Part shown: piece by piece, positions 1 to 64,000 of the stretch
How positions within the stretch are numbered: position 1 is the stretch's first letter
How the letters are laid out: each line of letters starts with the position of its first letter
DNA from: an uncultured Kordiimonas sp.
Lineage (GTDB): Bacteria > Pseudomonadota > Alphaproteobacteria > Sphingomonadales > Kordiimonadaceae
Assembly (NCBI GenBank): GCA_947503625.1
Contig: CANNEK010000003.1
Span: 186,001 to 250,000, forward strand
Direction: 5' to 3'
Length of the DNA: 64,000 nt
The notes under the pieces: generated by a model
Databases searched by the model: none
Told to the model about the DNA's origin: nothing
What the model saw: only the letters and a program-made list of their open reading frames with translations
Program-made: the position numbers and the translations under genes

Positions 1-177
1 AATAGCCACTACCAGACAATCAGCCGCATCCAGTACCGCACGGGTGTATCCGCCTGCGCCAAATGTACCGTCAACATAGGTCTCGTTATCCCGCGGCTTC
101 AGGGCGGAAACGACTTCATCCATAAGGACGGGAATATGTTGGTTGCGGTTTGCTGTCTCAGCTATGGAAGCGGTCAT
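1..177 (-). CDS. rsmH: 16S rRNA (cytosine(1402)-N(4))-methyltransferase RsmH, 5' part only
   Basis: This is the N-terminal 59 codons of RsmH (MraW), which methylates C1402 of 16S rRNA with S-adenosylmethionine; the rest lies beyond the left edge. The translated start shows the family opening [13 protein letters not shown] followed by the SAM-binding loop [10 protein letters not shown]. The ATG overlaps the mraZ stop by four bases (ATGA), the usual translationally coupled mraZ-rsmH order at the head of a dcw cluster. Identification is secure from these two motifs and the neighbour. Confidence 0.93.
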
Positions 178-665
178 GACCGCCCCCCGGCTTCATCTCG
201 CGGACCGCGGCGAGACCCAAAGGGTGGCAACGATTTGACCTTGTCACTCGCAAGAGCGCGCTGCTCTTCGCGGTGGGCTGCAAACTTGTCAGGCGCCCAT
301 ATCTGAAATTTCCGGCCAAGGCCGATAAAGGTGGCATGGTCTGTGACCCCTATAAAGGCCTTCATCGCCGCAGGCAGCATGATTCTGCCTTCAGAATCAA
401 ATGCGATTTGAGCGGAGTCGCCCAGAATGGCAGTCGCGACCGAAAGCGGATCAATATCGAACGCGCCATAGTCTTCATAGAGAACGTCGGAAAGGTGTTC
501 GAGGAAGGATACATCGGCGCCCTCAAGACAAGGGAGCTCAAGATGTTGATAGACCGCTATACCTTGAAAATGGCTGGGAGCAATGGCTGTACGAAAAGAC
601 GCAGGGACAGAAACCCGCCCTTTCTTATCAACCTTGTTTTCAAATGTGGACAGAAATAGCGCCAT
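174..665 (-). CDS. mraZ: Transcriptional regulator / dcw-cluster protein MraZ
   Basis: MraZ is an AbrB-like (SpoVT/AbrB swapped-hairpin) DNA-binding protein that regulates its own division and cell-wall cluster. Two MraZ half-domains are visible: residues about 1-55 ([22 protein letters not shown]) and about 75-130 ([15 protein letters not shown]), each with the conserved D-x-x-GR-h-x-hP core. The reading frame is open 18 codons further upstream, but I start at the internal ATG giving [11 protein letters not shown], because family members begin a few residues before FLSTxENK. The C-terminal tail (about 25 residues, Arg/Gly rich) is not conserved. The gene is followed by overlapping rsmH. Its probable operator lies 91-136 bp upstream. 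Confidence 0.93.
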
Positions 666-755
666 TGTCCCACAAGTCCCCGTTTTCCTCCCCCCCGGGG
701 CGGGTGCAAAGAACTCCACGCGCCACGAGCATCCGGATCGTCATCCGAACACTCA

Positions 756-801
756 TGGGATATCATGGGATAGAGCTTATGGTCAATGGGATATCATGGG
801 A
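756..801. promoter_or_regulatory. Putative MraZ operator: two TGGGA-N5-TGGGA pairs
   Basis: The pentamer TGGGA occurs at 756-760, 766-770, 787-791 and 797-801 on the plus strand. Within each pair the starts are 10 bp apart (spacer TATCA both times), and the pairs are 31 bp apart, about three helical turns. MraZ of E. coli is known to bind direct TGGGN repeats separated by 5 bp upstream of mraZ. The repeats here read on the strand opposite to mraZ transcription. The rest of the 666-1040 gap is AT-rich (about 835-890) with no gene I can support. Confidence 0.72.
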
Positions 802-956
802 ACAACATGTGTTTTTTTGAACATGCCGACACCCCCATAAATCTATTTATCCTATATATTTCATTATCTTAAAGGTATATGTTTACTATATGTTCTCCCT
901 CAAAACACCCTCCGATCATGCTGCAATGGTTTGCCTGCACCACCAAAACACGGTGA

Positions 957-990
957 TTAAAAACGATTTTGGGGCGGAAACCGCCCCAAA
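957..990 (-). terminator. Rho-independent terminator of the metalloprotease gene
   Basis: A perfect 9-10 bp GC-rich stem (TTGGGGCGG / CCGCCCCAA) with an AAA loop lies 51 bp beyond the metalloprotease stop codon. On the minus strand it is followed by AAAATCGTTTTT. Confidence 0.8.
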
Positions 991-1040
991 TTCCAGATCA
1001 GACCATAAAATCCCATGCCGATGTCATTATCCGCACGATT

Positions 1041-3494
1041 TTAGCAATGCCAGCAACTTTCTGCTGTACTGGCGCCAATCGGGCTGCCGGGGGGCACATT
1101 TGGTCCAGTCGGTTTTTTCACCGCAGGCGTACGCGCCCTGGCGAAAGCATCGTCGATGCGTTTAACCAGCAAGGTCGTGTAGGTTGCAAGCCCGCCGCGA
1201 GCACGATCAGATGCCTGACGTATACCCGACAGCGCAGTCCGAACCGCTGCCCGAACAGCAATTCCGGTATCAGGTGACTGAAGGTACGCGATCAAATGTT
1301 CGGTTAACCGCTCGAGAACAACCGCTCTAACCGCCAGCTCTGCGCCGGTTTCGCGCCGGGCCGACCTCATCACAAATTGTCGGGTACGGTCCAGAACACC
1401 AGCAAGGCCTTCATGACCCGGGATAGTTCGACCCTGCTCTGCCAGCCTCTGAAGACGGCGCGGATGCAACAATGCATCAAACACAAGATCAGCGGCAACG
1501 GCCACGGCTTCGTCGCTGCTGAAGGCGGGTGCCGCAATACCGGCGAACGCTTCGCGGCGAAATTGGGGGTCTCCCCCGCCAGCGCCGCGCGGACTCAGAA
1601 GCGAAACAAGGTTCGCGTCAATCATAAGAGCTTCAGGGGACAGCGTTTGCAGCAAGCCGTTCAGGGCACGCAGTTGTTCCGGCCACGACATGGCTGCGGG
1701 CGCAAACCGGCCATCGCCTTCGGCACGATAGACAAAGTCATAACCGCCAACAAACTTGGCCGCTGCCTGCAACTGATAGCGATGGTACAGGTACAAAGGC
1801 ACAAACTTGGTTTGAAGGTCTGCATAGCTTTCGTCAGGCCGCAGGTTGCCAACACCGAAACTATTGAGGGCGGCAGCTCGCACCTGCATCACCTCAGCAA
1901 GCTCCTCAACTGCGTCTTCGCCGTTATCCCAAAGTGAACCGCGAATATGACCCGCACCAACTGAACGGCTGTCAGCATCAGACACATAAAGTAAACCAGC
2001 ATCATCCGCTTCTTTGAAAATCGCACGACGCGCCGAACGGTCAGCATCGTCATAGTCACCATACAGATACTTTGTGACCCATTTGTCCCATGCGCCAATA
2101 CCAACACCATAGGCCTCACTGAAGTCCAGCGAACCATCACCAGCCATACGCACATCCGGAGCCGGGTAATCCATTACGCTTTCACGGCCATAGGAACTGG
2201 CTGCCATATTGTGAGAGAAGCCCAGGGAATGACCAATCTCGTGCGCTGAAAGCTGGCGAATGCGTGCCAGTGCCAGCTCAACCGGGTCATCGGCCGCGCC
2301 AGTGCCGGTTTTCCCGGCACCTGCCAGAGCTTCAAAAATCTTGATGTCCTGACGCACACGCAGGGAACCCAGAAGCACAACACCGCGCAGGATTTCCCCG
2401 GTACGCGGATCAAAAATAGATGCCCCGTATGACCATCCCCGTGTAGCACGGTGTACCCAGTTCACCATATTGTAACGGGCATCAAGCGGGTGCACACCTT
2501 CAGGCAGGATTTCCGCGCGGTACCCACCCGGAAAACCAGCCGCATCAAAAGCGGCCGACCACCATCTGGCACCGTCCAACAGCGCAGACCGAATAGGCTC
2601 GGGCGCTCCATTATCGATATAGAAAATGATCGGGTTCACAACGCGTCCGTCTGCCCCTTTTTCAAGCCGGAAACGGCGTGCAAGCTGGACGGCCGTATCC
2701 CCTGCAAGCGGCGCAGACATATCGATATGCGATGTAGTCACAACACCGCCACGTTCATCAGCGACACGCGGCGTGTAGCCAGGCTTTGGCAGTTCCAGCA
2801 AAGTCGTGTGTAAAATCAGGCTAACGGCACCCGGTACTGGCGTGGTTGCCCGTACTTCGCTACCTGCGTTAGCGCTTGAGAACGTCACATGCGCATCGAA
2901 CTCCAGGTTCTTTTCAAAAACATGTGCGGCGGATGTATCAACAAAACTGCGCCCGGCCTCAGGTTTAAAGTTTCCCTGACCACGGTTTTTAAGTTGCGCG
3001 GCAACACCAACAAAATCACTGGTCAGGAAACCTGAAAAGTCAATCAGGATCTTGCCGTCTGCTGACGTTTCCACCACTGGTGTCGACCAGATGATGGACT
3101 GTGCGAAACTGGTTTCAACTGCCTTCTTCTCTGCGGGGTTGTCTGCTGTGGCCCGGAAACGGTGATTTTCGACTACCGCATAAACCTTGTCGCCACTTTG
3201 TTTGAAAGCGAGAATATGGCTGTCTGAGGGGCGGCTGCGATCAAGACCGACCGGATTGGAACCAAGCCCTGCGGTCAGGTAACCAGCATAAATATAACGC
3301 CCGAGCGTGCCGTCTTCTTTAGGTTCAAGAGCAAGCATGACCTTGCCTGCACCCACATCAACATAGGCATCTATCAGGCCTTCCCTGTGTTCAAGTTCTG
3401 CTGTCTTCTCGGCAAAATCGGCATGCAATGCAGTTGAAAACAACGCAAACGCCGTCGCTATCAAACCAGACAAACCCCTCGCGACCATCATCAC
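1041..3494 (-). CDS. Secreted zinc-dependent metalloprotease (DUF5117/DUF4953-type)
   Basis: An 817-residue exported peptidase. Residues 1-25 form a signal peptide (hydrophobic run ending in an LHA-D site). The zinc motif HEIGHSLGFSHN gives ligands His418, His422 and His428 with catalytic Glu419, the extended HExxHxxGFxH signature of metzincin-like enzymes. The N-terminal half (about 60-330) resembles the DUF5117/DUF5118 region of 'zinc-dependent metalloprotease' proteins, and a helical C-terminal region of about 300 residues follows the catalytic part. It is transcribed alone, with a terminator downstream. Substrates are unknown; periplasmic or extracellular protein breakdown is inferred. 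The last residues (ESCWHC) include two Cys, which is unusual. Confidence 0.85.
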   Translation of the reverse strand: MMMVARGLSGLIATAFALFSTALHADFAEKTAELEHREGLIDAYVDVGAGKVMLALEPKEDGTLGRYIYAGYLTAGLGSNPVGLDRSRPSDSHILAFKQSGDKVYAVVENHRFRATADNPAEKKAVETSFAQSIIWSTPVVETSADGKILIDFSGFLTSDFVGVAAQLKNRGQGNFKPEAGRSFVDTSAAHVFEKNLEFDAHVTFSSANAGSEVRATTPVPGAVSLILHTTLLELPKPGYTPRVADERGGVVTTSHIDMSAPLAGDTAVQLARRFRLEKGADGRVVNPIIFYIDNGAPEPIRSALLDGARWWSAAFDAAGFPGGYRAEILPEGVHPLDARYNMVNWVHRATRGWSYGASIFDPRTGEILRGVVLLGSLRVRQDIKIFEALAGAGKTGTGAADDPVELALARIRQLSAHEIGHSLGFSHNMAASSYGRESVMDYPAPDVRMAGDGSLDFSEAYGVGIGAWDKWVTKYLYGDYDDADRSARRAIFKEADDAGLLYVSDADSRSVGAGHIRGSLWDNGEDAVEELAEVMQVRAAALNSFGVGNLRPDESYADLQTKFVPLYLYHRYQLQAAAKFVGGYDFVYRAEGDGRFAPAAMSWPEQLRALNGLLQTLSPEALMIDANLVSLLSPRGAGGGDPQFRREAFAGIAAPAFSSDEAVAVAADLVFDALLHPRRLQRLAEQGRTIPGHEGLAGVLDRTRQFVMRSARRETGAELAVRAVVLERLTEHLIAYLQSPDTGIAVRAAVRTALSGIRQASDRARGGLATYTTLLVKRIDDAFARARTPAVKKPTGPNVPPGSPIGASTAESCWHC

Positions 3495-3684
3495 TCCCTT
3501 TCAATATTTTCCGTCCCCGCTTTCAGGGACGGATATAAAACGGTTTTTGAACCCGTTTGTCCATCATGACAGACATTTAGCCAACTTTTATGGTGCCGCC
3601 AAATACCGGAACCGGTCGACAGCGACATGCCAGCGCAGGGTGTTCACAACATCAATGGGTGTGCCTGCCTGAACCCAAACAGGC

Positions 3685-5163
3685 CTAGTTAAACCAAAGA
3701 TGACCGGTGATCTGATAAAAACCAACAAGCAGCAAATCATGGTTTCGCTGCGCACTTAAAACACGAAGCTTGCTGTTGGCGAGGGCCGTTTCCTGTGCAT
3801 TCAGCCTGAATACGTCGCTGGCGCCAGCCAGATAGCGTCTTTCCTCTGCCTCGCGCAGCACACGCGCAACCTCAACTTCACTGACACCAATCTGCAATTG
3901 CTGTTCTGTCGCAACAATGGCCGCTTCATTGGCCTGCAGTGCCAGAGAGGCCTGATCCTGCCTCAATCGCAGGTCAGCGCGCGCCGCTTTTATTCTTGCC
4001 TGCGCACCAGCCAGAGCACCACGGGCCCTGGAAAAACGAAGCGGCACATTGAGGTTCAGCCCCACCTTATGGTCTGTTCCCATGCGTGTTTGGGACCCGT
4101 CACCCAAATCGCGCTCTATCTCATAAACCAGATCCAGATCAGGCTGCATATCATTGGATGCAAGCCTTTCATCAGCAACCAGCGCTTTCAGTTCCAGATT
4201 CAAGGCAACAAAATCAGGGCGTGCCTCCAAAGTTCGCCGCAACAGCTCTTCCTGCGTCCACCCTCCATAAGGGTTCGCTTGCGGCAACTCTGACCCCTGG
4301 CCAAAGCTCGGGCGAAGCGGCTGCCCGTCCTGACTGCGCAGATAGATGCTCAGCCTTAGCGCCTGCTCCATTGCACGTTGCTCTGCGTTGATTTTCTGAC
4401 TCTGGCGCGCCAGCAGCAGTTGGCGGTTTTCATCCTTGGTAATCGTCGCCAGTTGCCCTTCTGCGACAGCTCTGGCGATCGCCTGATCGCGGATATTGGC
4501 TATATCATACAGCTCTGAATAAACCAGCCTTACGCTCTCGGCATAAAGCCAGTCTACATAGGCCTCCATTGCCGCCGCCCGGATACCAATGATCTGAGCA
4601 CTTGCTGTCTGGTCGGCGGCTGCTGCTTTAATGCGCGCGTTTGAAAGCCTGTTACGCTCAGGGTCTGTTTCACGTCCACGCAACAGTGCAAAACGGGCAC
4701 CTGCCCGTATTTCCCCGCCGCGGTTGGTAAAGTTAACGTCTTCGTAGATTGGGAAGCTGCCTCTGGAGATACGATATCCAGAATAAACCTCGGCGTTCAG
4801 GCCGCTCAGCCTCTGGCTCAACGATACGTCTGCAATCTGGCCACCATAAAACCCCGTCATGCGACCTTTATAGTCAGCCGCCAGAACCGGATCGAAAACA
4901 CCCGTCGCCACAAGCTGCTGCGCTCGCACTTCTTCTGCCCGCGCAACGGCCTGAATAACCTGCGGCGCATGGGCATCCACCGCGGTCAGTAGGCTCTCGA
5001 GTGTCGTGCCCGGGCCGAGTTGGTCTGGCATCAACACCACCAGATCAGTTGCAGGCTTCTCAGGCCGGTACTGGGAAACCTGTACGACTTCAATCTCCGG
5101 AACTTCGGCAATCGTTGCGGTCGTGATCCCAAGCATTATCAGTAGCGGGATAAACGAACGCAT
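3685..5163 (-). CDS. TolC-family outer-membrane efflux/secretion channel
   Basis: A 492-residue TolC-type trimeric outer-membrane channel subunit. It has a signal peptide (MRSFIPLLIMLGITTATIAE) and two coiled-coil repeats: a hairpin around 80-260 with Ala/Gln/Arg heptads and a second around 300-480 (ARIKAARADLRLRQDQASLALQ). The frame is open 22 codons upstream, but I choose the ATG that overlaps the adaptor stop as TGATG, because it begins directly with the signal peptide. It is the last gene of the ABC-HlyD-TolC operon and would be its outer-membrane exit. No strong terminator follows. Confidence 0.88.
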   Translation of the reverse strand: MRSFIPLLIMLGITTATIAEVPEIEVVQVSQYRPEKPATDLVVLMPDQLGPGTTLESLLTAVDAHAPQVIQAVARAEEVRAQQLVATGVFDPVLAADYKGRMTGFYGGQIADVSLSQRLSGLNAEVYSGYRISRGSFPIYEDVNFTNRGGEIRAGARFALLRGRETDPERNRLSNARIKAAAADQTASAQIIGIRAAAMEAYVDWLYAESVRLVYSELYDIANIRDQAIARAVAEGQLATITKDENRQLLLARQSQKINAEQRAMEQALRLSIYLRSQDGQPLRPSFGQGSELPQANPYGGWTQEELLRRTLEARPDFVALNLELKALVADERLASNDMQPDLDLVYEIERDLGDGSQTRMGTDHKVGLNLNVPLRFSRARGALAGAQARIKAARADLRLRQDQASLALQANEAAIVATEQQLQIGVSEVEVARVLREAEERRYLAGASDVFRLNAQETALANSKLRVLSAQRNHDLLLVGFYQITGHLWFN

Positions 5164-6212
5164 CAGGATGTCTCCTCCGTCACGAACTGCTGCGGAAACT
5201 CCGGTGGGAAGTTGTTCAGCTGACGCCAAAGCTCAAACCCGACAGATACTTCATCCAAAAGGACCCAGCCACGCGCATTGGTTCCAACGCGTAATATGTT
5301 ATTGGATGGCCATCTCGGGCCTTCTTCAGACGGCTGCACCACAATACGGAATCTACCGTTCAGATCTGCCATGGGATCAACAAACACCACTTTGCCTGCA
5401 AACGTACCAATGGCAACAGAAGGCCAACCGCTAAACTGGATAACGGGCCAGCCCTCAAATTGCAGACGAACCGGCTTGCCGACCGTAACAAGGCTTGCAT
5501 CACGGCCATCAACATATATCTCGACAGCGCTTTCAATATTGTCCGGTACGAACTGCGCCAGCCTGTCACCCGCCTTTACGAACGTTGCAGTGCCACCTGC
5601 AGTCACTTTGGTGATCACACCAGCACGCGGCGCGAGAACAGCCTGACTGCCCTCCCGGGACAAGGCAAGTTCCGCCCGGTTAAGCTCGTCGGCAGCGCCC
5701 TGCATGCGCACCTCATACTCGGCGATCAGGATTTGAGCCTGTTCCATTTCAAGACGCGATACCAAACCGTCAGCAAACAGACTTTCCTTCCTGTCCGCGT
5801 CCAGTTGCGCAGTTCTCAGCGCAGTTCGAGCACTGGCAAGCCTTTCCTGCGCCAGGCTCATCTGAGTTTGAAGTCGCTCAACTAAACGCGGGTCGTTGTC
5901 AACAATGCGGGCGATCGGCTCACCAGCTTCAACGCGACTGCCTTCCCGCACAAACCATTCAGCAATTCGCCCCGGCACAAGAGCACTGATAGCTTGCTCA
6001 CGTTCGGCCGGGTTTAGCGCGACAATCCGTCCGCTGCCGGAAACCGTTTGCACCCACGGCACAAACGTAATGAAGACCAATGCGCCAATAACCGCGATTA
6101 CACATACCAATGCGCAAACCTTTATCGCCGATGGTACTTTTCCAACTTTTAGCGATGTCAGAAGCGAAAGCTGGTTTGCATCGTACGACTCTTCGAATGA
6201 ATAGGAATTCAT
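5163..6212 (-). CDS. HlyD-family periplasmic adaptor (membrane fusion protein)
   Basis: A 349-residue adaptor that bridges an inner-membrane exporter to a TolC channel. There is a single N-terminal membrane segment (about 30-52, VCALVCVIAVIGALVFITFV), then a biotinyl-lipoyl half (PGRIAEWFVREGSRVEAGEPIARI), an alpha-hairpin of about 100 residues (110-195), the second lipoyl half (LAPRAGVITKV) and a beta-barrel region. It overlaps the upstream ABC gene by four bases and the downstream TolC gene by one, so the three are almost certainly one translation-coupled unit. The cytoplasmic N-terminus of about 28 residues is typical of type 1 secretion adaptors rather than RND ones. Confidence 0.88.
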   Translation of the reverse strand: MNSYSFEESYDANQLSLLTSLKVGKVPSAIKVCALVCVIAVIGALVFITFVPWVQTVSGSGRIVALNPAEREQAISALVPGRIAEWFVREGSRVEAGEPIARIVDNDPRLVERLQTQMSLAQERLASARTALRTAQLDADRKESLFADGLVSRLEMEQAQILIAEYEVRMQGAADELNRAELALSREGSQAVLAPRAGVITKVTAGGTATFVKAGDRLAQFVPDNIESAVEIYVDGRDASLVTVGKPVRLQFEGWPVIQFSGWPSVAIGTFAGKVVFVDPMADLNGRFRIVVQPSEEGPRWPSNNILRVGTNARGWVLLDEVSVGFELWRQLNNFPPEFPQQFVTEETS

Positions 6213-7882
6213 GCTACTTCCTTCCGCGCGTCGTGGATCGTTGTTGCAAGACTTTCAATTGTTTTTATCTCATAATCCGGCAGGTCATTGGCGCGGCGCA
6301 TGACGATGGCTGTAACCGTATGATAGCTGCGCATCTCTTCAATTGCCGCCAGAATGAACTCCGGGGCGACAAGCTCAAAGACATCACTAAGCACAACCAC
6401 CCGCGGCGTATCAATAATTGCTGCCGCCAGCTTTAACCTTAAAAGTTCTTCCGTTGTCAGAGGCCAGCCGCTTGGGGCTATGACTGTTTCCAAACCGCGC
6501 GGCAGTTCACCCACTCTCTCAGTTAGCCCGACAACTTGGATGGCACGGAACACGTGGGCACGGTCTACCTCCGGATGGCCGTGCTGAACATACTCTCCAA
6601 GTTGCATCTGGGGCACTGTGGGGCGGTCAATAACCTTCACCTGCCCGTTCAGTGTCTGGTGATGCCAGTCTTTAACGTCCACACCGTCAACTTCCACCCG
6701 GCCCGATTGGGCCTGCACCTGGCCTTTCAGCAAACGTGTCAGGGAACGTCGCTCCAGCGGCGAGGCGTCAGGCAGACGAATGGAGGTGCCTTCCAGCGCG
6801 TCAAAATTCATTTCAACACTATGATCTCCGTCAACCAGCAGCGCGTTTTCAATATGCACCATGCCCCCACCCAGCGGTGTGCGCTCAGCACGCGGCGGCA
6901 AGCGAGACGGCATCGTACTGATCCGGCCCAGTTCTTCGACGGCTGCGCCAAGCTCGTAATATTCCTTCATATAGGTTGCGAGGATCACGAACCCGGCAAA
7001 AATCGTTGAGAGGATAAGCTCTGCGGCCACGAGCTGACCGAGCGACAACTGCTCGATGATAACCAGCCAGCCACCAAGACCAAGCAGGATCGCACTTGCA
7101 AGCGCATAGATAAGCAGCAGAACAATCAGTTGCTTGAAGGTCACCCGGAAGTAACCTTTCATCATGCTAATATGTTCTTCAATAAGGGTATTGGTCTTGC
7201 GGATCGCATCCTCACCGTTTGGACCCGCCTTGAAAAACTCGGAATTGTGAGACAGCCCTTCAATCCAGCCTGCGGCATCATATTTTGTCTCGCTCACCAG
7301 AAAAGCCTGCTCGGTGGCACGCCAACCCCAAAACCGCCATATGGCGAAAAGGCTTGCGATCAGTGTGGCGTTAAACAGCAAGAAAACGGGATGATAGAGA
7401 CTGGTGACTATAAAACCGATGCCTGCCTGAAAGAAAAAGGAAAACAAACCAACCAGAAGGTTTGGTACAGCTTTCTGGACGGTCATTATGTCGAAGTACC
7501 GGTTGATCAGGTCATCCCGACGAGCCTGATCGAAAAATGACGCTGGTGAGTTAACAATTTTCAGCGTTATCTCGGATGCCAGCCGGGCGAAAACCCGTCG
7601 CTGAAACAGTTCAAGCACATACTCCCGCGATGCGTAAAACACGCCCGAGAGGAACAACAGGCCAAACAGGGTAGCTGACAGCAAAATAACAGGCTGCAAC
7701 AAGGCTGTGTTGGCAACCTGGTCGATCAACATCTGAATCGAGATTGGAATAGCGAGAGTCAACAAACTGATAAAAGCGCTGAACAAAATAGCGAGCCGAT
7801 AGTAAGATGTTTCGGGGCCTAAAACTCGTCTGAACAGTCTGGTGAATTCTTCTTTATTTGGAAAGTGATTATCAAATGCCAT
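6209..7882 (-). CDS. ABC exporter with a catalytically dead ATPase domain
   Basis: A 557-residue half-size ABC exporter with an N-terminal six-helix transmembrane domain (about 28-310) and a C-terminal nucleotide-binding domain (about 335-545). By position the ATPase fold is recognisable, but every motif is gone. The Walker A place reads LPDASPLERRSL with no GKS/T. The Q-loop place reads VIDRP. The LSGGQ place reads SGWPLTTEE. Walker B reads VVVLSDVFE, with the catalytic Glu replaced by Val. The switch His is Met (AIVMRRAND). The frame is intact and coupled to the HlyD gene, so this is not simple gene decay. It may work as a scaffold or need another ATPase. It lacks the N-terminal C39 peptidase domain. 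Confidence 0.85.
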   Translation of the reverse strand: MAFDNHFPNKEEFTRLFRRVLGPETSYYRLAILFSAFISLLTLAIPISIQMLIDQVANTALLQPVILLSATLFGLLFLSGVFYASREYVLELFQRRVFARLASEITLKIVNSPASFFDQARRDDLINRYFDIMTVQKAVPNLLVGLFSFFFQAGIGFIVTSLYHPVFLLFNATLIASLFAIWRFWGWRATEQAFLVSETKYDAAGWIEGLSHNSEFFKAGPNGEDAIRKTNTLIEEHISMMKGYFRVTFKQLIVLLLIYALASAILLGLGGWLVIIEQLSLGQLVAAELILSTIFAGFVILATYMKEYYELGAAVEELGRISTMPSRLPPRAERTPLGGGMVHIENALLVDGDHSVEMNFDALEGTSIRLPDASPLERRSLTRLLKGQVQAQSGRVEVDGVDVKDWHHQTLNGQVKVIDRPTVPQMQLGEYVQHGHPEVDRAHVFRAIQVVGLTERVGELPRGLETVIAPSGWPLTTEELLRLKLAAAIIDTPRVVVLSDVFELVAPEFILAAIEEMRSYHTVTAIVMRRANDLPDYEIKTIESLATTIHDARKEVA

Positions 7883-8500
7883 GGATAACGTTTCAAACTT
7901 TCAATATGTACTTTAGTAGCCACAAGCTAGTCTCTTGTCTGTGACTTGTCTATCAAGCCGAGATGCAACACATGTTACATTTCGCACTCGGTTCACCGCC
8001 TAGATACGACTCAAATTTTTTCTTTCAAGTAAAATGTGTATCGATAGCTTTTGCCTATCATTGTTTTGATTTTTATCTGGCCACTGAATAGCTCGTTTTA
8101 TGCCGTCATTGGCACCCACAACACCCGCACAAACAGAGGCATCACTATGCTTACACACAGTTTACGAACCAAAGCTGCAGCAGATCTTTAAACTTTGGTT
8201 GCCCACGACGAGACGCACTTATTGTTTGTTCCTCGGGGTCTGCCTCCCCTCGCCTTAATTTGACTTAATTTCTACTCATAGTGGTCGTTGGAATACCAGA
8301 AGTTTTATGCTAGCTTCCGATTAACGCAGCGGGATGCTGAAAGCGGGCGATAGCGACGGGGTTTGTTGCTTCTGCCTTGCATGGCATCCACCCACACTCG
8401 CTTGCGCTTCGAATTGTTTCGAGTTTTGCGTTTCAAGTTCCCTGTTTCAGTACCAGATTTTCGTCTTGGCAATTTATTTGCTTTTTTGGAGGAAGCCTTG
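7883..8500. other. Long divergent intergenic region between ABC operon and repeat lipoprotein
   Basis: 618 bp with no convincing gene. It is AT-rich relative to its flanks (notably 7900-8110) and must hold both divergent promoters. Visible structure includes an imperfect dyad at 8043-8059 (GATAG-N7-CTATC) and a 14-codon reading frame at 8147-8191 that I do not call. From about 8330 a frame is open in phase with the lipoprotein, but it lacks a signal-peptide-compatible start until 8501. Confidence 0.5.
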
Positions 8501-11053
8501 ATGCTTGATTTCATCCGTATTCCCTTTTGGAAAACAATCATACTTTCCGCGGGCCTTTTTTTTCTGGCCGCTTGCAACCCCCTGGAGACCTCCAGTATTG
8601 CAAAGGCACAACCGTCACCTGAAGAGGTCCCCTCCGGGGGATTGATAGAGCCTGTCATATCGAAGGAGTATCCATGGCTACCTGGCGACCTTGATTTCGC
8701 CAGTCCGCCCCGACAAAGAGAAGCTGCAAGCCTTTCGATTGAAGTACCTCCAGGGGTCGACCTTGATAACCCGACAGCCGTTTTCAGTGCTGTATTTTCA
8801 GCCCTGCCAAAGGAAGTTCTGATCCGACCAAGCGAAAACTATCTCTATTGGCGCTTCAAAACAGACGAGAAAAACATCTGGGGCAATCTGCGTATTGGCA
8901 CCAGCAAACACGATACCGGAATAGTTCATATCGGCTATTACGAATACAACGAAAAAATGTCCGGACCCGCAGACGCCAATGTGCGTTATGCCGCGTTATC
9001 TGAAAAAGAAGGTGTCGTCAGCAAGGCCCTTGATCGCCTGCAATATGTTGTCGAACACAAGGGAAAAGAAATCTATTTCGCGTTAAACGACCTTGCTCAG
9101 GATCCGCCAGCCAGATTCAAGATCTCAGACAATGAGCGCTTCGTATTCAACACAGAAGACGAATCCGGTGTTGGCTTTCATCTGATGTTCGATGGCACCC
9201 ACGACAATTTCATGTTCATCGCCAATGAAGATGAAACGCCGCTTGAAAGCTTGATTCCAATTACAGAAAATCTTGTCGTCGATAGCGGCAGCGGTTTCGC
9301 TTTTTACCGCGATCGCAAAAACGAAGACCGCAAACTTCTGGTGGGTGTGTTCAGGCCTAACATCACAAAAAATACCTATTTCGATGGCCCTGCAGACCAA
9401 TTGGCAGATAACCAAATTCCGAATGTTTCTGCTTACAAAGGCTATCTGAACCGTGCGTATCCCTTCACCACAGGCGTTATAGACGAATATGGGTTCTATC
9501 TGGCCGAACCGGGCAACCGGATCGCTGTGGCACCTTATTACGCCTATAACAGTGCGAAAGAACTGGCAGGCATGCTGGACGTATGCGAGAGGCTTGAAAC
9601 CACAGCCGATATACTGGCCTGCATGATCCCTGACGGGATGCACAAGAAATTCGCTTCAACCAAAGACGACACTTCGGAAATCCATGGCGGTATTCACGGC
9701 AACGAAGCTGAAAAGGGCCTTGTCGGAGAGCAATGGATCAACAGCCTGATCCTGTCCGGAGACAAGGGTCTTGAAAGCGGCGAGATTTTGGCGTCAATCC
9801 ACGCAGGGGCCGTCACATGGCATTTGCCAAATCAAACCTTCATCCCTGATGGCAGCAAACATGCTGCAGCCATTACCTGGCACATAGGCGATACAACATT
9901 TGTGCCATCGGGCGCTGTGCACAATACCGGCACGACATGGCACAGGGAAGGCCAGACATTCATTCCTGCAGGCAGCAAACACGCAGCGGGGATAACATGG
10001 CACCTGCCTGACATCAGTTTCATACCGTCAGGCAGTCGCCACGCTGCTGCCATCACATGGCATATTGAAGCTTCAACCTTCATTCCGGCCGGCAGCCGGC
10101 ATGCCGCCGGCATCACCTGGCACATTCCGAATACCACCTTCATCCCGCGGGGCAGCAGACATGCGGCAGGTGTTACATGGCATATCCCGGGAACAACCTT
10201 TATACCGCCGGGCGGCGCACATGCGGCAGGTGTTACATGGCATATGCCGGGCCTGACCTTCATACCGCCGGGTTCACGTCATGCTGCGGGTGTTACCTGG
10301 CACGTGCCGGGCTTAACCTTTATCCCGCCGGGCGGCGCACATGCGGCTGGTGTTACATGGCATATGCCGGGCCTGACCTTCATACCGCCGGGCGGCAGGC
10401 ACGCGGCAGGTGTTACATGGCATATTCCGGGAACAACCTTCATCCCGCCGGGGGCCAGGCATGCTGCGGGCATTACATGGCACATACCGGGAGTAACCTT
10501 CATACCACCAGGAACCCGCCATGCAGCGGGCGTTACCTGGCACACACCGGGGCTTACATTTATCCCGCCGGGGGCCAGGCACGCTGCAGGTATAACGTGG
10601 CATATCCCGGGAACAACCTTCATCCCTGCAAGCGGCAGGCACGCCGCAGGTGTTACATGGCATATTCCGGGAACAACCTTCATCCCGCCGGGGGGCAAGC
10701 ACGCCGCGGGCATAACATGGCATGTTCCCGGTGCGACCTTCATCCCGCCAGGGTCCAAGCATGTTGCCGGCACCACCTGGCACGTTGCAGGCACAACCTT
10801 TGTGCCGCCGGGCCCCGTCCATGTCGTGGGCATGACGTGGCATACACCCGGAGTGTCTGATGTGCCGCCCGGCGCGGTCCACAACACAGGATCAACCTGG
10901 CACTATAAAGACCAGACCTTTATCCCGCCGGGCACCGTCCATAACACGGGTTCAACCTGGCATTATGACGGGCAAAGCTTCATTCCTGCGGGAACCCGCC
11001 ACAACACAGGTGCAAGCTGGCATGTCTCGGGCACCAGCTTCATACCGCGGTAA
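8501..11053 (+). CDS. Repeat-containing lipoprotein with 21 His/Trp 20-mer repeats
   Basis: An 850-residue protein of a family I do not recognise. The start at 8501 is set by a strong GGAGGA site 7 bp upstream and by the lipoprotein signal that follows: a hydrophobic run and lipobox LAAC, with Cys23 or so as the acylation site. Residues about 45-420 form a globular domain rich in beta and aromatic residues, without known motifs. Residues 434-850 are 21 tandem 20-residue units with consensus HAAGVTWHIPGTTFIPPGGR. His1, Thr6, Trp7 and His8 are essentially invariant. The protein should be anchored to a membrane by its lipid, most likely the outer membrane. It is divergent from the ABC-HlyD-TolC operon and convergent with rnpB. 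Metal or ligand binding by the paired His/Trp is an inference. The array could instead be a structural beta-solenoid. Confidence 0.85.
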   Translation: MLDFIRIPFWKTIILSAGLFFLAACNPLETSSIAKAQPSPEEVPSGGLIEPVISKEYPWLPGDLDFASPPRQREAASLSIEVPPGVDLDNPTAVFSAVFSALPKEVLIRPSENYLYWRFKTDEKNIWGNLRIGTSKHDTGIVHIGYYEYNEKMSGPADANVRYAALSEKEGVVSKALDRLQYVVEHKGKEIYFALNDLAQDPPARFKISDNERFVFNTEDESGVGFHLMFDGTHDNFMFIANEDETPLESLIPITENLVVDSGSGFAFYRDRKNEDRKLLVGVFRPNITKNTYFDGPADQLADNQIPNVSAYKGYLNRAYPFTTGVIDEYGFYLAEPGNRIAVAPYYAYNSAKELAGMLDVCERLETTADILACMIPDGMHKKFASTKDDTSEIHGGIHGNEAEKGLVGEQWINSLILSGDKGLESGEILASIHAGAVTWHLPNQTFIPDGSKHAAAITWHIGDTTFVPSGAVHNTGTTWHREGQTFIPAGSKHAAGITWHLPDISFIPSGSRHAAAITWHIEASTFIPAGSRHAAGITWHIPNTTFIPRGSRHAAGVTWHIPGTTFIPPGGAHAAGVTWHMPGLTFIPPGSRHAAGVTWHVPGLTFIPPGGAHAAGVTWHMPGLTFIPPGGRHAAGVTWHIPGTTFIPPGARHAAGITWHIPGVTFIPPGTRHAAGVTWHTPGLTFIPPGARHAAGITWHIPGTTFIPASGRHAAGVTWHIPGTTFIPPGGKHAAGITWHVPGATFIPPGSKHVAGTTWHVAGTTFVPPGPVHVVGMTWHTPGVSDVPPGAVHNTGSTWHYKDQTFIPPGTVHNTGSTWHYDGQSFIPAGTRHNTGASWHVSGTSFIPR
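9800..11050 (+). repeat. 60-bp in-frame tandem repeat array (21 units)
   Basis: Twenty full 60-bp units (9800-10999) and a final 17-codon unit (11000-11050) follow each other without any insertion or deletion. The most constant DNA core is TGGCAT/CAC (Trp-His), followed by CCGGG and TTCATCCCGCC. Inner units (about 6-15) have Ala-Ala after the first His. Units 3 and 19-21 have Asn-Thr instead, so the array grew from its inside. The units starting near 10220 and 10340 are nearly identical, which points to a recent 120-bp duplication. Confidence 0.97.
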
Positions 11054-11136
11054 AGGCAAAATCACTCTTAACGATCACCGCCCTTCGGGGCTGTGGTCCA
11101 CTCAAAAACAAAAACGCCCGGAAACGATTGGTAAAG

Positions 11137-11529
11137 CGGCAGATGGCGTGTAAGCCGGGTTCTGTTCCCGTGCCCAACCAAAGTCAGGCACAGGCGATGA
11201 CCATTCCTCTAGGCCTGCTGTTGCCAGCAGGCTCAAGCAACCGACCCGGACGGTGGCGCGAAAATCCGCCTGCCATTAAAGGCAACCATCCCTATTGGTC
11301 TTGCTCCCGGTGGGGTTTACCCTGCCATCTCTGTCACCAGAGACGCGGTGCGCTCTTACCGCACCCTTTCATCCTTACCTGTCAGACACGTCTGGTCAGG
11401 CGGTTTGCTTTCTGTGGCACTTTCCCTAAGGTCGCCCTCGCCGGCCGTTAACCGGCACCGTATTTCCGTGGAGCCCGGACTTTCCTCCCCCCTTCATAAG
11501 AAGAGCGGCGGTCATCCAGCCATCTGCCG
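11137..11529 (-). ncRNA. rnpB: RNase P RNA (class A)
   Basis: This is the catalytic RNA that trims 5' leaders of pre-tRNAs. The ends are defined by an 11-bp perfect P1 helix (CGGCAGATGGC at the 5' end pairing with GCCATCTGCCG at 11137-11147). Universally conserved blocks are visible on the plus strand as TGTAAGCCGGGTTCTGT (11149-11165), GGTGGGGTTTACCCTGCC (11310-11327) and GTGGAGCCCGGACTTTCCTC (11469-11488). Length of about 393 nt fits bacterial class A RNAs. The 3' end is followed on the minus strand by T-rich sequence (GTTTTTGTTTTTG). Confidence 0.96.
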
Positions 11530-11535
11530 GAGCGC

Positions 11536-11564
11536 AATCAACCATCCGGCAGCCTGCCGGTCAA
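11536..11564 (-). promoter_or_regulatory. Likely rnpB promoter
   Basis: On the minus strand, TTGACC (11564-11559) and TTGATT (11541-11536) are separated by 17 bp. The expected start falls at about 11529, exactly the 5' edge of the P1 helix of rnpB. The -10 match is weak, so this is tentative. Confidence 0.45.
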
Positions 11565-11713
11565 GCTTTAAGCGCAGCGAAACAATGCCGGAAAGCCGTA
11601 TCCATGCCATAATTGGCGTGTAAACACAGTTGCCACGGGGCGGCAAATAAGGCATTGTCCAGCCGCTGCCGTGAGGTATGCGTGTTGACTTGAGTGACAA
11701 GAGGAAACCATCG

Positions 11714-11938
11714 ATGAAACGATCTGTAATTATTGCCCTGCCTGCTCTTTTTCTGCTTGCGGGCTGTGGTAGCAGCGGTGACGAGATTGTATTCGATACA
11801 ACGCTTGGCCCCGAAACGGAAAACCAGATCGAGAATCTGCCACGTACGCTTGAGGGCGACACCGCCAATGCGCGCTACTCAACGGAAAATCTCAAGGGCC
11901 AGAGCATGGAAAGCCCGGACGGCACCCTACCGCAATAA
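11714..11938 (+). CDS. Small lipoprotein, function unknown
   Basis: A 74-residue secreted lipoprotein. MKRSVIIALPALFLLAGC is a textbook lipoprotein signal with lipobox LAGC. The mature part of about 56 residues is polar and acidic with no recognised domain. I start at 11714 rather than 12 codons upstream because AGAGGA lies about 9 bp before it and the signal begins there. It stands alone between rnpB and a convergent TetR gene. Similar short, poorly conserved lipoproteins are common in alphaproteobacteria. Confidence 0.75.
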   Translation: MKRSVIIALPALFLLAGCGSSGDEIVFDTTLGPETENQIENLPRTLEGDTANARYSTENLKGQSMESPDGTLPQ

Positions 11939-11984
11939 AGTCGCAGCGGCAGCCGGACAGCGAAACAGGCGGCATCGCCGCCAG

Positions 11985-12650
11985 CTATTCTAAGGCTTTA
12001 TAAAGTTTCAGGAAACTTGCCACGGCATCGTTGACGTTCGCGTCAATTTCTTCCGGCGTTAACGGCTTCTGAATGCCAATTGAAATGCGGAAATGCGCAG
12101 GTTCCTTGAAAAGCGCCACCAGTTGCTGGCCAGCTTTTTCCGTGTCGTCGATTTCAAGTTCACCCTTGTCCACCCACGTCTGCAGGAAGGCCGCCAGCTG
12201 CTTTTGGATATCTGCGCCCCCCGATCTCCAGAATATCTCGCCGAGCGCCGAACTCTTTGCTCCCGCCGCAACCAGCAAACGAAACATCGCAATGGCGCGT
12301 GTATCCATCAACAAATTTGCCAGGGTCTGACATACGGCCTTGAGGTCTGCTTCAAGCTCCCGGGTTTCAAGCTGCGCCAGGGCACGATCCGGATAGTATG
12401 CCGCGATCGCTGCGTGCACGGCTTCGCCGAACAACTGTTCCTTGCTGGAAAAATGGCTGTAAACAGTTTGCTTTGAAACCTCTGCCCGACGGGCCACACC
12501 ATCCATGCTGGTTCCATCAAACCCGAGTTCGAGAAAAAGGTCGCTCGCGGCTTCAAGGATCGCGGTGTTTTTTTTGACGTCCCGCGGTCGGCCACGACCG
12601 GCCTTGCCGGATGAGTGCCCGTTTTCACTAATGGCTGATAGTTGAGTCAC
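11985..12650 (-). CDS. TetR/AcrR-family transcriptional regulator
   Basis: A 221-residue repressor-type regulator. The N-terminal helix-turn-helix domain spans about 27-74 (ILEAASDLFLELGFDGTSMDGVARRAEVSKQTVYSHF), preceded by a basic tail (GKAGRGRPRDVKK). The C-terminal ligand domain (85-215) resembles the AefR-like TetR_C subgroup often tied to efflux or envelope genes. The target is not evident: the gene faces the small lipoprotein convergently, and its 5' flank abuts the end of the helical-protein operon. Two overlapping palindromes just upstream (12691-12719) suggest autoregulation. Confidence 0.9.
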   Translation of the reverse strand: MTQLSAISENGHSSGKAGRGRPRDVKKNTAILEAASDLFLELGFDGTSMDGVARRAEVSKQTVYSHFSSKEQLFGEAVHAAIAAYYPDRALAQLETRELEADLKAVCQTLANLLMDTRAIAMFRLLVAAGAKSSALGEIFWRSGGADIQKQLAAFLQTWVDKGELEIDDTEKAGQQLVALFKEPAHFRISIGIQKPLTPEEIDANVNDAVASFLKLYKALE

Positions 12651-12690
12651 GTAGTCCCTGCCCCTGTTCCTGCACAGAGACTATAATTAT

Positions 12691-12719
12691 TGGACCCAAC
12701 AGTCCAGAATATTGTTGGG
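12691..12719. promoter_or_regulatory. Overlapping palindromes, candidate TetR operator
   Basis: TGGAC-N6-GTCCA (12691-12706) overlaps a wider inverted repeat CCCAACA-N11-TGTTGGG (12695-12719). The site begins 41 bp upstream of the TetR start codon, beside a TATAAT at 12682-12687. Position and symmetry fit an autoregulatory operator; no experiment is implied. Confidence 0.5.
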
Positions 12720-12773
12720 ATATGGAAAAAACTGACCCGAGAACGGGCCAGCCACCATAGCGGGCAAAGTCCG

Positions 12774-13988
12774 TTACTGCAACAAAGGCGCGGCGAGGGC
12801 AAGGCCGCGTGCCTGATTATCATCGTCCTCAATCGCCGCAATAACACGGGTTGCCAGCACAAGATCATCATTGCCAAGAGCGCCCTCAAGCAGTTCAAGC
12901 CTTACGAGATCCCGCTCGTAAACACCCTCCAAATCAACAGTTTCGCGCAGCAACATGCGAATTTCCGCCGCCAGCGAACCTGTGTCTGTCTCCGACCTGA
13001 GGCCACTCAGGTACCGTGCCTTGTCAGGAACCTGATTAAACACCTCCATACGCCTGATTGCAGCTTCAAGGTCACCGGTACCGGCTTCAACGACGCCGAC
13101 CAAATCAGCGATTGCCATCATGGTTTCAAGACTGCGAACACGGCTGCTATGCAAGAGCATCAAATTGTAACTGGCCTGGATCAGGACCGGGTCCATACCG
13201 GCATCATACATGGTTCTCAACCGATGTGCGGTAGCCAGCGCCCTGTCATTCATGCCGACAAGGCTTGAAAACAATTCGTCCGCCTCCATCAGATAGGACT
13301 GTCGGTCAGCCGGTTCACCCTTTTTATCGGAAAGGACCGCAAGCGATATCAGGCCACGGTATAGCCTGTCAGGTTGCTGGACCGCACGAACCCGGGTTTC
13401 CAGTGCCTGAAGATCAAGCGCGGTCAGCGAACCGGCTGGTGCAAGCGGCAGCAAACGCAGTCGTTGCCAGAAGGCACGCGTGTCACTCGACATTTGCGAG
13501 AGCGCCACATCAGCGTCAGCAAGACGACCCGCTGCCATATTTTGGCGCGCAATGGCGATCAGCGTTCGCTGCTTCACGCTTTCGATTTCAAGTTCCTCCA
13601 CCAGCGCAAGGGCGCCCGCGGTATCTCCTGCGCGCGAAAGCAAGGGTGCAATTTCAGTTATCTTTCCCTGGGTAACGAGGCTCAAATTGACCGACCGCGC
13701 CTCTTCAAGTGCCAGCATCAGGGTATCCACCGCCTGACTGGACTGCCCGGTTTCGATCAGCGCACGGGCAACCGCAACCAGTACTTTCGAGCGCTCAACA
13801 CCAAAGTCTTCGGCAATAACCGTTTGCAGGGCCGCAGAAAAAGCACAATCCCGCGTTGGTGCCTCAAGACACGCCAGAGTATATTCGTTAGGACGGTGAC
13901 TGCTGGACGCAGACCCGTTTTCGCCGTTTTGTGCAGCTGCAGGCACGGAAAGCCCTGCAATCAATCCAGTCATCATTAGTATTTTCAT
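12774..13988 (-). CDS. Secreted alpha-helical (TPR-like) protein, unknown function
   Basis: A 404-residue exported protein with a cleavable signal (MKILMMTGLIAGLSVPAAAQ). After a short Ser/Asn linker the whole chain is amphipathic helix with degenerate 30-40 residue units (for example ALVAVARALIETGQSSQAVDTL-like segments near 70-150), as in TPR or Sel1-like solenoids, but no canonical motif is clear. A GGGGATAAAAG site supports the ATG at 13988. It follows the amidase gene by 25 bp in the same direction, so it is probably the last gene of the DnaJ-EamA-amidase operon. A periplasmic scaffold role is a guess. Confidence 0.72.
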   Translation of the reverse strand: MKILMMTGLIAGLSVPAAAQNGENGSASSSHRPNEYTLACLEAPTRDCAFSAALQTVIAEDFGVERSKVLVAVARALIETGQSSQAVDTLMLALEEARSVNLSLVTQGKITEIAPLLSRAGDTAGALALVEELEIESVKQRTLIAIARQNMAAGRLADADVALSQMSSDTRAFWQRLRLLPLAPAGSLTALDLQALETRVRAVQQPDRLYRGLISLAVLSDKKGEPADRQSYLMEADELFSSLVGMNDRALATAHRLRTMYDAGMDPVLIQASYNLMLLHSSRVRSLETMMAIADLVGVVEAGTGDLEAAIRRMEVFNQVPDKARYLSGLRSETDTGSLAAEIRMLLRETVDLEGVYERDLVRLELLEGALGNDDLVLATRVIAAIEDDDNQARGLALAAPLLQ

Positions 13989-14013
13989 CTTTTATCCCCA
14001 CTGATTTTCATCA

Positions 14014-14787
14014 TCAGCTTTTGTGCGTGTCGATTTGCTTTTCTATGCTTGAAATGGCGCTGAGGGTACCGCTGTCCAAGCAACCCGAGACTTCTTCCTG
14101 ACGCCAATGCTGCTGAAATGCCTGCAAAGCATCATGAGTCTGCTGAGAGAAGACTTCGCCTTGTGTTACAGGATAACCTATAATTCTTAGAGACTTGTTA
14201 AGGGAAGCAATTTCTGTGCTTACCATACCCTTTTTCGCGATAATTGTCTTGTCATTCCTTTGATATGTCGCGGTTAAGCCAAATTTCTGCCCTGCAAGCC
14301 GCTGCCATGGGAACAGCTCGCCGGGGTCCTGTTTTCTGCCGGGGGCGATGTCACTGTGGCCAAGGTACCGATCCTGAGGGATGTGGTACCGGCGTGCAAG
14401 AACTTTGAGCAGCGACACAAGGCTGGCGACCTGATCCTCAGGGAACGGGCAATAGCCGAACTCGTGGCCGGGGTTCACAAGCTCTATGCCGATCGAGGTA
14501 TGATTGAGATTATCACGGCCCTGCCAGCAGGATACACCCGCATGCCAGGCCCGGTGATCAGGATGCACCAGTTGGTGTATTTTGCCGTCTTCCTCGATCA
14601 GGAAATGGGCAGATACTTCGCTCTCTGGCAAGCACAAGCGCTCAAGCGCCTCTGTGGCCGATGTCATACCGGTGTAGTGCAGAACAACCGTATCGATCAA
14701 TACACCGCCGTCCGGACCAACTGGCGGTCGTTCGTTCCAGTTGGGAGACGGCGTAGCAACTGTTTCCGGCATGATCAGGTCAGTCAT
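14014..14787 (-). CDS. AmpD-like N-acetylmuramoyl-L-alanine amidase with PG-binding domain
   Basis: A 257-residue enzyme of the amidase_2 family that cleaves the bond between MurNAc (or anhydroMurNAc) and the stem peptide. Zinc ligands and catalytic residues can be placed by analogy with AmpD: His37 in VVLHYTG, His144 and Asp154 in GHSDIAPGRKQDPG, Lys152, and Glu102 in IGIELVN. The C-terminal part (about 185-250) is a peptidoglycan-binding helical domain (RIIGYPVTQGEVFSQQTHDALQAFQ). No signal peptide is visible, so action on cytoplasmic recycled muropeptides is likely. The start overlaps the EamA gene by 8 bp. Confidence 0.88.
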   Translation of the reverse strand: MTDLIMPETVATPSPNWNERPPVGPDGGVLIDTVVLHYTGMTSATEALERLCLPESEVSAHFLIEEDGKIHQLVHPDHRAWHAGVSCWQGRDNLNHTSIGIELVNPGHEFGYCPFPEDQVASLVSLLKVLARRYHIPQDRYLGHSDIAPGRKQDPGELFPWQRLAGQKFGLTATYQRNDKTIIAKKGMVSTEIASLNKSLRIIGYPVTQGEVFSQQTHDALQAFQQHWRQEEVSGCLDSGTLSAISSIEKQIDTHKS

Positions 14788-15670
14788 GGGCTTTCACCTT
14801 ACCTGCCGGTCGCTGTGCACGCTTATTGTTGCGCAGGGTCACAATCAACACGCCCATGATCGTCAGCCCGCCCCCGAGAAACATCTGCCAGCCCACCACT
14901 TCATCAAGAAGCAACACACCGCCAATGACAGAAAAGAACGGTAGTGCCAGAAAATACGGCGATACCATCGAGACTTCATATGTCCGGAACAGGTAATTGG
15001 CGCCGCCATGGCCGATCAGTGTTGATACCCATCCAGCATACAGGATCGACAACCACGCGCGCGTACCCGCAGAGTCGATTGAACCGGCCTGACCCTGCTC
15101 AAGCACCAGCGAAAGCGCCAAGGACCCCACCAGCCCCGCCAGCGCTACCCAAGCCTGCATTGTCAAGGCAGGTACATCTTTGAGCTGACGCATCATCACA
15201 GCGCACACTGCATAAACGAACGCGGCGGCGATAATGGCCATGACACCGTCCCAGTATGCGAATATGACCGGGTCAAAGCCCAGAAACATAACGCCAAGAA
15301 AGCTGATCGAGATGCCCAAAATCCTGGGCCACCCGACGGTTTCCTTGAGGATAACAACGGCAAGGATCGTTGAAAACGGCACGTTAAGCTGCGAGGCAAT
15401 TGCCACTGAACCAACGCCGCCCGCCAGGCTCATGCCCCAAAACAAGAGGCCAAAATGCAGTACACCTAGCGTTACGGCGGCGGTAAGAAGAGGCCGCATC
15501 TTCCCCGGCACAACACGCAAAAACGGCAGCAGTACAATCAGGACGGCCAGAAACCGAATACCATTGGCGAACAGAGGCGGAAAATCTTCCACCGCCCATT
15601 TGGCTGCGATAAAATTGAAGCCCCAAACGGCCGCAATCAGGAGCGCCAGCAATGTATGATTGAAGCGCAC
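14780..15670 (-). CDS. EamA-family (DMT superfamily) transporter
   Basis: A 296-residue inner-membrane carrier with ten predicted helices in two EamA repeats (about 5-135 and 150-280). It starts at a GTG two bases after the upstream gene's stop, and its end overlaps the amidase start, indicating tight coupling. Family members export amino acids, metabolites or drugs; the substrate cannot be read from the sequence. The opening LLALLIAAVWGFNFIAAKWA is typical of RhaT/YdcZ-like EamA exporters. Confidence 0.88.
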   Translation of the reverse strand: MRFNHTLLALLIAAVWGFNFIAAKWAVEDFPPLFANGIRFLAVLIVLLPFLRVVPGKMRPLLTAAVTLGVLHFGLLFWGMSLAGGVGSVAIASQLNVPFSTILAVVILKETVGWPRILGISISFLGVMFLGFDPVIFAYWDGVMAIIAAAFVYAVCAVMMRQLKDVPALTMQAWVALAGLVGSLALSLVLEQGQAGSIDSAGTRAWLSILYAGWVSTLIGHGGANYLFRTYEVSMVSPYFLALPFFSVIGGVLLLDEVVGWQMFLGGGLTIMGVLIVTLRNNKRAQRPAGKVKAHD

Positions 15671-15672
15671 CT

Positions 15673-16404
15673 CTAGCCGCGCTCGCCGCGGGCCTGCATG
15701 ATCGTGTCATAAGCAGCGTTGATTTCCGCAGCTCGTCTGGTCGCAACGGCGATCAGTTCGCTTGGTACACCTTCTGCGATCAGCCTGTCCGGATGGTTTT
15801 CGCGCACCAGTGCCCGATACCGCTTTTTCAGGCCCGCCCGATCGATATCCGGCTCGACCCCCAGAATGGAATACGGGCTTTCCGGGTCTTGTCCGACACG
15901 CCGGGCCACCATTGTCTCGATTTCTTCAGGGGAGTAGCCAAATATCTTGGCCACAACCCGGATGTAATTCAGCTCGTTGGGGTGTACATGGCCATCTGCT
16001 TCAGCGATGAAAAACAACGCATCCAGCACGTCGGCAAGAACTGTGCGATTGCCTTTCATCACCGATGCTATCTGCTTTGCATAAGCATCGAATCCGGCTG
16101 TGTGCTTGCGGGCCATATCAAAAACCCGACCGACATTGGCCATTTCATGAGGTGGCACCCGGAAAACCTGCTTGAAAGCCTCTACTTCTTCACGGGTAAC
16201 CTGACCATCCGCTTTGGCCATTTTCGCCGAAAGCGCGATCAGGCCAATCGTGAAGGTTACCTGCCGGGTCTCATCGGTTTCCTGAGTGGCAGAATCGATA
16301 CCAACATCAACCGCCGCCCCCACCGAAACCCCGATGATCGCACCAATCGGCCCTCCGAGCGCCAGCCCGGCCGTGCCGCCAATGATTTTTCCCCAAATCG
16401 ACAT
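15673..16404 (-). CDS. DjlA-like TerB/DnaJ-domain protein
   Basis: A 243-residue co-chaperone-like protein. The N-terminus has a Gly-rich hydrophobic segment (about 8-33) that may insert in the membrane. A TerB-like helical domain follows (about 48-165, with KADGQVTREE and EADGHVHPNE acidic loops). The C-terminal J domain (about 177-240) has the HPD motif at 204-206 (RENHPDRL), which stimulates DnaK ATPase. The order matches DjlA of enterobacteria. It is the first gene of the operon with EamA and amidase. Its start has only a weak ribosome site. Confidence 0.85.
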   Translation of the reverse strand: MSIWGKIIGGTAGLALGGPIGAIIGVSVGAAVDVGIDSATQETDETRQVTFTIGLIALSAKMAKADGQVTREEVEAFKQVFRVPPHEMANVGRVFDMARKHTAGFDAYAKQIASVMKGNRTVLADVLDALFFIAEADGHVHPNELNYIRVVAKIFGYSPEEIETMVARRVGQDPESPYSILGVEPDIDRAGLKKRYRALVRENHPDRLIAEGVPSELIAVATRRAAEINAAYDTIMQARGERG

Positions 16405-16580
16405 TCCGAACAGGTACCACAGGCTTGGGGGCTATCCCACTCAAAACTTGGGCAAAATTCCATTGCCGTCTGCTAAACATTTGTTCGCTTGGCGAACGGT
16501 GCTAAAACCATTATACCTGTGCGCCATCGTCACAAAGATGCAATGTTTGGCCTGGGCGCATTATAGAGGAATTGAGTAGA

Positions 16581-17711
16581 ATGGTTGATGTCGTTATTTC
16601 CGGGACGGGCCTTTATGTTCCAGAAAACAAAATCACCAATGAAGAATTGGTCATAGCCTTCAACGAACATGTTGATCAGTACAATGCCGAACACAAGGCC
16701 GACATTGAAGCCGGGTTGATGCCTGCCAAGCAACATTCAAGTGCGGAATTTATCGAAAAAGCGTCCGGCATTCGCGAACGCCGTCTGGTCGATGTCAAAG
16801 GCGTCATGGACCTGAACCGGATGATGTCCAGAATGCCCGAAGGCGGGCACGGCGACTTCGAAACACCATGTTTTCAGGCCCAGATGGGCATTGATGCTGC
16901 TAGCATGGCCCTTGAAAAGGCCAACGTTGCGCCGGAACAAATCGATCATATCGTGTGCTCGTCTGCAGTGATGCAGCGGTCCTTCCCGGCGATCGGCATT
17001 GAGGTCCAGCACTTTCTTGGCACCAGCGGTTCAGCCTTTGACATGGTGATGGGTTGCTCCAGCGCAACCTACGGCCTGATTGCTGGCGTGAACGCGATCA
17101 AAAGCGGCGCAGCAGACCGTGTACTGATGGTCAACCCAGAGATTTTCAGCACAATGGTGAATTTCCGTGACCGTGACAGTCACTTTATTTTTGGCGATAT
17201 CGCCACAGCAGTCGTGCTGGAGCGCGCCGACCTCGCAACCAGCGACGATCAGTGGCTGATTACCGGCACGAAACAGGACACACAGTTCTCGAACAACATT
17301 CGCTCAAACTACGGGCCAATGACCCGCATTGATGACGATACACTGTTCCGGCAGGACATGTTTTTCGTGCAGGAAGGCCGCAAGGTTTTCAAAGAGCTTT
17401 TGCCCCTTGTCACCGCCTTTATCAGCGAACAACTGGAAGCCGCCGACATGAACGTCGGCGACCTGTCGCGCATGTGGCTTCATCAAGCCAACATCAATAT
17501 GAACATGTATGCCGCGAAAAAACTGCTCGGCCGCGAGCCTGAAGCAGGCGAAGCACCGACTGTGCTGGAAAAATACGGCAATACCGCAGGCGCCGGTTCA
17601 ATCGTTGCGTTCCATCATCACAGGGACGATCTGAAAAAGGGCGACAAGGGACTGATCTGTTCTTTCGGGGCGGGCTACTCGATCGGCAGTTTGATGGTGG
17701 AAAAACAGTAA
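16581..17711 (+). CDS. FabH-like beta-ketoacyl-ACP synthase III, copy 1
   Basis: A 376-residue thiolase-fold condensing enzyme. The KAS III triad is intact: Cys159 in MGCSSATYG, His301 in LHQANINMN and Asn334 in YGNTAGAG. It belongs to the long FabH-like group with the opening VVISGTGLYVPEN (as I recall, P. aeruginosa PA3286, which condenses acyl-CoA with malonyl-ACP, is of this type), not the housekeeping FabH. The frame begins at a TTG at 16572, but I use the ATG at 16581, with GAGGA 10 bp upstream. It is followed after 16 bp by a second homologue of exactly equal length. Confidence 0.9.
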   Translation: MVDVVISGTGLYVPENKITNEELVIAFNEHVDQYNAEHKADIEAGLMPAKQHSSAEFIEKASGIRERRLVDVKGVMDLNRMMSRMPEGGHGDFETPCFQAQMGIDAASMALEKANVAPEQIDHIVCSSAVMQRSFPAIGIEVQHFLGTSGSAFDMVMGCSSATYGLIAGVNAIKSGAADRVLMVNPEIFSTMVNFRDRDSHFIFGDIATAVVLERADLATSDDQWLITGTKQDTQFSNNIRSNYGPMTRIDDDTLFRQDMFFVQEGRKVFKELLPLVTAFISEQLEAADMNVGDLSRMWLHQANINMNMYAAKKLLGREPEAGEAPTVLEKYGNTAGAGSIVAFHHHRDDLKKGDKGLICSFGAGYSIGSLMVEKQ

Positions 17712-17727
17712 CCTGAGGGGACAAAGG

Positions 17728-18858
17728 GTGGGGGACATTGTTATCAGCGGGACCGGGGTTTACACTCCGCCCAATCGGCTGTCGAATGAAGACCTGGTAG
17801 CAGGCTTCAATGCCCACGTAGACAAGTGGAACGAAACCCACGCCGCCGAGATTGCTGCCGGGGAAATGACGGCAAAAGATCATTCGTCCTGCGCCTTCAT
17901 TGAAAAAGCGTCCGGCATCAGGAATCGATACCTGATGGAGGCTTCCGGCCTGACCGAACCAGACCGTATGTATCCACATTTGTCCGACCTTGCGGAAGAC
18001 GAACTCTCCAAAACACCCGTGCAGGTCAAAATGGCACTGGCAGCCGCAACCGAGGCGCTGACACAAGCGGGCCTGTCTGGCTCGGATATCGACATGGTGA
18101 TCATCTCGGCCTCTGTATGGGAGCGCTTCGTCCCTTCAATGGCGACAGAGTTGCAGCAAATTCTGGGTGCCGGGGGCTTCGCCTTTGATATGGCAATGGG
18201 GTGCTCGAGCGCAACCTTTGGCATGTCTACCGCGCACGACGCGCTCTCGAGCGGCATGGCAAACAAAGCGTTGGTTGTTACAGCGGAATATCTCTCTCCC
18301 CTGATGGCCTATGAAGACAGGGATGGTCATTTCATTTTTGGTGATGCGGCCGTTGCCATGGTTCTGGAGCGCGAAGAAGACACAACATCAACATCGGCTT
18401 TCCGAATCAAAGACCGCAAACTGTTCACAGAATTTTCGACCAACATACAAGCCGGCTTTGGCTCGCGGGTTCTGGTTGAACGCGACCGCATCGACGATCC
18501 CGAACAACGCTTCAGTCAAAGCGGGCGGGCGGTATTCAAGGAACTATTGCCAAAAGTGATCGAGCATGTTGAAACCCACTTGGCATCTGTTGGCAAGCGC
18601 GTCGAGGATTTCAAGCGCATGTGGTTGCATCAGGCCAATATCAATATGAACATGTTTGCCAGCAAAAAGATCCTCGGGCACGAACCCAGCCAGGATGAAG
18701 CTCCAACTATACTGGATGATTATGCAAACACCGCGGGCGCAGGGTGCATGATTGCATTCAACAACTATAAAGACGACTTCAAATCAGGGGACCTGGGCCT
18801 GATCTGTTCATTTGGGGCCAGCTATTCGATTGGCAGCTTTATCGTCGAAAAAGTCTAG
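17728..18858 (+). CDS. FabH-like beta-ketoacyl-ACP synthase III, copy 2
   Basis: A 376-residue paralogue of the preceding gene, colinear to the residue: Cys159 (MGCSSATFG), His301 (LHQANINMN) and Asn334 (YANTAGAG) fall at the same positions. Acyl-pocket and dimer regions (about 60-110 and 225-260) differ clearly, so the two probably have different acyl substrates or form a heterodimer. It starts at GTG with GAGGGG 8 bp upstream, 16 bp after copy 1, so the pair is one transcript. It ends 9 bp from a convergent GGDEF gene with no obvious terminator. Confidence 0.9.
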   Translation: MGDIVISGTGVYTPPNRLSNEDLVAGFNAHVDKWNETHAAEIAAGEMTAKDHSSCAFIEKASGIRNRYLMEASGLTEPDRMYPHLSDLAEDELSKTPVQVKMALAAATEALTQAGLSGSDIDMVIISASVWERFVPSMATELQQILGAGGFAFDMAMGCSSATFGMSTAHDALSSGMANKALVVTAEYLSPLMAYEDRDGHFIFGDAAVAMVLEREEDTTSTSAFRIKDRKLFTEFSTNIQAGFGSRVLVERDRIDDPEQRFSQSGRAVFKELLPKVIEHVETHLASVGKRVEDFKRMWLHQANINMNMFASKKILGHEPSQDEAPTILDDYANTAGAGCMIAFNNYKDDFKSGDLGLICSFGASYSIGSFIVEKV

Positions 18859-18867
18859 GGGGCCGGA

Positions 18868-20028
18868 TCAAAACGTCGCCATCTTTTTGAAGACAGAGTC
18901 AATCATGCCATCGACCTCAAGGTCTTCGCCCCGCGCAGTGTAAAACTCGAGCTTTACATCAAGGGAAACATCGCTGCCCCGCCAGGCATAGGACCGCCCC
19001 TGAATTTCAGCCTCTACGCGTTCCTGCACCTGAACTGCACCTTCTTCCGGTGTTCCCGGCAATATCAAAAGAAACTCGTCATTACTGAACCGGCTAAAAA
19101 TGTCTTGCTCGCGGCGGCCAGTCACAATGGCGGTTGAAACCTGTTTCAGGATTTTATCACAGCCCGTGCGCCCGACGGCATCCCGGATATCCCTGATGTT
19201 CAACACTTCCACCATGAGGATGGAGACCGCGTCGGCATTACGGCGTGCACGCGCAAGAACCACCTTTGAAACAGTTAGAAAAGCCCGCCGGTTCAAAGAG
19301 CGCGTGACCGGCTCCAGCATCTGCTCGACCCTGAGTTCTGTCTGAAGCCGTTCTGCAACCATCATGATGATTCCAATCACATATATCGGCGTAAACATCA
19401 GCGCTTCAAAAACTGTATAGGGTGTTACCCAGGCATCGTCCGCAACTGCAAAAACGGTTGGGACGCCAAGCTCCGGCCAGCTTAAAACCCGATACAAATT
19501 CATAAGGCCATGAACAAAAAACAGGGCCATAACAAAATAGGACCCGACCCGGCTTTCACGGATGGCGCTCTCATAGATGTCAATGCTGAAGCCCTTGGCT
19601 TTGTATATCACTATCATGATCGAGAACGAGCTCACGGCAAAAAAGGCCGATACAAGTGCCGTGCGACCAGTGGGTGTTCCTCCGCCGGATTGATACAGGA
19701 CTATGCCAATAACGGTGACAACACTCAGGAGAACAACAACAGCGCTTTGCCTCTTGCTTTTCCGGTGCCAGAAGTCAGCAAGGCCGATCCAGGCAGCCGC
19801 ATGGCCAAGGACGAGAAACACATAAATCGCGAAGATATGGACAAGCTGTGTCGCTTCGCCGAAGCCGAACGCCAGAACCAGTCCGATAAAGCTTGCAATG
19901 GGGCTGAACGTAATAGTGGACAGGCCGACACTGTCAGTATTTTTCAGCCAAAACCCGGCCAGCAGCGCCACCGACACCATGTGCATAACCAGCGTCGCTG
20001 CAATCAGCATCGAAAAATCTTGCGGCAT
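18868..20028 (-). CDS. Membrane protein with degenerate GGDEF domain (SNDEF)
   Basis: A 386-residue inner-membrane protein. The N-terminal 215 residues carry about six to seven hydrophobic segments, a likely membrane sensor. The C-terminal part (about 225-380) is a GGDEF domain (MVEVLNIRDIRDAVGRTGCD, then FSRFSNDEFLLILPG). The signature reads SNDEF where active diguanylate cyclases have GG(D/E)EF. The first Gly of the turn to Ser is sometimes tolerated, but Asn for the second is not usual. It may be inactive and act as a GTP or c-di-GMP sensor. Single gene, convergent with the ketosynthase pair. Confidence 0.82.
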   Translation of the reverse strand: MPQDFSMLIAATLVMHMVSVALLAGFWLKNTDSVGLSTITFSPIASFIGLVLAFGFGEATQLVHIFAIYVFLVLGHAAAWIGLADFWHRKSKRQSAVVVLLSVVTVIGIVLYQSGGGTPTGRTALVSAFFAVSSFSIMIVIYKAKGFSIDIYESAIRESRVGSYFVMALFFVHGLMNLYRVLSWPELGVPTVFAVADDAWVTPYTVFEALMFTPIYVIGIIMMVAERLQTELRVEQMLEPVTRSLNRRAFLTVSKVVLARARRNADAVSILMVEVLNIRDIRDAVGRTGCDKILKQVSTAIVTGRREQDIFSRFSNDEFLLILPGTPEEGAVQVQERVEAEIQGRSYAWRGSDVSLDVKLEFYTARGEDLEVDGMIDSVFKKMATF

Positions 20029-20193
20029 AATGTCTGCTCTGCCCCCGCTCAGCGTTTAATATCAAGACCTTAACGAACTTTGCATGAATTGCAATGCCCC
20101 GAAACAGGACACTTCACCCGACATCAAAGTGCAGAACCATAACATTTCACCGCATGAAAAAACCATTTTGCCTCAAAATTTGTTGCATGATTT

Positions 20194-20229
20194 CTACAGC
20201 TGTAGTACATCACTTCTACACCTGTAGAA
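20194..20229. promoter_or_regulatory. Two BlaI/MecI-type operators
   Basis: A perfect 12-bp palindrome CTACAGCTGTAG (20194-20205) and a 16-bp palindrome TTCTACA-CC-TGTAGAA (20214-20229) share the TACA-N2-TGTA core known for BlaI/MecI/CopY operators. They lie just upstream of the blaI-like start codon. A possible promoter (TTGCAT 20183, TACATC 20206, spacing 17) would place site 1 in the spacer and site 2 over the start of transcription. Confidence 0.78.
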
Positions 20230-20241
20230 ACAGAGGCTTTT

Positions 20242-20616
20242 ATGACCGACAGCGTAAAGTTAAGTGACCAGCAATATCAATTGATGCAAGCTCTTTGGCA
20301 TCTGGGAGAAGGGTCCGCGAAAGCTGTTCAAAGCCAGCTACCGCATCTAGGCCTGGCGCACACGACAATTGCAACAATCCTGACCCGGCTTGAGAAAAAG
20401 GGTGTGCTGACATCTCACACTGAAGGCCGGGAGCGGGTTTTTGTTCCCACGGTCAGCGAGGGAGCGGCGCGGCGATCAATGATCTCGTCACTCGTCGGGA
20501 CCCTTTTTAAGGGCGATGACCGTCAGTTGCTGGCGCATTTGGTCAAGGAAAGTGACCTTAAACAGAACGATCTGGACGAAATTCAAAAAATGCTTGCGGA
20601 GGCAAACAATGATTGA
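20242..20616 (+). CDS. BlaI/MecI/CopY-family repressor
   Basis: A 124-residue winged-helix repressor (MTDSVKLSDQQYQLMQALWHLGEGSAKAV, then TTIATILTRLEKKGVLTSHTEGRERVFVP) with a helical dimerisation tail (about 80-120). In the Bla/Mec system this type of repressor is removed when the partner membrane protease senses its signal. The partner is the next gene, overlapping by 8 bp. The two palindromes upstream make autoregulation likely. No beta-lactamase gene is nearby. Confidence 0.92.
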   Translation: MTDSVKLSDQQYQLMQALWHLGEGSAKAVQSQLPHLGLAHTTIATILTRLEKKGVLTSHTEGRERVFVPTVSEGAARRSMISSLVGTLFKGDDRQLLAHLVKESDLKQNDLDEIQKMLAEANND

Positions 20617-23359
20617 TCAGCTGATTATTGAATTACCCGTACTGGCGCTGTTTCTGAAGTTCATGATTGCAAGTACAGTTTTGTTGGGCGGCGTTTGGCT
20701 TCTGGAAAAAACCGGTGTCATCAACACACCTGATATGTCTGAAACTGCATGGAAGCTGGCGATTGTTGCAAGTTTTGTCGCCCTACTGCCTGTGTCCTTT
20801 TCGCCGTCAAGCCTGACCATACCAATCACCCAGACCGTTGCTGCAGATTATGGCTTGCAGCGGTCAGGTGACTTCATTGGCGGTTTTGAAAGAACTGCGG
20901 CTCGTGCACCTCTGGCAGATTCAGGACAAACAGATGTACCTGTAGCAAGCGCCCCTGCGCCCACACCGGAGCCTGTGCCGAACCTCGCGAGAGAAGCAGC
21001 CCGCAATGCTGCACGTGATACTGCGCGCGAAACTGCAGTGGCTGGTAGTGAAACACCGCTGCCGGTCAGCGATGATTTCGCAGCACGCACACAACAGGCA
21101 GCACCAGACGAAGCCGTTCGCACACTGGTCCCGTCCAGCTCCCCGGCCTTTGCTGACGAACCAGCAGCCGTCTCGCTTACTGTGCAGCCGGAAACTCTCC
21201 TGATGGGGGCTTGGGCAGCGCTGGCGCTTATGGCGCTGGTTGCTCTCGCCCTTTCTTATGCCCGTGCCGTAAAAAGCCTGGGCAACCGCACCCGCGTACC
21301 CGCCGAGCATCACGCCAACCAGACGCTGCGAGCGCTTTGCGAGCAGGTCGATATCCGGCATGTGCCTTATTTGAGCCGGTCATCCGAGATCAACAGCCCG
21401 GTGTGCCTGCCACGCCGCGAGATCTGCCTGCCGGATTGGGCATTTGACGACATGGATGAAAAGGCGCTCGACAGCCTGATCGCGCACGAGCTTGCGCACA
21501 TGCTGCGGCATGACCCGGTAATGATGATTGCCACTCAGACACTTTGCAGAATTTTCTTTTTCCAGCCGCTGTTCGCGCTTGCGCGTCGCCGGCTTGAAGA
21601 CAGCGCAGAACTGGCAGCAGACCAGTGGGCCGCTACACACCTATCGACGGCAAAAGCCGTCGCAAGCGCACTCTATACATGCGCACAAAAAATAACCGAG
21701 AAACGACAGATACAATGGGGATTGGCCATGGCCGGTGACAAATCGATACTAAAGCAACGCGTTGAACGCCTTTTGAAGGCGGACGGCGCATCATTCAATA
21801 CGACAGGGCGCTTGAAACGCGGTGGCCTGGCAGCAGCCTTGCTGATTGCCGTGCTCAGCTTGCCAAGTGTCGAATTTGCCACCGCCATGACCGCTGGCCA
21901 CCCTCATGAGGAACCAACAGAAGAAGAAATCGAGCGCATGGTACGACGGCTTGACCGGGAACTCCCACGAATGGTTGCGCCACTTGAAAGGTCTTTGTCC
22001 CGCATGGCCGTGCCTATGGCGGAAGAAGCGGCAAGAGCGGGTAGAAGATTGGCGGCTGAAATTGCCGCAGATGCCGAAGTCATGGCCGCCATGGCGGAAA
22101 TGGCCGCGGCAGAGGCCGAGGCGGCAGCAGAGATAGCCGCAGCCGAAATGGAGATAGCCGCAGCCGAAATCGAAACGGCGTTCGCTGAAATCGACCACCC
22201 CAGAATTACCCATCATATCGAAACTGACGGAGACTATTATTCCGGCAACATGCAGTGGAATGACGACGACCTGACGGTCAAAATTCGCTGGGATGGTCAT
22301 TTCACCCTGAACGATGACGAGACGTCGATCAAATCAATGGATGAAGACAGCTTGCTCAACATCCGCACCGAGGAAAACGGGGAGCGCCGCCGCGTCCGCT
22401 TCACCAATGATGACGGCGACATGAAAACCACTTACTGGGTGGACGGTGACAAACAGCCACTGGGAGACGAAGGCGAAAGATGGCTTGCTGAAACCATCCA
22501 GAAAATGGTTCGCCACACACCGATCGACATTGAAAACCGGGTCGAGCGCTATCTGGAACAAGGCGGAACCAAGCTCGCGTTCAAGAAAATGGATGAACTC
22601 GAAACCGATTATGTTCGCCGAGTGTTCGCCACTGAACTCATCGACCAGACCGAGCTGAAAAAATCGGACGTCAAGAAGCTGGTGAAAGCTTTCAAAGCCG
22701 TCGATAGCGATTATGAAGTTCGCCTGTTGCTGAATGTAATGTTTGACGAAGACCTGATCACGAAAGACACACTGGAAGATGTGCTTGAGCTGACAAACCA
22801 GATCGACAGTGACTATGAGCTGCGGCTTGCACTGTCCCCGATCCTCAGCGAGTTTTCTTTCAATGACAAGCAGATGCAGCTTGTGCTGGAACAGGCACAG
22901 TCCATCGATAGCGACTATGAGCTGCGCCTGCTGCTGTCTGCAGCAATGAATTCAAGCCGCCTGTCCAAAGACAACCAGAAAAGCCTGATCAACGCGGCCA
23001 AGACGCTTGATAGCGATTATGAACTGCGCCTGGTCATCAGTCAGTTTGCGGATGATGCAGATATGGACGCAACCATCACCAGCGACCTGCTGGAAGCCAT
23101 AGGCTCAATCGGTGGCGATTATGAAAAACGCCTTGCCCTCGCGTCTGTTGTCGATGACGGCAAAATGGATGACAAAAACTGGATGCTTGCCATCGCCCTA
23201 GCCGAGAGCATTGACGGCGACTATGAAAAACGACTCGCCCTCGCGCAGATTCGCGATGATATGCCCAGTGACAGCAAGCTGGACAAAGCCTGGCGCAAAG
23301 CGGCAAAAACCGTCTCAGGCAAGCACGAGCGCGGCCTGCTGCTCGGCACAGAAGACTGA
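20609..23359 (+). CDS. BlaR1/MecR1-like M56 peptidase with long repeat tail
   Basis: A 916-residue membrane zinc protease and presumed sensor. It starts at the ATG overlapping the repressor gene by 8 bp. Membrane helices lie at about 12-32 and 45-65, a further one at about 192-212, and another just before the tail (about 405-425). The M56 zinc motif HELAH gives His293, Glu294 and His297, with the downstream Glu in LEDSAELAADQWA. Instead of a penicillin-binding sensor, the C-terminus has an Ala/Glu coil (about 480-530), an acidic beta region (535-640) and seven helical repeats with DYE(L/K)RL cores (about 664-910). So the signal is unlikely to be a beta-lactam bound covalently. Confidence 0.88.
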   Translation: MIDQLIIELPVLALFLKFMIASTVLLGGVWLLEKTGVINTPDMSETAWKLAIVASFVALLPVSFSPSSLTIPITQTVAADYGLQRSGDFIGGFERTAARAPLADSGQTDVPVASAPAPTPEPVPNLAREAARNAARDTARETAVAGSETPLPVSDDFAARTQQAAPDEAVRTLVPSSSPAFADEPAAVSLTVQPETLLMGAWAALALMALVALALSYARAVKSLGNRTRVPAEHHANQTLRALCEQVDIRHVPYLSRSSEINSPVCLPRREICLPDWAFDDMDEKALDSLIAHELAHMLRHDPVMMIATQTLCRIFFFQPLFALARRRLEDSAELAADQWAATHLSTAKAVASALYTCAQKITEKRQIQWGLAMAGDKSILKQRVERLLKADGASFNTTGRLKRGGLAAALLIAVLSLPSVEFATAMTAGHPHEEPTEEEIERMVRRLDRELPRMVAPLERSLSRMAVPMAEEAARAGRRLAAEIAADAEVMAAMAEMAAAEAEAAAEIAAAEMEIAAAEIETAFAEIDHPRITHHIETDGDYYSGNMQWNDDDLTVKIRWDGHFTLNDDETSIKSMDEDSLLNIRTEENGERRRVRFTNDDGDMKTTYWVDGDKQPLGDEGERWLAETIQKMVRHTPIDIENRVERYLEQGGTKLAFKKMDELETDYVRRVFATELIDQTELKKSDVKKLVKAFKAVDSDYEVRLLLNVMFDEDLITKDTLEDVLELTNQIDSDYELRLALSPILSEFSFNDKQMQLVLEQAQSIDSDYELRLLLSAAMNSSRLSKDNQKSLINAAKTLDSDYELRLVISQFADDADMDATITSDLLEAIGSIGGDYEKRLALASVVDDGKMDDKNWMLAIALAESIDGDYEKRLALAQIRDDMPSDSKLDKAWRKAAKTVSGKHERGLLLGTED
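22597..23260 (+). repeat. Seven SDYE-type helical protein repeats in the M56 protein
   Basis: Seven units of about 33-36 residues carry a D-S/G-D-Y-E-x-R-L core, starting near 22598, 22700, 22802, 22904, 23007, 23108 and 23209. Divergence at DNA level is high, so this is an old protein repeat, not a recent satellite. The pattern looks HEAT-like (alpha-alpha). Confidence 0.8.
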
Positions 23360-23374
23360 TTTCCAAACAACGCT

Positions 23375-23405
23375 GCTTCCCGGGTCACCAACAGGCCCGG
23401 GAAGC
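23375..23405. terminator. Strong hairpin after the M56 gene
   Basis: A perfect 10-bp stem GCTTCCCGGG / CCCGGGAAGC with an 11-nt loop, 15 bp after the M56 stop. There is no T-run after it on the plus strand (CAAAAG follows), so it may be a weak or factor-dependent terminator or an mRNA-stabilising hairpin. Confidence 0.5.
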
Positions 23406-23479
23406 CAAAAGAATGAACCACACCTTGAACCCCTCTCCGATTGGCATAGTTTCTTTGCCACTAGGGGAGGGATTTTTTT

Positions 23480-24661
23480 ATGAAGATCGGTCGCACAGGC
23501 AAGGTCGGCATCTGGGTCGTCGGCATTCTTATTCTGCTTCTCATTGGCGTACGACTTGTTGCGCCGCCGATGCTGGAACGTTCGCTCAACAAACAGCTTG
23601 ATTATAGCGATCAGCCCGTCAGCGCCGGGATAAAAGCGCTGCACCGGCAGTCTGTCGTGATGGACTGGCATACCGATAGCCTGCTGTGGGATCGCAACAT
23701 CCTCAAACGCGCCGAGCGCGGCCATGCCGATGTTCCTCGCCTGAACGACGCCGGGTTTGACCTGATGATGTTCACTGCCGTCACCAAATCGCCGCGCGGC
23801 CAGAACATTGAAGAAAACACCGGCGACAGCGACAATATCACCCCGCTTGTCTTGGTACAGGGCTGGCCCGTGCGCACATGGGACAGCCTGCTGGAACGCG
23901 CCCTGTATCAGGCAGAAAAACTGGAGGACGCCGTGTCGCAGTCGGAAGGCACTCTCAGATGGGTGCGCACCAAATCCGAGCTGCAAAGCGCTCTCACGGC
24001 TCGTGCCGCGGCCCCGGACGCCCCGATGCTCGGTGCGCTGCTGGGCGCAGAAGGCGCTCACCCGCTGGAAGGCGAGCTTCAAAACATCGAGCGCATGTTC
24101 AATGCCGGATACCGCATGATGGGCATCACCCACTTTTTCGATAACGAGCTGGCCGGGTCGCTGCACGGCGTTTCCAAATCTGGCCTTACACCTTTTGGCA
24201 GGCAGGCGATCAAACGCTTCGACGAGCTGGAAATGATCATTGATCTTGCGCATGTGTCCGAAGCCGCCGCATATGAGATTCTAGCGCTGAGCGCGCGCGC
24301 GCCTGTTGTCTCGCACACAGGCTTCAGGGGCCATTGCAACACCGACAGGAATTTCACAGATGCCCTGATGCAGGCCATCGCGGCCAAAGGCGGGCTGATC
24401 GCGGTCGGTTTCTGGCAGCAAGCTGTTTGCGAGCCAACACCGGAGGGCATCGCATCGGCCATAGACTACGGTGTAAAGCTGGTGGGCGAAGACCATGTGG
24501 TGATCGGATCGGACTGGGACGGCAGTACCACTTCGCTGACCGCGCCGGATTTTCCCCTCGTAACGCAGGCACTGAAAGCCATGGGCTACAGCAACGAAAG
24601 CCTCGCAAAAATCCTTGGTGGCAACAGTGTGCGGTTTCTGGAAACATGGCTGCCGGAATAA
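23480..24661 (+). CDS. Membrane dipeptidase, peptidase M19 (renal dipeptidase family)
   Basis: A 393-residue zinc dipeptidase anchored by an N-terminal helix (about 9-28). Ligands of the binuclear centre are visible: His64 and Asp66 in MDWHTDS, the bridging Glu in LLGAEGAHP, His in GITHFFDNELAGS and His in VSHTGFRGH. Family enzymes hydrolyse dipeptides, including D-amino-acid ones and, in vertebrates, Cys-Gly and leukotriene D4. A GGGAGGGA site precedes the ATG. With the gamma-glutamyltransferase elsewhere in the window it could take part in glutathione peptide breakdown, which is inference. Confidence 0.92.
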   Translation: MKIGRTGKVGIWVVGILILLLIGVRLVAPPMLERSLNKQLDYSDQPVSAGIKALHRQSVVMDWHTDSLLWDRNILKRAERGHADVPRLNDAGFDLMMFTAVTKSPRGQNIEENTGDSDNITPLVLVQGWPVRTWDSLLERALYQAEKLEDAVSQSEGTLRWVRTKSELQSALTARAAAPDAPMLGALLGAEGAHPLEGELQNIERMFNAGYRMMGITHFFDNELAGSLHGVSKSGLTPFGRQAIKRFDELEMIIDLAHVSEAAAYEILALSARAPVVSHTGFRGHCNTDRNFTDALMQAIAAKGGLIAVGFWQQAVCEPTPEGIASAIDYGVKLVGEDHVVIGSDWDGSTTSLTAPDFPLVTQALKAMGYSNESLAKILGGNSVRFLETWLPE

Positions 24662-24791
24662 GGCAGCAGGCCACTGCCTGGCTTTGCTTTGTAAATCGGG
24701 GTGTTAATCACGCGCCTTGGCGCACGCGACTTTGGGCGCTAAAGTCGCCAACGGGTCCAAAAGGCCCAAATGGGAAAAGGGGAGACCAACA

Positions 24792-25178
24792 ATGACACCA
24801 GAACTGATGTATCTATTGTGGAGCACCATCCTGGCATTCGTATTTGTCATGATACCGGCAGGCATGGGCATTCGCGAAAATGGCGGCATGGCACAGGCAG
24901 GTCCGCGCGATGACCTGCCGGAATCGTCCGTCACACGCAAAAGGGCACAACGGCTGAGCCAGAACATGCTCGAAAACATGGTCCTGTTCGCACCGCTTGT
25001 GCTGATCGCCAACGCCACAGACGTTTCAAATGCAAACACTATTCTGGGTGCGCAAATCTTCTTCTATGCCCGCGTTGCGCACGGCGTGATTTATCTTGCA
25101 GGCTGGCCGTTCATTCGCCCGCTTGCGTGGCTCGCCGGTGTTATCGGCATGGGGCTTATCGCAGCACAAATGCTGTAA
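24792..25178 (+). CDS. MAPEG-family membrane protein
   Basis: A 128-residue four-helix integral membrane protein of the MAPEG fold (glutathione S-transferase / leukotriene synthase-like). Conserved features are the Arg/Asn-rich loop TRKRAQRLSQNMLEN and the ARVAHGVIYLAG helix. Bacterial members may bind glutathione, but their roles are mostly unknown. The frame is open 25 codons upstream; the start here follows GGGGAG by 7 bp and begins with the first membrane helix. It ends in a bidirectional terminator. Confidence 0.88.
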   Translation: MTPELMYLLWSTILAFVFVMIPAGMGIRENGGMAQAGPRDDLPESSVTRKRAQRLSQNMLENMVLFAPLVLIANATDVSNANTILGAQIFFYARVAHGVIYLAGWPFIRPLAWLAGVIGMGLIAAQML

Positions 25179-25188
25179 AGCAAAACCC

Positions 25189-25214
25189 GGCACCAGAGGC
25201 AACCCTCTGGTGCC
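25189..25214. terminator. Bidirectional terminator between convergent genes
   Basis: A perfect 11-bp stem GGCACCAGAGG / CCTCTGGTGCC with a four-base loop sits midway between the MAPEG gene and the convergent esterase gene. T-rich sequence follows on the plus side (ATCCTATTTT) and GGGTTTTGC on the minus side. Confidence 0.82.
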
Positions 25215-25220
25215 ACTATC

Positions 25221-26060
25221 CTATTTTAAATACAGAAACTGCAAACCCGCCGCATAGGCGCGCGGAATAACCGACATATGACTGCCTTCCGCCAGGGTCT
25301 CGAACTTCAGGTCTGCAGGCGTCATTTTCACAGACAGGGCTTCCACCTGCGGCGTCACTGCGGCCAGCATTGCCGTTTCGCTGGCGTCCACCGACAAATA
25401 CATTTTCGGGAACGCGGTATCGCTTGCCTTGATCTTTTCAAGGAAAGTCTGCGACCACGCGGGCTCTTCCTCCAGCGAAGGGCTGGTCGCCAGAATGCGG
25501 CTGAACAGGGCTGGCTCCTCTACCCCCGCATAGAAAGCGAACAGGCCCGCTGAAGAATGCCCGTAAATTGCCCTGTTGCCGGGGTCGATCGGATATTGTT
25601 CTTCCAGAAACGGCAGAATTTCATCGCGCAGCGCTGTCAGGAACTTTTCCGCCCCGCCGTTCGCTGAGTGAAAATCCCGCGCGCGCTTCTGAAACCATTG
25701 CTGCATGCCGCCATACACAACTGTGGCCACAATCACAGGCGGCACCTTGCCTTCAAACGACAGAAGACGCGGTATCTCGCTCGACATGCCGAACATGCCG
25801 TCACCGTCCAGCGCAAATAGAAGCGGATAGGTACGTTCCCCCTGCCCGTAGCCAAACGGCAGCGATACAGCGATGTGAAAATCATCTTCCATCACGTCAG
25901 AGCGGAATGCGTGCATGCGGCTTCCCGGCAGTTCGAACCCGCTAGCCTGTGCGCCGTTGTTTTCTTCGGTCTGCCCGCCATTCTGGGCCGCCACGCTCAT
26001 GCCCAGCGGGCTTGCGCCCAGCGCCGCACAAACTGCCAGCATTTTCAATAGTTTCATCAT
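25221..26060 (-). CDS. Secreted alpha/beta-hydrolase, esterase-D/IroE-like
   Basis: A 279-residue exported serine hydrolase. The signal peptide ends near SVAAQ. The family of enterochelin-esterase-like hydrolases fits, with nucleophile Ser in GHSSAG, probable Asp in LSVDASETA and His in LAEGSHMSV near the C-terminus. The start is the ATG at 26060, preceded by GGGAG; the open frame begins ten codons earlier without signal character. Substrates could be ester siderophores or peptide esters, which I cannot tell. Its upstream region is shared with the divergent secreted protein at 26240. Confidence 0.86.
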   Translation of the reverse strand: MMKLLKMLAVCAALGASPLGMSVAAQNGGQTEENNGAQASGFELPGSRMHAFRSDVMEDDFHIAVSLPFGYGQGERTYPLLFALDGDGMFGMSSEIPRLLSFEGKVPPVIVATVVYGGMQQWFQKRARDFHSANGGAEKFLTALRDEILPFLEEQYPIDPGNRAIYGHSSAGLFAFYAGVEEPALFSRILATSPSLEEEPAWSQTFLEKIKASDTAFPKMYLSVDASETAMLAAVTPQVEALSVKMTPADLKFETLAEGSHMSVIPRAYAAGLQFLYLK

Positions 26061-26239
26061 TGCCCACAACTCCCTGTTTAAGCAGCACACACTGAAAACT
26101 CGGGACCTTCTTCACAAGACGGCATTGGTTGAAGCGCGGTTTTTTGGGGACAAACGGTAGTTTGCATTAGTAAGCTTCCTGCCAGCATGGTATGTCGCGC
26201 GCTTATTATTGCCGCCCGTCTTGAATTTGGGAACCTGTT

Positions 26240-26890
26240 ATGCCTGACCTGACTATTCGCTTTTTCCTGAGCCCGCTTGTTGCTGTTCTTCTGGGAACGG
26301 CCGTCACGGCACAGGACACTGAAACCACACCGCAGCCCCCTGCTCCAACTGATCAGGCACCTGCCACCTCGGCACCAAGGCAGCTGACCGAGCAGGAAGC
26401 CCGCGATCAATATGCCAGATCCATGAACTTTATGCTGCGCCGGTCCAAACTGGTGCGCTCGCTCGCGGCCCAGCATATCCTTTACATCGGCGAAAACGCC
26501 AGCAAACCGGATTTGCATCTGGTTGAGGAAGCAACGCAGGTGATGGCGTTTGATATGGTGTGCGGCAACGGCAATTTTGAAGCTGAAAAGCTTGACCAGC
26601 TCGCGACCGAAAGCACCTACCGAATTGCGGTTGAGGCCGCGAACTCGCCGATTGCCAAAACACTGGTGGAGCTGGGGCAGGAACAGCGCATCCCCGAGCG
26701 CATGGTGCTGCTGGGCGATATCTCCACAACGGTGCTGATGTTTCAGGTGGCCAGACGCCGAGGCCTGTTCGACAGCCTGGTCACCGACTTTGGCAAGGAC
26801 AGTTTCTGCAATGGCATGCTGACCAACATGCGCGATCGCTATGACAGCCTGACAGACGGCGGTGAAGCAGCAGAGGGCTCCGGAGAGTAA
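26240..26890 (+). CDS. Secreted protein of unknown function
   Basis: A 216-residue exported protein. The signal peptide is about residues 1-24 (ending TAVTAQD), followed by a Pro/Thr/Ala-rich linker (26-47). The rest is helical with two Cys (in MVCGNGNF and DSFCNGML) that may form a disulfide. I recognise no domain. It is transcribed alone, divergent from the esterase and convergent with the TPR gene. Confidence 0.7.
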   Translation: MPDLTIRFFLSPLVAVLLGTAVTAQDTETTPQPPAPTDQAPATSAPRQLTEQEARDQYARSMNFMLRRSKLVRSLAAQHILYIGENASKPDLHLVEEATQVMAFDMVCGNGNFEAEKLDQLATESTYRIAVEAANSPIAKTLVELGQEQRIPERMVLLGDISTTVLMFQVARRRGLFDSLVTDFGKDSFCNGMLTNMRDRYDSLTDGGEAAEGSGE

Positions 26891-26987
26891 GCGGCGAACC
26901 AATTTATAGTGACATCACAAGGAACAAGGAACATGGCATCCATAACCTGTCACTTGTTGTTACCTCAGGCCACAAAGTCCAAAATAC

Positions 26988-27920
26988 TTAGTGTTTGACC
27001 ACATCAACTTCGGCGGCGATGAAACCGAAGGCTGACCAGCCCTGACTTTCCCCGATATAGGCCCGCATTGCCGCCAGCGCCTCGTCGCGGTTGCCATTGT
27101 AAAATTTCCAGTTGGCAAGGCCGTACACCATGCCAGCACCCTGCGGGCTGTCGGAAACTTCGCGCGCCAGCTCGTCGTAGGAAACCAGCCCTTTGTATAA
27201 AAGGCACAGTTTATAGTAGGAAAAATTCTCGATGATCTCCATGTCCGCATCAATAACATCAAGCGCCTGCTGTGCTTCCGCGTCGCGGCCCAAGCGCCGT
27301 AAAATCATGTAAATCCAGTGGGTTGTGGAAACGATATTATCTGGCAGGCTGCCGGCACTGCGCGCTTCCCTGTAGGCCCAGAGGGCTTTCTCAAAATCGT
27401 GTTTCAGGTAGTAGGCAAGGCCAAGATGATACCAGATGTTGCCATGTTTTGTTGAAACAGGAATACCCAGTGCGTTCGGCGCACCGTCCGGCTCGATCTC
27501 GTTTTTTTGTCCCTTGATCAGCTCTACCGCAATCAGATAATCGGCTATCGCCTTATCAAATTCCCTGATCGAGATATAGCGATGCCCCCGGTGCCGGTAC
27601 AGGCGGGCGTCATCCGGGTGTTTTTCAATGCCTTCTGAATAGACCTTGATCGCAGACAGGTAATCGCCGGTATAGCCGATACGCCGACCATACCAGATGA
27701 TCGCATCCGCATCGTCCGGATTGGCCATATAGTCCGCCTTCGCCCTTGCCAGGTTTTCGAGCGTTTTCTCGCCAACCTCGGCGGGCGCATACAGCTTTGT
27801 GCCCAGTAATGATGTTGCCTGATAAGGGCCCTTGTCAGCATCCGCATCCGCCAGCGCTGGCGCGGCAGGCAAAACTGCCAGCAGGAGAAAAACACTGACT
27901 ATGCGCAAAGCTGTTTTCAT
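26988..27920 (-). CDS. Secreted TPR-repeat protein
   Basis: A 310-residue exported protein with signal peptide MKTALRIVSVFLLLAVLPAA. At least four TPR-like units lie between about 50 and 250: DDADAIIWYGRRIGYTGDYLSAI, DDARLYRHRGHRYISIREFDKAI, GNIWYHLGLAYYLKHDFEKAL and a more diverged one after it. The start overlaps the DUF1304 stop as ATGA; the longer open frame upstream is antisense noise over that gene. TPR proteins mediate protein contacts; the partner is unknown. Confidence 0.82.
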   Translation of the reverse strand: MKTALRIVSVFLLLAVLPAAPALADADADKGPYQATSLLGTKLYAPAEVGEKTLENLARAKADYMANPDDADAIIWYGRRIGYTGDYLSAIKVYSEGIEKHPDDARLYRHRGHRYISIREFDKAIADYLIAVELIKGQKNEIEPDGAPNALGIPVSTKHGNIWYHLGLAYYLKHDFEKALWAYREARSAGSLPDNIVSTTHWIYMILRRLGRDAEAQQALDVIDADMEIIENFSYYKLCLLYKGLVSYDELAREVSDSPQGAGMVYGLANWKFYNGNRDEALAAMRAYIGESQGWSAFGFIAAEVDVVKH

Positions 27921-28303
27921 GACTGTGCTGCCCTTGTCTCTTCCGATTTTCCCGAACTCATAATCGTCAGGCCAAGCGCCAGCGCAGCAGGCAGTGCCTG
28001 TATGAACAGAATGGAGAGCTTCGCCGTTGCTGCGCCGTACACCCCGGCAACAATAACGCAGGACAGGAAGAAAATAACCACATCGCGTTTCCGGGCCATC
28101 AAGCCCCACAACAGGCCCGCCACCAGAAAGCCGTTGTAAAGCCCCTGGTTGGCGGCAAGTGTTGCAGATGCCGCCGCCACTTCTGCCGTCATGGAAAATG
28201 TCTTCAACCCAATGGGGTGGGTCCAGAGAAACATCTCCAGCACAAGAAACCACGCGTGAAGCGCCGCAACCAAACCCGTCAGTATCTTTGATAATATATT
28301 CAT
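27917..28303 (-). CDS. DUF1304 family membrane protein
   Basis: A 128-residue protein with four membrane helices. The family hallmark is clear in ALHAWFLVLEMFLWTHPIGLKTF near the N-terminus, followed by ANQGLYNGFLVAGL. The function of DUF1304 is not established. It is coupled by a four-base overlap to the TPR protein downstream. Confidence 0.88.
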   Translation of the reverse strand: MNILSKILTGLVAALHAWFLVLEMFLWTHPIGLKTFSMTAEVAAASATLAANQGLYNGFLVAGLLWGLMARKRDVVIFFLSCVIVAGVYGAATAKLSILFIQALPAALALGLTIMSSGKSEETRAAQS

Positions 28304-28436
28304 TTTACGTGCCCCCCCTTTGCAGAATTACCCCGCCAGTTATGCATATTATGCTTCAAACACAAAATCCGCATGGCCCGCACGCTTGGTGCTGCCGGAG
28401 CACCATAATTGTCATACCGGGACCCAAAGTCATTCT

Positions 28437-29405
28437 TCAGTCTGACGATCCCGTCTCGCCGACCATCAATGAGATGAATTGGAGCATTTCATTTCGTGCC
28501 GGGCTCTCTTCAAGGCTCAAACTCGCCAGCAATGAAGCGTGGGTTTCCTCGTTATAATAGCTGAAACGGATCAGGTCACCTTTCCCGCTCTCGGTAACAG
28601 CAGTGTCAAAAACCCTTGTATATTCAATGGTTTGACCTTCGGTCAAAACAAGCATGGGAATGGAAGCGCCCTGCAAATACGACATGGGCGACGCATCCGC
28701 CAGCCCTTCGCGCGGGCCAAAAACACCCAGCACATGCCCGATAGCAACATCCTGTCCCATACCCTCTTCAATCGCCAGATAATAGTCCTCCATGTCATAG
28801 CCACCGGCAACAGGCAAAGCCGCGCGAATATCCGAAAGCGACAAACCATGGGCTGCAAGATAGCGCTCATCCATGGCAAGAAGGGCTGATAAATGCCCGC
28901 CTGCCGAAAAACCACTCACAAAAAGACGGCTCTTCTCAAGGCCGTATGTGTCTGCGTTATTGTGCAACCACGCAAACGCTCTGGCCACATCCCTGATATG
29001 TGCCGGATGCTGGACACCAGTCGACGGGAATTCTTCACCTCGCCAATCGCCCCGGCTCAGGCGGTAAGACATCGATGCAACCGCCACACCTTCCCGGGCG
29101 AAAGCACGGGCAAGCTCCAGGTCATTTTTCCGGTCCCCGAATGCCCATGCCCCTCCGTGAATCCATAACATAGTCGCGGTTGCCGGCCGCCCTTCCGGAA
29201 GGATCAAGTCGAGACGGTGCTTTTCATCACTAAAACCTTCGCCGTCAAAATAGGCCAGGTCGAGATGCTCTGATACATCCCGGGCAACAGCGGGCGCCCA
29301 CGTCCACGGGCCAAACAATACAATAGCGACGGCTAAGGCAACTTTTTTGAAGCAAGCCAATTGAGGCACGCGGGCGCGCTTATGTTCCATTTCCAGTATC
29401 GACAT
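28437..29405 (-). CDS. Alpha/beta-hydrolase, BD-FAE / carboxylesterase-like
   Basis: A 322-residue hydrolase. A membrane or signal segment at about 22-42 (VALAVAIVLFGPWTWAPAVAR) suggests export. The oxyanion motif HGGAWAFGD and nucleophile Ser in GFSAGG place it with the HGG-type esterases; the C-terminal His is in EETHASLL. The start at 29405 follows AGGGGA by about 5 bp. Aryl-ester or feruloyl-ester hydrolysis is common in the family, but the substrate is unknown here. Confidence 0.86.
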   Translation of the reverse strand: MSILEMEHKRARVPQLACFKKVALAVAIVLFGPWTWAPAVARDVSEHLDLAYFDGEGFSDEKHRLDLILPEGRPATATMLWIHGGAWAFGDRKNDLELARAFAREGVAVASMSYRLSRGDWRGEEFPSTGVQHPAHIRDVARAFAWLHNNADTYGLEKSRLFVSGFSAGGHLSALLAMDERYLAAHGLSLSDIRAALPVAGGYDMEDYYLAIEEGMGQDVAIGHVLGVFGPREGLADASPMSYLQGASIPMLVLTEGQTIEYTRVFDTAVTESGKGDLIRFSYYNEETHASLLASLSLEESPARNEMLQFISLMVGETGSSD

Positions 29406-29732
29406 ACCATTCCCCTATCGTTTCGTGATCCGGTTGAAGTCCCTTCTGCCAACTGTGTTAGCACCAATTTCCCTGCCATCAAAGCAACAGCCACCCAGGC
29501 AGGGCCTATCATCGGGTTTAACGGGGCAAACCGAACCCGAACTGATGACCCGGAAATCAAACAGCCAACATCACAGAGTATGCGCGAAAACAGGGAAGCC
29601 GTTTGGCAGGTTTATACGATTTCAACGCTGGCTTCCGGCCAAAAGCTGACCACCGCGAAGTCGTGCCTAGGTGGCTGCACATGACCCAAAGTGGACATTT
29701 CAGGTTATCTCAACTTTTGCCCCATTGGACCA
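29406..29732. other. Non-coding border region with a tRNA-like fragment
   Basis: 327 bp without a supported gene. Short frames on both strands here have no start signals. On the minus strand, about 29510-29555, the order GTCATCA-GTTCGGGTTCG-GTTTGCCCCG resembles the variable loop, T-arm and acceptor strand of a tRNA 3' half, but the T-stem does not pair well and no 5' half is present. It may be a decayed tRNA end at the edge of the AT-rich islet that follows. Confidence 0.35.
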
Positions 29733-30236
29733 TCATTTATCTTTTCTATAAGATAGCGTCGCCAAGTTATGTATGGTCTTCCTGTAAAATTTCACTTGAT
29801 TATGTTGTTCTTCTTTCCATTCATCGTCTCGGTCAGAATCATCAACTTTTTCAGCTAGCCCTTTTAAACAATTCATGGCCTCTGAGTACCGTCCAAGCTG
29901 GATATAACAATCAACCAATTTCAATGATATGATTATCTTACCTGAAGAGTTTTTAGGTGTTCTCGCAGACCAGAAGTCTAATAGTTTTTCGTACTTATTA
30001 TTTCTTTTGAGCCAAGCAGAATAGGAAGCAATGTACACCGTCTTCCAATTGAATGGATTGATGAGCTTTAATATTAAAATGATTATTAACTTGATGAGCT
30101 CTAGCCCGTCTGCGACGCCCGATGACTCGCCCTCATTGAGAAAGCGCTCCATTTCTTTGGCCTCTTGTACAGTGGGGTTCTGTAAGGTTTTTCGCTTCCC
30201 GTATTGCGGCTTTTGGTTTGGCGATTTTTCCAACAT
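29733..30236 (-). CDS. Hypothetical protein in AT-rich islet
   Basis: A 167-residue protein I do not recognise. It has a basic N-terminus (MLEKSPNQKPQYGKRKTL), one hydrophobic stretch (about 46-63, GLELIKLIIILILKLINPF), and a C-terminal helical part with TPR-like spacing (GRYSEAMNCLKGLAEK). Base composition is much more AT-rich than all neighbours, with many AAA and ATT codons, which points to recent acquisition. The start is uncertain. Confidence 0.55.
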   Translation of the reverse strand: MLEKSPNQKPQYGKRKTLQNPTVQEAKEMERFLNEGESSGVADGLELIKLIIILILKLINPFNWKTVYIASYSAWLKRNNKYEKLLDFWSARTPKNSSGKIIISLKLVDCYIQLGRYSEAMNCLKGLAEKVDDSDRDDEWKEEQHNQVKFYRKTIHNLATLSYRKDK

Positions 30237-30409
30237 TCTCCCCTTTTATCTTGGGCAACACCTAACAACAGCAAGGCGTCATTTTCAACATTGATATTCT
30301 CGTCGTACGCGAGCTGGATAAATGTCTGCTATTGGCGAAAAGTGATCAATAAACTCGTACGCAGGAAATATCTCCTTCGGGTCGAGAGCGACATCTCAGG
30401 TCGGTGGGG

Positions 30410-30631
30410 TTATTTCTTCAGGCGGACGCCGGGACCGTCGCCATTGATGAATTCAATACCGGCTTTCTCAAAAGTGTCCGTCAACAGCTTGAGCGTGCTT
30501 TTGTTAGGGTTGGATTTCCCACCTTCAAACCTGCGAATAGTATTCAGACCGATAGCAGATGCTTCGGACAAATCATCCTGTTTCCATTCAAGGAGGGCGC
30601 GCGCTGCGCGGCATAGATTGGGTGTTATCAT
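30410..30631 (-). CDS. XRE-family helix-turn-helix regulator (small)
   Basis: A 73-residue Cro/C1-type DNA-binding protein: LCRAARALLEWKQDDLSEAS, then IGLNTIRRFEGGKSNPNKST cover the recognition helices, and the tail (AGIEFINGDGPGVRLKK) is the usual end of the short XRE proteins common in alphaproteobacteria, often in mobile or addiction contexts. No toxin partner is evident; the next minus-strand gene is the islet protein at 29733-30236. Confidence 0.85.
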   Translation of the reverse strand: MITPNLCRAARALLEWKQDDLSEASAIGLNTIRRFEGGKSNPNKSTLKLLTDTFEKAGIEFINGDGPGVRLKK

Positions 30632-30800
30632 ACTGAGATATAAGCGTTAAAAATGGTTTCAGTCAAACCATCTGGCTCTTCTTGACATTTATGGTATAAA
30701 AGATACCATATGGTTACTAAAAATCACTAGCAAGTGGACCATGAAGGTGCACCAACACCCCCATGGCCCTGACCACAACCAACCTAACAAGGAGGTCGGC

Positions 30801-31715
30801 ATGGCTGATCACACGTTTATCACAGACACCACACCTGAACCAACACCCAAACCAACGGCAGAAACATCACCCGCAGAACCCAAGCGCCTTAGCCGGTTGG
30901 AACGGCGCGAGGTGAACCTGCGGGAGATCACACAAACCATTCTTGAAAGTTTCAAAGCCCACGACAGCCGCATGCGCGCGCTCTCGCACAGGCCACCGCG
31001 CACCCGGCGCATCTGCCAGATCATCCTGCACGGGGCCCACAGCGACGGGGCCGCGATGGTGGCATGCGACGAGCCCTATACGCTGATTGTCACCAGCAAC
31101 CGTATCCCGGCAAAGGCCGAAGAATGGCGCGCGGGCGTGATGGCCACGCTGACCGAACGGCTCGGTATGCCGGTGCATATCACCCTGATGAAACAGGGGC
31201 GCTTCCTTGAACACTGCAAGGCGGTCAGCCCCTTTTATGAAGCGCTCAGCATCGCCCACGAAACGCTGTATCCAAACGAAGGGCTGGAAGGCGGGCCGGA
31301 CGGAAGTCCGGAAGACACGCCAAAAACACCCGAAGAAACACCGGAAGAAACACCAGAAGAAACACCAGCATCCGAACCGGCATCTCAAGAGGCTCCTGCC
31401 GAAGACGCCATCCCCGATGGCTGGCAAACGGAGCATGAAGTGCAGCTCTATAAGGAAATCCACCGCCGCGCCGGGCTGAAAAAAATAGCCCGCAAGCTGG
31501 ACAGGTCCTACCTGCCTGACGAGCAAACCCTGCTGGCGATGGAAGAACCTATCTGCCAGTTGATGGGCGGGGCTGTGCTGTTGCGCGATGTGGCGCTTGC
31601 CGCTGTTCATGATATCGAACCCCGGGGTTCGGGCCTGAACTTTCTTTCCTGCGCGCTTTCCCGCGAGGCAGAGGCCGTTTACCGGCTCTATACCGGCTAT
31701 CGCCCCGGATATTAA
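30801..31715 (+). CDS. Hypothetical protein with Glu-Thr-Pro repeat linker
   Basis: A 304-residue cytoplasmic protein with no recognised domain. Its start at 30801 follows a perfect AAGGAGG site. It has an N-terminal Thr/Pro-rich tail (1-28), an alpha/beta region (about 35-170, with RRICQIILHGAHSDGAAMVA), a low-complexity linker of EETPEETPEETP type (about 170-197) and a C-terminal helical domain (205-304). Two folded parts joined by a flexible hinge is the likely build. It sits next to the AT-rich islet, but its own GC and codon use match the chromosome. Confidence 0.7.
   Translation: MADHTFITDTTPEPTPKPTAETSPAEPKRLSRLERREVNLREITQTILESFKAHDSRMRALSHRPPRTRRICQIILHGAHSDGAAMVACDEPYTLIVTSNRIPAKAEEWRAGVMATLTERLGMPVHITLMKQGRFLEHCKAVSPFYEALSIAHETLYPNEGLEGGPDGSPEDTPKTPEETPEETPEETPASEPASQEAPAEDAIPDGWQTEHEVQLYKEIHRRAGLKKIARKLDRSYLPDEQTLLAMEEPICQLMGGAVLLRDVALAAVHDIEPRGSGLNFLSCALSREAEAVYRLYTGYRPGY
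31309..31370 (+). repeat. Thr-Pro microrepeat in the orphan gene
   Basis: About five imperfect 12-bp units of the form GAAGAAACACCG/A encode Glu-(Asp/Glu)-Thr-Pro. The first unit reads GAAGACACGCC, matching the unit seen in the next two genes. Confidence 0.8.
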
Positions 31716-31864
31716 CAGCGCACAAACCTCCTCCTGTGGTTAAGGCCACGGGGGGCACGTACGATGACGCAGTTGATACTGTCCCCGGAACTCCCCTGCC
31801 CCCTTAGGCCTCAAGCCAACAAACAAGCGACGTTTGCTAATGGCCACGCCTGGCAACGCGCTGA

Positions 31865-32503
31865 CTAGGGCAGTTTTTTCTTCACGGTAAAAATGCCCCT
31901 CAGCTCACCGACCTTAAAGCCGGTGGCCTGATCACCCGGGTAATAGTCCGCAAGGGTTGCGGTAACCTCTGGCGCAATGTTCGTGCCGTGGCAGGCGGTG
32001 CAGGGCTGTTGCAGAAGAATGGGTTTGGCCCAGTAGAACACCTTTTCGTCGCCGGTGCGCACAGTCTCGCTATGCTCCAGCGTGCTCAGGTTCTCGCCCC
32101 GGTTTTGCGCCGCAAGGAACTGCTCTAGCACTGTGCGCTCCCACGCATCCGGCGCATTGCCCGGATTGCGCAGTTTAAGCGCGCTTCGGCCCACATCCAT
32201 GCCAGTATCTTCGGAAACCTGCGCCGCGATACCGTACGCCTCTTCGGCGCAAACCGTGATGGCCGCCACCGGGCCTGCCGCCTTCATGGCGGCCACCAGC
32301 CGTGCTTTCAGCGTTCCGCCAAGCTGCTGTGCCGCCGCGCGCGCCTCCGCGACATGCTCTGGCGGTGTGTCTTCTGGCGGTGTGTCTTCTGGCGGTGTGT
32401 CATCCGCGAGCGCAGTGCCCGCCGTGCCCGCCAGCGAAAGAATGGCAACAGATGTTATTTTCAGAAGGGTATTCGTTCTACGTTTTGGCATGTGCTTTGG
32501 CAT
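31865..32503 (-). CDS. Tll0287-like (DUF3365) c-type heme protein
   Basis: A 212-residue exported heme protein. The signal peptide ends at GTALADD and is followed by three PPEDT units (about 36-49). The DUF3365/Tll0287 domain then runs to the end, with Cys in ITVCAEEAYGIA, the heme c attachment motif PCTACHG (CxxCH), and the family ending YPGDQATGFKVGELRGIF. Such domains have a PAS-like fold and bind one heme covalently; redox or gas sensing is proposed for relatives. It is probably in one transcript with the upstream monooxygenase gene (29 bp apart). Confidence 0.88.
   Translation of the reverse strand: MPKHMPKRRTNTLLKITSVAILSLAGTAGTALADDTPPEDTPPEDTPPEHVAEARAAAQQLGGTLKARLVAAMKAAGPVAAITVCAEEAYGIAAQVSEDTGMDVGRSALKLRNPGNAPDAWERTVLEQFLAAQNRGENLSTLEHSETVRTGDEKVFYWAKPILLQQPCTACHGTNIAPEVTATLADYYPGDQATGFKVGELRGIFTVKKKLP
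32358..32403 (-). repeat. 15-bp tandem repeat encoding Pro-Pro-Glu-Asp-Thr
   Basis: Three near-perfect 15-bp copies of (plus strand) TCTGGCGGTGTGTCT just after the signal peptide of the heme protein. Perfect copies at DNA level suggest recent slippage. Confidence 0.85.
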
Positions 32504-32532
32504 CAGCCTTGCCCCCTGTTGATTTCCGTTCC

Positions 32533-34272
32533 TCAGCCGTCAAACACGAAATCGGCCTGATCAACAATGCGCATGTCGTGGCGGTATTTCAATGTGCTGT
32601 TTGGCCACAGGGTATAGTTGCGGCCGTCTTCGCCCACGTACCAGCTTTTGCAACCGGATAACCAGACAGTGTCTTTGAGGTCCTGCTGGATTTGTGCATC
32701 GAACTGCTCTGTCACCTCCGGTTTCACATCCATGGTGGCAGCGCCCTGCTTCGATAACGCCTTTATGCAGCCCACGATATAAGCCACCTGCGCTTCGATC
32801 ATCAGGATGATCGAATTGTGGCCAAGCCCGCTGTTGGGGCCGGTGAGCAGCGCGAAATTCGGGAAGCCGGGCACCGAAACCGTGTTGTGGGCGCGCATGC
32901 CGCCTTGTGCGAAATAGTCCGCCATTTGCTGGCCGTCTGCGCCGACAATCTCCATGCCTTCCAGCAGGCTGAAAGGTTTGAAGCCGGTGGCGAAAATAAC
33001 CGTATCTGCCGTGTGTGCATTGCCTGCCGCGTCCACAAGGCCGCCTGCTGTCATGTGATCGACGGCGTCGGTCACAAAGGTGACATTGTCTTTTTGCAGC
33101 GCGGGGTAATAGTCATCAGACCCCAGAATGCGCTTGCAGCCCACCGGATAATCGGGCGTGAGTTTGGCGCGCAACGCCGGGTCCGGCACCTGTTCTTCCA
33201 GATGCTTCAGGCCCGCGCGCGTTGACAATGCCTGCAACAGCTTGTTCTGCCTGAATAAAGGGAACCTCAGTTCATAGGTCAGGTAGATTTTCAGCCGGTG
33301 CAGCAGGCGCAAAAAATCAAACCGGCGAAACCAGGCTTTGCTGCTTTCTGAGTACACCTCGTCCACGCGCGGCATCACCCAGTTGGGCGTGCGCTGGAAT
33401 ACGGTCAGGCTTTTGACTTTATCAACAATTTCCGGGATCAGTTGCACCGCGCTGGCGGCAGTGCCGATCACGGCGACATCGCGGCCTGCAAGGTCGTGGT
33501 CATGCCGCCAGCGGGCAGAATGGAACGCCGTGCCTTCAAACGTATCCATGCCTTCAATATCAGGGAAGCGCGGCACATGCAGCCCGCCGATGCCGTTGAT
33601 CAGAAAATCGACCGTTTCGGTGCGGCCATCCGCAAACGCAAGCTGCCAGCCCTTGTTGAACTTTGCGGCCTTGAGTTCTGCGCCGAACACTGTGTGCTCA
33701 TACAGGTCGTATTTGCGGGCGCAGTGTTTGACATAGTCCTGAATTTCGCCGCCGCCGGAGTAATGCTTGCTCCAGTTCGGGTTTGGCTCGAAGGAGTAAC
33801 AATAAAGGTGGGAGGGTACATCACAGGCAACACCCGGATAGGTGTTTTCCCGCCAGGTGCCACCCACTTCGTCGGCTTTTTCATAAATGGTGAAAGAGTG
33901 TATGCCTGCTTCCCGCAGCTTGATGGCCATGCAAAGCCCGGCAATCCCTGCCCCGATAATCGCGATGCTGGGTGTGCCGCCGGGCGCGCTGCGCGAATGG
34001 TTTATCGGCGTATCTGCCTGCTTGTTTTCTGGCGTGTTTTCAGGTGTGTCTTCTGGTGTGTCTTCAGGCGCACTTTTCTGGGCGGTTTTTGCCGCGCTGT
34101 TGTGCATGCTGTTTTTGGGCATGCCTGCTGGCGTGCCGTTTTGCGCGCTTTTTGACGTGTCTGCTGGCGTGCCGTTTTGCGCACTTTCAGGCGTGCTGTT
34201 TTGCCCGCTTTTTGACGTGTCCGCTGGCGTGCCGTTTTGCCCGCTGTTTTTCACTTTGGCAGTATCAGCCAT
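32533..34272 (-). CDS. Flavin-containing monooxygenase, Baeyer-Villiger type, with repeat-rich N-terminus
   Basis: A 579-residue FAD/NADPH oxygenase. The FAD motif IAIIGAGIAGLCMA is at about 103-116, the NADPH motif VAVIGTAASAVQL at about 270, and the type I Baeyer-Villiger fingerprint FEGTAFHSARW lies between them. Such enzymes insert oxygen into ketones, including cyclic and steroid ones. The first 100 residues are an unusual low-complexity tail of AQNGTPADTSKS and PEDTPENTPE units absent from relatives; a start within it is possible but no better ribosome site is seen. The downstream neighbour is the heme protein. Confidence 0.88.
   Translation of the reverse strand: MADTAKVKNSGQNGTPADTSKSGQNSTPESAQNGTPADTSKSAQNGTPAGMPKNSMHNSAAKTAQKSAPEDTPEDTPENTPENKQADTPINHSRSAPGGTPSIAIIGAGIAGLCMAIKLREAGIHSFTIYEKADEVGGTWRENTYPGVACDVPSHLYCYSFEPNPNWSKHYSGGGEIQDYVKHCARKYDLYEHTVFGAELKAAKFNKGWQLAFADGRTETVDFLINGIGGLHVPRFPDIEGMDTFEGTAFHSARWRHDHDLAGRDVAVIGTAASAVQLIPEIVDKVKSLTVFQRTPNWVMPRVDEVYSESSKAWFRRFDFLRLLHRLKIYLTYELRFPLFRQNKLLQALSTRAGLKHLEEQVPDPALRAKLTPDYPVGCKRILGSDDYYPALQKDNVTFVTDAVDHMTAGGLVDAAGNAHTADTVIFATGFKPFSLLEGMEIVGADGQQMADYFAQGGMRAHNTVSVPGFPNFALLTGPNSGLGHNSIILMIEAQVAYIVGCIKALSKQGAATMDVKPEVTEQFDAQIQQDLKDTVWLSGCKSWYVGEDGRNYTLWPNSTLKYRHDMRIVDQADFVFDG
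34018..34255 (-). repeat. Low-complexity repeats in the monooxygenase N-terminus
   Basis: Two repeat types: 12-15 bp units reading (plus strand) GGTGTGTCTTCTGG near 34041-34070, the same theme as the neighbouring heme gene, and a longer unit around GACGTGTCTGCTGGCGTG that occurs at about 34155 and 34215, with partial copies between and after. Confidence 0.78.
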
Positions 34273-34369
34273 AATCCCGCTCTCCCCGGTAACTGCGGAT
34301 TATGATTAATCGTTTGCATTAAAAAGTAAAGGTGCAGCTTTTTGTGGTGGCCTGCTCGGCTTCTGGCCA

Positions 34370-34819
34370 CTAGCCTTTAGTAAGGCGCACCAGAATTTTA
34401 TCAATGCTGTTCAGGAAGCTGGATTTATCCCGCGCGGTGAAACTGGGGTTAAAACCCCGGTCCGCTCCGGTTTCCCGCAACTGCGATTTCAGATCCCGCA
34501 TTGCCAGCGCCATGCCGATGTTTTCGGTGGTAAAAGCCCGGCCTGTTGGCCCCAGTGCCTCCGCGCCCTTTTCAAGCGAGCGGGACGCCAGCGGAATATC
34601 GCTGGTGATCACCAGATCTCCCCTGGCCGCATTTTCCACGATCCAGTCATCTGCCGCATCCGCGCCCTCGGGCACAACCTGCTTCGTGACCTTCGGACCG
34701 ACCGGCATACGAAGCCACTGGTTCGAGACCAGAAAAACCTCCAGGTCAAAACGGGCGGCAACTTTCAGAACTTCACCTTTCACCGGGCAGGCATCACCAT
34801 CGACAAAAATTCGGGTCAT
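34370..34819 (-). CDS. YaiI/YqxD (UPF0178/DUF188) family protein
   Basis: A 149-residue PIN-like protein. The family start MTRIFVDGDACPVKGEV and the block VVPEGADAADDWIVENAARGDLVITSDIPLA are unmistakable. The conserved Asp residues suggest a metal-dependent nuclease-like site, but no activity is established for the family. Full length. The ribosome site is weak. Confidence 0.93.
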   Translation of the reverse strand: MTRIFVDGDACPVKGEVLKVAARFDLEVFLVSNQWLRMPVGPKVTKQVVPEGADAADDWIVENAARGDLVITSDIPLASRSLEKGAEALGPTGRAFTTENIGMALAMRDLKSQLRETGADRGFNPSFTARDKSSFLNSIDKILVRLTKG

Positions 34820-34840
34820 GATTTATTTTCTCGTCACTTT

Positions 34841-34920
34841 TTCTACTTTTCCCGGGTTTTTTCTACTTTTTCCCGAAGTTTTTCCACTTTTTTGCCGGGT
34901 CTGGCTCACTTTTTCGCGCT
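34841..34920. repeat. Pyrimidine-rich 20-bp tandem repeats upstream of the oxoprolinase gene
   Basis: Three to four imperfect 20-bp units: TTCTACTTTT starts at 34841 and 34861, TTTCCACTTT at 34881, and a weaker copy follows at 34901. Each is followed by a CCCG/GCCGGG patch. They lie between the divergent YaiI-type gene and the oxoprolinase gene, where promoters should be. Confidence 0.7.
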
Positions 34921-35028
34921 TCTGGTTCCGCTTTTGGCAGCCCTTCTTCTGAAAAAGCGCATTGGCAAGCCGACTGCATCTCCTTACAACGGCCATAGAC
35001 TATGGCGAGCGACAGAGGATAGCAACCG

Positions 35029-38000
35029 ATGACAGTTGATGCGAAGTGGCAATTCTGGATTGACCGCGGCGGTACCTTTACGGATGTAATTGCGCGCCAT
35101 CCGGATGGGGCATTTACCAGCCACAAGTACCTGTCGGTTAATCCGGAACAGTATGAAGATGCTGCTGTTTTCGCGATGCGGGACCTGATGCAGGTGCCTT
35201 TGGGCGCGCCCTTCCCGGACGATGATGTCGCGGCGATTAAAATGGGCACAACGGTCGCGACAAACGCGCTGCTGGAGCGCGAGGGCGCACGCACGCTGTT
35301 GCTGATGACCAAAGGATTTGCCGATGTTCTATTGATTGGCCAGCAACACCGGCAGGATCTGTTCGCCCTCAAACCAACCCGGCCCGAACCGCTTTACGCC
35401 GACGTGCTTGAGGTTGACGAGCGCATGGATGCCCACGGTAACATACTGGAACCATTGGATGAATTCACTCTCCGGCAAAACCTTCAGAAAGCCAGGGAAG
35501 ATGGTTTCAACAGCATTGCCATCGTATTTGCCCACGGCTACCGCTACCCCGCACATGAAGATACCGCCGCCCGGATCGCTGAAGAAACGGGCTTTGGCCA
35601 GGTCTCCGTCAGCCACAAGGTAAGCCCCTTGATGAAACTGGTGCCCCGGGGTGACACAACCGTTGCTGACGCTTACCTTTCACCGGTTCTGCGCCAATAT
35701 GTCGGAGACGTGCGGCGCGCAACCGGCAGTAGCCCGCTTTACTTCATGCAGTCCAACGGCGGCCTTGTCGCCGCCAGCGCATTTGAAGGCAAGGACGCGG
35801 TTTTATCTGGCCCGGCAGGCGGTATTGTCGGTGCAGCACGCTCGGCAGAGCGTGAAGGTCTCAAACGTATCCTGGGGTTTGATATGGGCGGCACGTCTAC
35901 TGATGTCAGCCACTATGCAGGTACCTACGAGCGGGTGTTCGACACCAGTGTCGCAGGCGTCCGAATGACCATCCCGATGATGGATATTCACACTGTTGCC
36001 GCAGGCGGCGGGTCCATATGCCAGTTCGCCCTTGGCCGGTTTCAGGTCGGCCCACAGTCAGCGGGCGCGCAACCCGGCCCGGCCTGTTATGGCCGCGGGG
36101 GCCCGATCACCGTCACCGACTGCAACGTGCTGCTGGGGAAAATTCAGCCTCACCTGTTCCCGGCCTTGTTCGGTGAAAGCGGCAAGGAACCGCTAAACCT
36201 GATGGCCGCAGAGGCCGGATTTAAAAAGATTGCTGTCGACGTTCTGGAACACACCGGCCAGTCGATGTCGCTGGAGGAGGTCGCGGAGGGCTTCCTCGCT
36301 GTCGCGGTTGAGCATATGGCACGCGCGATCAAGCGCGTATCGGTCGAGCGCGGTCATAATGTGAAGGATTATGCCCTGCTGACTTTCGGAGGTGCAGGTG
36401 GCCAGCACGCCTGCCTTGTGGCCGACGCATTGGGCGTGGAAACCGTTCTCGTGCCGCCGTTTGCAGGCGTGTTATCAGCACTGGGCATGGGGCTTGCTGA
36501 CCAGCGTGCATTGGCTGAACAAGCTGTTGAAGCGCCCCTTTCGGACGTTTCCGGGGCTGAAGCTGCAATCAGCCACTCACAAAAAACCGCACGGACAAAT
36601 CTTGAAGCACAAGGTGTCCCGAGGGGTGCGCACACAACAAGCATTGCACTTCGTATCAAATACGAAGGAACGGATACAGCAATCCCGGTCCCTTTCCATG
36701 GCTTCGATGCGGTTCCGTCAGCGTTTGAAAAACTGCACCTGCAACAGTTCGGTTTCACGGAAAAAAACACACCGCTGATTGTTGAGGCCGTGGAAGCAGA
36801 AGCTGTTGCCGCCATCGGTGATAACGCAGGTACTATCGTAGAGCAGACGAGCACGCCTAAATCCTATAAGCCAGCCAACGCGTATCTTGGAGGTAAGCGC
36901 ACACAGGCAGCCGTGGTTGACCGCAACTCGATCAACGAAGACACACCATTAAACGGCCCTGCCATCGTGGTGGAAAACGGCAGCACAACAATAATAGAAC
37001 CAGAATGGTGCGCGGAGAAAACTGCGAACGGCAGCCTTTTGTTGCACCGAACCAGACCCAAAAACATTGATATTGAAGATAGTGACACTGCTGATCCCAT
37101 CCTGCTGGAAATTTTCAACAACCTGTTCATGTCGGTCGCCGAGGAAATGGGCGGTGTGCTCGCCAAAACGGCCCACTCCGTGAATGTTAAGGAACGGCTT
37201 GATTTCTCCTGCGCCGTGTTTGACGGCGCAGGCCGCCTGATCGCCAACGCACCTCATATGCCAGTCCATTTAGGCAGCATGGGCGAAAGTGTCATTGCGA
37301 TAATGGAAGCGCGCGGCAAAAGCATGGTACCGGGCGACGTATTCATGGTGAACGACCCAACAGCAGGTGGCACACACCTGCCGGACATCACCGTGATAAC
37401 GCCTGTTTTCCTCGATGATAGTTCAATGCCCAATTTCTTTGTCGCATCACGCGGTCATCATGCCGATGTCGGCGGGATCACGCCGGGATCAATGCCGCCA
37501 AACTCGCACAGCCTGGAAGACGAAGGCATTTGCTTCACCAACTTTCATTTGGTTAAAAATGACAAGTTCCAGACAGAAGCTGTGGTTAAAAAACTGAAGG
37601 ACCATGCCTTTCCGGCCCGTAACCCGCAGCAAAACATCGCTGATTTGAAGGCACAGGTAGCCGCAAACGCACGCGGGGCAGCCCTTGTGGGCGCACTTGT
37701 TGATTATTACGGCATCGAAACAGTTACCAGATACATGGCATTTGTACGCCAGAACGCAGCAGACGCCGTTCGGGCCGTGATCTCGCATATCAAACCCGGC
37801 GACTATACCTACTGGATGGACTGCGGTGCGACCATTCAGGTTGCCACTCGACCAGATTATGAAACCAAACGCCTGACTGTTGACTTTACCGGCAGTAGCC
37901 CGCAGCTAAACAGCAACTACAATGCACCATTTGCGGTGGTAAAGGCCGCCGTTTTGTATGTTTTTCGCGTTCTTGCCGGCGGTGACATCCCCTTGAACAG

Positions 38001-38631
38001 TGGATGCCTTGAACCTATCGACATCATCATGCCAGAAGGTAGCATGATGAAGCCGGGCCCCGATGCCGCGGTGGTTGCCGGCAATGTGGAAACCAGTCAG
38101 GCGATCACCAACGCGCTTTTCCTTGCGACCGGCACGCTGGCGGCCGCGCAAGGCACAATGAACAATCTCACCTTTGGAAATGAAACCCATCAGTATTACG
38201 AAACAATCGCAGGCGGAACCGGCGCCGGCGACGGTTTTGATGGTGCCGACGCTATCCATTCCCACATGACAAACAGCCGGCTGACAGACATTGAAGTTCT
38301 GGAATGGCGCTATCCGGTTCTCGTCACACGGTTTGGGGTGCGTAGAAACAGCGGCGGACAGGGCAAGTTCAAGGGCGGCGACGGTATTCTTCGGGAATTC
38401 CAGTTCAACGAAGCAATGGAAGCATCCCTGCTGGCAAACCATTATGAAAGCGGCGCTCCCGGGTTGAACGGTGGCGAAACCGGCAAACCGGGCAAAGCGA
38501 CAGTTATTCGGGCTAATGGAACGAAGCAGGAAATGCACTATGCAGATAACGCAGCACTTCTCAGCGGGGACAAGGTATTGATCGAAACACCGGGCGGTGG
38601 GGGATACGGCCCCAAAAAAGCCAGCAGTTGA
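35029..38631 (+). CDS. 5-oxoprolinase / hydantoinase, fused HyuA-HyuB
   Basis: A 1200-residue ATP-dependent enzyme that opens 5-oxoproline (or a hydantoin) to glutamate. Residues about 7-680 are the HyuA part ([14 protein letters not shown]-binding start, [35 protein letters not shown]). Residues about 685-1195 are the HyuB part ([62 protein letters not shown] end). Fusion of the two in one chain is typical of eukaryotic OPLAH and many bacterial oxoprolinases, and favours oxoproline over hydantoin. It begins a plus-strand run with P450 and GMC genes 120 bp later. Confidence 0.92.
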
Positions 38632-38752
38632 GGCATCCGATTAGTATCGTGTGTTGCTTGACCTGACTGATTTCACCCCTATAGTCAATTACTGGACTAG
38701 TGAGTTTATTAATAGAGATCAGCCAGCACAGTACACGCATAGGGGACCGGCC

Positions 38753-40117
38753 ATGTCAGCAGAAGCATCTACCGCCAAACCACAAAAGTCGGCCAGTCCC
38801 AACCTGTTTGATATTCCTGGCGAAACCGGCCTGCCAATTTTTGGCAACACGTTCAAAATCCTCAAGGATCCGATGGCGTTCGGCCAGTATATGAAAGAAA
38901 AATACGGTGACGTTTATCGCACCAACAGTTTCTTTCGTCACAACGTTACGATGCTGGGCCCTGATGCCAGTGAATTCGTCCTGATGGACAAAAACAAAAA
39001 CTTCTCAAGCGAGATGGGCTGGGCGCCCTATCTGGAGCGCCTGTTCCCCCGCGGTCTGATGTTGATGGATTTCGACGAACACAAAGCGCATCGTCATATA
39101 ATGGCAGCTGCCTTTAAAACCGGCCCGATGAAGGGCTATCTGGAAAGCCTGAATGCTGCCATGCCCGAACGTATTGCCGAGTGGGGCAAGCAGGGTTCCT
39201 TCGAGTTTTACGCAGCGATCAAAGAGCTTTCCCTTGATATGGCAACGCTGGTTTTCCTGGGGCTTGAACCCGGGCCGGAGAGCAAGAAGATCAATCAGGC
39301 GCTGACAGACATGGTGAACGCAAGCATGGGCATTGTACGGGTCCCCCTGCCCGGCACCATCATGGCACGCGGCGTGAAGGGCCGGAAGTTCATGGTTGAC
39401 TATCTGATGCGTGAGATCCCGGCGCGGCGCGGCACTAACAAATCAGATATATTCACGCGGCTCTGTAACGCACAGGACGAAGACGGAAACAGTTTCACAG
39501 ATCAGGAAGTTGTCGACCATATGATTTTCCTGTGGATGGCAGCCCACGATACGATCACAAGCTCGGTCACTACCCTGGTGTATGAGCTTGGCCGTCACAC
39601 CGACTGGCAAACAAGGCTGCGCGAGGAAGTGAAAGGCCTGGGCCTGAATAATGACAGCCTGCCCTATGAGAAAATGAATGACCTTGTGCTGACGGAATAT
39701 GCGTTCAAGGAAGCACTGCGCATGAACCCGCCAGTACCCGCCATGCCACGCTTGACGGTACGGGACGTAGAATTCAAGGGACATGTTATCCCCAAGGACA
39801 CCATTGTCGGTATCAGCAATATCGCCACCCACCGGGACCCTGAGGTCTGGCCAGAGCCGGAGAAGTTTGATCCCATGCGCTTTTCACCGGAAGGTGGAGC
39901 CAAAACCCGGCACCGTTTTGCCTGGACACCGTTTGGTGGCGGTGCGCATATGTGCCTGGGACTACATTTCGCCTACATGCAGGCCAAGGTGATCATGACC
40001 CACATTCTGCCACACTATGAAATTCAACTGCCTGACGGTTATGAAACAGACTTTCAGATCATGCCATTGATCAAACCTGTTGACGGCCTGCCCGTCACGC
40101 TGAAGGCGATTGACTAA
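38753..40117 (+). CDS. Cytochrome P450
   Basis: A 454-residue heme monooxygenase. The heme-binding loop is FGGGAHMCLG with Cys401 as thiolate ligand, the ExxR motif is in KEALRMNP, and the I-helix oxygen motif reads AAHDTITSS. It is soluble, with no membrane anchor. The start at 38753 follows AGGGGA by 6 bp; the longer frame upstream is not supported. It resembles the CYP51/CYP26-like long bacterial P450s more than the CYP153 alkane hydroxylases. The stop is one base from the GMC oxidoreductase start, so the two probably act in series on the same hydrophobic alcohol or sterol-like substrate. No ferredoxin gene is nearby. Confidence 0.92.
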   Translation: MSAEASTAKPQKSASPNLFDIPGETGLPIFGNTFKILKDPMAFGQYMKEKYGDVYRTNSFFRHNVTMLGPDASEFVLMDKNKNFSSEMGWAPYLERLFPRGLMLMDFDEHKAHRHIMAAAFKTGPMKGYLESLNAAMPERIAEWGKQGSFEFYAAIKELSLDMATLVFLGLEPGPESKKINQALTDMVNASMGIVRVPLPGTIMARGVKGRKFMVDYLMREIPARRGTNKSDIFTRLCNAQDEDGNSFTDQEVVDHMIFLWMAAHDTITSSVTTLVYELGRHTDWQTRLREEVKGLGLNNDSLPYEKMNDLVLTEYAFKEALRMNPPVPAMPRLTVRDVEFKGHVIPKDTIVGISNIATHRDPEVWPEPEKFDPMRFSPEGGAKTRHRFAWTPFGGGAHMCLGLHFAYMQAKVIMTHILPHYEIQLPDGYETDFQIMPLIKPVDGLPVTLKAID

Positions 40118-40118
40118 A

Positions 40119-41738
40119 ATGGCGAACAGAACATTTGATTTCATTGTGGTTGGCGCAGGCTCTGCGGGTTGTGCAATAGCTGCCCGCTTGTCCGAGGACC
40201 CTGAAAATTCCGTACTGCTTATTGAAGCTGGCAAAAAAGACGGCTCCATCAAAATTGATATGCCCGCAATGATCAGCAAGGTTGTGCCGCCAAATGAGCT
40301 GAACTGGAATTACTGGACTGAAGAACAAACCCACCTGAACAGCCGCAAGCTTTTCTGGCCAAGGGGTAAGGTACTGGGCGGCTCGTCTGCGATTAACGGG
40401 ATGCTGTATGTGCGCGGCCATGCACGCGACTATGATGAATGGGCGCAGCTCGGTTGCAGGGGATGGTCCTATGACGATGTGCTCCCCTACTTCAAAAAGT
40501 CCGAAGGCAGCGACAGACAGCCTGATGATTTTCACAGTACGGATGGCCCGCTGTTGACGACACAACACACATCAGAGCATCCGTTAAACAAAGCGTTTCT
40601 GAACGCGGCCAGTGAAATGGACCTGCCCTATAGCGAGGATTTCAACGGGGCGTCCCAGGAAGGCGTTGGCTGGTACGACCAGACCATCCGAAACGGCCGC
40701 AGGCAAACTACTGCCCAGGCTTACCTTCGCATGGCGGAGAAGCGCGAAAACCTGACCATTCTTACAGAAGCGCAGGTTCGTCGTGTCACGCTGAAAGGCA
40801 AAAAAACGACCGGAGTAAGCGTAGAACGCAAAGGCAAAGTTGAAGAGTGGACGGCCAGCAAAGAGGTCATCCTGTCAGGTGGTGCGATCAACAGCCCGCA
40901 ACTGTTGCAGCTTTCCGGCATCGGCGACCCGGATGATATTATGTCTGTAGGCCTGCCGTTACTGCATGAGCTCAAGGGTGTTGGTAAAAACATGCAGGAC
41001 CATCTGGACATAACGGTTTATGCCCACCTGAAGGACCCGATATCCTATATGCGTTACAAAGCGCCTCACAGGGCAATTGTCGAATTGAGCAAATGGTTTT
41101 TAAAGAAGCCTGGCGTTATGTCGGATTGTGTGACACCCGTTGGCGCCTTCCTGAAAACAGACCCCGCACTGGAAAGGCCCGATATCCAGTTTCATATCAT
41201 TCTCGCCATGGCAGCAAAACCACACGGTTTCGAAGACCCGACCGAACACGGGTTTGGCATCCATATGTGCCAGCTGCGGCCACACAGTAGAGGCACCATC
41301 GGACTTGCGTCTGATGACCCAATGGCACCTGCAAAAATCGACCCGAATTATCTGGCATCTGCAGAAGACCTGCGAGTGATGCGTGAAGGGGTGAAACTGG
41401 TACGCACCATGATGCGCCAGCCTGCACTTTCAGCTTACATCGAAAAAGAAGCGCAGCCCTGGGCAGACATCAACGTCGATGATGAAGAGGCCATCGAGCA
41501 AGCGATACGCGCTCATGCGGAGACCATTTATCACCCGGTTGGGACATGTGCCATGGGACCGTTGGACAATAGCAACAGTGTTGTCGACCCTGAATTGAAG
41601 GTTATTGGCCTTTCGGGTTTGCGGGTGGCAGATGCCTCGGTGATGCCAAGATTGATCGGCGGCAACACCAATGCGCCCACCATCATGATTGCAGAAAAAT
41701 GCGCTGACCTGATCAAAAGCCAGTACGCAACCAACTAA
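40119..41738 (+). CDS. GMC-family FAD alcohol/choline dehydrogenase
   Basis: A 539-residue flavoprotein of the glucose-methanol-choline family. The FAD motif is IVVGAGSAGCAIAARLSED, the first signature is RGKVLGGSSAINGMLYVRG and the second is SGGAINSPQLLQLSGIG. The catalytic pair is His472 (YHPVGTCAMG) and Asn516 (GGNTNAPT). Closest types are choline dehydrogenase-like and AlkJ-like alcohol dehydrogenases. It starts one base after the P450 stop. Oxidation of the P450 product to an aldehyde is inferred from context. Confidence 0.92.
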   Translation: MANRTFDFIVVGAGSAGCAIAARLSEDPENSVLLIEAGKKDGSIKIDMPAMISKVVPPNELNWNYWTEEQTHLNSRKLFWPRGKVLGGSSAINGMLYVRGHARDYDEWAQLGCRGWSYDDVLPYFKKSEGSDRQPDDFHSTDGPLLTTQHTSEHPLNKAFLNAASEMDLPYSEDFNGASQEGVGWYDQTIRNGRRQTTAQAYLRMAEKRENLTILTEAQVRRVTLKGKKTTGVSVERKGKVEEWTASKEVILSGGAINSPQLLQLSGIGDPDDIMSVGLPLLHELKGVGKNMQDHLDITVYAHLKDPISYMRYKAPHRAIVELSKWFLKKPGVMSDCVTPVGAFLKTDPALERPDIQFHIILAMAAKPHGFEDPTEHGFGIHMCQLRPHSRGTIGLASDDPMAPAKIDPNYLASAEDLRVMREGVKLVRTMMRQPALSAYIEKEAQPWADINVDDEEAIEQAIRAHAETIYHPVGTCAMGPLDNSNSVVDPELKVIGLSGLRVADASVMPRLIGGNTNAPTIMIAEKCADLIKSQYATN

Positions 41739-41823
41739 GGCAGTTAATCCCAGTTGACCATAATCAAGGATTGGTATCTGCTTGCGGACGAGAATGCATT
41801 ATCAACAGCTAGGGAGTGTAAAT

Positions 41824-42264
41824 ATGCCAAAGCAAAAAATGTATCTTGTTGCCGTCGACGGTAGCGAATGGGGCGAGCGCGCAGCCATGAGGGCTGTCAA
41901 TCTGGCCGCTGAAACCGATGCCAAAGTGAAGCTTGTGACGGTGATTCCATGGTCCGGGTATCAGCCCATGTCAATTGAAGAGTTGGCCAACCGGCCTATC
42001 GCGCGTGAACAGGAAGAAAAGCATGCGCAGGAAAACATCCTCGCGCCTCTGGTGGCAGCCAACAGCGACAAAGGTGTTGAGATTAGCACCCACTGCGACT
42101 GGGGCAGCCCGACCGACGTCATTCGTGACCTGACCAAAAAAGAACATGCGAACATGGTCTTTGTCGGGCGACGCGGTCGGTCGAAGCTCAGTGATCTGAT
42201 CTTGGGGAGCGTTGCCAACTCTCTAGCGCATTCTCTGGGCGTTCCGATTGTTCTGGTGCCCTAG
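41824..42264 (+). CDS. Universal stress protein, single UspA domain
   Basis: A 146-residue UspA-fold protein. The start LVAVDGSEWGERAAMRAV and the ATP-binding signature VGRRGRSKLSDLILGSVANSLAH (G-2x-G-9x-G-S) are complete, so it belongs to the nucleotide-binding group. GGGAG precedes the ATG. The last 26 codons overlap the 3' end of the convergent hybrid kinase gene by 77 bp. Confidence 0.93.
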   Translation: MPKQKMYLVAVDGSEWGERAAMRAVNLAAETDAKVKLVTVIPWSGYQPMSIEELANRPIAREQEEKHAQENILAPLVAANSDKGVEISTHCDWGSPTDVIRDLTKKEHANMVFVGRRGRSKLSDLILGSVANSLAHSLGVPIVLVP

Positions 42265-43852
42265 AGGCAAGCTGCTGCTCCATATGGGCATACTCATTGC
42301 GGTTGTCGATAACGTCGGCAATCGCCTTCAATAAGGTCATCGGGTCGACAGGTTTGCTCTGGTAACCATCCATACCTGCGTTGATGAACTTTTCCCTGTC
42401 CCCCTCAAGAGCGTGCGCCGTGAGAGCCAGAATTGGCGTAGAACCAACGTCACCGTATAGCGAGCGTATCATCGCTGTTGCGTCAAGGCCGTCCATAACC
42501 GGCATCGAAATATCCATCAGAATGACGTCATAGGAGATACCCATTTGCACTTTGGCAACTGCTTCCTGCCCATTGCCGACGACGGTAACCTTGTGCCCGA
42601 ACCGCTCCAATACTGTCCGGAACAGCATCTGGTTTACGGGATTATCTTCCGCAATCAGGATCGACCAGCAAACACCGTTATTGCCGGCCGGACCATGGGC
42701 TGCTCTATCAGACCCACCTCGAGCGATAGTTTCGGCACTTTGATTAACCGTCTCGGTGCCGGTATCGCTGGCAATGCCCACAGGCACTTGAACGACAAAG
42801 CTTGTGCCATGACCAAACCCGCTGTCTACCTGAATGGTACCGCCCATTAACTCAACAAGCTTGTGACACAAAATCAACCCGAGACCTGTATTGCCGTATG
42901 AAGCATCAGGGCTGGCTTCAGCCTTCTCTCCCCTAGAAAACAAGGAGGGGAGTCGCTCTTTGGCAATACCTATGCCGGTATCCTTGACACAGATGGTCAA
43001 CACCTTGGTCGCTGGATCATCATCAAAGTCGATACTCAGCGTGACTGCCCCCTGGTCGGTGTACCGATACGCATTGTCGAGCAGAATAAACAGGATCTGC
43101 GACAATTTTCCGCCGTCCAGGCTAAGCAATGCCGGGAGGTTTTCCTCAGCTTTCAGGTGAGTTGATATCTCTTTTTGCTCGGATGTCATTGCAAATTGAT
43201 CAAGGACTTTCTGAGCAACGTCAACAACACCAATATTCTCGGGTTCCAGCTGCATTATTCCCTGTTCGAGCAGGGTTATGGATTGAATTTCATCCACAAG
43301 ATTCATCAATGCGTTGCAGGATCTTGACAGTATATCGACATATGTAGCCTGCTGCTTGCTTAACTCTGTTTCGGCAAGCAGGTCCGCAATACCCAGCACA
43401 CCACTGACTGGTGTTCGCAAATGGTGGCTCAGGCCCGACAGAAAATCGACGGTTTGCTTCGATGCAGCGGAAACGGGCAACCCCGAAGCAGACTGTGTTT
43501 GATCCATGCCGGCGTTTTCACTGATGATTGGCTGAGACGAAATCTGGAGCAGGCAACCACTGCCATCAGGCGCTGGCGTCATGATCAAATCAAGCTGCTG
43601 GCTGTTGTCTGCGACAAGTTTTACGCTCGACGTCACCGGGGACCTAGACTTGATGCAGTTTGACAAGATGTTTTCCATCTGTCCGCTTGCGGAAACAGCC
43701 CCGACATAATCTTCCAGAAAAAAAGGCTTCTTGCAGTCAGGAGCCAGCCCCAGTTGTTGTTCAAACATGCGGTTGCAAGACACAACATTTCCGTTCGCAT
43801 CCAGGTGCGCCATCGGAAAAGGAACAATATCAAGTGCTGCCTTATCGATCAT
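42188..43852 (-). CDS. Soluble hybrid histidine kinase (PAS-HisKA-HATPase-REC)
   Basis: A 554-residue cytoplasmic sensor kinase with no membrane segment. A PAS-like sensor covers about 1-115, HisKA has His143 in LSHHLRTPVSG (His for the usual Glu next to it), and HATPase has N-box Asn260, DTGIGI and NTGLGL. The receiver domain (about 396-515) has Asp447 in LMDISMPVMDG and Lys500. There is no Hpt domain, so a separate phosphotransfer protein or direct cross-talk is expected. The last 25 residues are translated from the strand opposite the universal stress gene and look unstructured. Confidence 0.9.
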   Translation of the reverse strand: MIDKAALDIVPFPMAHLDANGNVVSCNRMFEQQLGLAPDCKKPFFLEDYVGAVSASGQMENILSNCIKSRSPVTSSVKLVADNSQQLDLIMTPAPDGSGCLLQISSQPIISENAGMDQTQSASGLPVSAASKQTVDFLSGLSHHLRTPVSGVLGIADLLAETELSKQQATYVDILSRSCNALMNLVDEIQSITLLEQGIMQLEPENIGVVDVAQKVLDQFAMTSEQKEISTHLKAEENLPALLSLDGGKLSQILFILLDNAYRYTDQGAVTLSIDFDDDPATKVLTICVKDTGIGIAKERLPSLFSRGEKAEASPDASYGNTGLGLILCHKLVELMGGTIQVDSGFGHGTSFVVQVPVGIASDTGTETVNQSAETIARGGSDRAAHGPAGNNGVCWSILIAEDNPVNQMLFRTVLERFGHKVTVVGNGQEAVAKVQMGISYDVILMDISMPVMDGLDATAMIRSLYGDVGSTPILALTAHALEGDREKFINAGMDGYQSKPVDPMTLLKAIADVIDNRNEYAHMEQQLASRAPEQSERPENALESWQRSPRSDH

Positions 43853-44020
43853 AAACGAGCTTCTCTATCCGTAACAATGCGTCCAACATCCATGTGCCCA
43901 TACACAATCCAGCGGTTTCTGCTCATTGACTTTCCGCGCCTGAAAGTCACGTACACCAATGCGCTGCTACTTCTGTCCATGCAACACATACAGCAATAAT
44001 GCCGAAGAATTATGTCAACA

Positions 44021-44050
44021 ATCACGCAAATTGTCGCAAATTGTCGCGAA
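44021..44050. promoter_or_regulatory. Three 10-bp direct repeats upstream of the hybrid kinase
   Basis: Units ATCACGCAAA, TTGTCGCAAA and TTGTCGCGAA follow one another on the plus strand, about 170 bp upstream of the kinase start. Ten-bp spaced direct repeats are typical of OmpR/PhoB-type regulator sites. They may serve the kinase gene. Confidence 0.4.
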
Positions 44051-44094
44051 ACCACACTAATACACTGATAAGTAGAGTTAAAGTGATATTTTAA

Positions 44095-45825
44095 TCAATA
44101 ACCGATAGCCGCTCCATCCTTGCGCATTTCGGTCCCACCCCAATACACGCCTGTTTCCGGATCCCGCCAAATAGCCTGATATCCTCCAAAAGGTCCGGAT
44201 GTAATACGAAGCTTGTGCCCCCTGCGCTTCAGCGTATCAAAGGCTTCCGGCACGATTCCGCTCTCAATTTCCAAAATACCCCCATCGCTCATACGGCCCT
44301 GCCATGTTGGCTCGGTCGACCCAAGATGATGAAAACGCGCCGCGTCCCCTGCTTCCTGAACAGTCATGCCAAAGTCCAGCATATTAACCACAATCTGTGC
44401 GTGCCCTTGTGGCTGCATTGCACCGCCCATCAGGCCGAAACTCATGACCGGTAAGCCGTCTTTGCTCAAAAAAGCCGGAATGATCGTGTGAAACGGTCGT
44501 TTGCCAGGCGCATAAACATTGGGGTGCCCCTCACTTAAAGAAAATTGAGCCCCGCGATCCTGAAACATAAACCCGAGCCCATCAGGCACAAGGCCAGATC
44601 CCATACCCCGATAATTACTTTGAATAAGCGACACCATCATGCCGTCTTGGTCGGCAACCGTCAGGTAAACCGTGTCGCCCTCAATCAATTTCGGGTCCCC
44701 ATGATCAACGTCGGTGAGCGCCCGCCCGGTGTCAATCAATCCCCGGCGTTCAGCGGCATATTCTTTGGAAAGAAGCCTCTTTAGGGGTACATCATAGTAA
44801 TCGGGATCGGCATAAAACCTCGCCCTGTCCTCAAATGCCAGTTTCTTTGCCTCGGCCAAAATATGCAGATGATCGGCTGAATTATGCCCCATTGCAGCCA
44901 GATCGAAACCTTCAACGATATTCAGCATCTGAAGGGCTGCAATGCCCTGCCCGTTTGGCGGCAGTTCCCAAACGTCGTAACCGCGATAATTGACAGAAAC
45001 AGGATCGACCCAGTTCCCGGCATGGTTTTCAAAGTCCGCCTTACGAACAGGCCCCCCTATACGTCGAAAATAGCTGTCGATTGTATCCGCAATTGCACCT
45101 CTGTAAAAAACGTCTCGGCCCTCATGGCCAATCATTTCGAGTGTTTTCGCCAAATCAGGGTTGCAGAAAACATCGCCTTCGCCGGGTGCACGCTTGTCTG
45201 AAAGGTAGGTGGCCCGGTAATTATCAATTTCCTCAATGGCACCCTGCGCATACAGTTTCTGAAACTCAGCCTCGTGCAGCCCCATGGCGTGGGCGATCAC
45301 CTGTGTCACCGGGAAACCGTCCCGGGCATAGGACACCGTAGGGGCAAGAACTTCAGTCATTGGAAGCTTGCCAAATTTTTCGTGTAGCATGAACCAGCCA
45401 TCAACAACGCCGGGAACGGAAACAGATAAACTGCCCCAGTCGGGTATGCTGTTTTGATCGCCAAGCCTGCTTTTCAACTCATCGAGTGTCTGGCCTAGTG
45501 GGGCGCGGCCAGAGCCATTGAGACCATGTAGCTTCTTGCTTTCCGGGTCCCAGACAATGGCAAAAATATCGCCACCAATACCGCTGCCTGTTGGCTCCAT
45601 CAGACCCAGCGCAGCATTGGCAGCAATAGCCGCATCAACTGCCGATCCATTCTTCTTCAAAACATCAATCGCTATCTGGCTTGCAAGTGGATGCGATGTC
45701 GCAGCCATACCGTTCTGGCCAAGGACTGCACTGCGTGTTGCCCAGCCCGCACCGCAAACACGGTCGCCACGGTTATCGCCTCGGAGCGTGGATTTGGGCA
45801 TTGGCCCGGCAGAGGGTTCAGTCAA
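44095..45825 (-). CDS. Gamma-glutamyltransferase family protein
   Basis: An N-terminal-nucleophile hydrolase that transfers or hydrolyses gamma-glutamyl groups of glutathione-like compounds. I use a TTG start at 45825 because AGGAGAGG lies 5 bp upstream; a GTG 16 codons earlier is possible. With the TTG start the length is 576. The self-cleavage and catalytic Thr is at about residue 385 (GDTVYLTVADQDGMMVSL), and the substrate-binding SGIGGD and GGAMQPQGHAQ blocks are present. The Thr-Val in place of the usual Thr-Thr-His points to the GgtA/YwrD-like branch. No signal peptide is seen, so the enzyme may be cytoplasmic. Confidence 0.88.
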   Translation of the reverse strand: MTEPSAGPMPKSTLRGDNRGDRVCGAGWATRSAVLGQNGMAATSHPLASQIAIDVLKKNGSAVDAAIAANAALGLMEPTGSGIGGDIFAIVWDPESKKLHGLNGSGRAPLGQTLDELKSRLGDQNSIPDWGSLSVSVPGVVDGWFMLHEKFGKLPMTEVLAPTVSYARDGFPVTQVIAHAMGLHEAEFQKLYAQGAIEEIDNYRATYLSDKRAPGEGDVFCNPDLAKTLEMIGHEGRDVFYRGAIADTIDSYFRRIGGPVRKADFENHAGNWVDPVSVNYRGYDVWELPPNGQGIAALQMLNIVEGFDLAAMGHNSADHLHILAEAKKLAFEDRARFYADPDYYDVPLKRLLSKEYAAERRGLIDTGRALTDVDHGDPKLIEGDTVYLTVADQDGMMVSLIQSNYRGMGSGLVPDGLGFMFQDRGAQFSLSEGHPNVYAPGKRPFHTIIPAFLSKDGLPVMSFGLMGGAMQPQGHAQIVVNMLDFGMTVQEAGDAARFHHLGSTEPTWQGRMSDGGILEIESGIVPEAFDTLKRRGHKLRITSGPFGGYQAIWRDPETGVYWGGTEMRKDGAAIGY

Positions 45826-45902
45826 CGTTGCCTCTCCTGATAATCTGTTCTCTTTAAAAGCCGCAACGCCCACGTTAAAACAGGGCTATATCGCAAAGCG
45901 CA

Positions 45903-47336
45903 CTATTTTGCAGGCAGCAGAATTCTCACCGACAAGCCGCCCAGACGAGCAGACGCAAGCTCAGCATTGCCGCCGTACATATCAGCGATATCACGCACGA
46001 TCGCAAGACCCAGCCCTGTCCCGGGAACCTGTTCGTCCAATCGGTTTCCACGCTTGAATAACTCGCTCCGTTTTTCCTCTGGCACGCCCGGGCCGTCATC
46101 CTCAACGGTTATTTCAAGCATCGGACGGCGCAAGCCTTCGCCATGACGAACAACAGATACGTTGACCTTCGATGTCGCCCATTTCGCGGCGTTATCAATC
46201 ACGTTGCCCAGAAGTTCGTCAAAGTCTTCTTTCTCGCCGTCAAACATTAACTCGGGGGCACAAACAATGTCAGTGTCGATATCCTTATCTCCAGCGATAA
46301 CCGTAACCGCCTTGACCAGCTTGCTGATCCGCTCTGCGACCCGAAGCCCAGGTCCCGAGCCACCGCCCGCAATTCGCGCACGCTTCAGGTGATGGTCCAC
46401 ATGCACCCGAATGTCCTTGGCTTGCCGCGCGATCATTCTGGCATTCTCGTCGCCTTTATCGTCGACAGCGTTCTGAATAACCGAAAGGGGTGTCTTGAGG
46501 GCGTGCGCGAGGTTGCCAACATGAGTTCTGGCCCGCTGCAACAGTTTGTCATTCTGGTCAATAAGACCATTAATCTCATCAACAAGAGGTTTAAGGTCTT
46601 CAGGCATCTTGCCCTCGTCAGCCGTACCAAGCTTGGCGCTGCGCCCGGCGCGCACATCCGCAAGGTCACGCCTGATTCTCCGGAGCGGGCCGAGGCCGTA
46701 ACTGACCTGAACGACCAACGACAGCGTGACCGCAAGCAAAATCACGGCGAGCGCACTGAACAAAAGCCAGTTAAAACGATCAATCGCGGTCTGCACTTCC
46801 GCCATGTCTGTCGCGATCTGATAGTGGAACACCCGGTCTGCTTCCGGCAGGATAATATCATGTTCAGCAACACGCAGCGTTTGGCCATCAGGACCTGCCA
46901 TAACAACATAGCGAAGCGCAAAGCTCCGCTGTTCGTGGTTTGCATCCAGTGCAAAGTCCCACAAGGAACGGGAACGCAGGGGCTGCATATTTTCCTCTGA
47001 GACCTGCCAGTACCAGCCCGAATATGGTGTCATAAAACGCTGGTCGGCAAGGGACTGGTTAAATTGAAACTCACCTGTCGGGGATACTTCGCTAATGCCA
47101 ACCAGCGTATCAAGCAACAACTCAAGTCGCTTGTCGACATCTGTCAAAACATAGCTTCTGAAAGCGAAAGACAATACCACGCCGCCAATAGCCAATGCCG
47201 CAGACGACCAGATAAAAGCCGAAACGAGCAACCGCCCGGTTAAAGATGCCAGAAACCGTCTTACCGGGCCGGGTTTCACATCGGAAATAGCGCCTGCTGG
47301 CATGTTTGGCATGGGTTTATGATCAGCGTTTGTCAC
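45903..47336 (-). CDS. Membrane sensor histidine kinase (PhoQ-like)
   Basis: A 477-residue two-helix sensor kinase. Helices lie at about 35-58 and 195-217 with a periplasmic sensor of about 135 residues between them. Then come HAMP (218-270), the DHp helix with the phospho-acceptor His in NLAHALKTPLSVIQNAV, and HATPase (VIDNAAKWA N-box, VEDDGPGVP, GTGLGLAI). It overlaps the response regulator stop by four bases. HALKTPL and the partner order match the PhoPQ type. With the PepSY protein upstream it may sense envelope stress, divalent cations or antimicrobial peptides. Confidence 0.9.
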   Translation of the reverse strand: MTNADHKPMPNMPAGAISDVKPGPVRRFLASLTGRLLVSAFIWSSAALAIGGVVLSFAFRSYVLTDVDKRLELLLDTLVGISEVSPTGEFQFNQSLADQRFMTPYSGWYWQVSEENMQPLRSRSLWDFALDANHEQRSFALRYVVMAGPDGQTLRVAEHDIILPEADRVFHYQIATDMAEVQTAIDRFNWLLFSALAVILLAVTLSLVVQVSYGLGPLRRIRRDLADVRAGRSAKLGTADEGKMPEDLKPLVDEINGLIDQNDKLLQRARTHVGNLAHALKTPLSVIQNAVDDKGDENARMIARQAKDIRVHVDHHLKRARIAGGGSGPGLRVAERISKLVKAVTVIAGDKDIDTDIVCAPELMFDGEKEDFDELLGNVIDNAAKWATSKVNVSVVRHGEGLRRPMLEITVEDDGPGVPEEKRSELFKRGNRLDEQVPGTGLGLAIVRDIADMYGGNAELASARLGGLSVRILLPAK

Positions 47337-48004
47337 GCGTCACCATCCCCCCACTCGGCACGGTAGCCGAGGCCACGGACTGTATGAATTAACGGTACCC
47401 CAAGCTTCTTTCGAATACGGTTTACAAAAACCTCGATGGTATTCGAATCCTTGTCGAAGTCCTGATCATAGATATGCTCTGTCAACTCTGTGCGGGAAAT
47501 AACTTTACCATCATGATGCATCAGGTATGAAAGGAGCTTGAATTCCTGTGCGGTCAGCTTGATTGCCGTGCCATTAACGGTGACCTTGCTGTTTCGCGTA
47601 TCAAGCCGAACGGGCCCTGCGAGCAACACAGGCGAGGTTTGCCCGGCGGATCGCCGTATCAGCGCCCTTAACCGCGCAAGCAATTCTTCCACCATGAACG
47701 GTTTTGCCAGATAGTCGTCTGCTCCTGCGTCCAGACCTTCAACCTTGTCTGTCCAGCTGTCACGGGCCGTCAGGATCAATACGGGCATTTCCTTGCCGTC
47801 CGCACGCCATTTTTTCAGCACACTGGCCCCGTCCATAATAGGAAGCCCCAAATCAAGGATCACGGCATCATAGGGTTCCGTATCTCCCAGAAAGTGGCCT
47901 TCTTCACCGTCATTCGCAATATCGAACGTGTAGCCGGCATCCTTCAGATTGCCGCCAATCTGGTTCGCCAATGTTTCATCGTCTTCAACGATCAGAATTC
48001 TCAT
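47333..48004 (-). CDS. OmpR/PhoP-family response regulator
   Basis: A 223-residue regulator. The receiver (1-118) has Glu/Asp pair VEDDE, phospho-acceptor Asp51 in ILDLGLPIMDG and Lys in YLAKPF. The winged-helix DNA-binding domain (about 130-218) has LLSYLMHHDGKVISRTELTEHIY and VNRIRKKLG. It lies between the PepSY gene (39 bp upstream) and the kinase (4-bp overlap) as one operon. Confidence 0.94.
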   Translation of the reverse strand: MRILIVEDDETLANQIGGNLKDAGYTFDIANDGEEGHFLGDTEPYDAVILDLGLPIMDGASVLKKWRADGKEMPVLILTARDSWTDKVEGLDAGADDYLAKPFMVEELLARLRALIRRSAGQTSPVLLAGPVRLDTRNSKVTVNGTAIKLTAQEFKLLSYLMHHDGKVISRTELTEHIYDQDFDKDSNTIEVFVNRIRKKLGVPLIHTVRGLGYRAEWGDGDA

Positions 48005-48043
48005 GGATACCCCTTCTTTTCAGCCCTTCATGCGCCCATAAAA

Positions 48044-48364
48044 CTAGCGGCGGCTCACGATGTTGCCGTTGCGGGCATCCACCACGAGAACCATTACGCG
48101 GCCATTTTCGGGCCGAACACGCAGGTCATATTGCCAGCCGCGATTGGTGCGTCGCAGTTTTTGACCCACAACTTTGCCATCGACTTGACTTTCGACAATC
48201 CTTTTAATCCGAGAATATGGCAGGATGTCGCCACGTTTTAGGGCTTCGCGTGCGTCGTCGTGCTCATCTGCCGCTGTTGCCGATGCATCAGGAACGGCAT
48301 CACCGGTCAGCGGCAAGGCAAACCAGCATAAGGTAACGAACAAAATCCCTAAAATACGTTTCAT
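48044..48364 (-). CDS. Secreted PepSY-domain protein
   Basis: A 106-residue exported protein with a signal peptide (MKRILGILFVTLCWFALPLTG) and one PepSY domain (about 45-105, ILPYSRIKRIVESQ through VVDARNGNIVSRR). PepSY proteins are often encoded next to PhoPQ-like pairs and may modulate the sensor or inhibit proteases. It is the first gene of the operon with the regulator and kinase. Confidence 0.9.
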   Translation of the reverse strand: MKRILGILFVTLCWFALPLTGDAVPDASATAADEHDDAREALKRGDILPYSRIKRIVESQVDGKVVGQKLRRTNRGWQYDLRVRPENGRVMVLVVDARNGNIVSRR

Positions 48365-48490
48365 AAGCTATACTTTCTCATGACCGGGCTGAACCCGTGA
48401 TGAACTGATATGATGAACAATGCTCATGGATGATCAAGCAAATAAATTTCGCCATTTCAATTGGCCCACTCTCGAACAGGAGCTCCTGCG

Positions 48491-49339
48491 ATGAAAGCGA
48501 TCATGCTGCCTCTGACACGCGAAAGCGATACCTCTTTTTTATCCACTATTGCTGCCAACCTTGCCATACGTTTTTCCGCCACAATCACGGGCCTGTTTAT
48601 CAGGCGCGATCCGAAGCACGCGATGCCGCTCCTGGGCGAAGGCCTGACGGCAGAGATGATACAGGAAATGTGTGACGCGACCGAACGCGAAGGCCTGAAA
48701 TACGCTGGTGAAGCCAACAAGCTTTTCTCGGATGCAATGAACCAACAGGCTGTAGTCAGCGATGAAACCGCGCCAGGCCCGAAAGCACTTTGGCGAACCA
48801 TTGCGGGTGATGTTGCTGACCATGTGGGCCGCTGCGCCAGAACAGCCGATTTTGCGGTGTGCGAACGCCCCCAGGGCAAAAACAGTGCGCAGGCAGATAT
48901 ATTTAATGATCTTGTATTCAGGTCGGGGCGTTCAGTGTTGATGGTGCCAAACTCACATGAAGGCCCGATACTGGACAATGTACTTGTCGCCTGGAACGGA
49001 AGAGCAGAATGCGCACGAGCGGTGGGTGCTGCCCTGCCCCTTCTGAAAAAGGCCCGGAAGGTTACACTGTTGCAGATAGGCGAACTGGCGGAAGAATTGC
49101 CAACACTTGACGATATTGCCCGGTATCTGGACGCACACGGTATCGCGTGCGAGAAGATGCTGGAAGCCAAACCGGAGGGCAGTGTCGGGGAAACCGTTCA
49201 TGCCAGAGCAAAAGCTGTCGGGGCCGACACGATTGTAATTGGTGCTTTTTCTACCGCACGATGGCGGGAATTGATTCTGGGTGGTGTTACGCGGCATCTG
49301 ATCGAAAGCAGTGAACTTCCGATATACATGAGCCACTAG
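48491..49339 (+). CDS. Universal stress protein, double-length
   Basis: A 282-residue protein of two fused UspA-like halves (about 1-140 and 155-282). The second half has VLVAWNGRAECARAVGAALP and the end GADTIVIGAFSTARWRELILGGVTRH, where the ATP loop is partly degenerate (GAFS for GxxG). CAGGAG lies about 8 bp before the ATG; the longer frame upstream is not supported. It is divergent from the PepSY operon, sharing a 126-bp promoter region. Confidence 0.9.
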   Translation: MKAIMLPLTRESDTSFLSTIAANLAIRFSATITGLFIRRDPKHAMPLLGEGLTAEMIQEMCDATEREGLKYAGEANKLFSDAMNQQAVVSDETAPGPKALWRTIAGDVADHVGRCARTADFAVCERPQGKNSAQADIFNDLVFRSGRSVLMVPNSHEGPILDNVLVAWNGRAECARAVGAALPLLKKARKVTLLQIGELAEELPTLDDIARYLDAHGIACEKMLEAKPEGSVGETVHARAKAVGADTIVIGAFSTARWRELILGGVTRHLIESSELPIYMSH

Positions 49340-49432
49340 ACTGCAACATCTTTGCATGATGATCAGATTGAACGCTTGTTATTCCTGATCAACACTCGAT
49401 AGTATGCCACCGAGGTTGATCAGGAGCATAAT

Positions 49433-50557
49433 TTGGCCAAGGCATTGCGCATTCTGCACGTATTTCCATCCTTCGAACTGGGCGGGTCCCAGCGCAGGAT
49501 GACGACGTATCTGAACGCGAGCAAAACGCCGCACACGCATTTGGTCCATGCAATGGACGACTGCTATGATGCGTCATCGCTTAGCGACCATTTTCGAACC
49601 GCTGGCATCCCCGAAAAAGCGATCCCCAAAAACAGCCTGTTGTCAGCGGTTAAAACCTGTCGAAAACTTCTGAGGCAGATCAATCCCGACCTTCTCGTGA
49701 CATACAACTGGGGAAGTATCGAATGGGTCCTGTCAAACCGCATGCCAAAACGCTGTCCGATGATCCAGATACAGGACGGCTTCGGGGAAGACGAACGCAG
49801 CCAGGAACGGCCAAAGCGGCAGAAAATGCGCCGCGTCGCCTATCGCGCTTGTGATCAGGTCATTGTACCGTCAAAACAGCTGGAAACTCTGGCACGAGAA
49901 AGTTGGGGTATTCGTGACAAACGCCTGATGTACATACCCAATGGTATTGAGGTCGATCTGTTTAGCGGAGCACCGGACAATAACCTGCTTGAACAATATG
50001 GGATTACTCCTGACCACAGGATTGTCGGAACAGTGGCGAGATTAAACCCGGAAAAAAATATCGGTCGACTGATCGAAGCCTTCAGTGCAATCGAGAACAA
50101 ACACACCGACGCAAGACTTGTGATTGTCGGTGACGGCGTTGGCATGTCGGCGCTTAAAATGCTCGCAGAACGCATCTGCGAGCCGGAACGCGTTATCTTC
50201 ACCGGCACGCTTGACACCCCTGAAAAAATTGTCCCGGCATTCGATGTTTTTGCCTTGTCGTCTGACACAGAGCAAATGCCGATCTCCGTTCTGGAGGCCA
50301 TGGCTGCATCAAAGCCGGTTGCCAGCACAGACGTCGGGGATATCAAGGACATGGTCGCCAACGAGAACAGGTCACTGATTGCCGGCAATGAGGCAGCCAG
50401 TCTTGCTTCAAGCCTCGACAAGCTGCTTTCCGACACTGAGCTTGCCCACACCATCGGGGCTGCAAACAAAATGGCTGTAAAAGCACGTTTCAGCCTGTCA
50501 AAAATGGTTGAAAGCTACGATAGAGTGTTCGCCGAGGTTGCCAGAAAGCCTAAATAA
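49433..50557 (+). CDS. Glycosyltransferase family 4
   Basis: A 374-residue GT-B retaining transferase. The N-domain starts with ILHVFPSFELGGSQRRMTTYL, the typical acceptor loop. The C-domain has VGTVARLNPEKNIGRLIEAF and the nucleotide-sugar motif EQMPISVLEAMAASKPVASTDVGDI (E-x7-E). It starts at TTG with AGGAG 6 bp before. It stands alone, so I cannot link it to a polysaccharide cluster. Convergent with the MFS gene (12 bp). Confidence 0.92.
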   Translation: MAKALRILHVFPSFELGGSQRRMTTYLNASKTPHTHLVHAMDDCYDASSLSDHFRTAGIPEKAIPKNSLLSAVKTCRKLLRQINPDLLVTYNWGSIEWVLSNRMPKRCPMIQIQDGFGEDERSQERPKRQKMRRVAYRACDQVIVPSKQLETLARESWGIRDKRLMYIPNGIEVDLFSGAPDNNLLEQYGITPDHRIVGTVARLNPEKNIGRLIEAFSAIENKHTDARLVIVGDGVGMSALKMLAERICEPERVIFTGTLDTPEKIVPAFDVFALSSDTEQMPISVLEAMAASKPVASTDVGDIKDMVANENRSLIAGNEAASLASSLDKLLSDTELAHTIGAANKMAVKARFSLSKMVESYDRVFAEVARKPK

Positions 50558-50569
50558 TCAGGTAATCGT

Positions 50570-51781
50570 TTATTCCGCCGGCACAGGCGATGGTACTTTG
50601 CCAATCACTACTTCATTGCCCGGCTCTGGCCTGCGTGGAACATTCAGCGAAAGCAGCAGCGAAACGAAAGCCATGCAGGCACCCGCAACGAACACATAGG
50701 ACGGCGACTGTATCCACAAAAAGGCGCCGAATGCCCAGGGTATGACAACAGCCGCAATATGATTGATTGAAAAACTCACACTTGATGTGGCGGCTATATC
50801 GCGACCATCTGCAATTTTCTGCAAGTAGCTTTTCTGGGCGATCGCGAACGAGAAAAATACGTGGTCAATCACATACAGGGTTGCTGCGATCACCGGACTT
50901 TCAACAAAAGCATAACTGCCAAAAACGATGATCAGGCCGACATATTCTATTATCAGCATGGTGCGTTCGCCAAAACGGGTGATCCATGACCCGATTCTGG
51001 GAGAGATAATGCTGGTAACAATATGGTCTGCCAGATACAACGCCGCTACGGTTGAGGCGGAAAAGCCAAACTTCTCCACCAGTAAAAAACCCGCGAAGAC
51101 GACAAAAATCTGCCGCCGGGCACCCCCCATAAAAGTGAGCGCGTAATATAGCCAGTAGCGTTTTCGCAGGATCATGGTTTTGTGCTGCGGTTCATGGCCA
51201 TCGATACGGGGAAAAGCGAGCCAGATAAACATCGCCAACACTATGGTTACACTGCCCCCGAGCGCATAAAGCCATGCAAATGCAACGTCGAACTGCTCTA
51301 ATAGAAGCCACAAAAAGCCATAGGCGATAATTGAAGCCACAGACTTTGCCGAGAACTGCCAACCCATGACCCGCGGAGCACGCTCTTTGGAAAGCCACTG
51401 AAGTGACAGCGACATCTGAATTGTTTCATAATAATGAAAACCGATCGACATCAAAACGGTGGTGAAATAGAGGCCATACTCGGACGGCAACAGCCCGGTA
51501 ATAGCTATACCAAATCCCAGCAACGCAAGTGATACCAGAATAAACACCTGCTCTCGCATCAACAGCAGGAGAAATACCGCTGTAAAGGCAAGGAAACCCG
51601 GAATTTCACGAAGGCTTTGCAGTATGCCGATCTCCCGGCCGGTGAAAGCTGCAACATCAACCGCGAAATTATTCAGTAGCGCCATCCACACAGCAAAACT
51701 GAAAGGGCCCGCCGCCGCGATAAGGATCAGGCAGACTTCAGGATTTTGCCAGCTTTTGAGCCGTTTGGTGTTGTCGGGCAT
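50570..51781 (-). CDS. MFS transporter
   Basis: A 403-residue major facilitator with twelve membrane helices between about 12 and 385. The gene's longer frame upstream carries no signal; I start at the ATG giving MPDNTKRLKSW, with GAGG 10 bp upstream. An unusual conserved feature is the HYYETIQMSLSLQWLSKERAPRVMG segment near helix 4-5. The substrate is unknown. Confidence 0.88.
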   Translation of the reverse strand: MPDNTKRLKSWQNPEVCLILIAAAGPFSFAVWMALLNNFAVDVAAFTGREIGILQSLREIPGFLAFTAVFLLLLMREQVFILVSLALLGFGIAITGLLPSEYGLYFTTVLMSIGFHYYETIQMSLSLQWLSKERAPRVMGWQFSAKSVASIIAYGFLWLLLEQFDVAFAWLYALGGSVTIVLAMFIWLAFPRIDGHEPQHKTMILRKRYWLYYALTFMGGARRQIFVVFAGFLLVEKFGFSASTVAALYLADHIVTSIISPRIGSWITRFGERTMLIIEYVGLIIVFGSYAFVESPVIAATLYVIDHVFFSFAIAQKSYLQKIADGRDIAATSSVSFSINHIAAVVIPWAFGAFLWIQSPSYVFVAGACMAFVSLLLSLNVPRRPEPGNEVVIGKVPSPVPAE

Positions 51782-51883
51782 TGGGGAGCGGCCTCGTGTA
51801 GGACTGTGGAGGCGGTACCATAACGGCTGGCGCGAAAAGCACCAGCCCATTTGATTGATGTGCAGCTATGCATAACGCACATA

Positions 51884-52642
51884 TCAGCCGAAATTCGGCT
51901 CCCGTTTCTGCATGAAGGCCATCACGGCCTCACCCAGCTCAGGTGACAAAAGCTGCTGACCAAACAGCTTGCTCTCTTCGACCATACGTGCCGAAATAAC
52001 GTCCTTGTCCCCACGCATCAGTCTTTTTGTCGCCTGCAATGCTGCCGGCGCTTTTTTAGATAGCGCAACGGCTGCTTTAGTTGCCGCCACCAGCAATGCA
52101 TCTGGTGCAAACACGTCAGACGCAACGCCAATGGTTTTGGCGTCTTCCGCATTCACACGTTTCCCCAGCATGAAGATTTCGGCGGCCTGCGCGTGACCAA
52201 TTCGGGCTGGCAGCAACAGGGAAGAAGCAGCCTCGGGCACCAGTGCCAGGTCAACGAACGGTGCCTGCAACTGCGCCGCCTCGGACAGATAAACGATGTC
52301 ACAGTGTAAAAGCATGGTGAAACCAACACCCACTGCGATGCCGTTAACGGCCGCAATCAAAGGCTTTTTCGCAACCACAAGCTCGCGCAGGAAGCGGGAC
52401 ACAGGTGCATCATCCGTAAGCGGAGGATTGTCACGAAAATCGATGAGGTCATTCCCGGCAGTAAAGGCATCTCCGTTTGCGGTGAACATAATTGCGCGAA
52501 TGGCGTCATTGTCGTTCGCATCTGCCATCGCATCTGCCATTGCCGCATACATCGCGGCGGTAATCGCGTTTTTCTTGTCTGTCCGGTTAAAGGTGATCGT
52601 AAGCACCCTGTTTTCGACCGAAGTCAGGATATCGCTTGTCAT
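51884..52642 (-). CDS. Enoyl-CoA hydratase/isomerase family protein
   Basis: A 252-residue crotonase-fold enzyme. Oxyanion-hole motifs are FTAGNDLIDFRD and AVNGIAVGVGFTMLLHCD, and a conserved acid sits in LALVPEAAS, as in delta3-delta2 isomerases and related hydratases. AAAGGA lies 6 bp before the start. It is 11 bp downstream of the MarR gene and presumably controlled by it. Fatty-acid or aromatic-acid CoA degradation is likely. Confidence 0.9.
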   Translation of the reverse strand: MTSDILTSVENRVLTITFNRTDKKNAITAAMYAAMADAMADANDNDAIRAIMFTANGDAFTAGNDLIDFRDNPPLTDDAPVSRFLRELVVAKKPLIAAVNGIAVGVGFTMLLHCDIVYLSEAAQLQAPFVDLALVPEAASSLLLPARIGHAQAAEIFMLGKRVNAEDAKTIGVASDVFAPDALLVAATKAAVALSKKAPAALQATKRLMRGDKDVISARMVEESKLFGQQLLSPELGEAVMAFMQKREPNFG

Positions 52643-52653
52643 AGAAAATCCTT

Positions 52654-53127
52654 TCAAAGCGTTTGGTTTATCTTCTTGTTCGTTGTGTCTTTCGTCACTG
52701 CGGCGGTATTCGCGTACATATCTTCAGAGGCACTGATGATCGTTTCACAAGCAAGCGCAAACTTCTCGACATCAACCACGGTTGCGATCTTTTCGATAAG
52801 CTGCCTGTTCGATTGGGCAACAATTGGCTCAGCCTGCGTCAACAAGGCTCGCCCCTCTGGCGTCAGAGTTACCTCCATTGCGCGGCGGTCCGCTTTTGAG
52901 CGAATTCGTGATAACAATCCCTTGTTCTCCATCCGGTCGACAAGACCGGACGCTGAAGTGATTTTAAGCCCAATAGCTGACGCCAGTTCGCCCATCGACA
53001 CACCATCACGGCGTTTGAGGTAAAGCATCACCGCACTCTGTGTCGTTGAAATACCAAACTGCTCACCCAGCATCCTGTCACTTGCACGAAACAGCGACTG
53101 ATGCACACGGTGCAGCAAATGAAACAT
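52654..53127 (-). CDS. MarR-family regulator
   Basis: A 157-residue winged-helix regulator (STTQSAVMLYLKRRDGVSMGELASAIGLKITSASGLVDRMENKGLLSR, wing RIRSKADRRAMEVTLTPEG). The frame is open 28 codons further, but that would place a 28-bp palindromic operator inside the gene, so I use the ATG at 53127. MarR proteins beside crotonase genes usually respond to CoA thioesters such as hydroxycinnamoyl-CoA. It forms an operon with the enoyl-CoA hydratase. Confidence 0.9.
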   Translation of the reverse strand: MFHLLHRVHQSLFRASDRMLGEQFGISTTQSAVMLYLKRRDGVSMGELASAIGLKITSASGLVDRMENKGLLSRIRSKADRRAMEVTLTPEGRALLTQAEPIVAQSNRQLIEKIATVVDVEKFALACETIISASEDMYANTAAVTKDTTNKKINQTL

Positions 53128-53166
53128 TTTGGGATTGGGTGCGTTGGTCAAAAAACTTCTCAGATT

Positions 53167-53194
53167 CGATATATTTCGTATACGAAGTATATCG
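53167..53194. promoter_or_regulatory. 28-bp palindrome, MarR operator
   Basis: Core TTCGTATACGAA (53175-53186) is extended on both sides to CGATATA and TATATCG, with one mismatched pair (53174/53187). The centre lies 53 bp upstream of the MarR start, a typical autoregulatory position. Confidence 0.78.
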
Positions 53195-53237
53195 CGCCAG
53201 CATTTTGTCAAGAAAAGAGAAGAAATTAATTCAGATG

Positions 53238-53894
53238 CTAAAATTCAGCAACCAACCTCCAAAGCTTGTGGCCACTGGCGTGATACTTGGCTTCAAATGG
53301 AGTGATCGGCGAGGCTGGCCTTAACCTGTCAAGGCAACTGTCGGTCCCAGCAATCTCAAGCGCCAGCTGGAACTCTTCCAGATAGGTCCGCCAGTTTGAC
53401 CGTAACTCAAGGCGCCCGGCAATTGCGACTATATCGGCAAATGCAGGTGCGCCGTGCCAGCGACGACCCAAATGAACTGCTTTTGGCCAGGGGTTTGGAT
53501 ACAGGATGTAATGACGTTCAACCTGAACATCTGACCTGACAAGCAGCCGGTAAAAGTCGTTCAAGTCGGCACGCAGCAGCAGCAGGTTGTCAGGCGAAGG
53601 GTCATCATGTTCGCGGGATAGTCTGCTGGCAGATTTATCAATACCAACAACCAGATGACCAGGGAACGTTGTGGCAAGACGGCGACTGCTTTCCCCCACG
53701 CCGCAACAGGCATCCAAAATGAGCGGTGCAGGCCGGGAACCAATCCAGTCCTGCATGTGTTCGAAGGCCTTTAACGTGTGAGCGGCAATTGGCTTTCGGG
53801 AAGAGTAGGCAAGATGCTTGCGCACTGTCTCTTCAAGGCGCTGGTGCAACCCGGACTGGTTGCTTTCGATGGCTTTCGAGTTAGGTATCGACAT
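53238..53894 (-). CDS. TrmB-like SAM-dependent methyltransferase
   Basis: A 218-residue Rossmann methyltransferase. The SAM loop is LILDACCGVGESS. The segment YPNPWPKAVHLGRRWHG corresponds to the PDPWPK-x-H signature of tRNA (guanine-46-N7)-methyltransferase, and TPFEAKYHASGHKLWRL to its C-terminal T-x-(F/Y)-E block. It is diverged and shorter at the N-terminus than usual TrmB. It may be a second TrmB-like enzyme or have another small-RNA substrate. Seventeen bases downstream of the hemolysin III gene, same direction. Confidence 0.82.
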   Translation of the reverse strand: MSIPNSKAIESNQSGLHQRLEETVRKHLAYSSRKPIAAHTLKAFEHMQDWIGSRPAPLILDACCGVGESSRRLATTFPGHLVVGIDKSASRLSREHDDPSPDNLLLLRADLNDFYRLLVRSDVQVERHYILYPNPWPKAVHLGRRWHGAPAFADIVAIAGRLELRSNWRTYLEEFQLALEIAGTDSCLDRLRPASPITPFEAKYHASGHKLWRLVAEF

Positions 53895-53910
53895 CTAAAT
53901 GGGCTGCGCC

Positions 53911-54588
53911 CTAAAGCACATAAAAATAAATAGCCACAAAATGGCATGCCGCACCGGCAACCACAAAAAGGTGCCAGACAACGTGCGTATAACGCCACCG
54001 CTTCATTGCATAAAAAGCAGCTCCGATGGTGTAAGCAAGCCCGCCAGCGATAATCCAGTTAATCGCGGGTGCGGGCAAAACATCCGATAGCGGCACAATC
54101 ATCAACACACCAGCCCAGCCCATCGCCAGATACATCGAGAGAGAGAGAGCGCTGAAACGCTTGCCGGATTGTTTCAAAAAAGCCCTTAGCTTCAAGGAGA
54201 TACCCACAGCTGCGGCACCCCATGCCCCTACCATCACCCAAACGCCGGTACTCAGTGGCAAACTGATCAACGCAAACGGCGCGTATGAGCCTGCGATTTT
54301 CAGGTAGATCGCTGAATGGTCAAGCATTTTGAAAAAACCGGCTGCCTTGGTCGCAAACAGACTGTGATACAGCGTCGAAGACAAAAACATGGCAATCATC
54401 GCGCCGCCGTAAAGCGATACGGCGAGTATGCCAACTGCACCGCTGTCTACCTTCATCAGTAGAAACACCAGCGCAAATACAGATAACACAGCAGCAATGC
54501 CATGAGTGGTCGCGTGTAATACTTCTTCACTCAAACTGTAGGGATGATCGGTTTGACTTGTCATAGCGGGTCCATTGTTTATCGGCAT
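53911..54588 (-). CDS. Hemolysin III family (PAQR-like) membrane protein
   Basis: A 225-residue seven-helix membrane protein of the YqfA/HlyIII/PAQR group. Metal-site motifs are STLYHS, LDHSAIYLKIAGSY and HVVWHLFVVAGAACHF. I keep the ATG at 54588 because AGGTGA precedes it by 9 bp; an ATG eight codons later is equally close to the family start. Members may be hydrolases acting on lipids; haemolytic activity is known for only a few. Confidence 0.9.
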   Translation of the reverse strand: MPINNGPAMTSQTDHPYSLSEEVLHATTHGIAAVLSVFALVFLLMKVDSGAVGILAVSLYGGAMIAMFLSSTLYHSLFATKAAGFFKMLDHSAIYLKIAGSYAPFALISLPLSTGVWVMVGAWGAAAVGISLKLRAFLKQSGKRFSALSLSMYLAMGWAGVLMIVPLSDVLPAPAINWIIAGGLAYTIGAAFYAMKRWRYTHVVWHLFVVAGAACHFVAIYFYVL

Positions 54589-54765
54589 GTTAACGGATCA
54601 CCTATTTTTCCGCCAGCCTGTTCGTTTCACAATCCCGTAGGGATTGGTTTTCCTGTCGGCCAAAAATGCCAAAAAAGTCGCCGTTGCAAGCGATCCAGTT
54701 TTAAGAGCACCGCGTAACGAGCGTTACAAACTAACACATTCCCTCCCCCACGACAGGAGTTATTC

Positions 54766-55287
54766 GTGAAAACAACTTTGAAACTGACATGTGCCGCTCT
54801 CTTGACCTCCGTATCACTTGCCGCTGCACCAGCTGTGTTTGCTGATCATCATGGCAAAGCTGATGCGCATGCCATGGCCAAAGCCGATATCGTAGACACC
54901 GCAGTAAGCGCGGGTTCTTTCAACACACTTGTTGCTGCTGTACAAGCCGCCGGCCTTGTTGACATACTGAAAAGCGATGGCCCGTTTACGGTGTTTGCAC
55001 CGACCGACGCCGCTTTTGCAAAACTGCCTGCAGGCACCGTTGAAGACCTGCTGAAGCCCGAAAACAAAGACCAGCTTGTCGCCGTTCTGACATATCATGT
55101 TGTTGCGGGCAAAGTGGCATCTGGCGACCTGGCAGGCAAGAAACTGGAAGCCAAAACGGTACAGGGCTCCATGGTTGACATCGACGCGACAAACGGCGTG
55201 CGCATTGACGGGGCCACTGTTATTCAGGCGGATATCATGACGTCAAACGGTATCATCCACGTTATCGACAGCGTTATCCTGCCATAA
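54766..55287 (+). CDS. Secreted fasciclin (FAS1)-domain protein
   Basis: A 173-residue exported protein with a GTG start, AGGAG 6 bp before it, and a signal ending AVFADHHG. One FAS1 domain covers about 40-172: the H1 box is [15 protein letters not shown], the YH motif is [10 protein letters not shown], and the end is [12 protein letters not shown]. Such proteins mediate adhesion or envelope interactions. It is transcribed alone. Confidence 0.94.
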
Positions 55288-55422
55288 CATTGTAGCGAGC
55301 CGGCAAAGGTGGCCTACCCGGATGCGTAGTCCACCTTTCCTCCTCTTCTCCTTGCAGAACCCTAAACGAAAGCGGTAGGGTTTCCCTTCTTGAATTCGGG
55401 TTCGAAAATGGGGAGAAGTCCA

Positions 55423-57387
55423 GTGAAACATCTGCTGATTGCAACGGCGCTTACGCTAACACTTGCTGCGTGCGATACCAGCCAGCAAACATCAAGCGAT
55501 ACCGCACAAACCACCACTGCAGAAACAACAGAGCAAGCGACGCCAGAGTATTCTGCGCAGGCCTTCTTTGACACAACGAGTTTCACCGCCACTTCACCAG
55601 CAGGCCATGCTTTTTCTCCTGATGGCAGCAAGATCCTGCTTACCAGTGATGAAACCGGCATTTTCAACGCTTTTGCTGTTGACGCAACGACCGGCGACCG
55701 GTCTCAACTGACAAACTCCACGACAAGCGCGACCTTCGGTGTCAGCTTTTTTCCAAACGATGAACGAGTCCTCTACACCGCCGACGGTGGTGGTGACGAA
55801 CTGAACCATGTCTGGGTGCGCGAGGCAGATGGCGCCGCAAAAGACCTGACTGCGACCGAGAATACCAAAGCGGCTTTCCTTGGATGGTCAACTGACGGTA
55901 GCGAGTTCTATCTTTCAACCAACGAGCGTGATCCACGCGCATTCGACCTGTATGCCTACAAAGCCGAAGGGTACGAGCGCCGCATGGTTTTCGAAAACAC
56001 AAACGCCATGCAGCTTAACGCCGTTAGCCAAGATGACCGCTACCTGGCCATGACGAAACCACGCACATCAGCTGACAGCGATGTGTATCTGGCTGACCTC
56101 GCCGCGGGCGGCACGCCGGTACTGGTAACAGAACACGATGGCAATATCGCCTACAGCACTTATGGCTTTTCTGCTGGCGGCAAGCTTATTCTCGCGACCA
56201 ATGAGGCAAGCGAGTTTTCTGAAGCCTGGGCTTACGACATCGAAACTGCTGATAAAAAGCCTTATGTTACGGCTGACTGGGATGTTTCAGGCATCGGCTA
56301 TTCCAACACTGGCCGCTACCGGGTTGAGAGCGTGAATGCCGACGCAGAAACCAAAATCACGATTGTTGATGGACAGACCACTGCTCCGGTTAGCATGCCA
56401 GACCTGCCTGCAGGCAATGTGCTTTCCGTACGGTTTTCAGCAGATGACAGCAAAATCGCTTTTCTGCTTAACGGCGACACCAGCCCCAGTGATCTCTATG
56501 TCATGGATATGGGTGCAGGAACGGCAAACAGGCTAACGAATGCCCTGAACCCCGCGATTGATCAGAGTAATCTGGTTGAAGCAACCGTTGTCAGATACCC
56601 GAGCTTCGATGGTACCCTGATTCCCTCGATCCTATACAAACCAAAGGATGCCAGCGCGGAGAACAAGGTTCCGGCTCTGGTTCTGGTGCACGGTGGCCCC
56701 GGCGGACAGACGCGGCGCGGATACCGTGCCTTTGTGCAACATCTGGTTAATCATGGCTATGCAGTGTTGGGTGCCAACAACCGGGGCTCATCAGGCTACG
56801 GCAAAACCTTTTTCCATATGGATGACAAGGCGCACGGCGAAGGCGACCTGCAAGACATCGTCAATGGCCGCACATATCTGGAAAGCCTGGACTGGGTCGA
56901 CGGTGAGCGCGTTGGCATTATCGGCGGGTCATATGGTGGCTTTATGGTCGCCGCCGCACTGGCATTCGAGCCGGAAGCCTTTGACGTTGGCATCAACATC
57001 TTTGGTGTAACCAACTGGGTGCGCACGCTGAAGTCAATTCCACCATGGTGGGAAAGCTTCCGCGAATCTCTCTATGACGAGATGGGCGATCCGGCAACTG
57101 ATGAAGAGCGCCATCGCCGCATATCGCCGCTGTTTCATGCCAGCAATGTGACCAAACCCATGCTTGTGGTGCAGGGTGCGAACGACCCCCGCGTTCTGCA
57201 GGTGGAAAGCGACGAGATTGTCGCCGCAGTCAAGGCAAACGGTGTACCCGTCGAATATATTCTGTTCCCGGATGAAGGCCATGGCTTCCGAAACAAGGCA
57301 AACCGCATTGCTGCGTCTGATGCCTATGTGAAATTCCTGGATACGTATCTACGTGGACAGGGAGATGGTGGCGGCACGGGCCACTAA
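55423..57387 (+). CDS. S9-family lipoprotein peptidase (prolyl-oligopeptidase-like)
   Basis: A 654-residue lipoprotein serine peptidase. The GTG start at 55423 is chosen because GGGGAGAAG lies 4 bp before it and it begins exactly at the lipoprotein signal (LLIATALTLTLAAC). Residues about 45-390 form a WD/TolB-like beta-propeller, and 400-654 the catalytic domain: Ser503 in GGSYGGFM, Asp588 in GANDPRV and His620 in DEGHGFR. It probably acts in the periplasm on short peptides. A strong terminator follows. Confidence 0.93.
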   Translation: MKHLLIATALTLTLAACDTSQQTSSDTAQTTTAETTEQATPEYSAQAFFDTTSFTATSPAGHAFSPDGSKILLTSDETGIFNAFAVDATTGDRSQLTNSTTSATFGVSFFPNDERVLYTADGGGDELNHVWVREADGAAKDLTATENTKAAFLGWSTDGSEFYLSTNERDPRAFDLYAYKAEGYERRMVFENTNAMQLNAVSQDDRYLAMTKPRTSADSDVYLADLAAGGTPVLVTEHDGNIAYSTYGFSAGGKLILATNEASEFSEAWAYDIETADKKPYVTADWDVSGIGYSNTGRYRVESVNADAETKITIVDGQTTAPVSMPDLPAGNVLSVRFSADDSKIAFLLNGDTSPSDLYVMDMGAGTANRLTNALNPAIDQSNLVEATVVRYPSFDGTLIPSILYKPKDASAENKVPALVLVHGGPGGQTRRGYRAFVQHLVNHGYAVLGANNRGSSGYGKTFFHMDDKAHGEGDLQDIVNGRTYLESLDWVDGERVGIIGGSYGGFMVAAALAFEPEAFDVGINIFGVTNWVRTLKSIPPWWESFRESLYDEMGDPATDEERHRRISPLFHASNVTKPMLVVQGANDPRVLQVESDEIVAAVKANGVPVEYILFPDEGHGFRNKANRIAASDAYVKFLDTYLRGQGDGGGTGH

Positions 57388-57408
57388 AGCACCCGGAAAT
57401 CACTTTAG

Positions 57409-57436
57409 AGGCCCGCCTTTTGAGCGGGCCTTTTTT
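57409..57436 (+). terminator. Rho-independent terminator of the S9 peptidase gene
   Basis: Stem AGGCCCGC / GCGGGCCT with a 7-nt loop and a following run of six T, 21 bp after the stop codon. Confidence 0.93.
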
Positions 57437-57474
57437 GTATCAGATGCCGTTGCCAATCAGCAAAGGGGAAGGTG

Positions 57475-58473
57475 CTAGGTTAGCACCGACTTGACCCAGG
57501 GGCCGTAAGCCGAATTGCCCAGGAACGATAACTGAGCGTCAGCACACGCTGCGTTCACACCTTCCTGAGGCCGGTAGCGCGGATGCACAGCTTTTCTCAA
57601 GGGGCGCTCGCCAACCGGCATCTCGATGATTTCCGCGATAGCATGAGGTACGTCCATCGGATCTGTTGTGCGGCTGCTGCCATCTTCCTGCCCCATACGG
57701 GCGACAAGCTGCGCGTAGCCTTCCCTTACTTCCCTTGGTGCACGGTCTTTCAACTCGCCGGTGTAGCGATTGCGATTGACCCAGATTTTCGTCGGGTACC
57801 CGCCAGGCTGGATAACGGTGACATCGATACCGTGCGGCACCAGTTCATACGCCAACTGTTCACTGATGGCTTCAAGGGCAAATTTGGTAGCCGAATAGTG
57901 CCCGGCGCTTGGCACTATCAAACGCCCAAGTTGCGAGGACACGTTAAATATCTGGCCGGATTTGGCCGCCCGCATTGAAGGCAGAACCGCCAGCATCATA
58001 CGCTGGCAACCAAATACATTTGTGTCGAACATGAGTTGCGTGGCTTCCATGTCCTGTATTTCAACAGGGCCAGTGATACCGATGCCGGCATTGTTGATCA
58101 GCACATCAATCCTGCCATCCGATTTCGCCAAGGCGCTCGCCACGCCGGCGCTCACGCTTTCGTCCGAAAGGACATCAATGTCAATTATCTCTATGTCCAG
58201 GTTTTCACGCGTTGCCAAAACGGCCAGTTCCTCGGCCTCCGGCCTTGGAAGATTACGCATGGTCGCGAACACCTTTGCACCCTGACGGGCATAATATTCT
58301 GCGCCCAAGCGCCCAAAGCCAGAAGACGCTCCGGTGATCAGGATCGTTTTACCCTTAAGATTAACGGCTTCGTCCGCCATTTTTGCAAATGCCCTGGCGG
58401 CAGGTATTGCGGCGGTCAGCAATGCGGTACCCGCAAGAAGCTTTCTACGGTTGATATCGAAACGTTTCGCCAT
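57475..58473 (-). CDS. Short-chain dehydrogenase with a Tat-type signal
   Basis: A 332-residue classical SDR. Cofactor loop GASSGFG is at about 48-54, NNAGIG and the catalytic Ser (NVSSQLG) and Tyr/Lys (YSATK) follow. Unusually it starts with MAKRFDINRRKLLAGTALL, a twin-arginine signal with Arg9-Arg10 and a hydrophobic run, so the folded enzyme with its NAD(P) may be exported. GAGGAG lies 7 bp before the chosen ATG; the upstream 12 codons are left out. The C-terminal tail past YSATK is long (about 130 residues). Confidence 0.87.
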   Translation of the reverse strand: MAKRFDINRRKLLAGTALLTAAIPAARAFAKMADEAVNLKGKTILITGASSGFGRLGAEYYARQGAKVFATMRNLPRPEAEELAVLATRENLDIEIIDIDVLSDESVSAGVASALAKSDGRIDVLINNAGIGITGPVEIQDMEATQLMFDTNVFGCQRMMLAVLPSMRAAKSGQIFNVSSQLGRLIVPSAGHYSATKFALEAISEQLAYELVPHGIDVTVIQPGGYPTKIWVNRNRYTGELKDRAPREVREGYAQLVARMGQEDGSSRTTDPMDVPHAIAEIIEMPVGERPLRKAVHPRYRPQEGVNAACADAQLSFLGNSAYGPWVKSVLT

Positions 58474-58540
58474 GGTCGGCTCCTCTTGATTGCAACTGGC
58501 TTGTTGCAATCAGCCTACCGCAATGCAGACAAAAAAGAAA

Positions 58541-59056
58541 TCAGTCGATATAGGCTTCTGGAAGCGGATGTTCTTCAGACTCTGCCATCCAGAAAACGCT
58601 GACGACCCACCAACGCTTGCCATCATTCAACAGTTGAATACTGTTAATTCCTCGCATGAAGGGTTCTTCGTCAGATAACTTACGTCGCGCCTCATAGGTG
58701 CTGAAAACCTGGGTGATCGTGCCGTACGTGTCGACTTTCCGGCCAATTTCCTGCTCATGAAAACCGTTATCGATCAGGAAAGATGCTGACCGTTCGATAT
58801 AGTCTTCCGGGGACAAAACCTGCATGCTTACGGTACCATCAGGCCGCTTGCCTGACGGCATGAGCCTCCCACCGGGCTGATACAGATATCTGAACAGATC
58901 CCAATCTCGTTCCACACCTGCATCGCCAGAGATAACCGAATAAAGCGTTTTGATGGTGGCATCCAGTGTCGCCACGTGTTCACCGTATTTTTCGTCCGAA
59001 GCCTGAGCCGCCGTGCCCAGCGACAGCGCTACCAATATTGCCAGAAATTTCTTCAT
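58541..59056 (-). CDS. Secreted SnoaL-like protein
   Basis: A 171-residue exported protein with signal MKKFLAILVALSLGTAAQA. The rest fits the NTF2/SnoaL-like fold (YSVISGDAGVERDWDLFRYLYQPGGRLMP, then INSIQLLNDGKRWWVVSVFWMAE) as in DUF4440-type hypothetical proteins. The start follows GGGGAGGGG. It is 67 bp upstream of the SDR gene on the same strand and may be co-transcribed. Confidence 0.8.
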   Translation of the reverse strand: MKKFLAILVALSLGTAAQASDEKYGEHVATLDATIKTLYSVISGDAGVERDWDLFRYLYQPGGRLMPSGKRPDGTVSMQVLSPEDYIERSASFLIDNGFHEQEIGRKVDTYGTITQVFSTYEARRKLSDEEPFMRGINSIQLLNDGKRWWVVSVFWMAESEEHPLPEAYID

Positions 59057-59247
59057 AGTCCCCTCCCCTGTTGACAACTGCACCATAGCTCGCAGGTGTT
59101 CTCATGGCACCCTAAACGATGGTTTGCCAACACATGCCGATCTCACTCAACTATTTGCCCGTATATTGGTTTTCGGTTTCTTAACCAATTTTAGCGATAG
59201 TAATAAGCCTGTGGGGGGCGAGTCTCAGGATTGGCTGATCGAGATTC

Positions 59248-60624
59248 ATGTTGAAAGCATCACTATTAAGTCCCAGTCAAAAAATGGCGCTCGTCGCTGG
59301 CGGCGTAGCGGCGGCTACAATCTTTTTAAGTTACTTCGGCATCACCAATGATCTGATGACGCCAGTGGAGCGGTCAACGACACCCTTAATGGCTTTTATC
59401 AGCCTCGTTCTGTCTGTCGCATACGCCGTAGGCCCGCGGCGTTGGCACAGAAAACTGGGGCGAATTTTTCTGGTCGTCACTGGCGCGTTTTTGCTCTGTG
59501 GGCAATTTGAGGCCGTTTTCAATCTCGATAACAACTTCGCTTTTTATCAGATATGGCTTCCCGCCTTTTACCTGATGCTCACGTTTGCTGACATTCAAAG
59601 CACGCATTATCGGTGGGCGGCCAGCTATTTTACCTTATCAGTCCTGACGGCAGCTGGAGGATTGATGTTTGGACCGCACGGGGTTGCCGAGATCAGCGGG
59701 CTGTTGGTAATCAACGCGCTTTTCGGACAGCTTGTTATTGTGGCCATATTCGGATTTCTGGGCGACAAACTTCGCAAGGCTGGCGCCCACGAGGCAGAGG
59801 CAGCCGCTCTTTCCCTGTCTACGGAACGCCTGAAAGCTGCGGCTGAACTCGCGCACTATAGCAAACTGGAAGCAGAGCACGCAAATGCAGCCAAATCCGC
59901 GTTTGTGGCCAATATGAGCCATGAACTGCGGACACCCCTCAATGCCATTATCGGTTTTTCCGAACTATTGGTCGACCCTTCCATCGTTTCCACCGGCGAG
60001 GACCGTTTCCGCGAATATGCCCTGGATATACACCAAAGCGGCAGGCATCTGCTCGGCGTGGTGAACGACATACTGGATGTGGCAAAAATAGAAGCTGGTA
60101 AAATGGACGTAATAGAAGATGACGTTAGCCTGTCAGACACCATCAATGTGGCAATCTCCATGGTTGGACCACCAGAGGCCTTTGAAAACAGAACCATAGA
60201 TACCCGAGGTGTATCAGCGGATCATGCAGTCTCGGGCGACACACGCATGATGGTTCAGATACTGACCAATATTTTTTCCAACGCCGTCAAGTTTACGGAA
60301 GCTGACGGCACCATTGAATTCGAGAGCCGACTGCAATCAACTGGCGCCCTGCGTCTTACCGTGCGCGACAATGGCGTAGGCATAGAGAAGCACGCCCTGG
60401 ATATCATCAAGCAACCGTTTGTACAGGGTGAACGGGTGTATTCCCGCAAACACAGCGGCACTGGCCTCGGGCTTCATCTCGTCAACCTGATGATGGAACT
60501 GCATCAGGGACAATGTTTTATCAACAGTGAAGTCGGCAAAGGCACAGAAGTCATCATCCAGTTTCCACCAGAACGGGTTATAACCCGCAACGTAAACGAT
60601 GCACAGAATGAAACGGCGGCCTAG
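59248..60624 (+). CDS. Membrane histidine kinase (no receiver domain)
   Basis: A 458-residue sensor kinase. Six hydrophobic helices occupy about 12-175, without a large periplasmic loop, suggesting sensing in the membrane. A coiled coil (185-215) leads to HisKA with His in [20 protein letters not shown] and to HATPase ([27 protein letters not shown]). It stands alone with no response regulator beside it. Confidence 0.92.
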
Positions 60625-60723
60625 AAGGCGCCGGATCGGCGCACGTCAAAATCGGCCATGCGGCTTATCTACCGTGAAAGACGAAGACACAAATTCGCAC
60701 AAATATCTAATTTAAGGGGGATT

Positions 60724-60800
60724 TGGTAGCCGAGGAGGGATTTGAACCCCCGACACATGGATTATGATTCCACTGCTCTAACCAACTGAGCTACTCGGCC
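60724..60800 (-). tRNA. tRNA-Met (CAT), elongator type
   Basis: A 77-nt tRNA including encoded CCA. Acceptor GGCCGAG pairs with CTCGGCT (one G-U), the D-arm is GCTC/GAGC, the anticodon loop is ATCATAA with CAT, and the T-arm has TTCAAAT. The GGAATCATAATCC region is that of alphaproteobacterial elongator tRNA-Met, not initiator or tRNA-Ile2. Confidence 0.94.
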
Positions 60801-61104
60801 ATACCAAATATACAGAGCGCTTTCGACGCGTTTGCTAACTCTCGAGCAACTCAAAACAGTCGCACAGCCGCCAAAAGCTGGGCCGGTATATAAGAGGCCT
60901 GCCCGGCCGTCAAGACGGTTTTTGCTGCCAGACCCACCGGTTTTGCCGCCCACGCGTGCATTAACCTTGACGCCCGGCGCAACACCCCCCACATTAATTT
61001 GAACAAGTGGTATGGTTAACATGCCCAAAAACAAGAGAATGCAGGGCAAAGACAGCATTCCGACGTGGGTTCATGAAATACATCACAGTGAATTGGAGGG
61101 TCTC
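60801..61104. other. Intergenic region upstream of tRNA-Met and the S41 protease
   Basis: About 300 bp holding the tRNA promoter (TATATT on the minus strand at 60812-60807) and the protease promoter. From 61021 a frame is open in phase with the protease, but I place its start at 61105. Confidence 0.45.
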
Positions 61105-64000
61105 TTGAAAAATAGATATTTGACGCTGGCATTATCCGTCAGCATGACAGCACTTGCGTTGGGCAGTGCTGCAAGCGCCGACACGCGACTTGTGAAACAG
61201 GGCGACGTCTCGGATGATCATATCGCCTTCACCTATGGCGGTGACATCTGGGTGGCGAACCGCGATGGCTCGGAGCCGCGCCAACTGACAACACGCCGCG
61301 CCGCAGAAATGATGCCGCGCTTTTCGCCGAACGGGCAGACAATCGCTTTCTCGGCCACATACGACGGCAACACAGATGTCTACACTGTTCCGGTGACGGG
61401 CGGGCAACCCAAACGACTGACCTGGCACCCGGAAGTTGACATGGTTGAAGACTGGACGCCGAACGGCGAACAGGTTCTGTTCACGTCGCGCCGCGAAATG
61501 ACCAGTGGTCGCAGTGCTCAGGCATGGCACATTGATGCGGAAGGCGGTTATCCGGTTAAAGTAATGGAAGCGGTTGTTCAAAGCGCGGTCTGGGACGCGC
61601 GCGGTGAACGACTGGCCTACCAGCCATACAACACCGCTCATCGCGGTGCGAGCGGTTGGCGCAACCACAGGGGTGGCAGTACACCGCCTATCTGGATTTT
61701 AAACCCTGCGAGCGGTGACTGGGAAGAAATCCCGCACGAGCGTGCTTCAGATACCAACCCCATGTGGGTCGGCGACGACGTCTATTTCCTGTCAGATCGC
61801 TCCGGCATGAAAAACATCTGGAAGTATGACGCAAATGACAAGACCGTCAGCATGGTTACAGACCAGAAAGTGTGGGATATCAACTATGCCCGGGCGCACG
61901 GGTCCGACATTCTGTTCACCACGACGGCGGGTGACCTGATCATGCTGGATACCCGCCGCGGTCGTACGCGTGCCGTGGACGTGACATTGTCACCTGACCT
62001 TCCCGAGGCTCAGCCCCAGTGGAAAGATGCCATGCGTAACATGACATCCGCAGGCCTTTCACCCACAGGCAAACGTGCCGTTGTGACAGCACGCGGTGAT
62101 ATCTACACCGTGCCACTCAAGGATGGCTCCACCCGTAACCTGACCCGTACTTCCGGTGTGCGCGAAAGTACTGCTTTATGGTCACCAAACGGTGGTGAAA
62201 TCGCTTACCTGAGCGACGCAACACGCAAGTTGCGGGTTGTTATTACCGATCAGGCGGGCGCCGAAAAGCGCAGCTTTGACCTTGGTGAAGATGACTACAC
62301 TTTAGTGGATTGGTCCGGCAACGGCAGCAAGATCATGCTGGCTGACAATCATCTGAGTGTCTGGTCAATGGATGCGGAAAGCGGCGAGCTCACCAAAATA
62401 TATACCGACAACCGCCGCTCTGGTGTTCAGATCAGCGTTTCGAAAGATGGCAACTGGCTTGCGTACACCAAAGCGCGCGCCAACTATTTCAATGATGTGT
62501 TCCTCTATAGTTTTGAAGACGGAAGCCACACACAGATTACAGATGGCATGAGCCACGCAACGTCGCCTGCGTTCAGCCCGGATGGCAACTATCTTTATTT
62601 TGCCGCCAGCACCAATGCCGGACCAACAGCGGTTGGCCTTGATATGTCAACACAGGAACGGCCCATTCGCTTTGGTCTATATGCTGCGGTGCTTGCTGCA
62701 GATGGCAAATCACCCTTGCTGCCCAAAGCAGGCGACGAGGACGAAAAGTCAGAGGAAGAAGCCAGCGACAACGGCGAAGAGGACAAAGACGAGAAGAAGG
62801 ATGAAGATACCAAGGAAATGATCGTCGATGTTGACGGCATTGCCGACCGTATCGTCGCTCTTCCCGTCGCAGAGCGTTCGTACGGAAGCCTTCAGGTTGC
62901 CCATGATGGCGGGCTGTTCTTCCTCGAGTTCACGCAGCCCGGCGGTTCAATTGAACCAAATGGCAATGGCCAGCGTTCCAGCAAGCTGATGCGCTTTGAC
63001 TTCAAAGACAAAAAAGCCGCGAAAGCCATGGACCAGGTGCAGGGTTACAGCCTGTCAGAAGACGGCAAAACCGTCATCGTGCGCACGCAGGGCAATGGTC
63101 TGATGACAGCCAAGGCGGAAAAAGACATCAAGGCCGAAAAGCTGAACACATCGGACGTGAAAGCCTTTATCAACCCGCGCGAAGAATGGGCACAGATATT
63201 TGATGAGGCATGGCGCTTCGAGCATCAGTATTTCTATGCCGAAAACATGCATGGCCTTGATTGGCAAGGCATCTATGACAAGTACCGGCCGCTGGTTGCT
63301 CATGTGGCAACGCGCGCCGACCTGAACCGTTTGATCGTTGATATGGTCTCGGAATTGCAGGTTGGCCACAACCGTGCCGGCCGCGGGGACGTGTATGCAG
63401 ACAAGCCTGTGCAAATCGGCCTTTTGGGCGCAGACCTTCGCCTCGAAAACGGTACGTATCAGGTGACCCGGATATATGACGGCGAAAACTGGAACCCGTT
63501 TGTAAAGGCACCTCTTGCTGCGCCGGGCATTGGCGTTTCTGAAGGCGACTATATCCATGCCGTTAACGGTGCGCCTGTTGGTGGCAACGTAAATATCTTA
63601 GCCCATCTGATCCAGACGGTTGGCAAACAGGTAACCCTGTCTGTCAGCAGTGATGGTGACCTCGCAAACGCCCGGGATGTGGTTGTAGAGCCTATCGCAA
63701 ACGAGCGTCAGCTAAGGCACTGGGCCTGGGTAGAAGGCAACCGCAAGCGTGTAGAAGAAGCGACAGGCGGCAGAGCCGGTTATGTTTATCTACCCAATAC
63801 GGCAGGCGGCGGCTTCACCTACTTCAACCGCATGTTCTTCGCCCAAAGTGACCGGCCGTCAATGATTGTCGATGAACGCCAGAACGGCGGCGGTCAGGCG
63901 GCAAACTACATCACCGACGTGCTCTCGCGGCAGTATCTCTCCAGCTGGGTGGACCGGGACGGCCTGACGTTCGAAACGCCGGGTGGTGCCGTGTTTGGCC
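61105..64000 (+). CDS. Tricorn-like S41 peptidase (partial, runs off the end)
   Basis: At least 965 residues of a secreted TolB-propeller / PDZ / S41 protease. The TTG start at 61105 follows GGAGGG by 4 bp and begins with a signal peptide ending ASA-DTRL; an ATG at 61021 would add 28 residues and bury the signal. Residues about 30-540 are two beta-propellers with repeated WSPNG-type blades. An acidic linker (Glu/Asp/Lys-rich, near 62740-62820) splits the second propeller. Then come a C1 helical domain, a PDZ-like domain and the S41 core, where DERQNGGGQ precedes the catalytic Ser beyond the edge. It probably degrades peptides in the periplasm. Confidence 0.9.
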   Translation, partial: MKNRYLTLALSVSMTALALGSAASADTRLVKQGDVSDDHIAFTYGGDIWVANRDGSEPRQLTTRRAAEMMPRFSPNGQTIAFSATYDGNTDVYTVPVTGGQPKRLTWHPEVDMVEDWTPNGEQVLFTSRREMTSGRSAQAWHIDAEGGYPVKVMEAVVQSAVWDARGERLAYQPYNTAHRGASGWRNHRGGSTPPIWILNPASGDWEEIPHERASDTNPMWVGDDVYFLSDRSGMKNIWKYDANDKTVSMVTDQKVWDINYARAHGSDILFTTTAGDLIMLDTRRGRTRAVDVTLSPDLPEAQPQWKDAMRNMTSAGLSPTGKRAVVTARGDIYTVPLKDGSTRNLTRTSGVRESTALWSPNGGEIAYLSDATRKLRVVITDQAGAEKRSFDLGEDDYTLVDWSGNGSKIMLADNHLSVWSMDAESGELTKIYTDNRRSGVQISVSKDGNWLAYTKARANYFNDVFLYSFEDGSHTQITDGMSHATSPAFSPDGNYLYFAASTNAGPTAVGLDMSTQERPIRFGLYAAVLAADGKSPLLPKAGDEDEKSEEEASDNGEEDKDEKKDEDTKEMIVDVDGIADRIVALPVAERSYGSLQVAHDGGLFFLEFTQPGGSIEPNGNGQRSSKLMRFDFKDKKAAKAMDQVQGYSLSEDGKTVIVRTQGNGLMTAKAEKDIKAEKLNTSDVKAFINPREEWAQIFDEAWRFEHQYFYAENMHGLDWQGIYDKYRPLVAHVATRADLNRLIVDMVSELQVGHNRAGRGDVYADKPVQIGLLGADLRLENGTYQVTRIYDGENWNPFVKAPLAAPGIGVSEGDYIHAVNGAPVGGNVNILAHLIQTVGKQVTLSVSSDGDLANARDVVVEPIANERQLRHWAWVEGNRKRVEEATGGRAGYVYLPNTAGGGFTYFNRMFFAQSDRPSMIVDERQNGGGQAANYITDVLSRQYLSSWVDRDGLTFETPGGAVFG

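Follow-up and report, generated by a model that had tools for sequence, protein, structure and literature searches.

A putative lipoprotein of an uncultured Kordiimonas joins a regular His/Trp repeat array to a candidate cognate domain

Several described systems share single features with the protein reported here. Choline- and glucan-binding repeats (Pfam CW_binding) are about 20 residues long, aromatic and hairpin-like; RTX proteins carry GGxGxDxUx nonapeptides, and WD40 repeats form 40-residue blades with GH and WD. Noursin is a copper-binding peptide with His-to-butyrine links, made by LanKC synthetases (PMC10206099).

The window analysed here is a stretch of 64,000 nucleotides of DNA from an uncultured Kordiimonas sp. 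Its positions 8501-11053 (+) translate into 850 amino acids and a stop codon. Although the frame stays open 5' as far as a TTG at 8363, the start was placed at the ATG at 8501 because a GGAGGA precedes it by 7 bases (Table 1). Signal peptide, lipobox and Cys, as read in the translation, mark the product as a probable bacterial lipoprotein. From residue 434 onwards, 21 units follow one another without gaps at spacings of exactly 20, the final unit being shortened to 17 residues, and the original prediction of a lipoprotein with perfect-period 20-residue repeats is confirmed.

Table 1. Features of the lipoprotein gene and its surroundings, in window coordinates.
Feature	Position	Strand	Basis
ABC exporter gene, degenerate nucleotide-binding half; neighbour outside the system	6209..7882	-	Pfam/NCBIfam and orthologue comparison
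Insertion between ABC exporter gene and rnpB, approximate	8068..11129		Comparison with L077, L078, L079
Shine-Dalgarno-like GGAGGA	8488..8493	+	7 bases 5' of ATG at 8501, by reading
Putative signal peptide with lipobox LAAC, residues 22-25, Cys25	8501..8575	+	Translation read by eye
N-terminal domain, residues 57-385, unnamed family	8669..9655	+	Alignments including an 11-member alignment
Linker, residues 386-433	9656..9799	+	Alignment with Phycisphaerae relative and unit positions
21 tandem 20-residue units, residues 434-850	9800..11050	+	Unit parsing
RNase P RNA (rnpB), neighbour	11135..11527	-	Rfam RF00010, 322 bits

The units follow the consensus HxxGxTWHxxGxTFIPPGxx. His1, Trp7, His8 and Pro16 are present in 21/21 and Thr6 in 20/21, with Ser in the remaining one; the 417 residues of the array hold 42 His and 21 Trp. 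These counts bear out the near-invariance of His1, Thr6, Trp7 and His8 and the His and Trp content that had been estimated beforehand. Each 20-mer breaks into half-units of a single element, first H-x4-T-W and then H-x4-T-F-IPPGxx, and thus consists of two copies with differing tails. H-x4-[ST] occurs in all 42 half-units and the aromatic residue is kept in 41/42. The 20-residue periodicity proposed earlier therefore stands, but the basic element is the half-unit H-x4-[ST], present twice in each 20-mer.

The 20 full units share a mean DNA identity of 63% (minimum 42%), and the codons for His1 and His8 are mixed, with CAT to CAC at 11 to 9. dN is below dS in 120/120 usable unit pairs, the other 70 of the 190 pairs being without a usable estimate. 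A recent tandem-duplication artefact at the DNA level is ruled out by this divergence, the mixed synonymous His codons and dN < dS; the units are old and kept by purifying selection.

Neither half of the protein belongs to a named family of the libraries searched, although systems that pair a repeat array with a cognate domain are, in general terms, already known. The full 850-residue protein matches no Pfam family at E ≤ 10 and no NCBIfam family at E ≤ 1, and has no credible PDB relative. Searched on its own, the window array again matched no named Pfam family at E ≤ 10, and the L023 array hit five unrelated Pfam families, all below cut-off. A match of the repeat protein to PHROG 14370 (22 bits, E 2e-4, no passing stretch) was discarded as a reflection of composition and period. 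The query matches its own antisense strand at 5.6e-10, and comparable E-values, from plasmids and PHROGs, were therefore dropped as reflecting these same properties. No creditable model thus came from Pfam, NCBIfam or PHROGs, in line with the view of the original prediction that the repeat lies in no known family. The anchor domain, described beforehand as being of unknown fold, likewise has no known family in Pfam, NCBIfam, PDB or PADLOC: nothing came near cut-off in Pfam (5 members searched) or in NCBIfam or PADLOC (8 members searched), and the PDB gave poor matches only (best 0.009). Among the entries listed, literature searches found no paper on WPPNH or on the sequence strings used, and searches with general terms gave no relevant result.

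Choline- and glucan-binding repeats are like the window repeat in their length of about 20 residues and in their aromatic residues, but CW_binding is matched in Pfam by neither protein nor array, and the distinction drawn earlier between the two holds. The window units differ from RTX and type I secretion substrates in lacking the nonapeptide, and have no Pfam match there. Pfam WD40 matches neither the window protein nor its array; only a weak, 20/40-periodic profile similarity to PDB entries is seen. Noursin-type lanthipeptides pair His with a Thr-derived residue, which offers an analogy only: noursin is a small LanKC-made peptide (PMC10206099), and the window domain matches no such family.

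The profile similarity to WD40 propellers extended to designed ones (Tako8, 6e-9) and some natural ones (PkwA, 5.8e-4), with a best value of 0.087 in the reversed control. Single Tako8 segments reach E-values of about 0.14-0.28, and the total is low because the segments sum through the common 20/40 periodicity; the similarity is a hint that the units form hairpins. AlphaFold returned a mean pLDDT of 39 for seven units (six aligned segments) and 43 for the full protein (one relative aligned), with about 52 over the array. At such confidence the models favour neither the stacked His/Trp solenoid that had been proposed nor disorder. Foldseek searches with the low-confidence models gave a best E of 0.09 and none at 0.001; recurring secretion-chaperone entries at E 0.15-1.4 were taken as noise, and the mean pLDDT values of 39 and 43 led us to set the list aside.

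With a DNA pattern spanning two successive units, the genome-contig collection gave a single record, the Phycisphaerae MAG OFTM112. Its unnamed protein of 1378 residues (L030:4729-8865(-)) shares 46-49% identity with the window protein in the N-terminal domain (49% over residues 54-391) and has 20 units of the window-type 20-residue repeat, every spacing being 20. When the units of the two proteins are counted together, His1, Trp7 and His8 are each present in 41/41; in the L030 array, each of the 111 usable pairs of 190 has dN < dS. In contrast to the window protein, where only the linker separates domain and repeats, the L030 protein has an extra region of >200 residues at this place; it is also without a visible lipobox, by reading, and ends in a Cys-rich tail. 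Tails like this one are found in many genomes of its class. In an 11-member tree, the L030 domain is the sister of the window domain (support 100/99). Since the nearest relative recovered belongs to another phylum, we infer that the window gene was probably acquired horizontally, by transfer between phyla.

The surroundings of the gene show an insertion. The lipoprotein gene is present in 1/19 genomes of the genus, being missing from 18 congeners, and in 1/29 genomes of the family, several of which are merely 76-83% complete. DNA similarity of congeners to the window ends near 8059-8067 and restarts at 11130-11135. An orthologue of the adjacent exporter was found in 7/19 genus genomes, and four loci were compared. 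In three of these (L077, L078, L079), gene order agrees with that of the window over the exporter, rnpB and the six genes that come next, which we labelled TetR, TPR, amidase, EamA, DnaJ-like and ketoacyl-synthase; there the exporter joins rnpB across a gap of 192-239 bp without the lipoprotein, so about 3 kb are inserted in the window. L080, the fourth, has its exporter elsewhere, without rnpB within the 12 kb retrieved. No transposase or integrase ORF was seen in the insertion in the window's ORF list.

The window exporter stands with HlyD- and TolC-like genes. Its nucleotide-binding half is without a recognisable Walker A motif, and the four congeneric orthologues (L077-L080) share the degenerate stretch. 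A role of the lipoprotein as type I secretion substrate of these ABC, HlyD and TolC genes was ruled out: the exporter adjoins rnpB in three congeners lacking the lipoprotein and is thus not specific to it. Phage or plasmid cargo was also rejected, with no phage match, no viral-contig match and four weak plasmid matches (best E 4e-4) that were discarded. Elsewhere in the window, a long ORF at 20516-23359, which we take to be M56/BlaR1-like, repeats segments of the SIDSDYELRLLLS type in the C-terminal half, as read by eye, and short tandem repeats of 12-36 bases cluster at 34023-34925.

The domain is known from 11 loci in 10 genomes, found by profile and sequence searches of overlapping genome draws. 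With the whole window protein, 2 of 385 genomes of the window's class matched, its own and, in the domain only, G266 (7.8e-32). The domain in G413 matched at 4.5e-105. A three-row profile found two domain loci in G634 (3.6e-52, 4.5e-39) among 298 genomes of G413's class, a search that scored two candidates per genome and may thus have missed arrays. Besides G413 and G634, 54/298 genomes matched only the Cys-rich tail of L030, and these rows, which fall at model positions from 949 upwards, placed at L030 residues from 1197 on, were excluded. The domain was further found in G413, G808, G774 and G754 among 246 genomes of G413's phylum (the latter three at 7.5e-67 or better), in G634, G1240, G1273 and G1285 among 151 of G634's order (the latter three at 1.2e-60 or better), in G266 only among 3 of its family, and, with the domain profile, in the window's own genome only among 299 of its phylum. 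The repeat profile likewise matched only the own genome among 385 of the class.

In all 11 members the match covers the greater part of some 330 residues and the invariant residues are kept, which number 25 in the alignment and include E112, R131, D220-E221-S222-G223, R277, N291, D295-G296 and D299-Q300. This degree of conservation appears to be more than expected for a passive anchor.

Arrays accompany the domain at these loci. ORFs were ranked at each locus by their density of H-x3-6-[ST]-x0-2-[WF], a pattern picked after viewing the sequences. Two of the 11 domains are fused to an array (window and L030), eight have a His-motif-rich gene directly upstream, and one case is less clear. In the window and L030 the fused domain protein ranks densest; in L007, L052, L053, L058, L059, L067 and L069 it is the immediate upstream neighbour of the domain gene on the same strand. 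L068 differs in that its densest ORF lies two genes upstream, with the adjacent gene second in rank. Partner and domain genes of these eight loci overlap or are separated by ≤105 bp. At the less clear locus, L060, two small His/Thr-rich ORFs lie nearby: the densest ORF of the locus, which another ORF separates from the domain gene on its upstream side, and a second that overlaps the domain gene at its end. Among the nine stand-alone domain proteins, four (L052, L053, L058, L068) have tails with 2-3 exact copies of the motif, and five (L007, L059, L060, L067, L069) have none there. The remaining neighbours vary from locus to locus in ORF lists read by eye.

A planctomycete repeat profile, A9, had matches at E ≤ 1e-3 in G634, G1240, G1273 and G1285 only among 151 genomes of G634's order, on contigs carrying domain genes. 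A9 was built from those four genomes and G808, so their recovery is expected and the unbiased part of the result is the 0/147 elsewhere. Two more genomes scored 0.005 and 0.007, each with an internal stop codon. The draws of 151 genomes used for domain and repeat agree in size and in the handles listed, and we take them to be identical.

The partners in L052, L053, L058, L067, L068 and L069 have WPxNH repeats, in which H-x4-[ST] and then an aromatic residue stand beside a window-type domain. Unlike the window array, these planctomycete arrays commonly have a 12-residue spacing and irregular linkers, and WPPN replaces FIPPG. In L067 and one of the L052 partners, dockerin-like stretches score above cut-off in Pfam; the other L052 partner, L053 and L069 give weaker dockerin or EF-hand matches, and L058 and L068 give none. 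In G266, two adjacent genes (L007:5598-7299) end in similar Cys-rich stretches; the second, beside the domain gene, has a mucin WxxW domain (PF13330, E 1.5e-20) and SHTHGA(A/N)SW repeats.

The shared element is the spacing within the motif. In the fused arrays of both proteins, 82/82 repeat His have Ser/Thr at +5 (shuffle mean 15.1), as do 143/190 His of nine planctomycete partners including L059 (shuffle 29.4). At these loci, 80 other ORFs have it for 89/892 His and show no peak. The next Trp is at +6 from His in the fused arrays and at +8 in the planctomycete partners (79/190, shuffle 7.9). A peak at His+4 is found instead in L007 (10/14), L059 (7/8) and L060 (14/16), and the L007 and L059 partners hold 0 exact copies of H-x4-[ST]-aromatic. 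Mapped on the domain tree, the +4/+5 split has no clear clustering (2 changes; 99/500 shuffles as low). From Trp to the next His, planctomycete arrays have +4 in 58/154, the others being scattered. The original prediction had centred on His-x6-Trp-His; its regular spacing stands, but the element conserved across bacteria is H-x4-[ST].

That a single domain and a single motif occur together across bacteria, in fused or separate genes, points to an undescribed two-part system and argues that both parts act on each other, although the pairing could instead reflect common export or anchoring. Judged from sequence, the reading we favour, at a probability of roughly 0.4, is that of a horizontally acquired, lipid-anchored surface protein in which an array and its cognate domain are fused, the motif being recognised at the surface. 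One half would be an array of the short motif H-x4-[ST]-(x0-2)-aromatic, and the other a domain recognising it, either as a receptor gripping the array or as an enzyme acting on it. Elsewhere the array usually forms a protein of its own, apparently secreted, from the gene just upstream of the domain gene; in the window protein, 42 H-x4-[ST] half-units, 41 with the aromatic residue, follow the domain on one chain and would be displayed multivalently. Recognition of such a multivalent array ranks above metal binding, a structural rod and covalent modification.

The original prediction had suggested a ladder of metal, haem or glycan sites; on that view, the His columns of a regularly folded array might bind Cu, Zn, Ni or haem on the cell surface, with the domain as anchor or loading factor. 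The 42 His at fixed spacing would suit such a role, as would the short strands predicted, at low confidence, at most TWH and many TF positions of the full model; at L058:12737-14456, two adjacent, near-alike secreted proteins, cupredoxin-like by reading, are encoded a few kb from the domain gene. However, Ser/Thr at +5 equals His in constancy in the fused arrays, no metal-linked gene recurs among the neighbours in ORF lists read by eye, and model confidence is too low for placing a ladder; a metal or haem array appears rather unlikely.

A structural rod or adhesin, with units forming repeated beta-hairpins or a beta-roll, conserved residues packing against each other and the domain as a base only, appears equally doubtful. 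Gly at unit position 11 in 30/41 units of the window and L030 is as in a hairpin turn, and the profile similarity to the Tako8 and PkwA propellers points the same way, but the Tako8 segments are weak singly and sum via the 20/40 periodicity, and Pfam WD40 is unmatched. The irregular planctomycete linkers, with their W-to-H spacing of +4 in 58/154, would be unusual in a tight solenoid, and a rod leaves the polar invariants of the domain unexplained.

Finally, the domain might be a new protein-modifying enzyme and the motif its multi-site substrate, His being linked in each motif to the Ser/Thr five residues on, or to Trp. The fixed His-Ser/Thr spacing with freer intervening residues and a substrate fused or adjacent to the domain would fit, and His-to-butyrine crosslinks have a precedent in noursin (PMC10206099). 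The noursin synthetases belong to a different family, however, the domain is unmatched to any Pfam or NCBIfam enzyme family, and the ORF lists, read by eye, show no cofactor or dehydratase gene that recurs. We consider it improbable that one surface chain would carry about 42 His-Ser/Thr (or His/Trp) linkages installed by such an enzyme, or metal-loaded sites, in a module common to two phyla. Neutral repeat expansion without function, which the presence of the gene in just 1/19 genus genomes might suggest, is very hard to reconcile with dN < dS in all usable unit pairs (window 120/190, L030 111/190) and with a 20-residue unit kept in two phyla.

From the pairing, any genome bearing the domain would be predicted to have an H-x4-[ST] or H-x3-[ST] array, fused to it or encoded just upstream. 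Should the array bind metal, it would be unusually regular for a metal array. Binding or modification of the motif by the domain would make the two halves a natural multivalent pair of tag and reader, or reveal a new protein modification, on bacterial surfaces.
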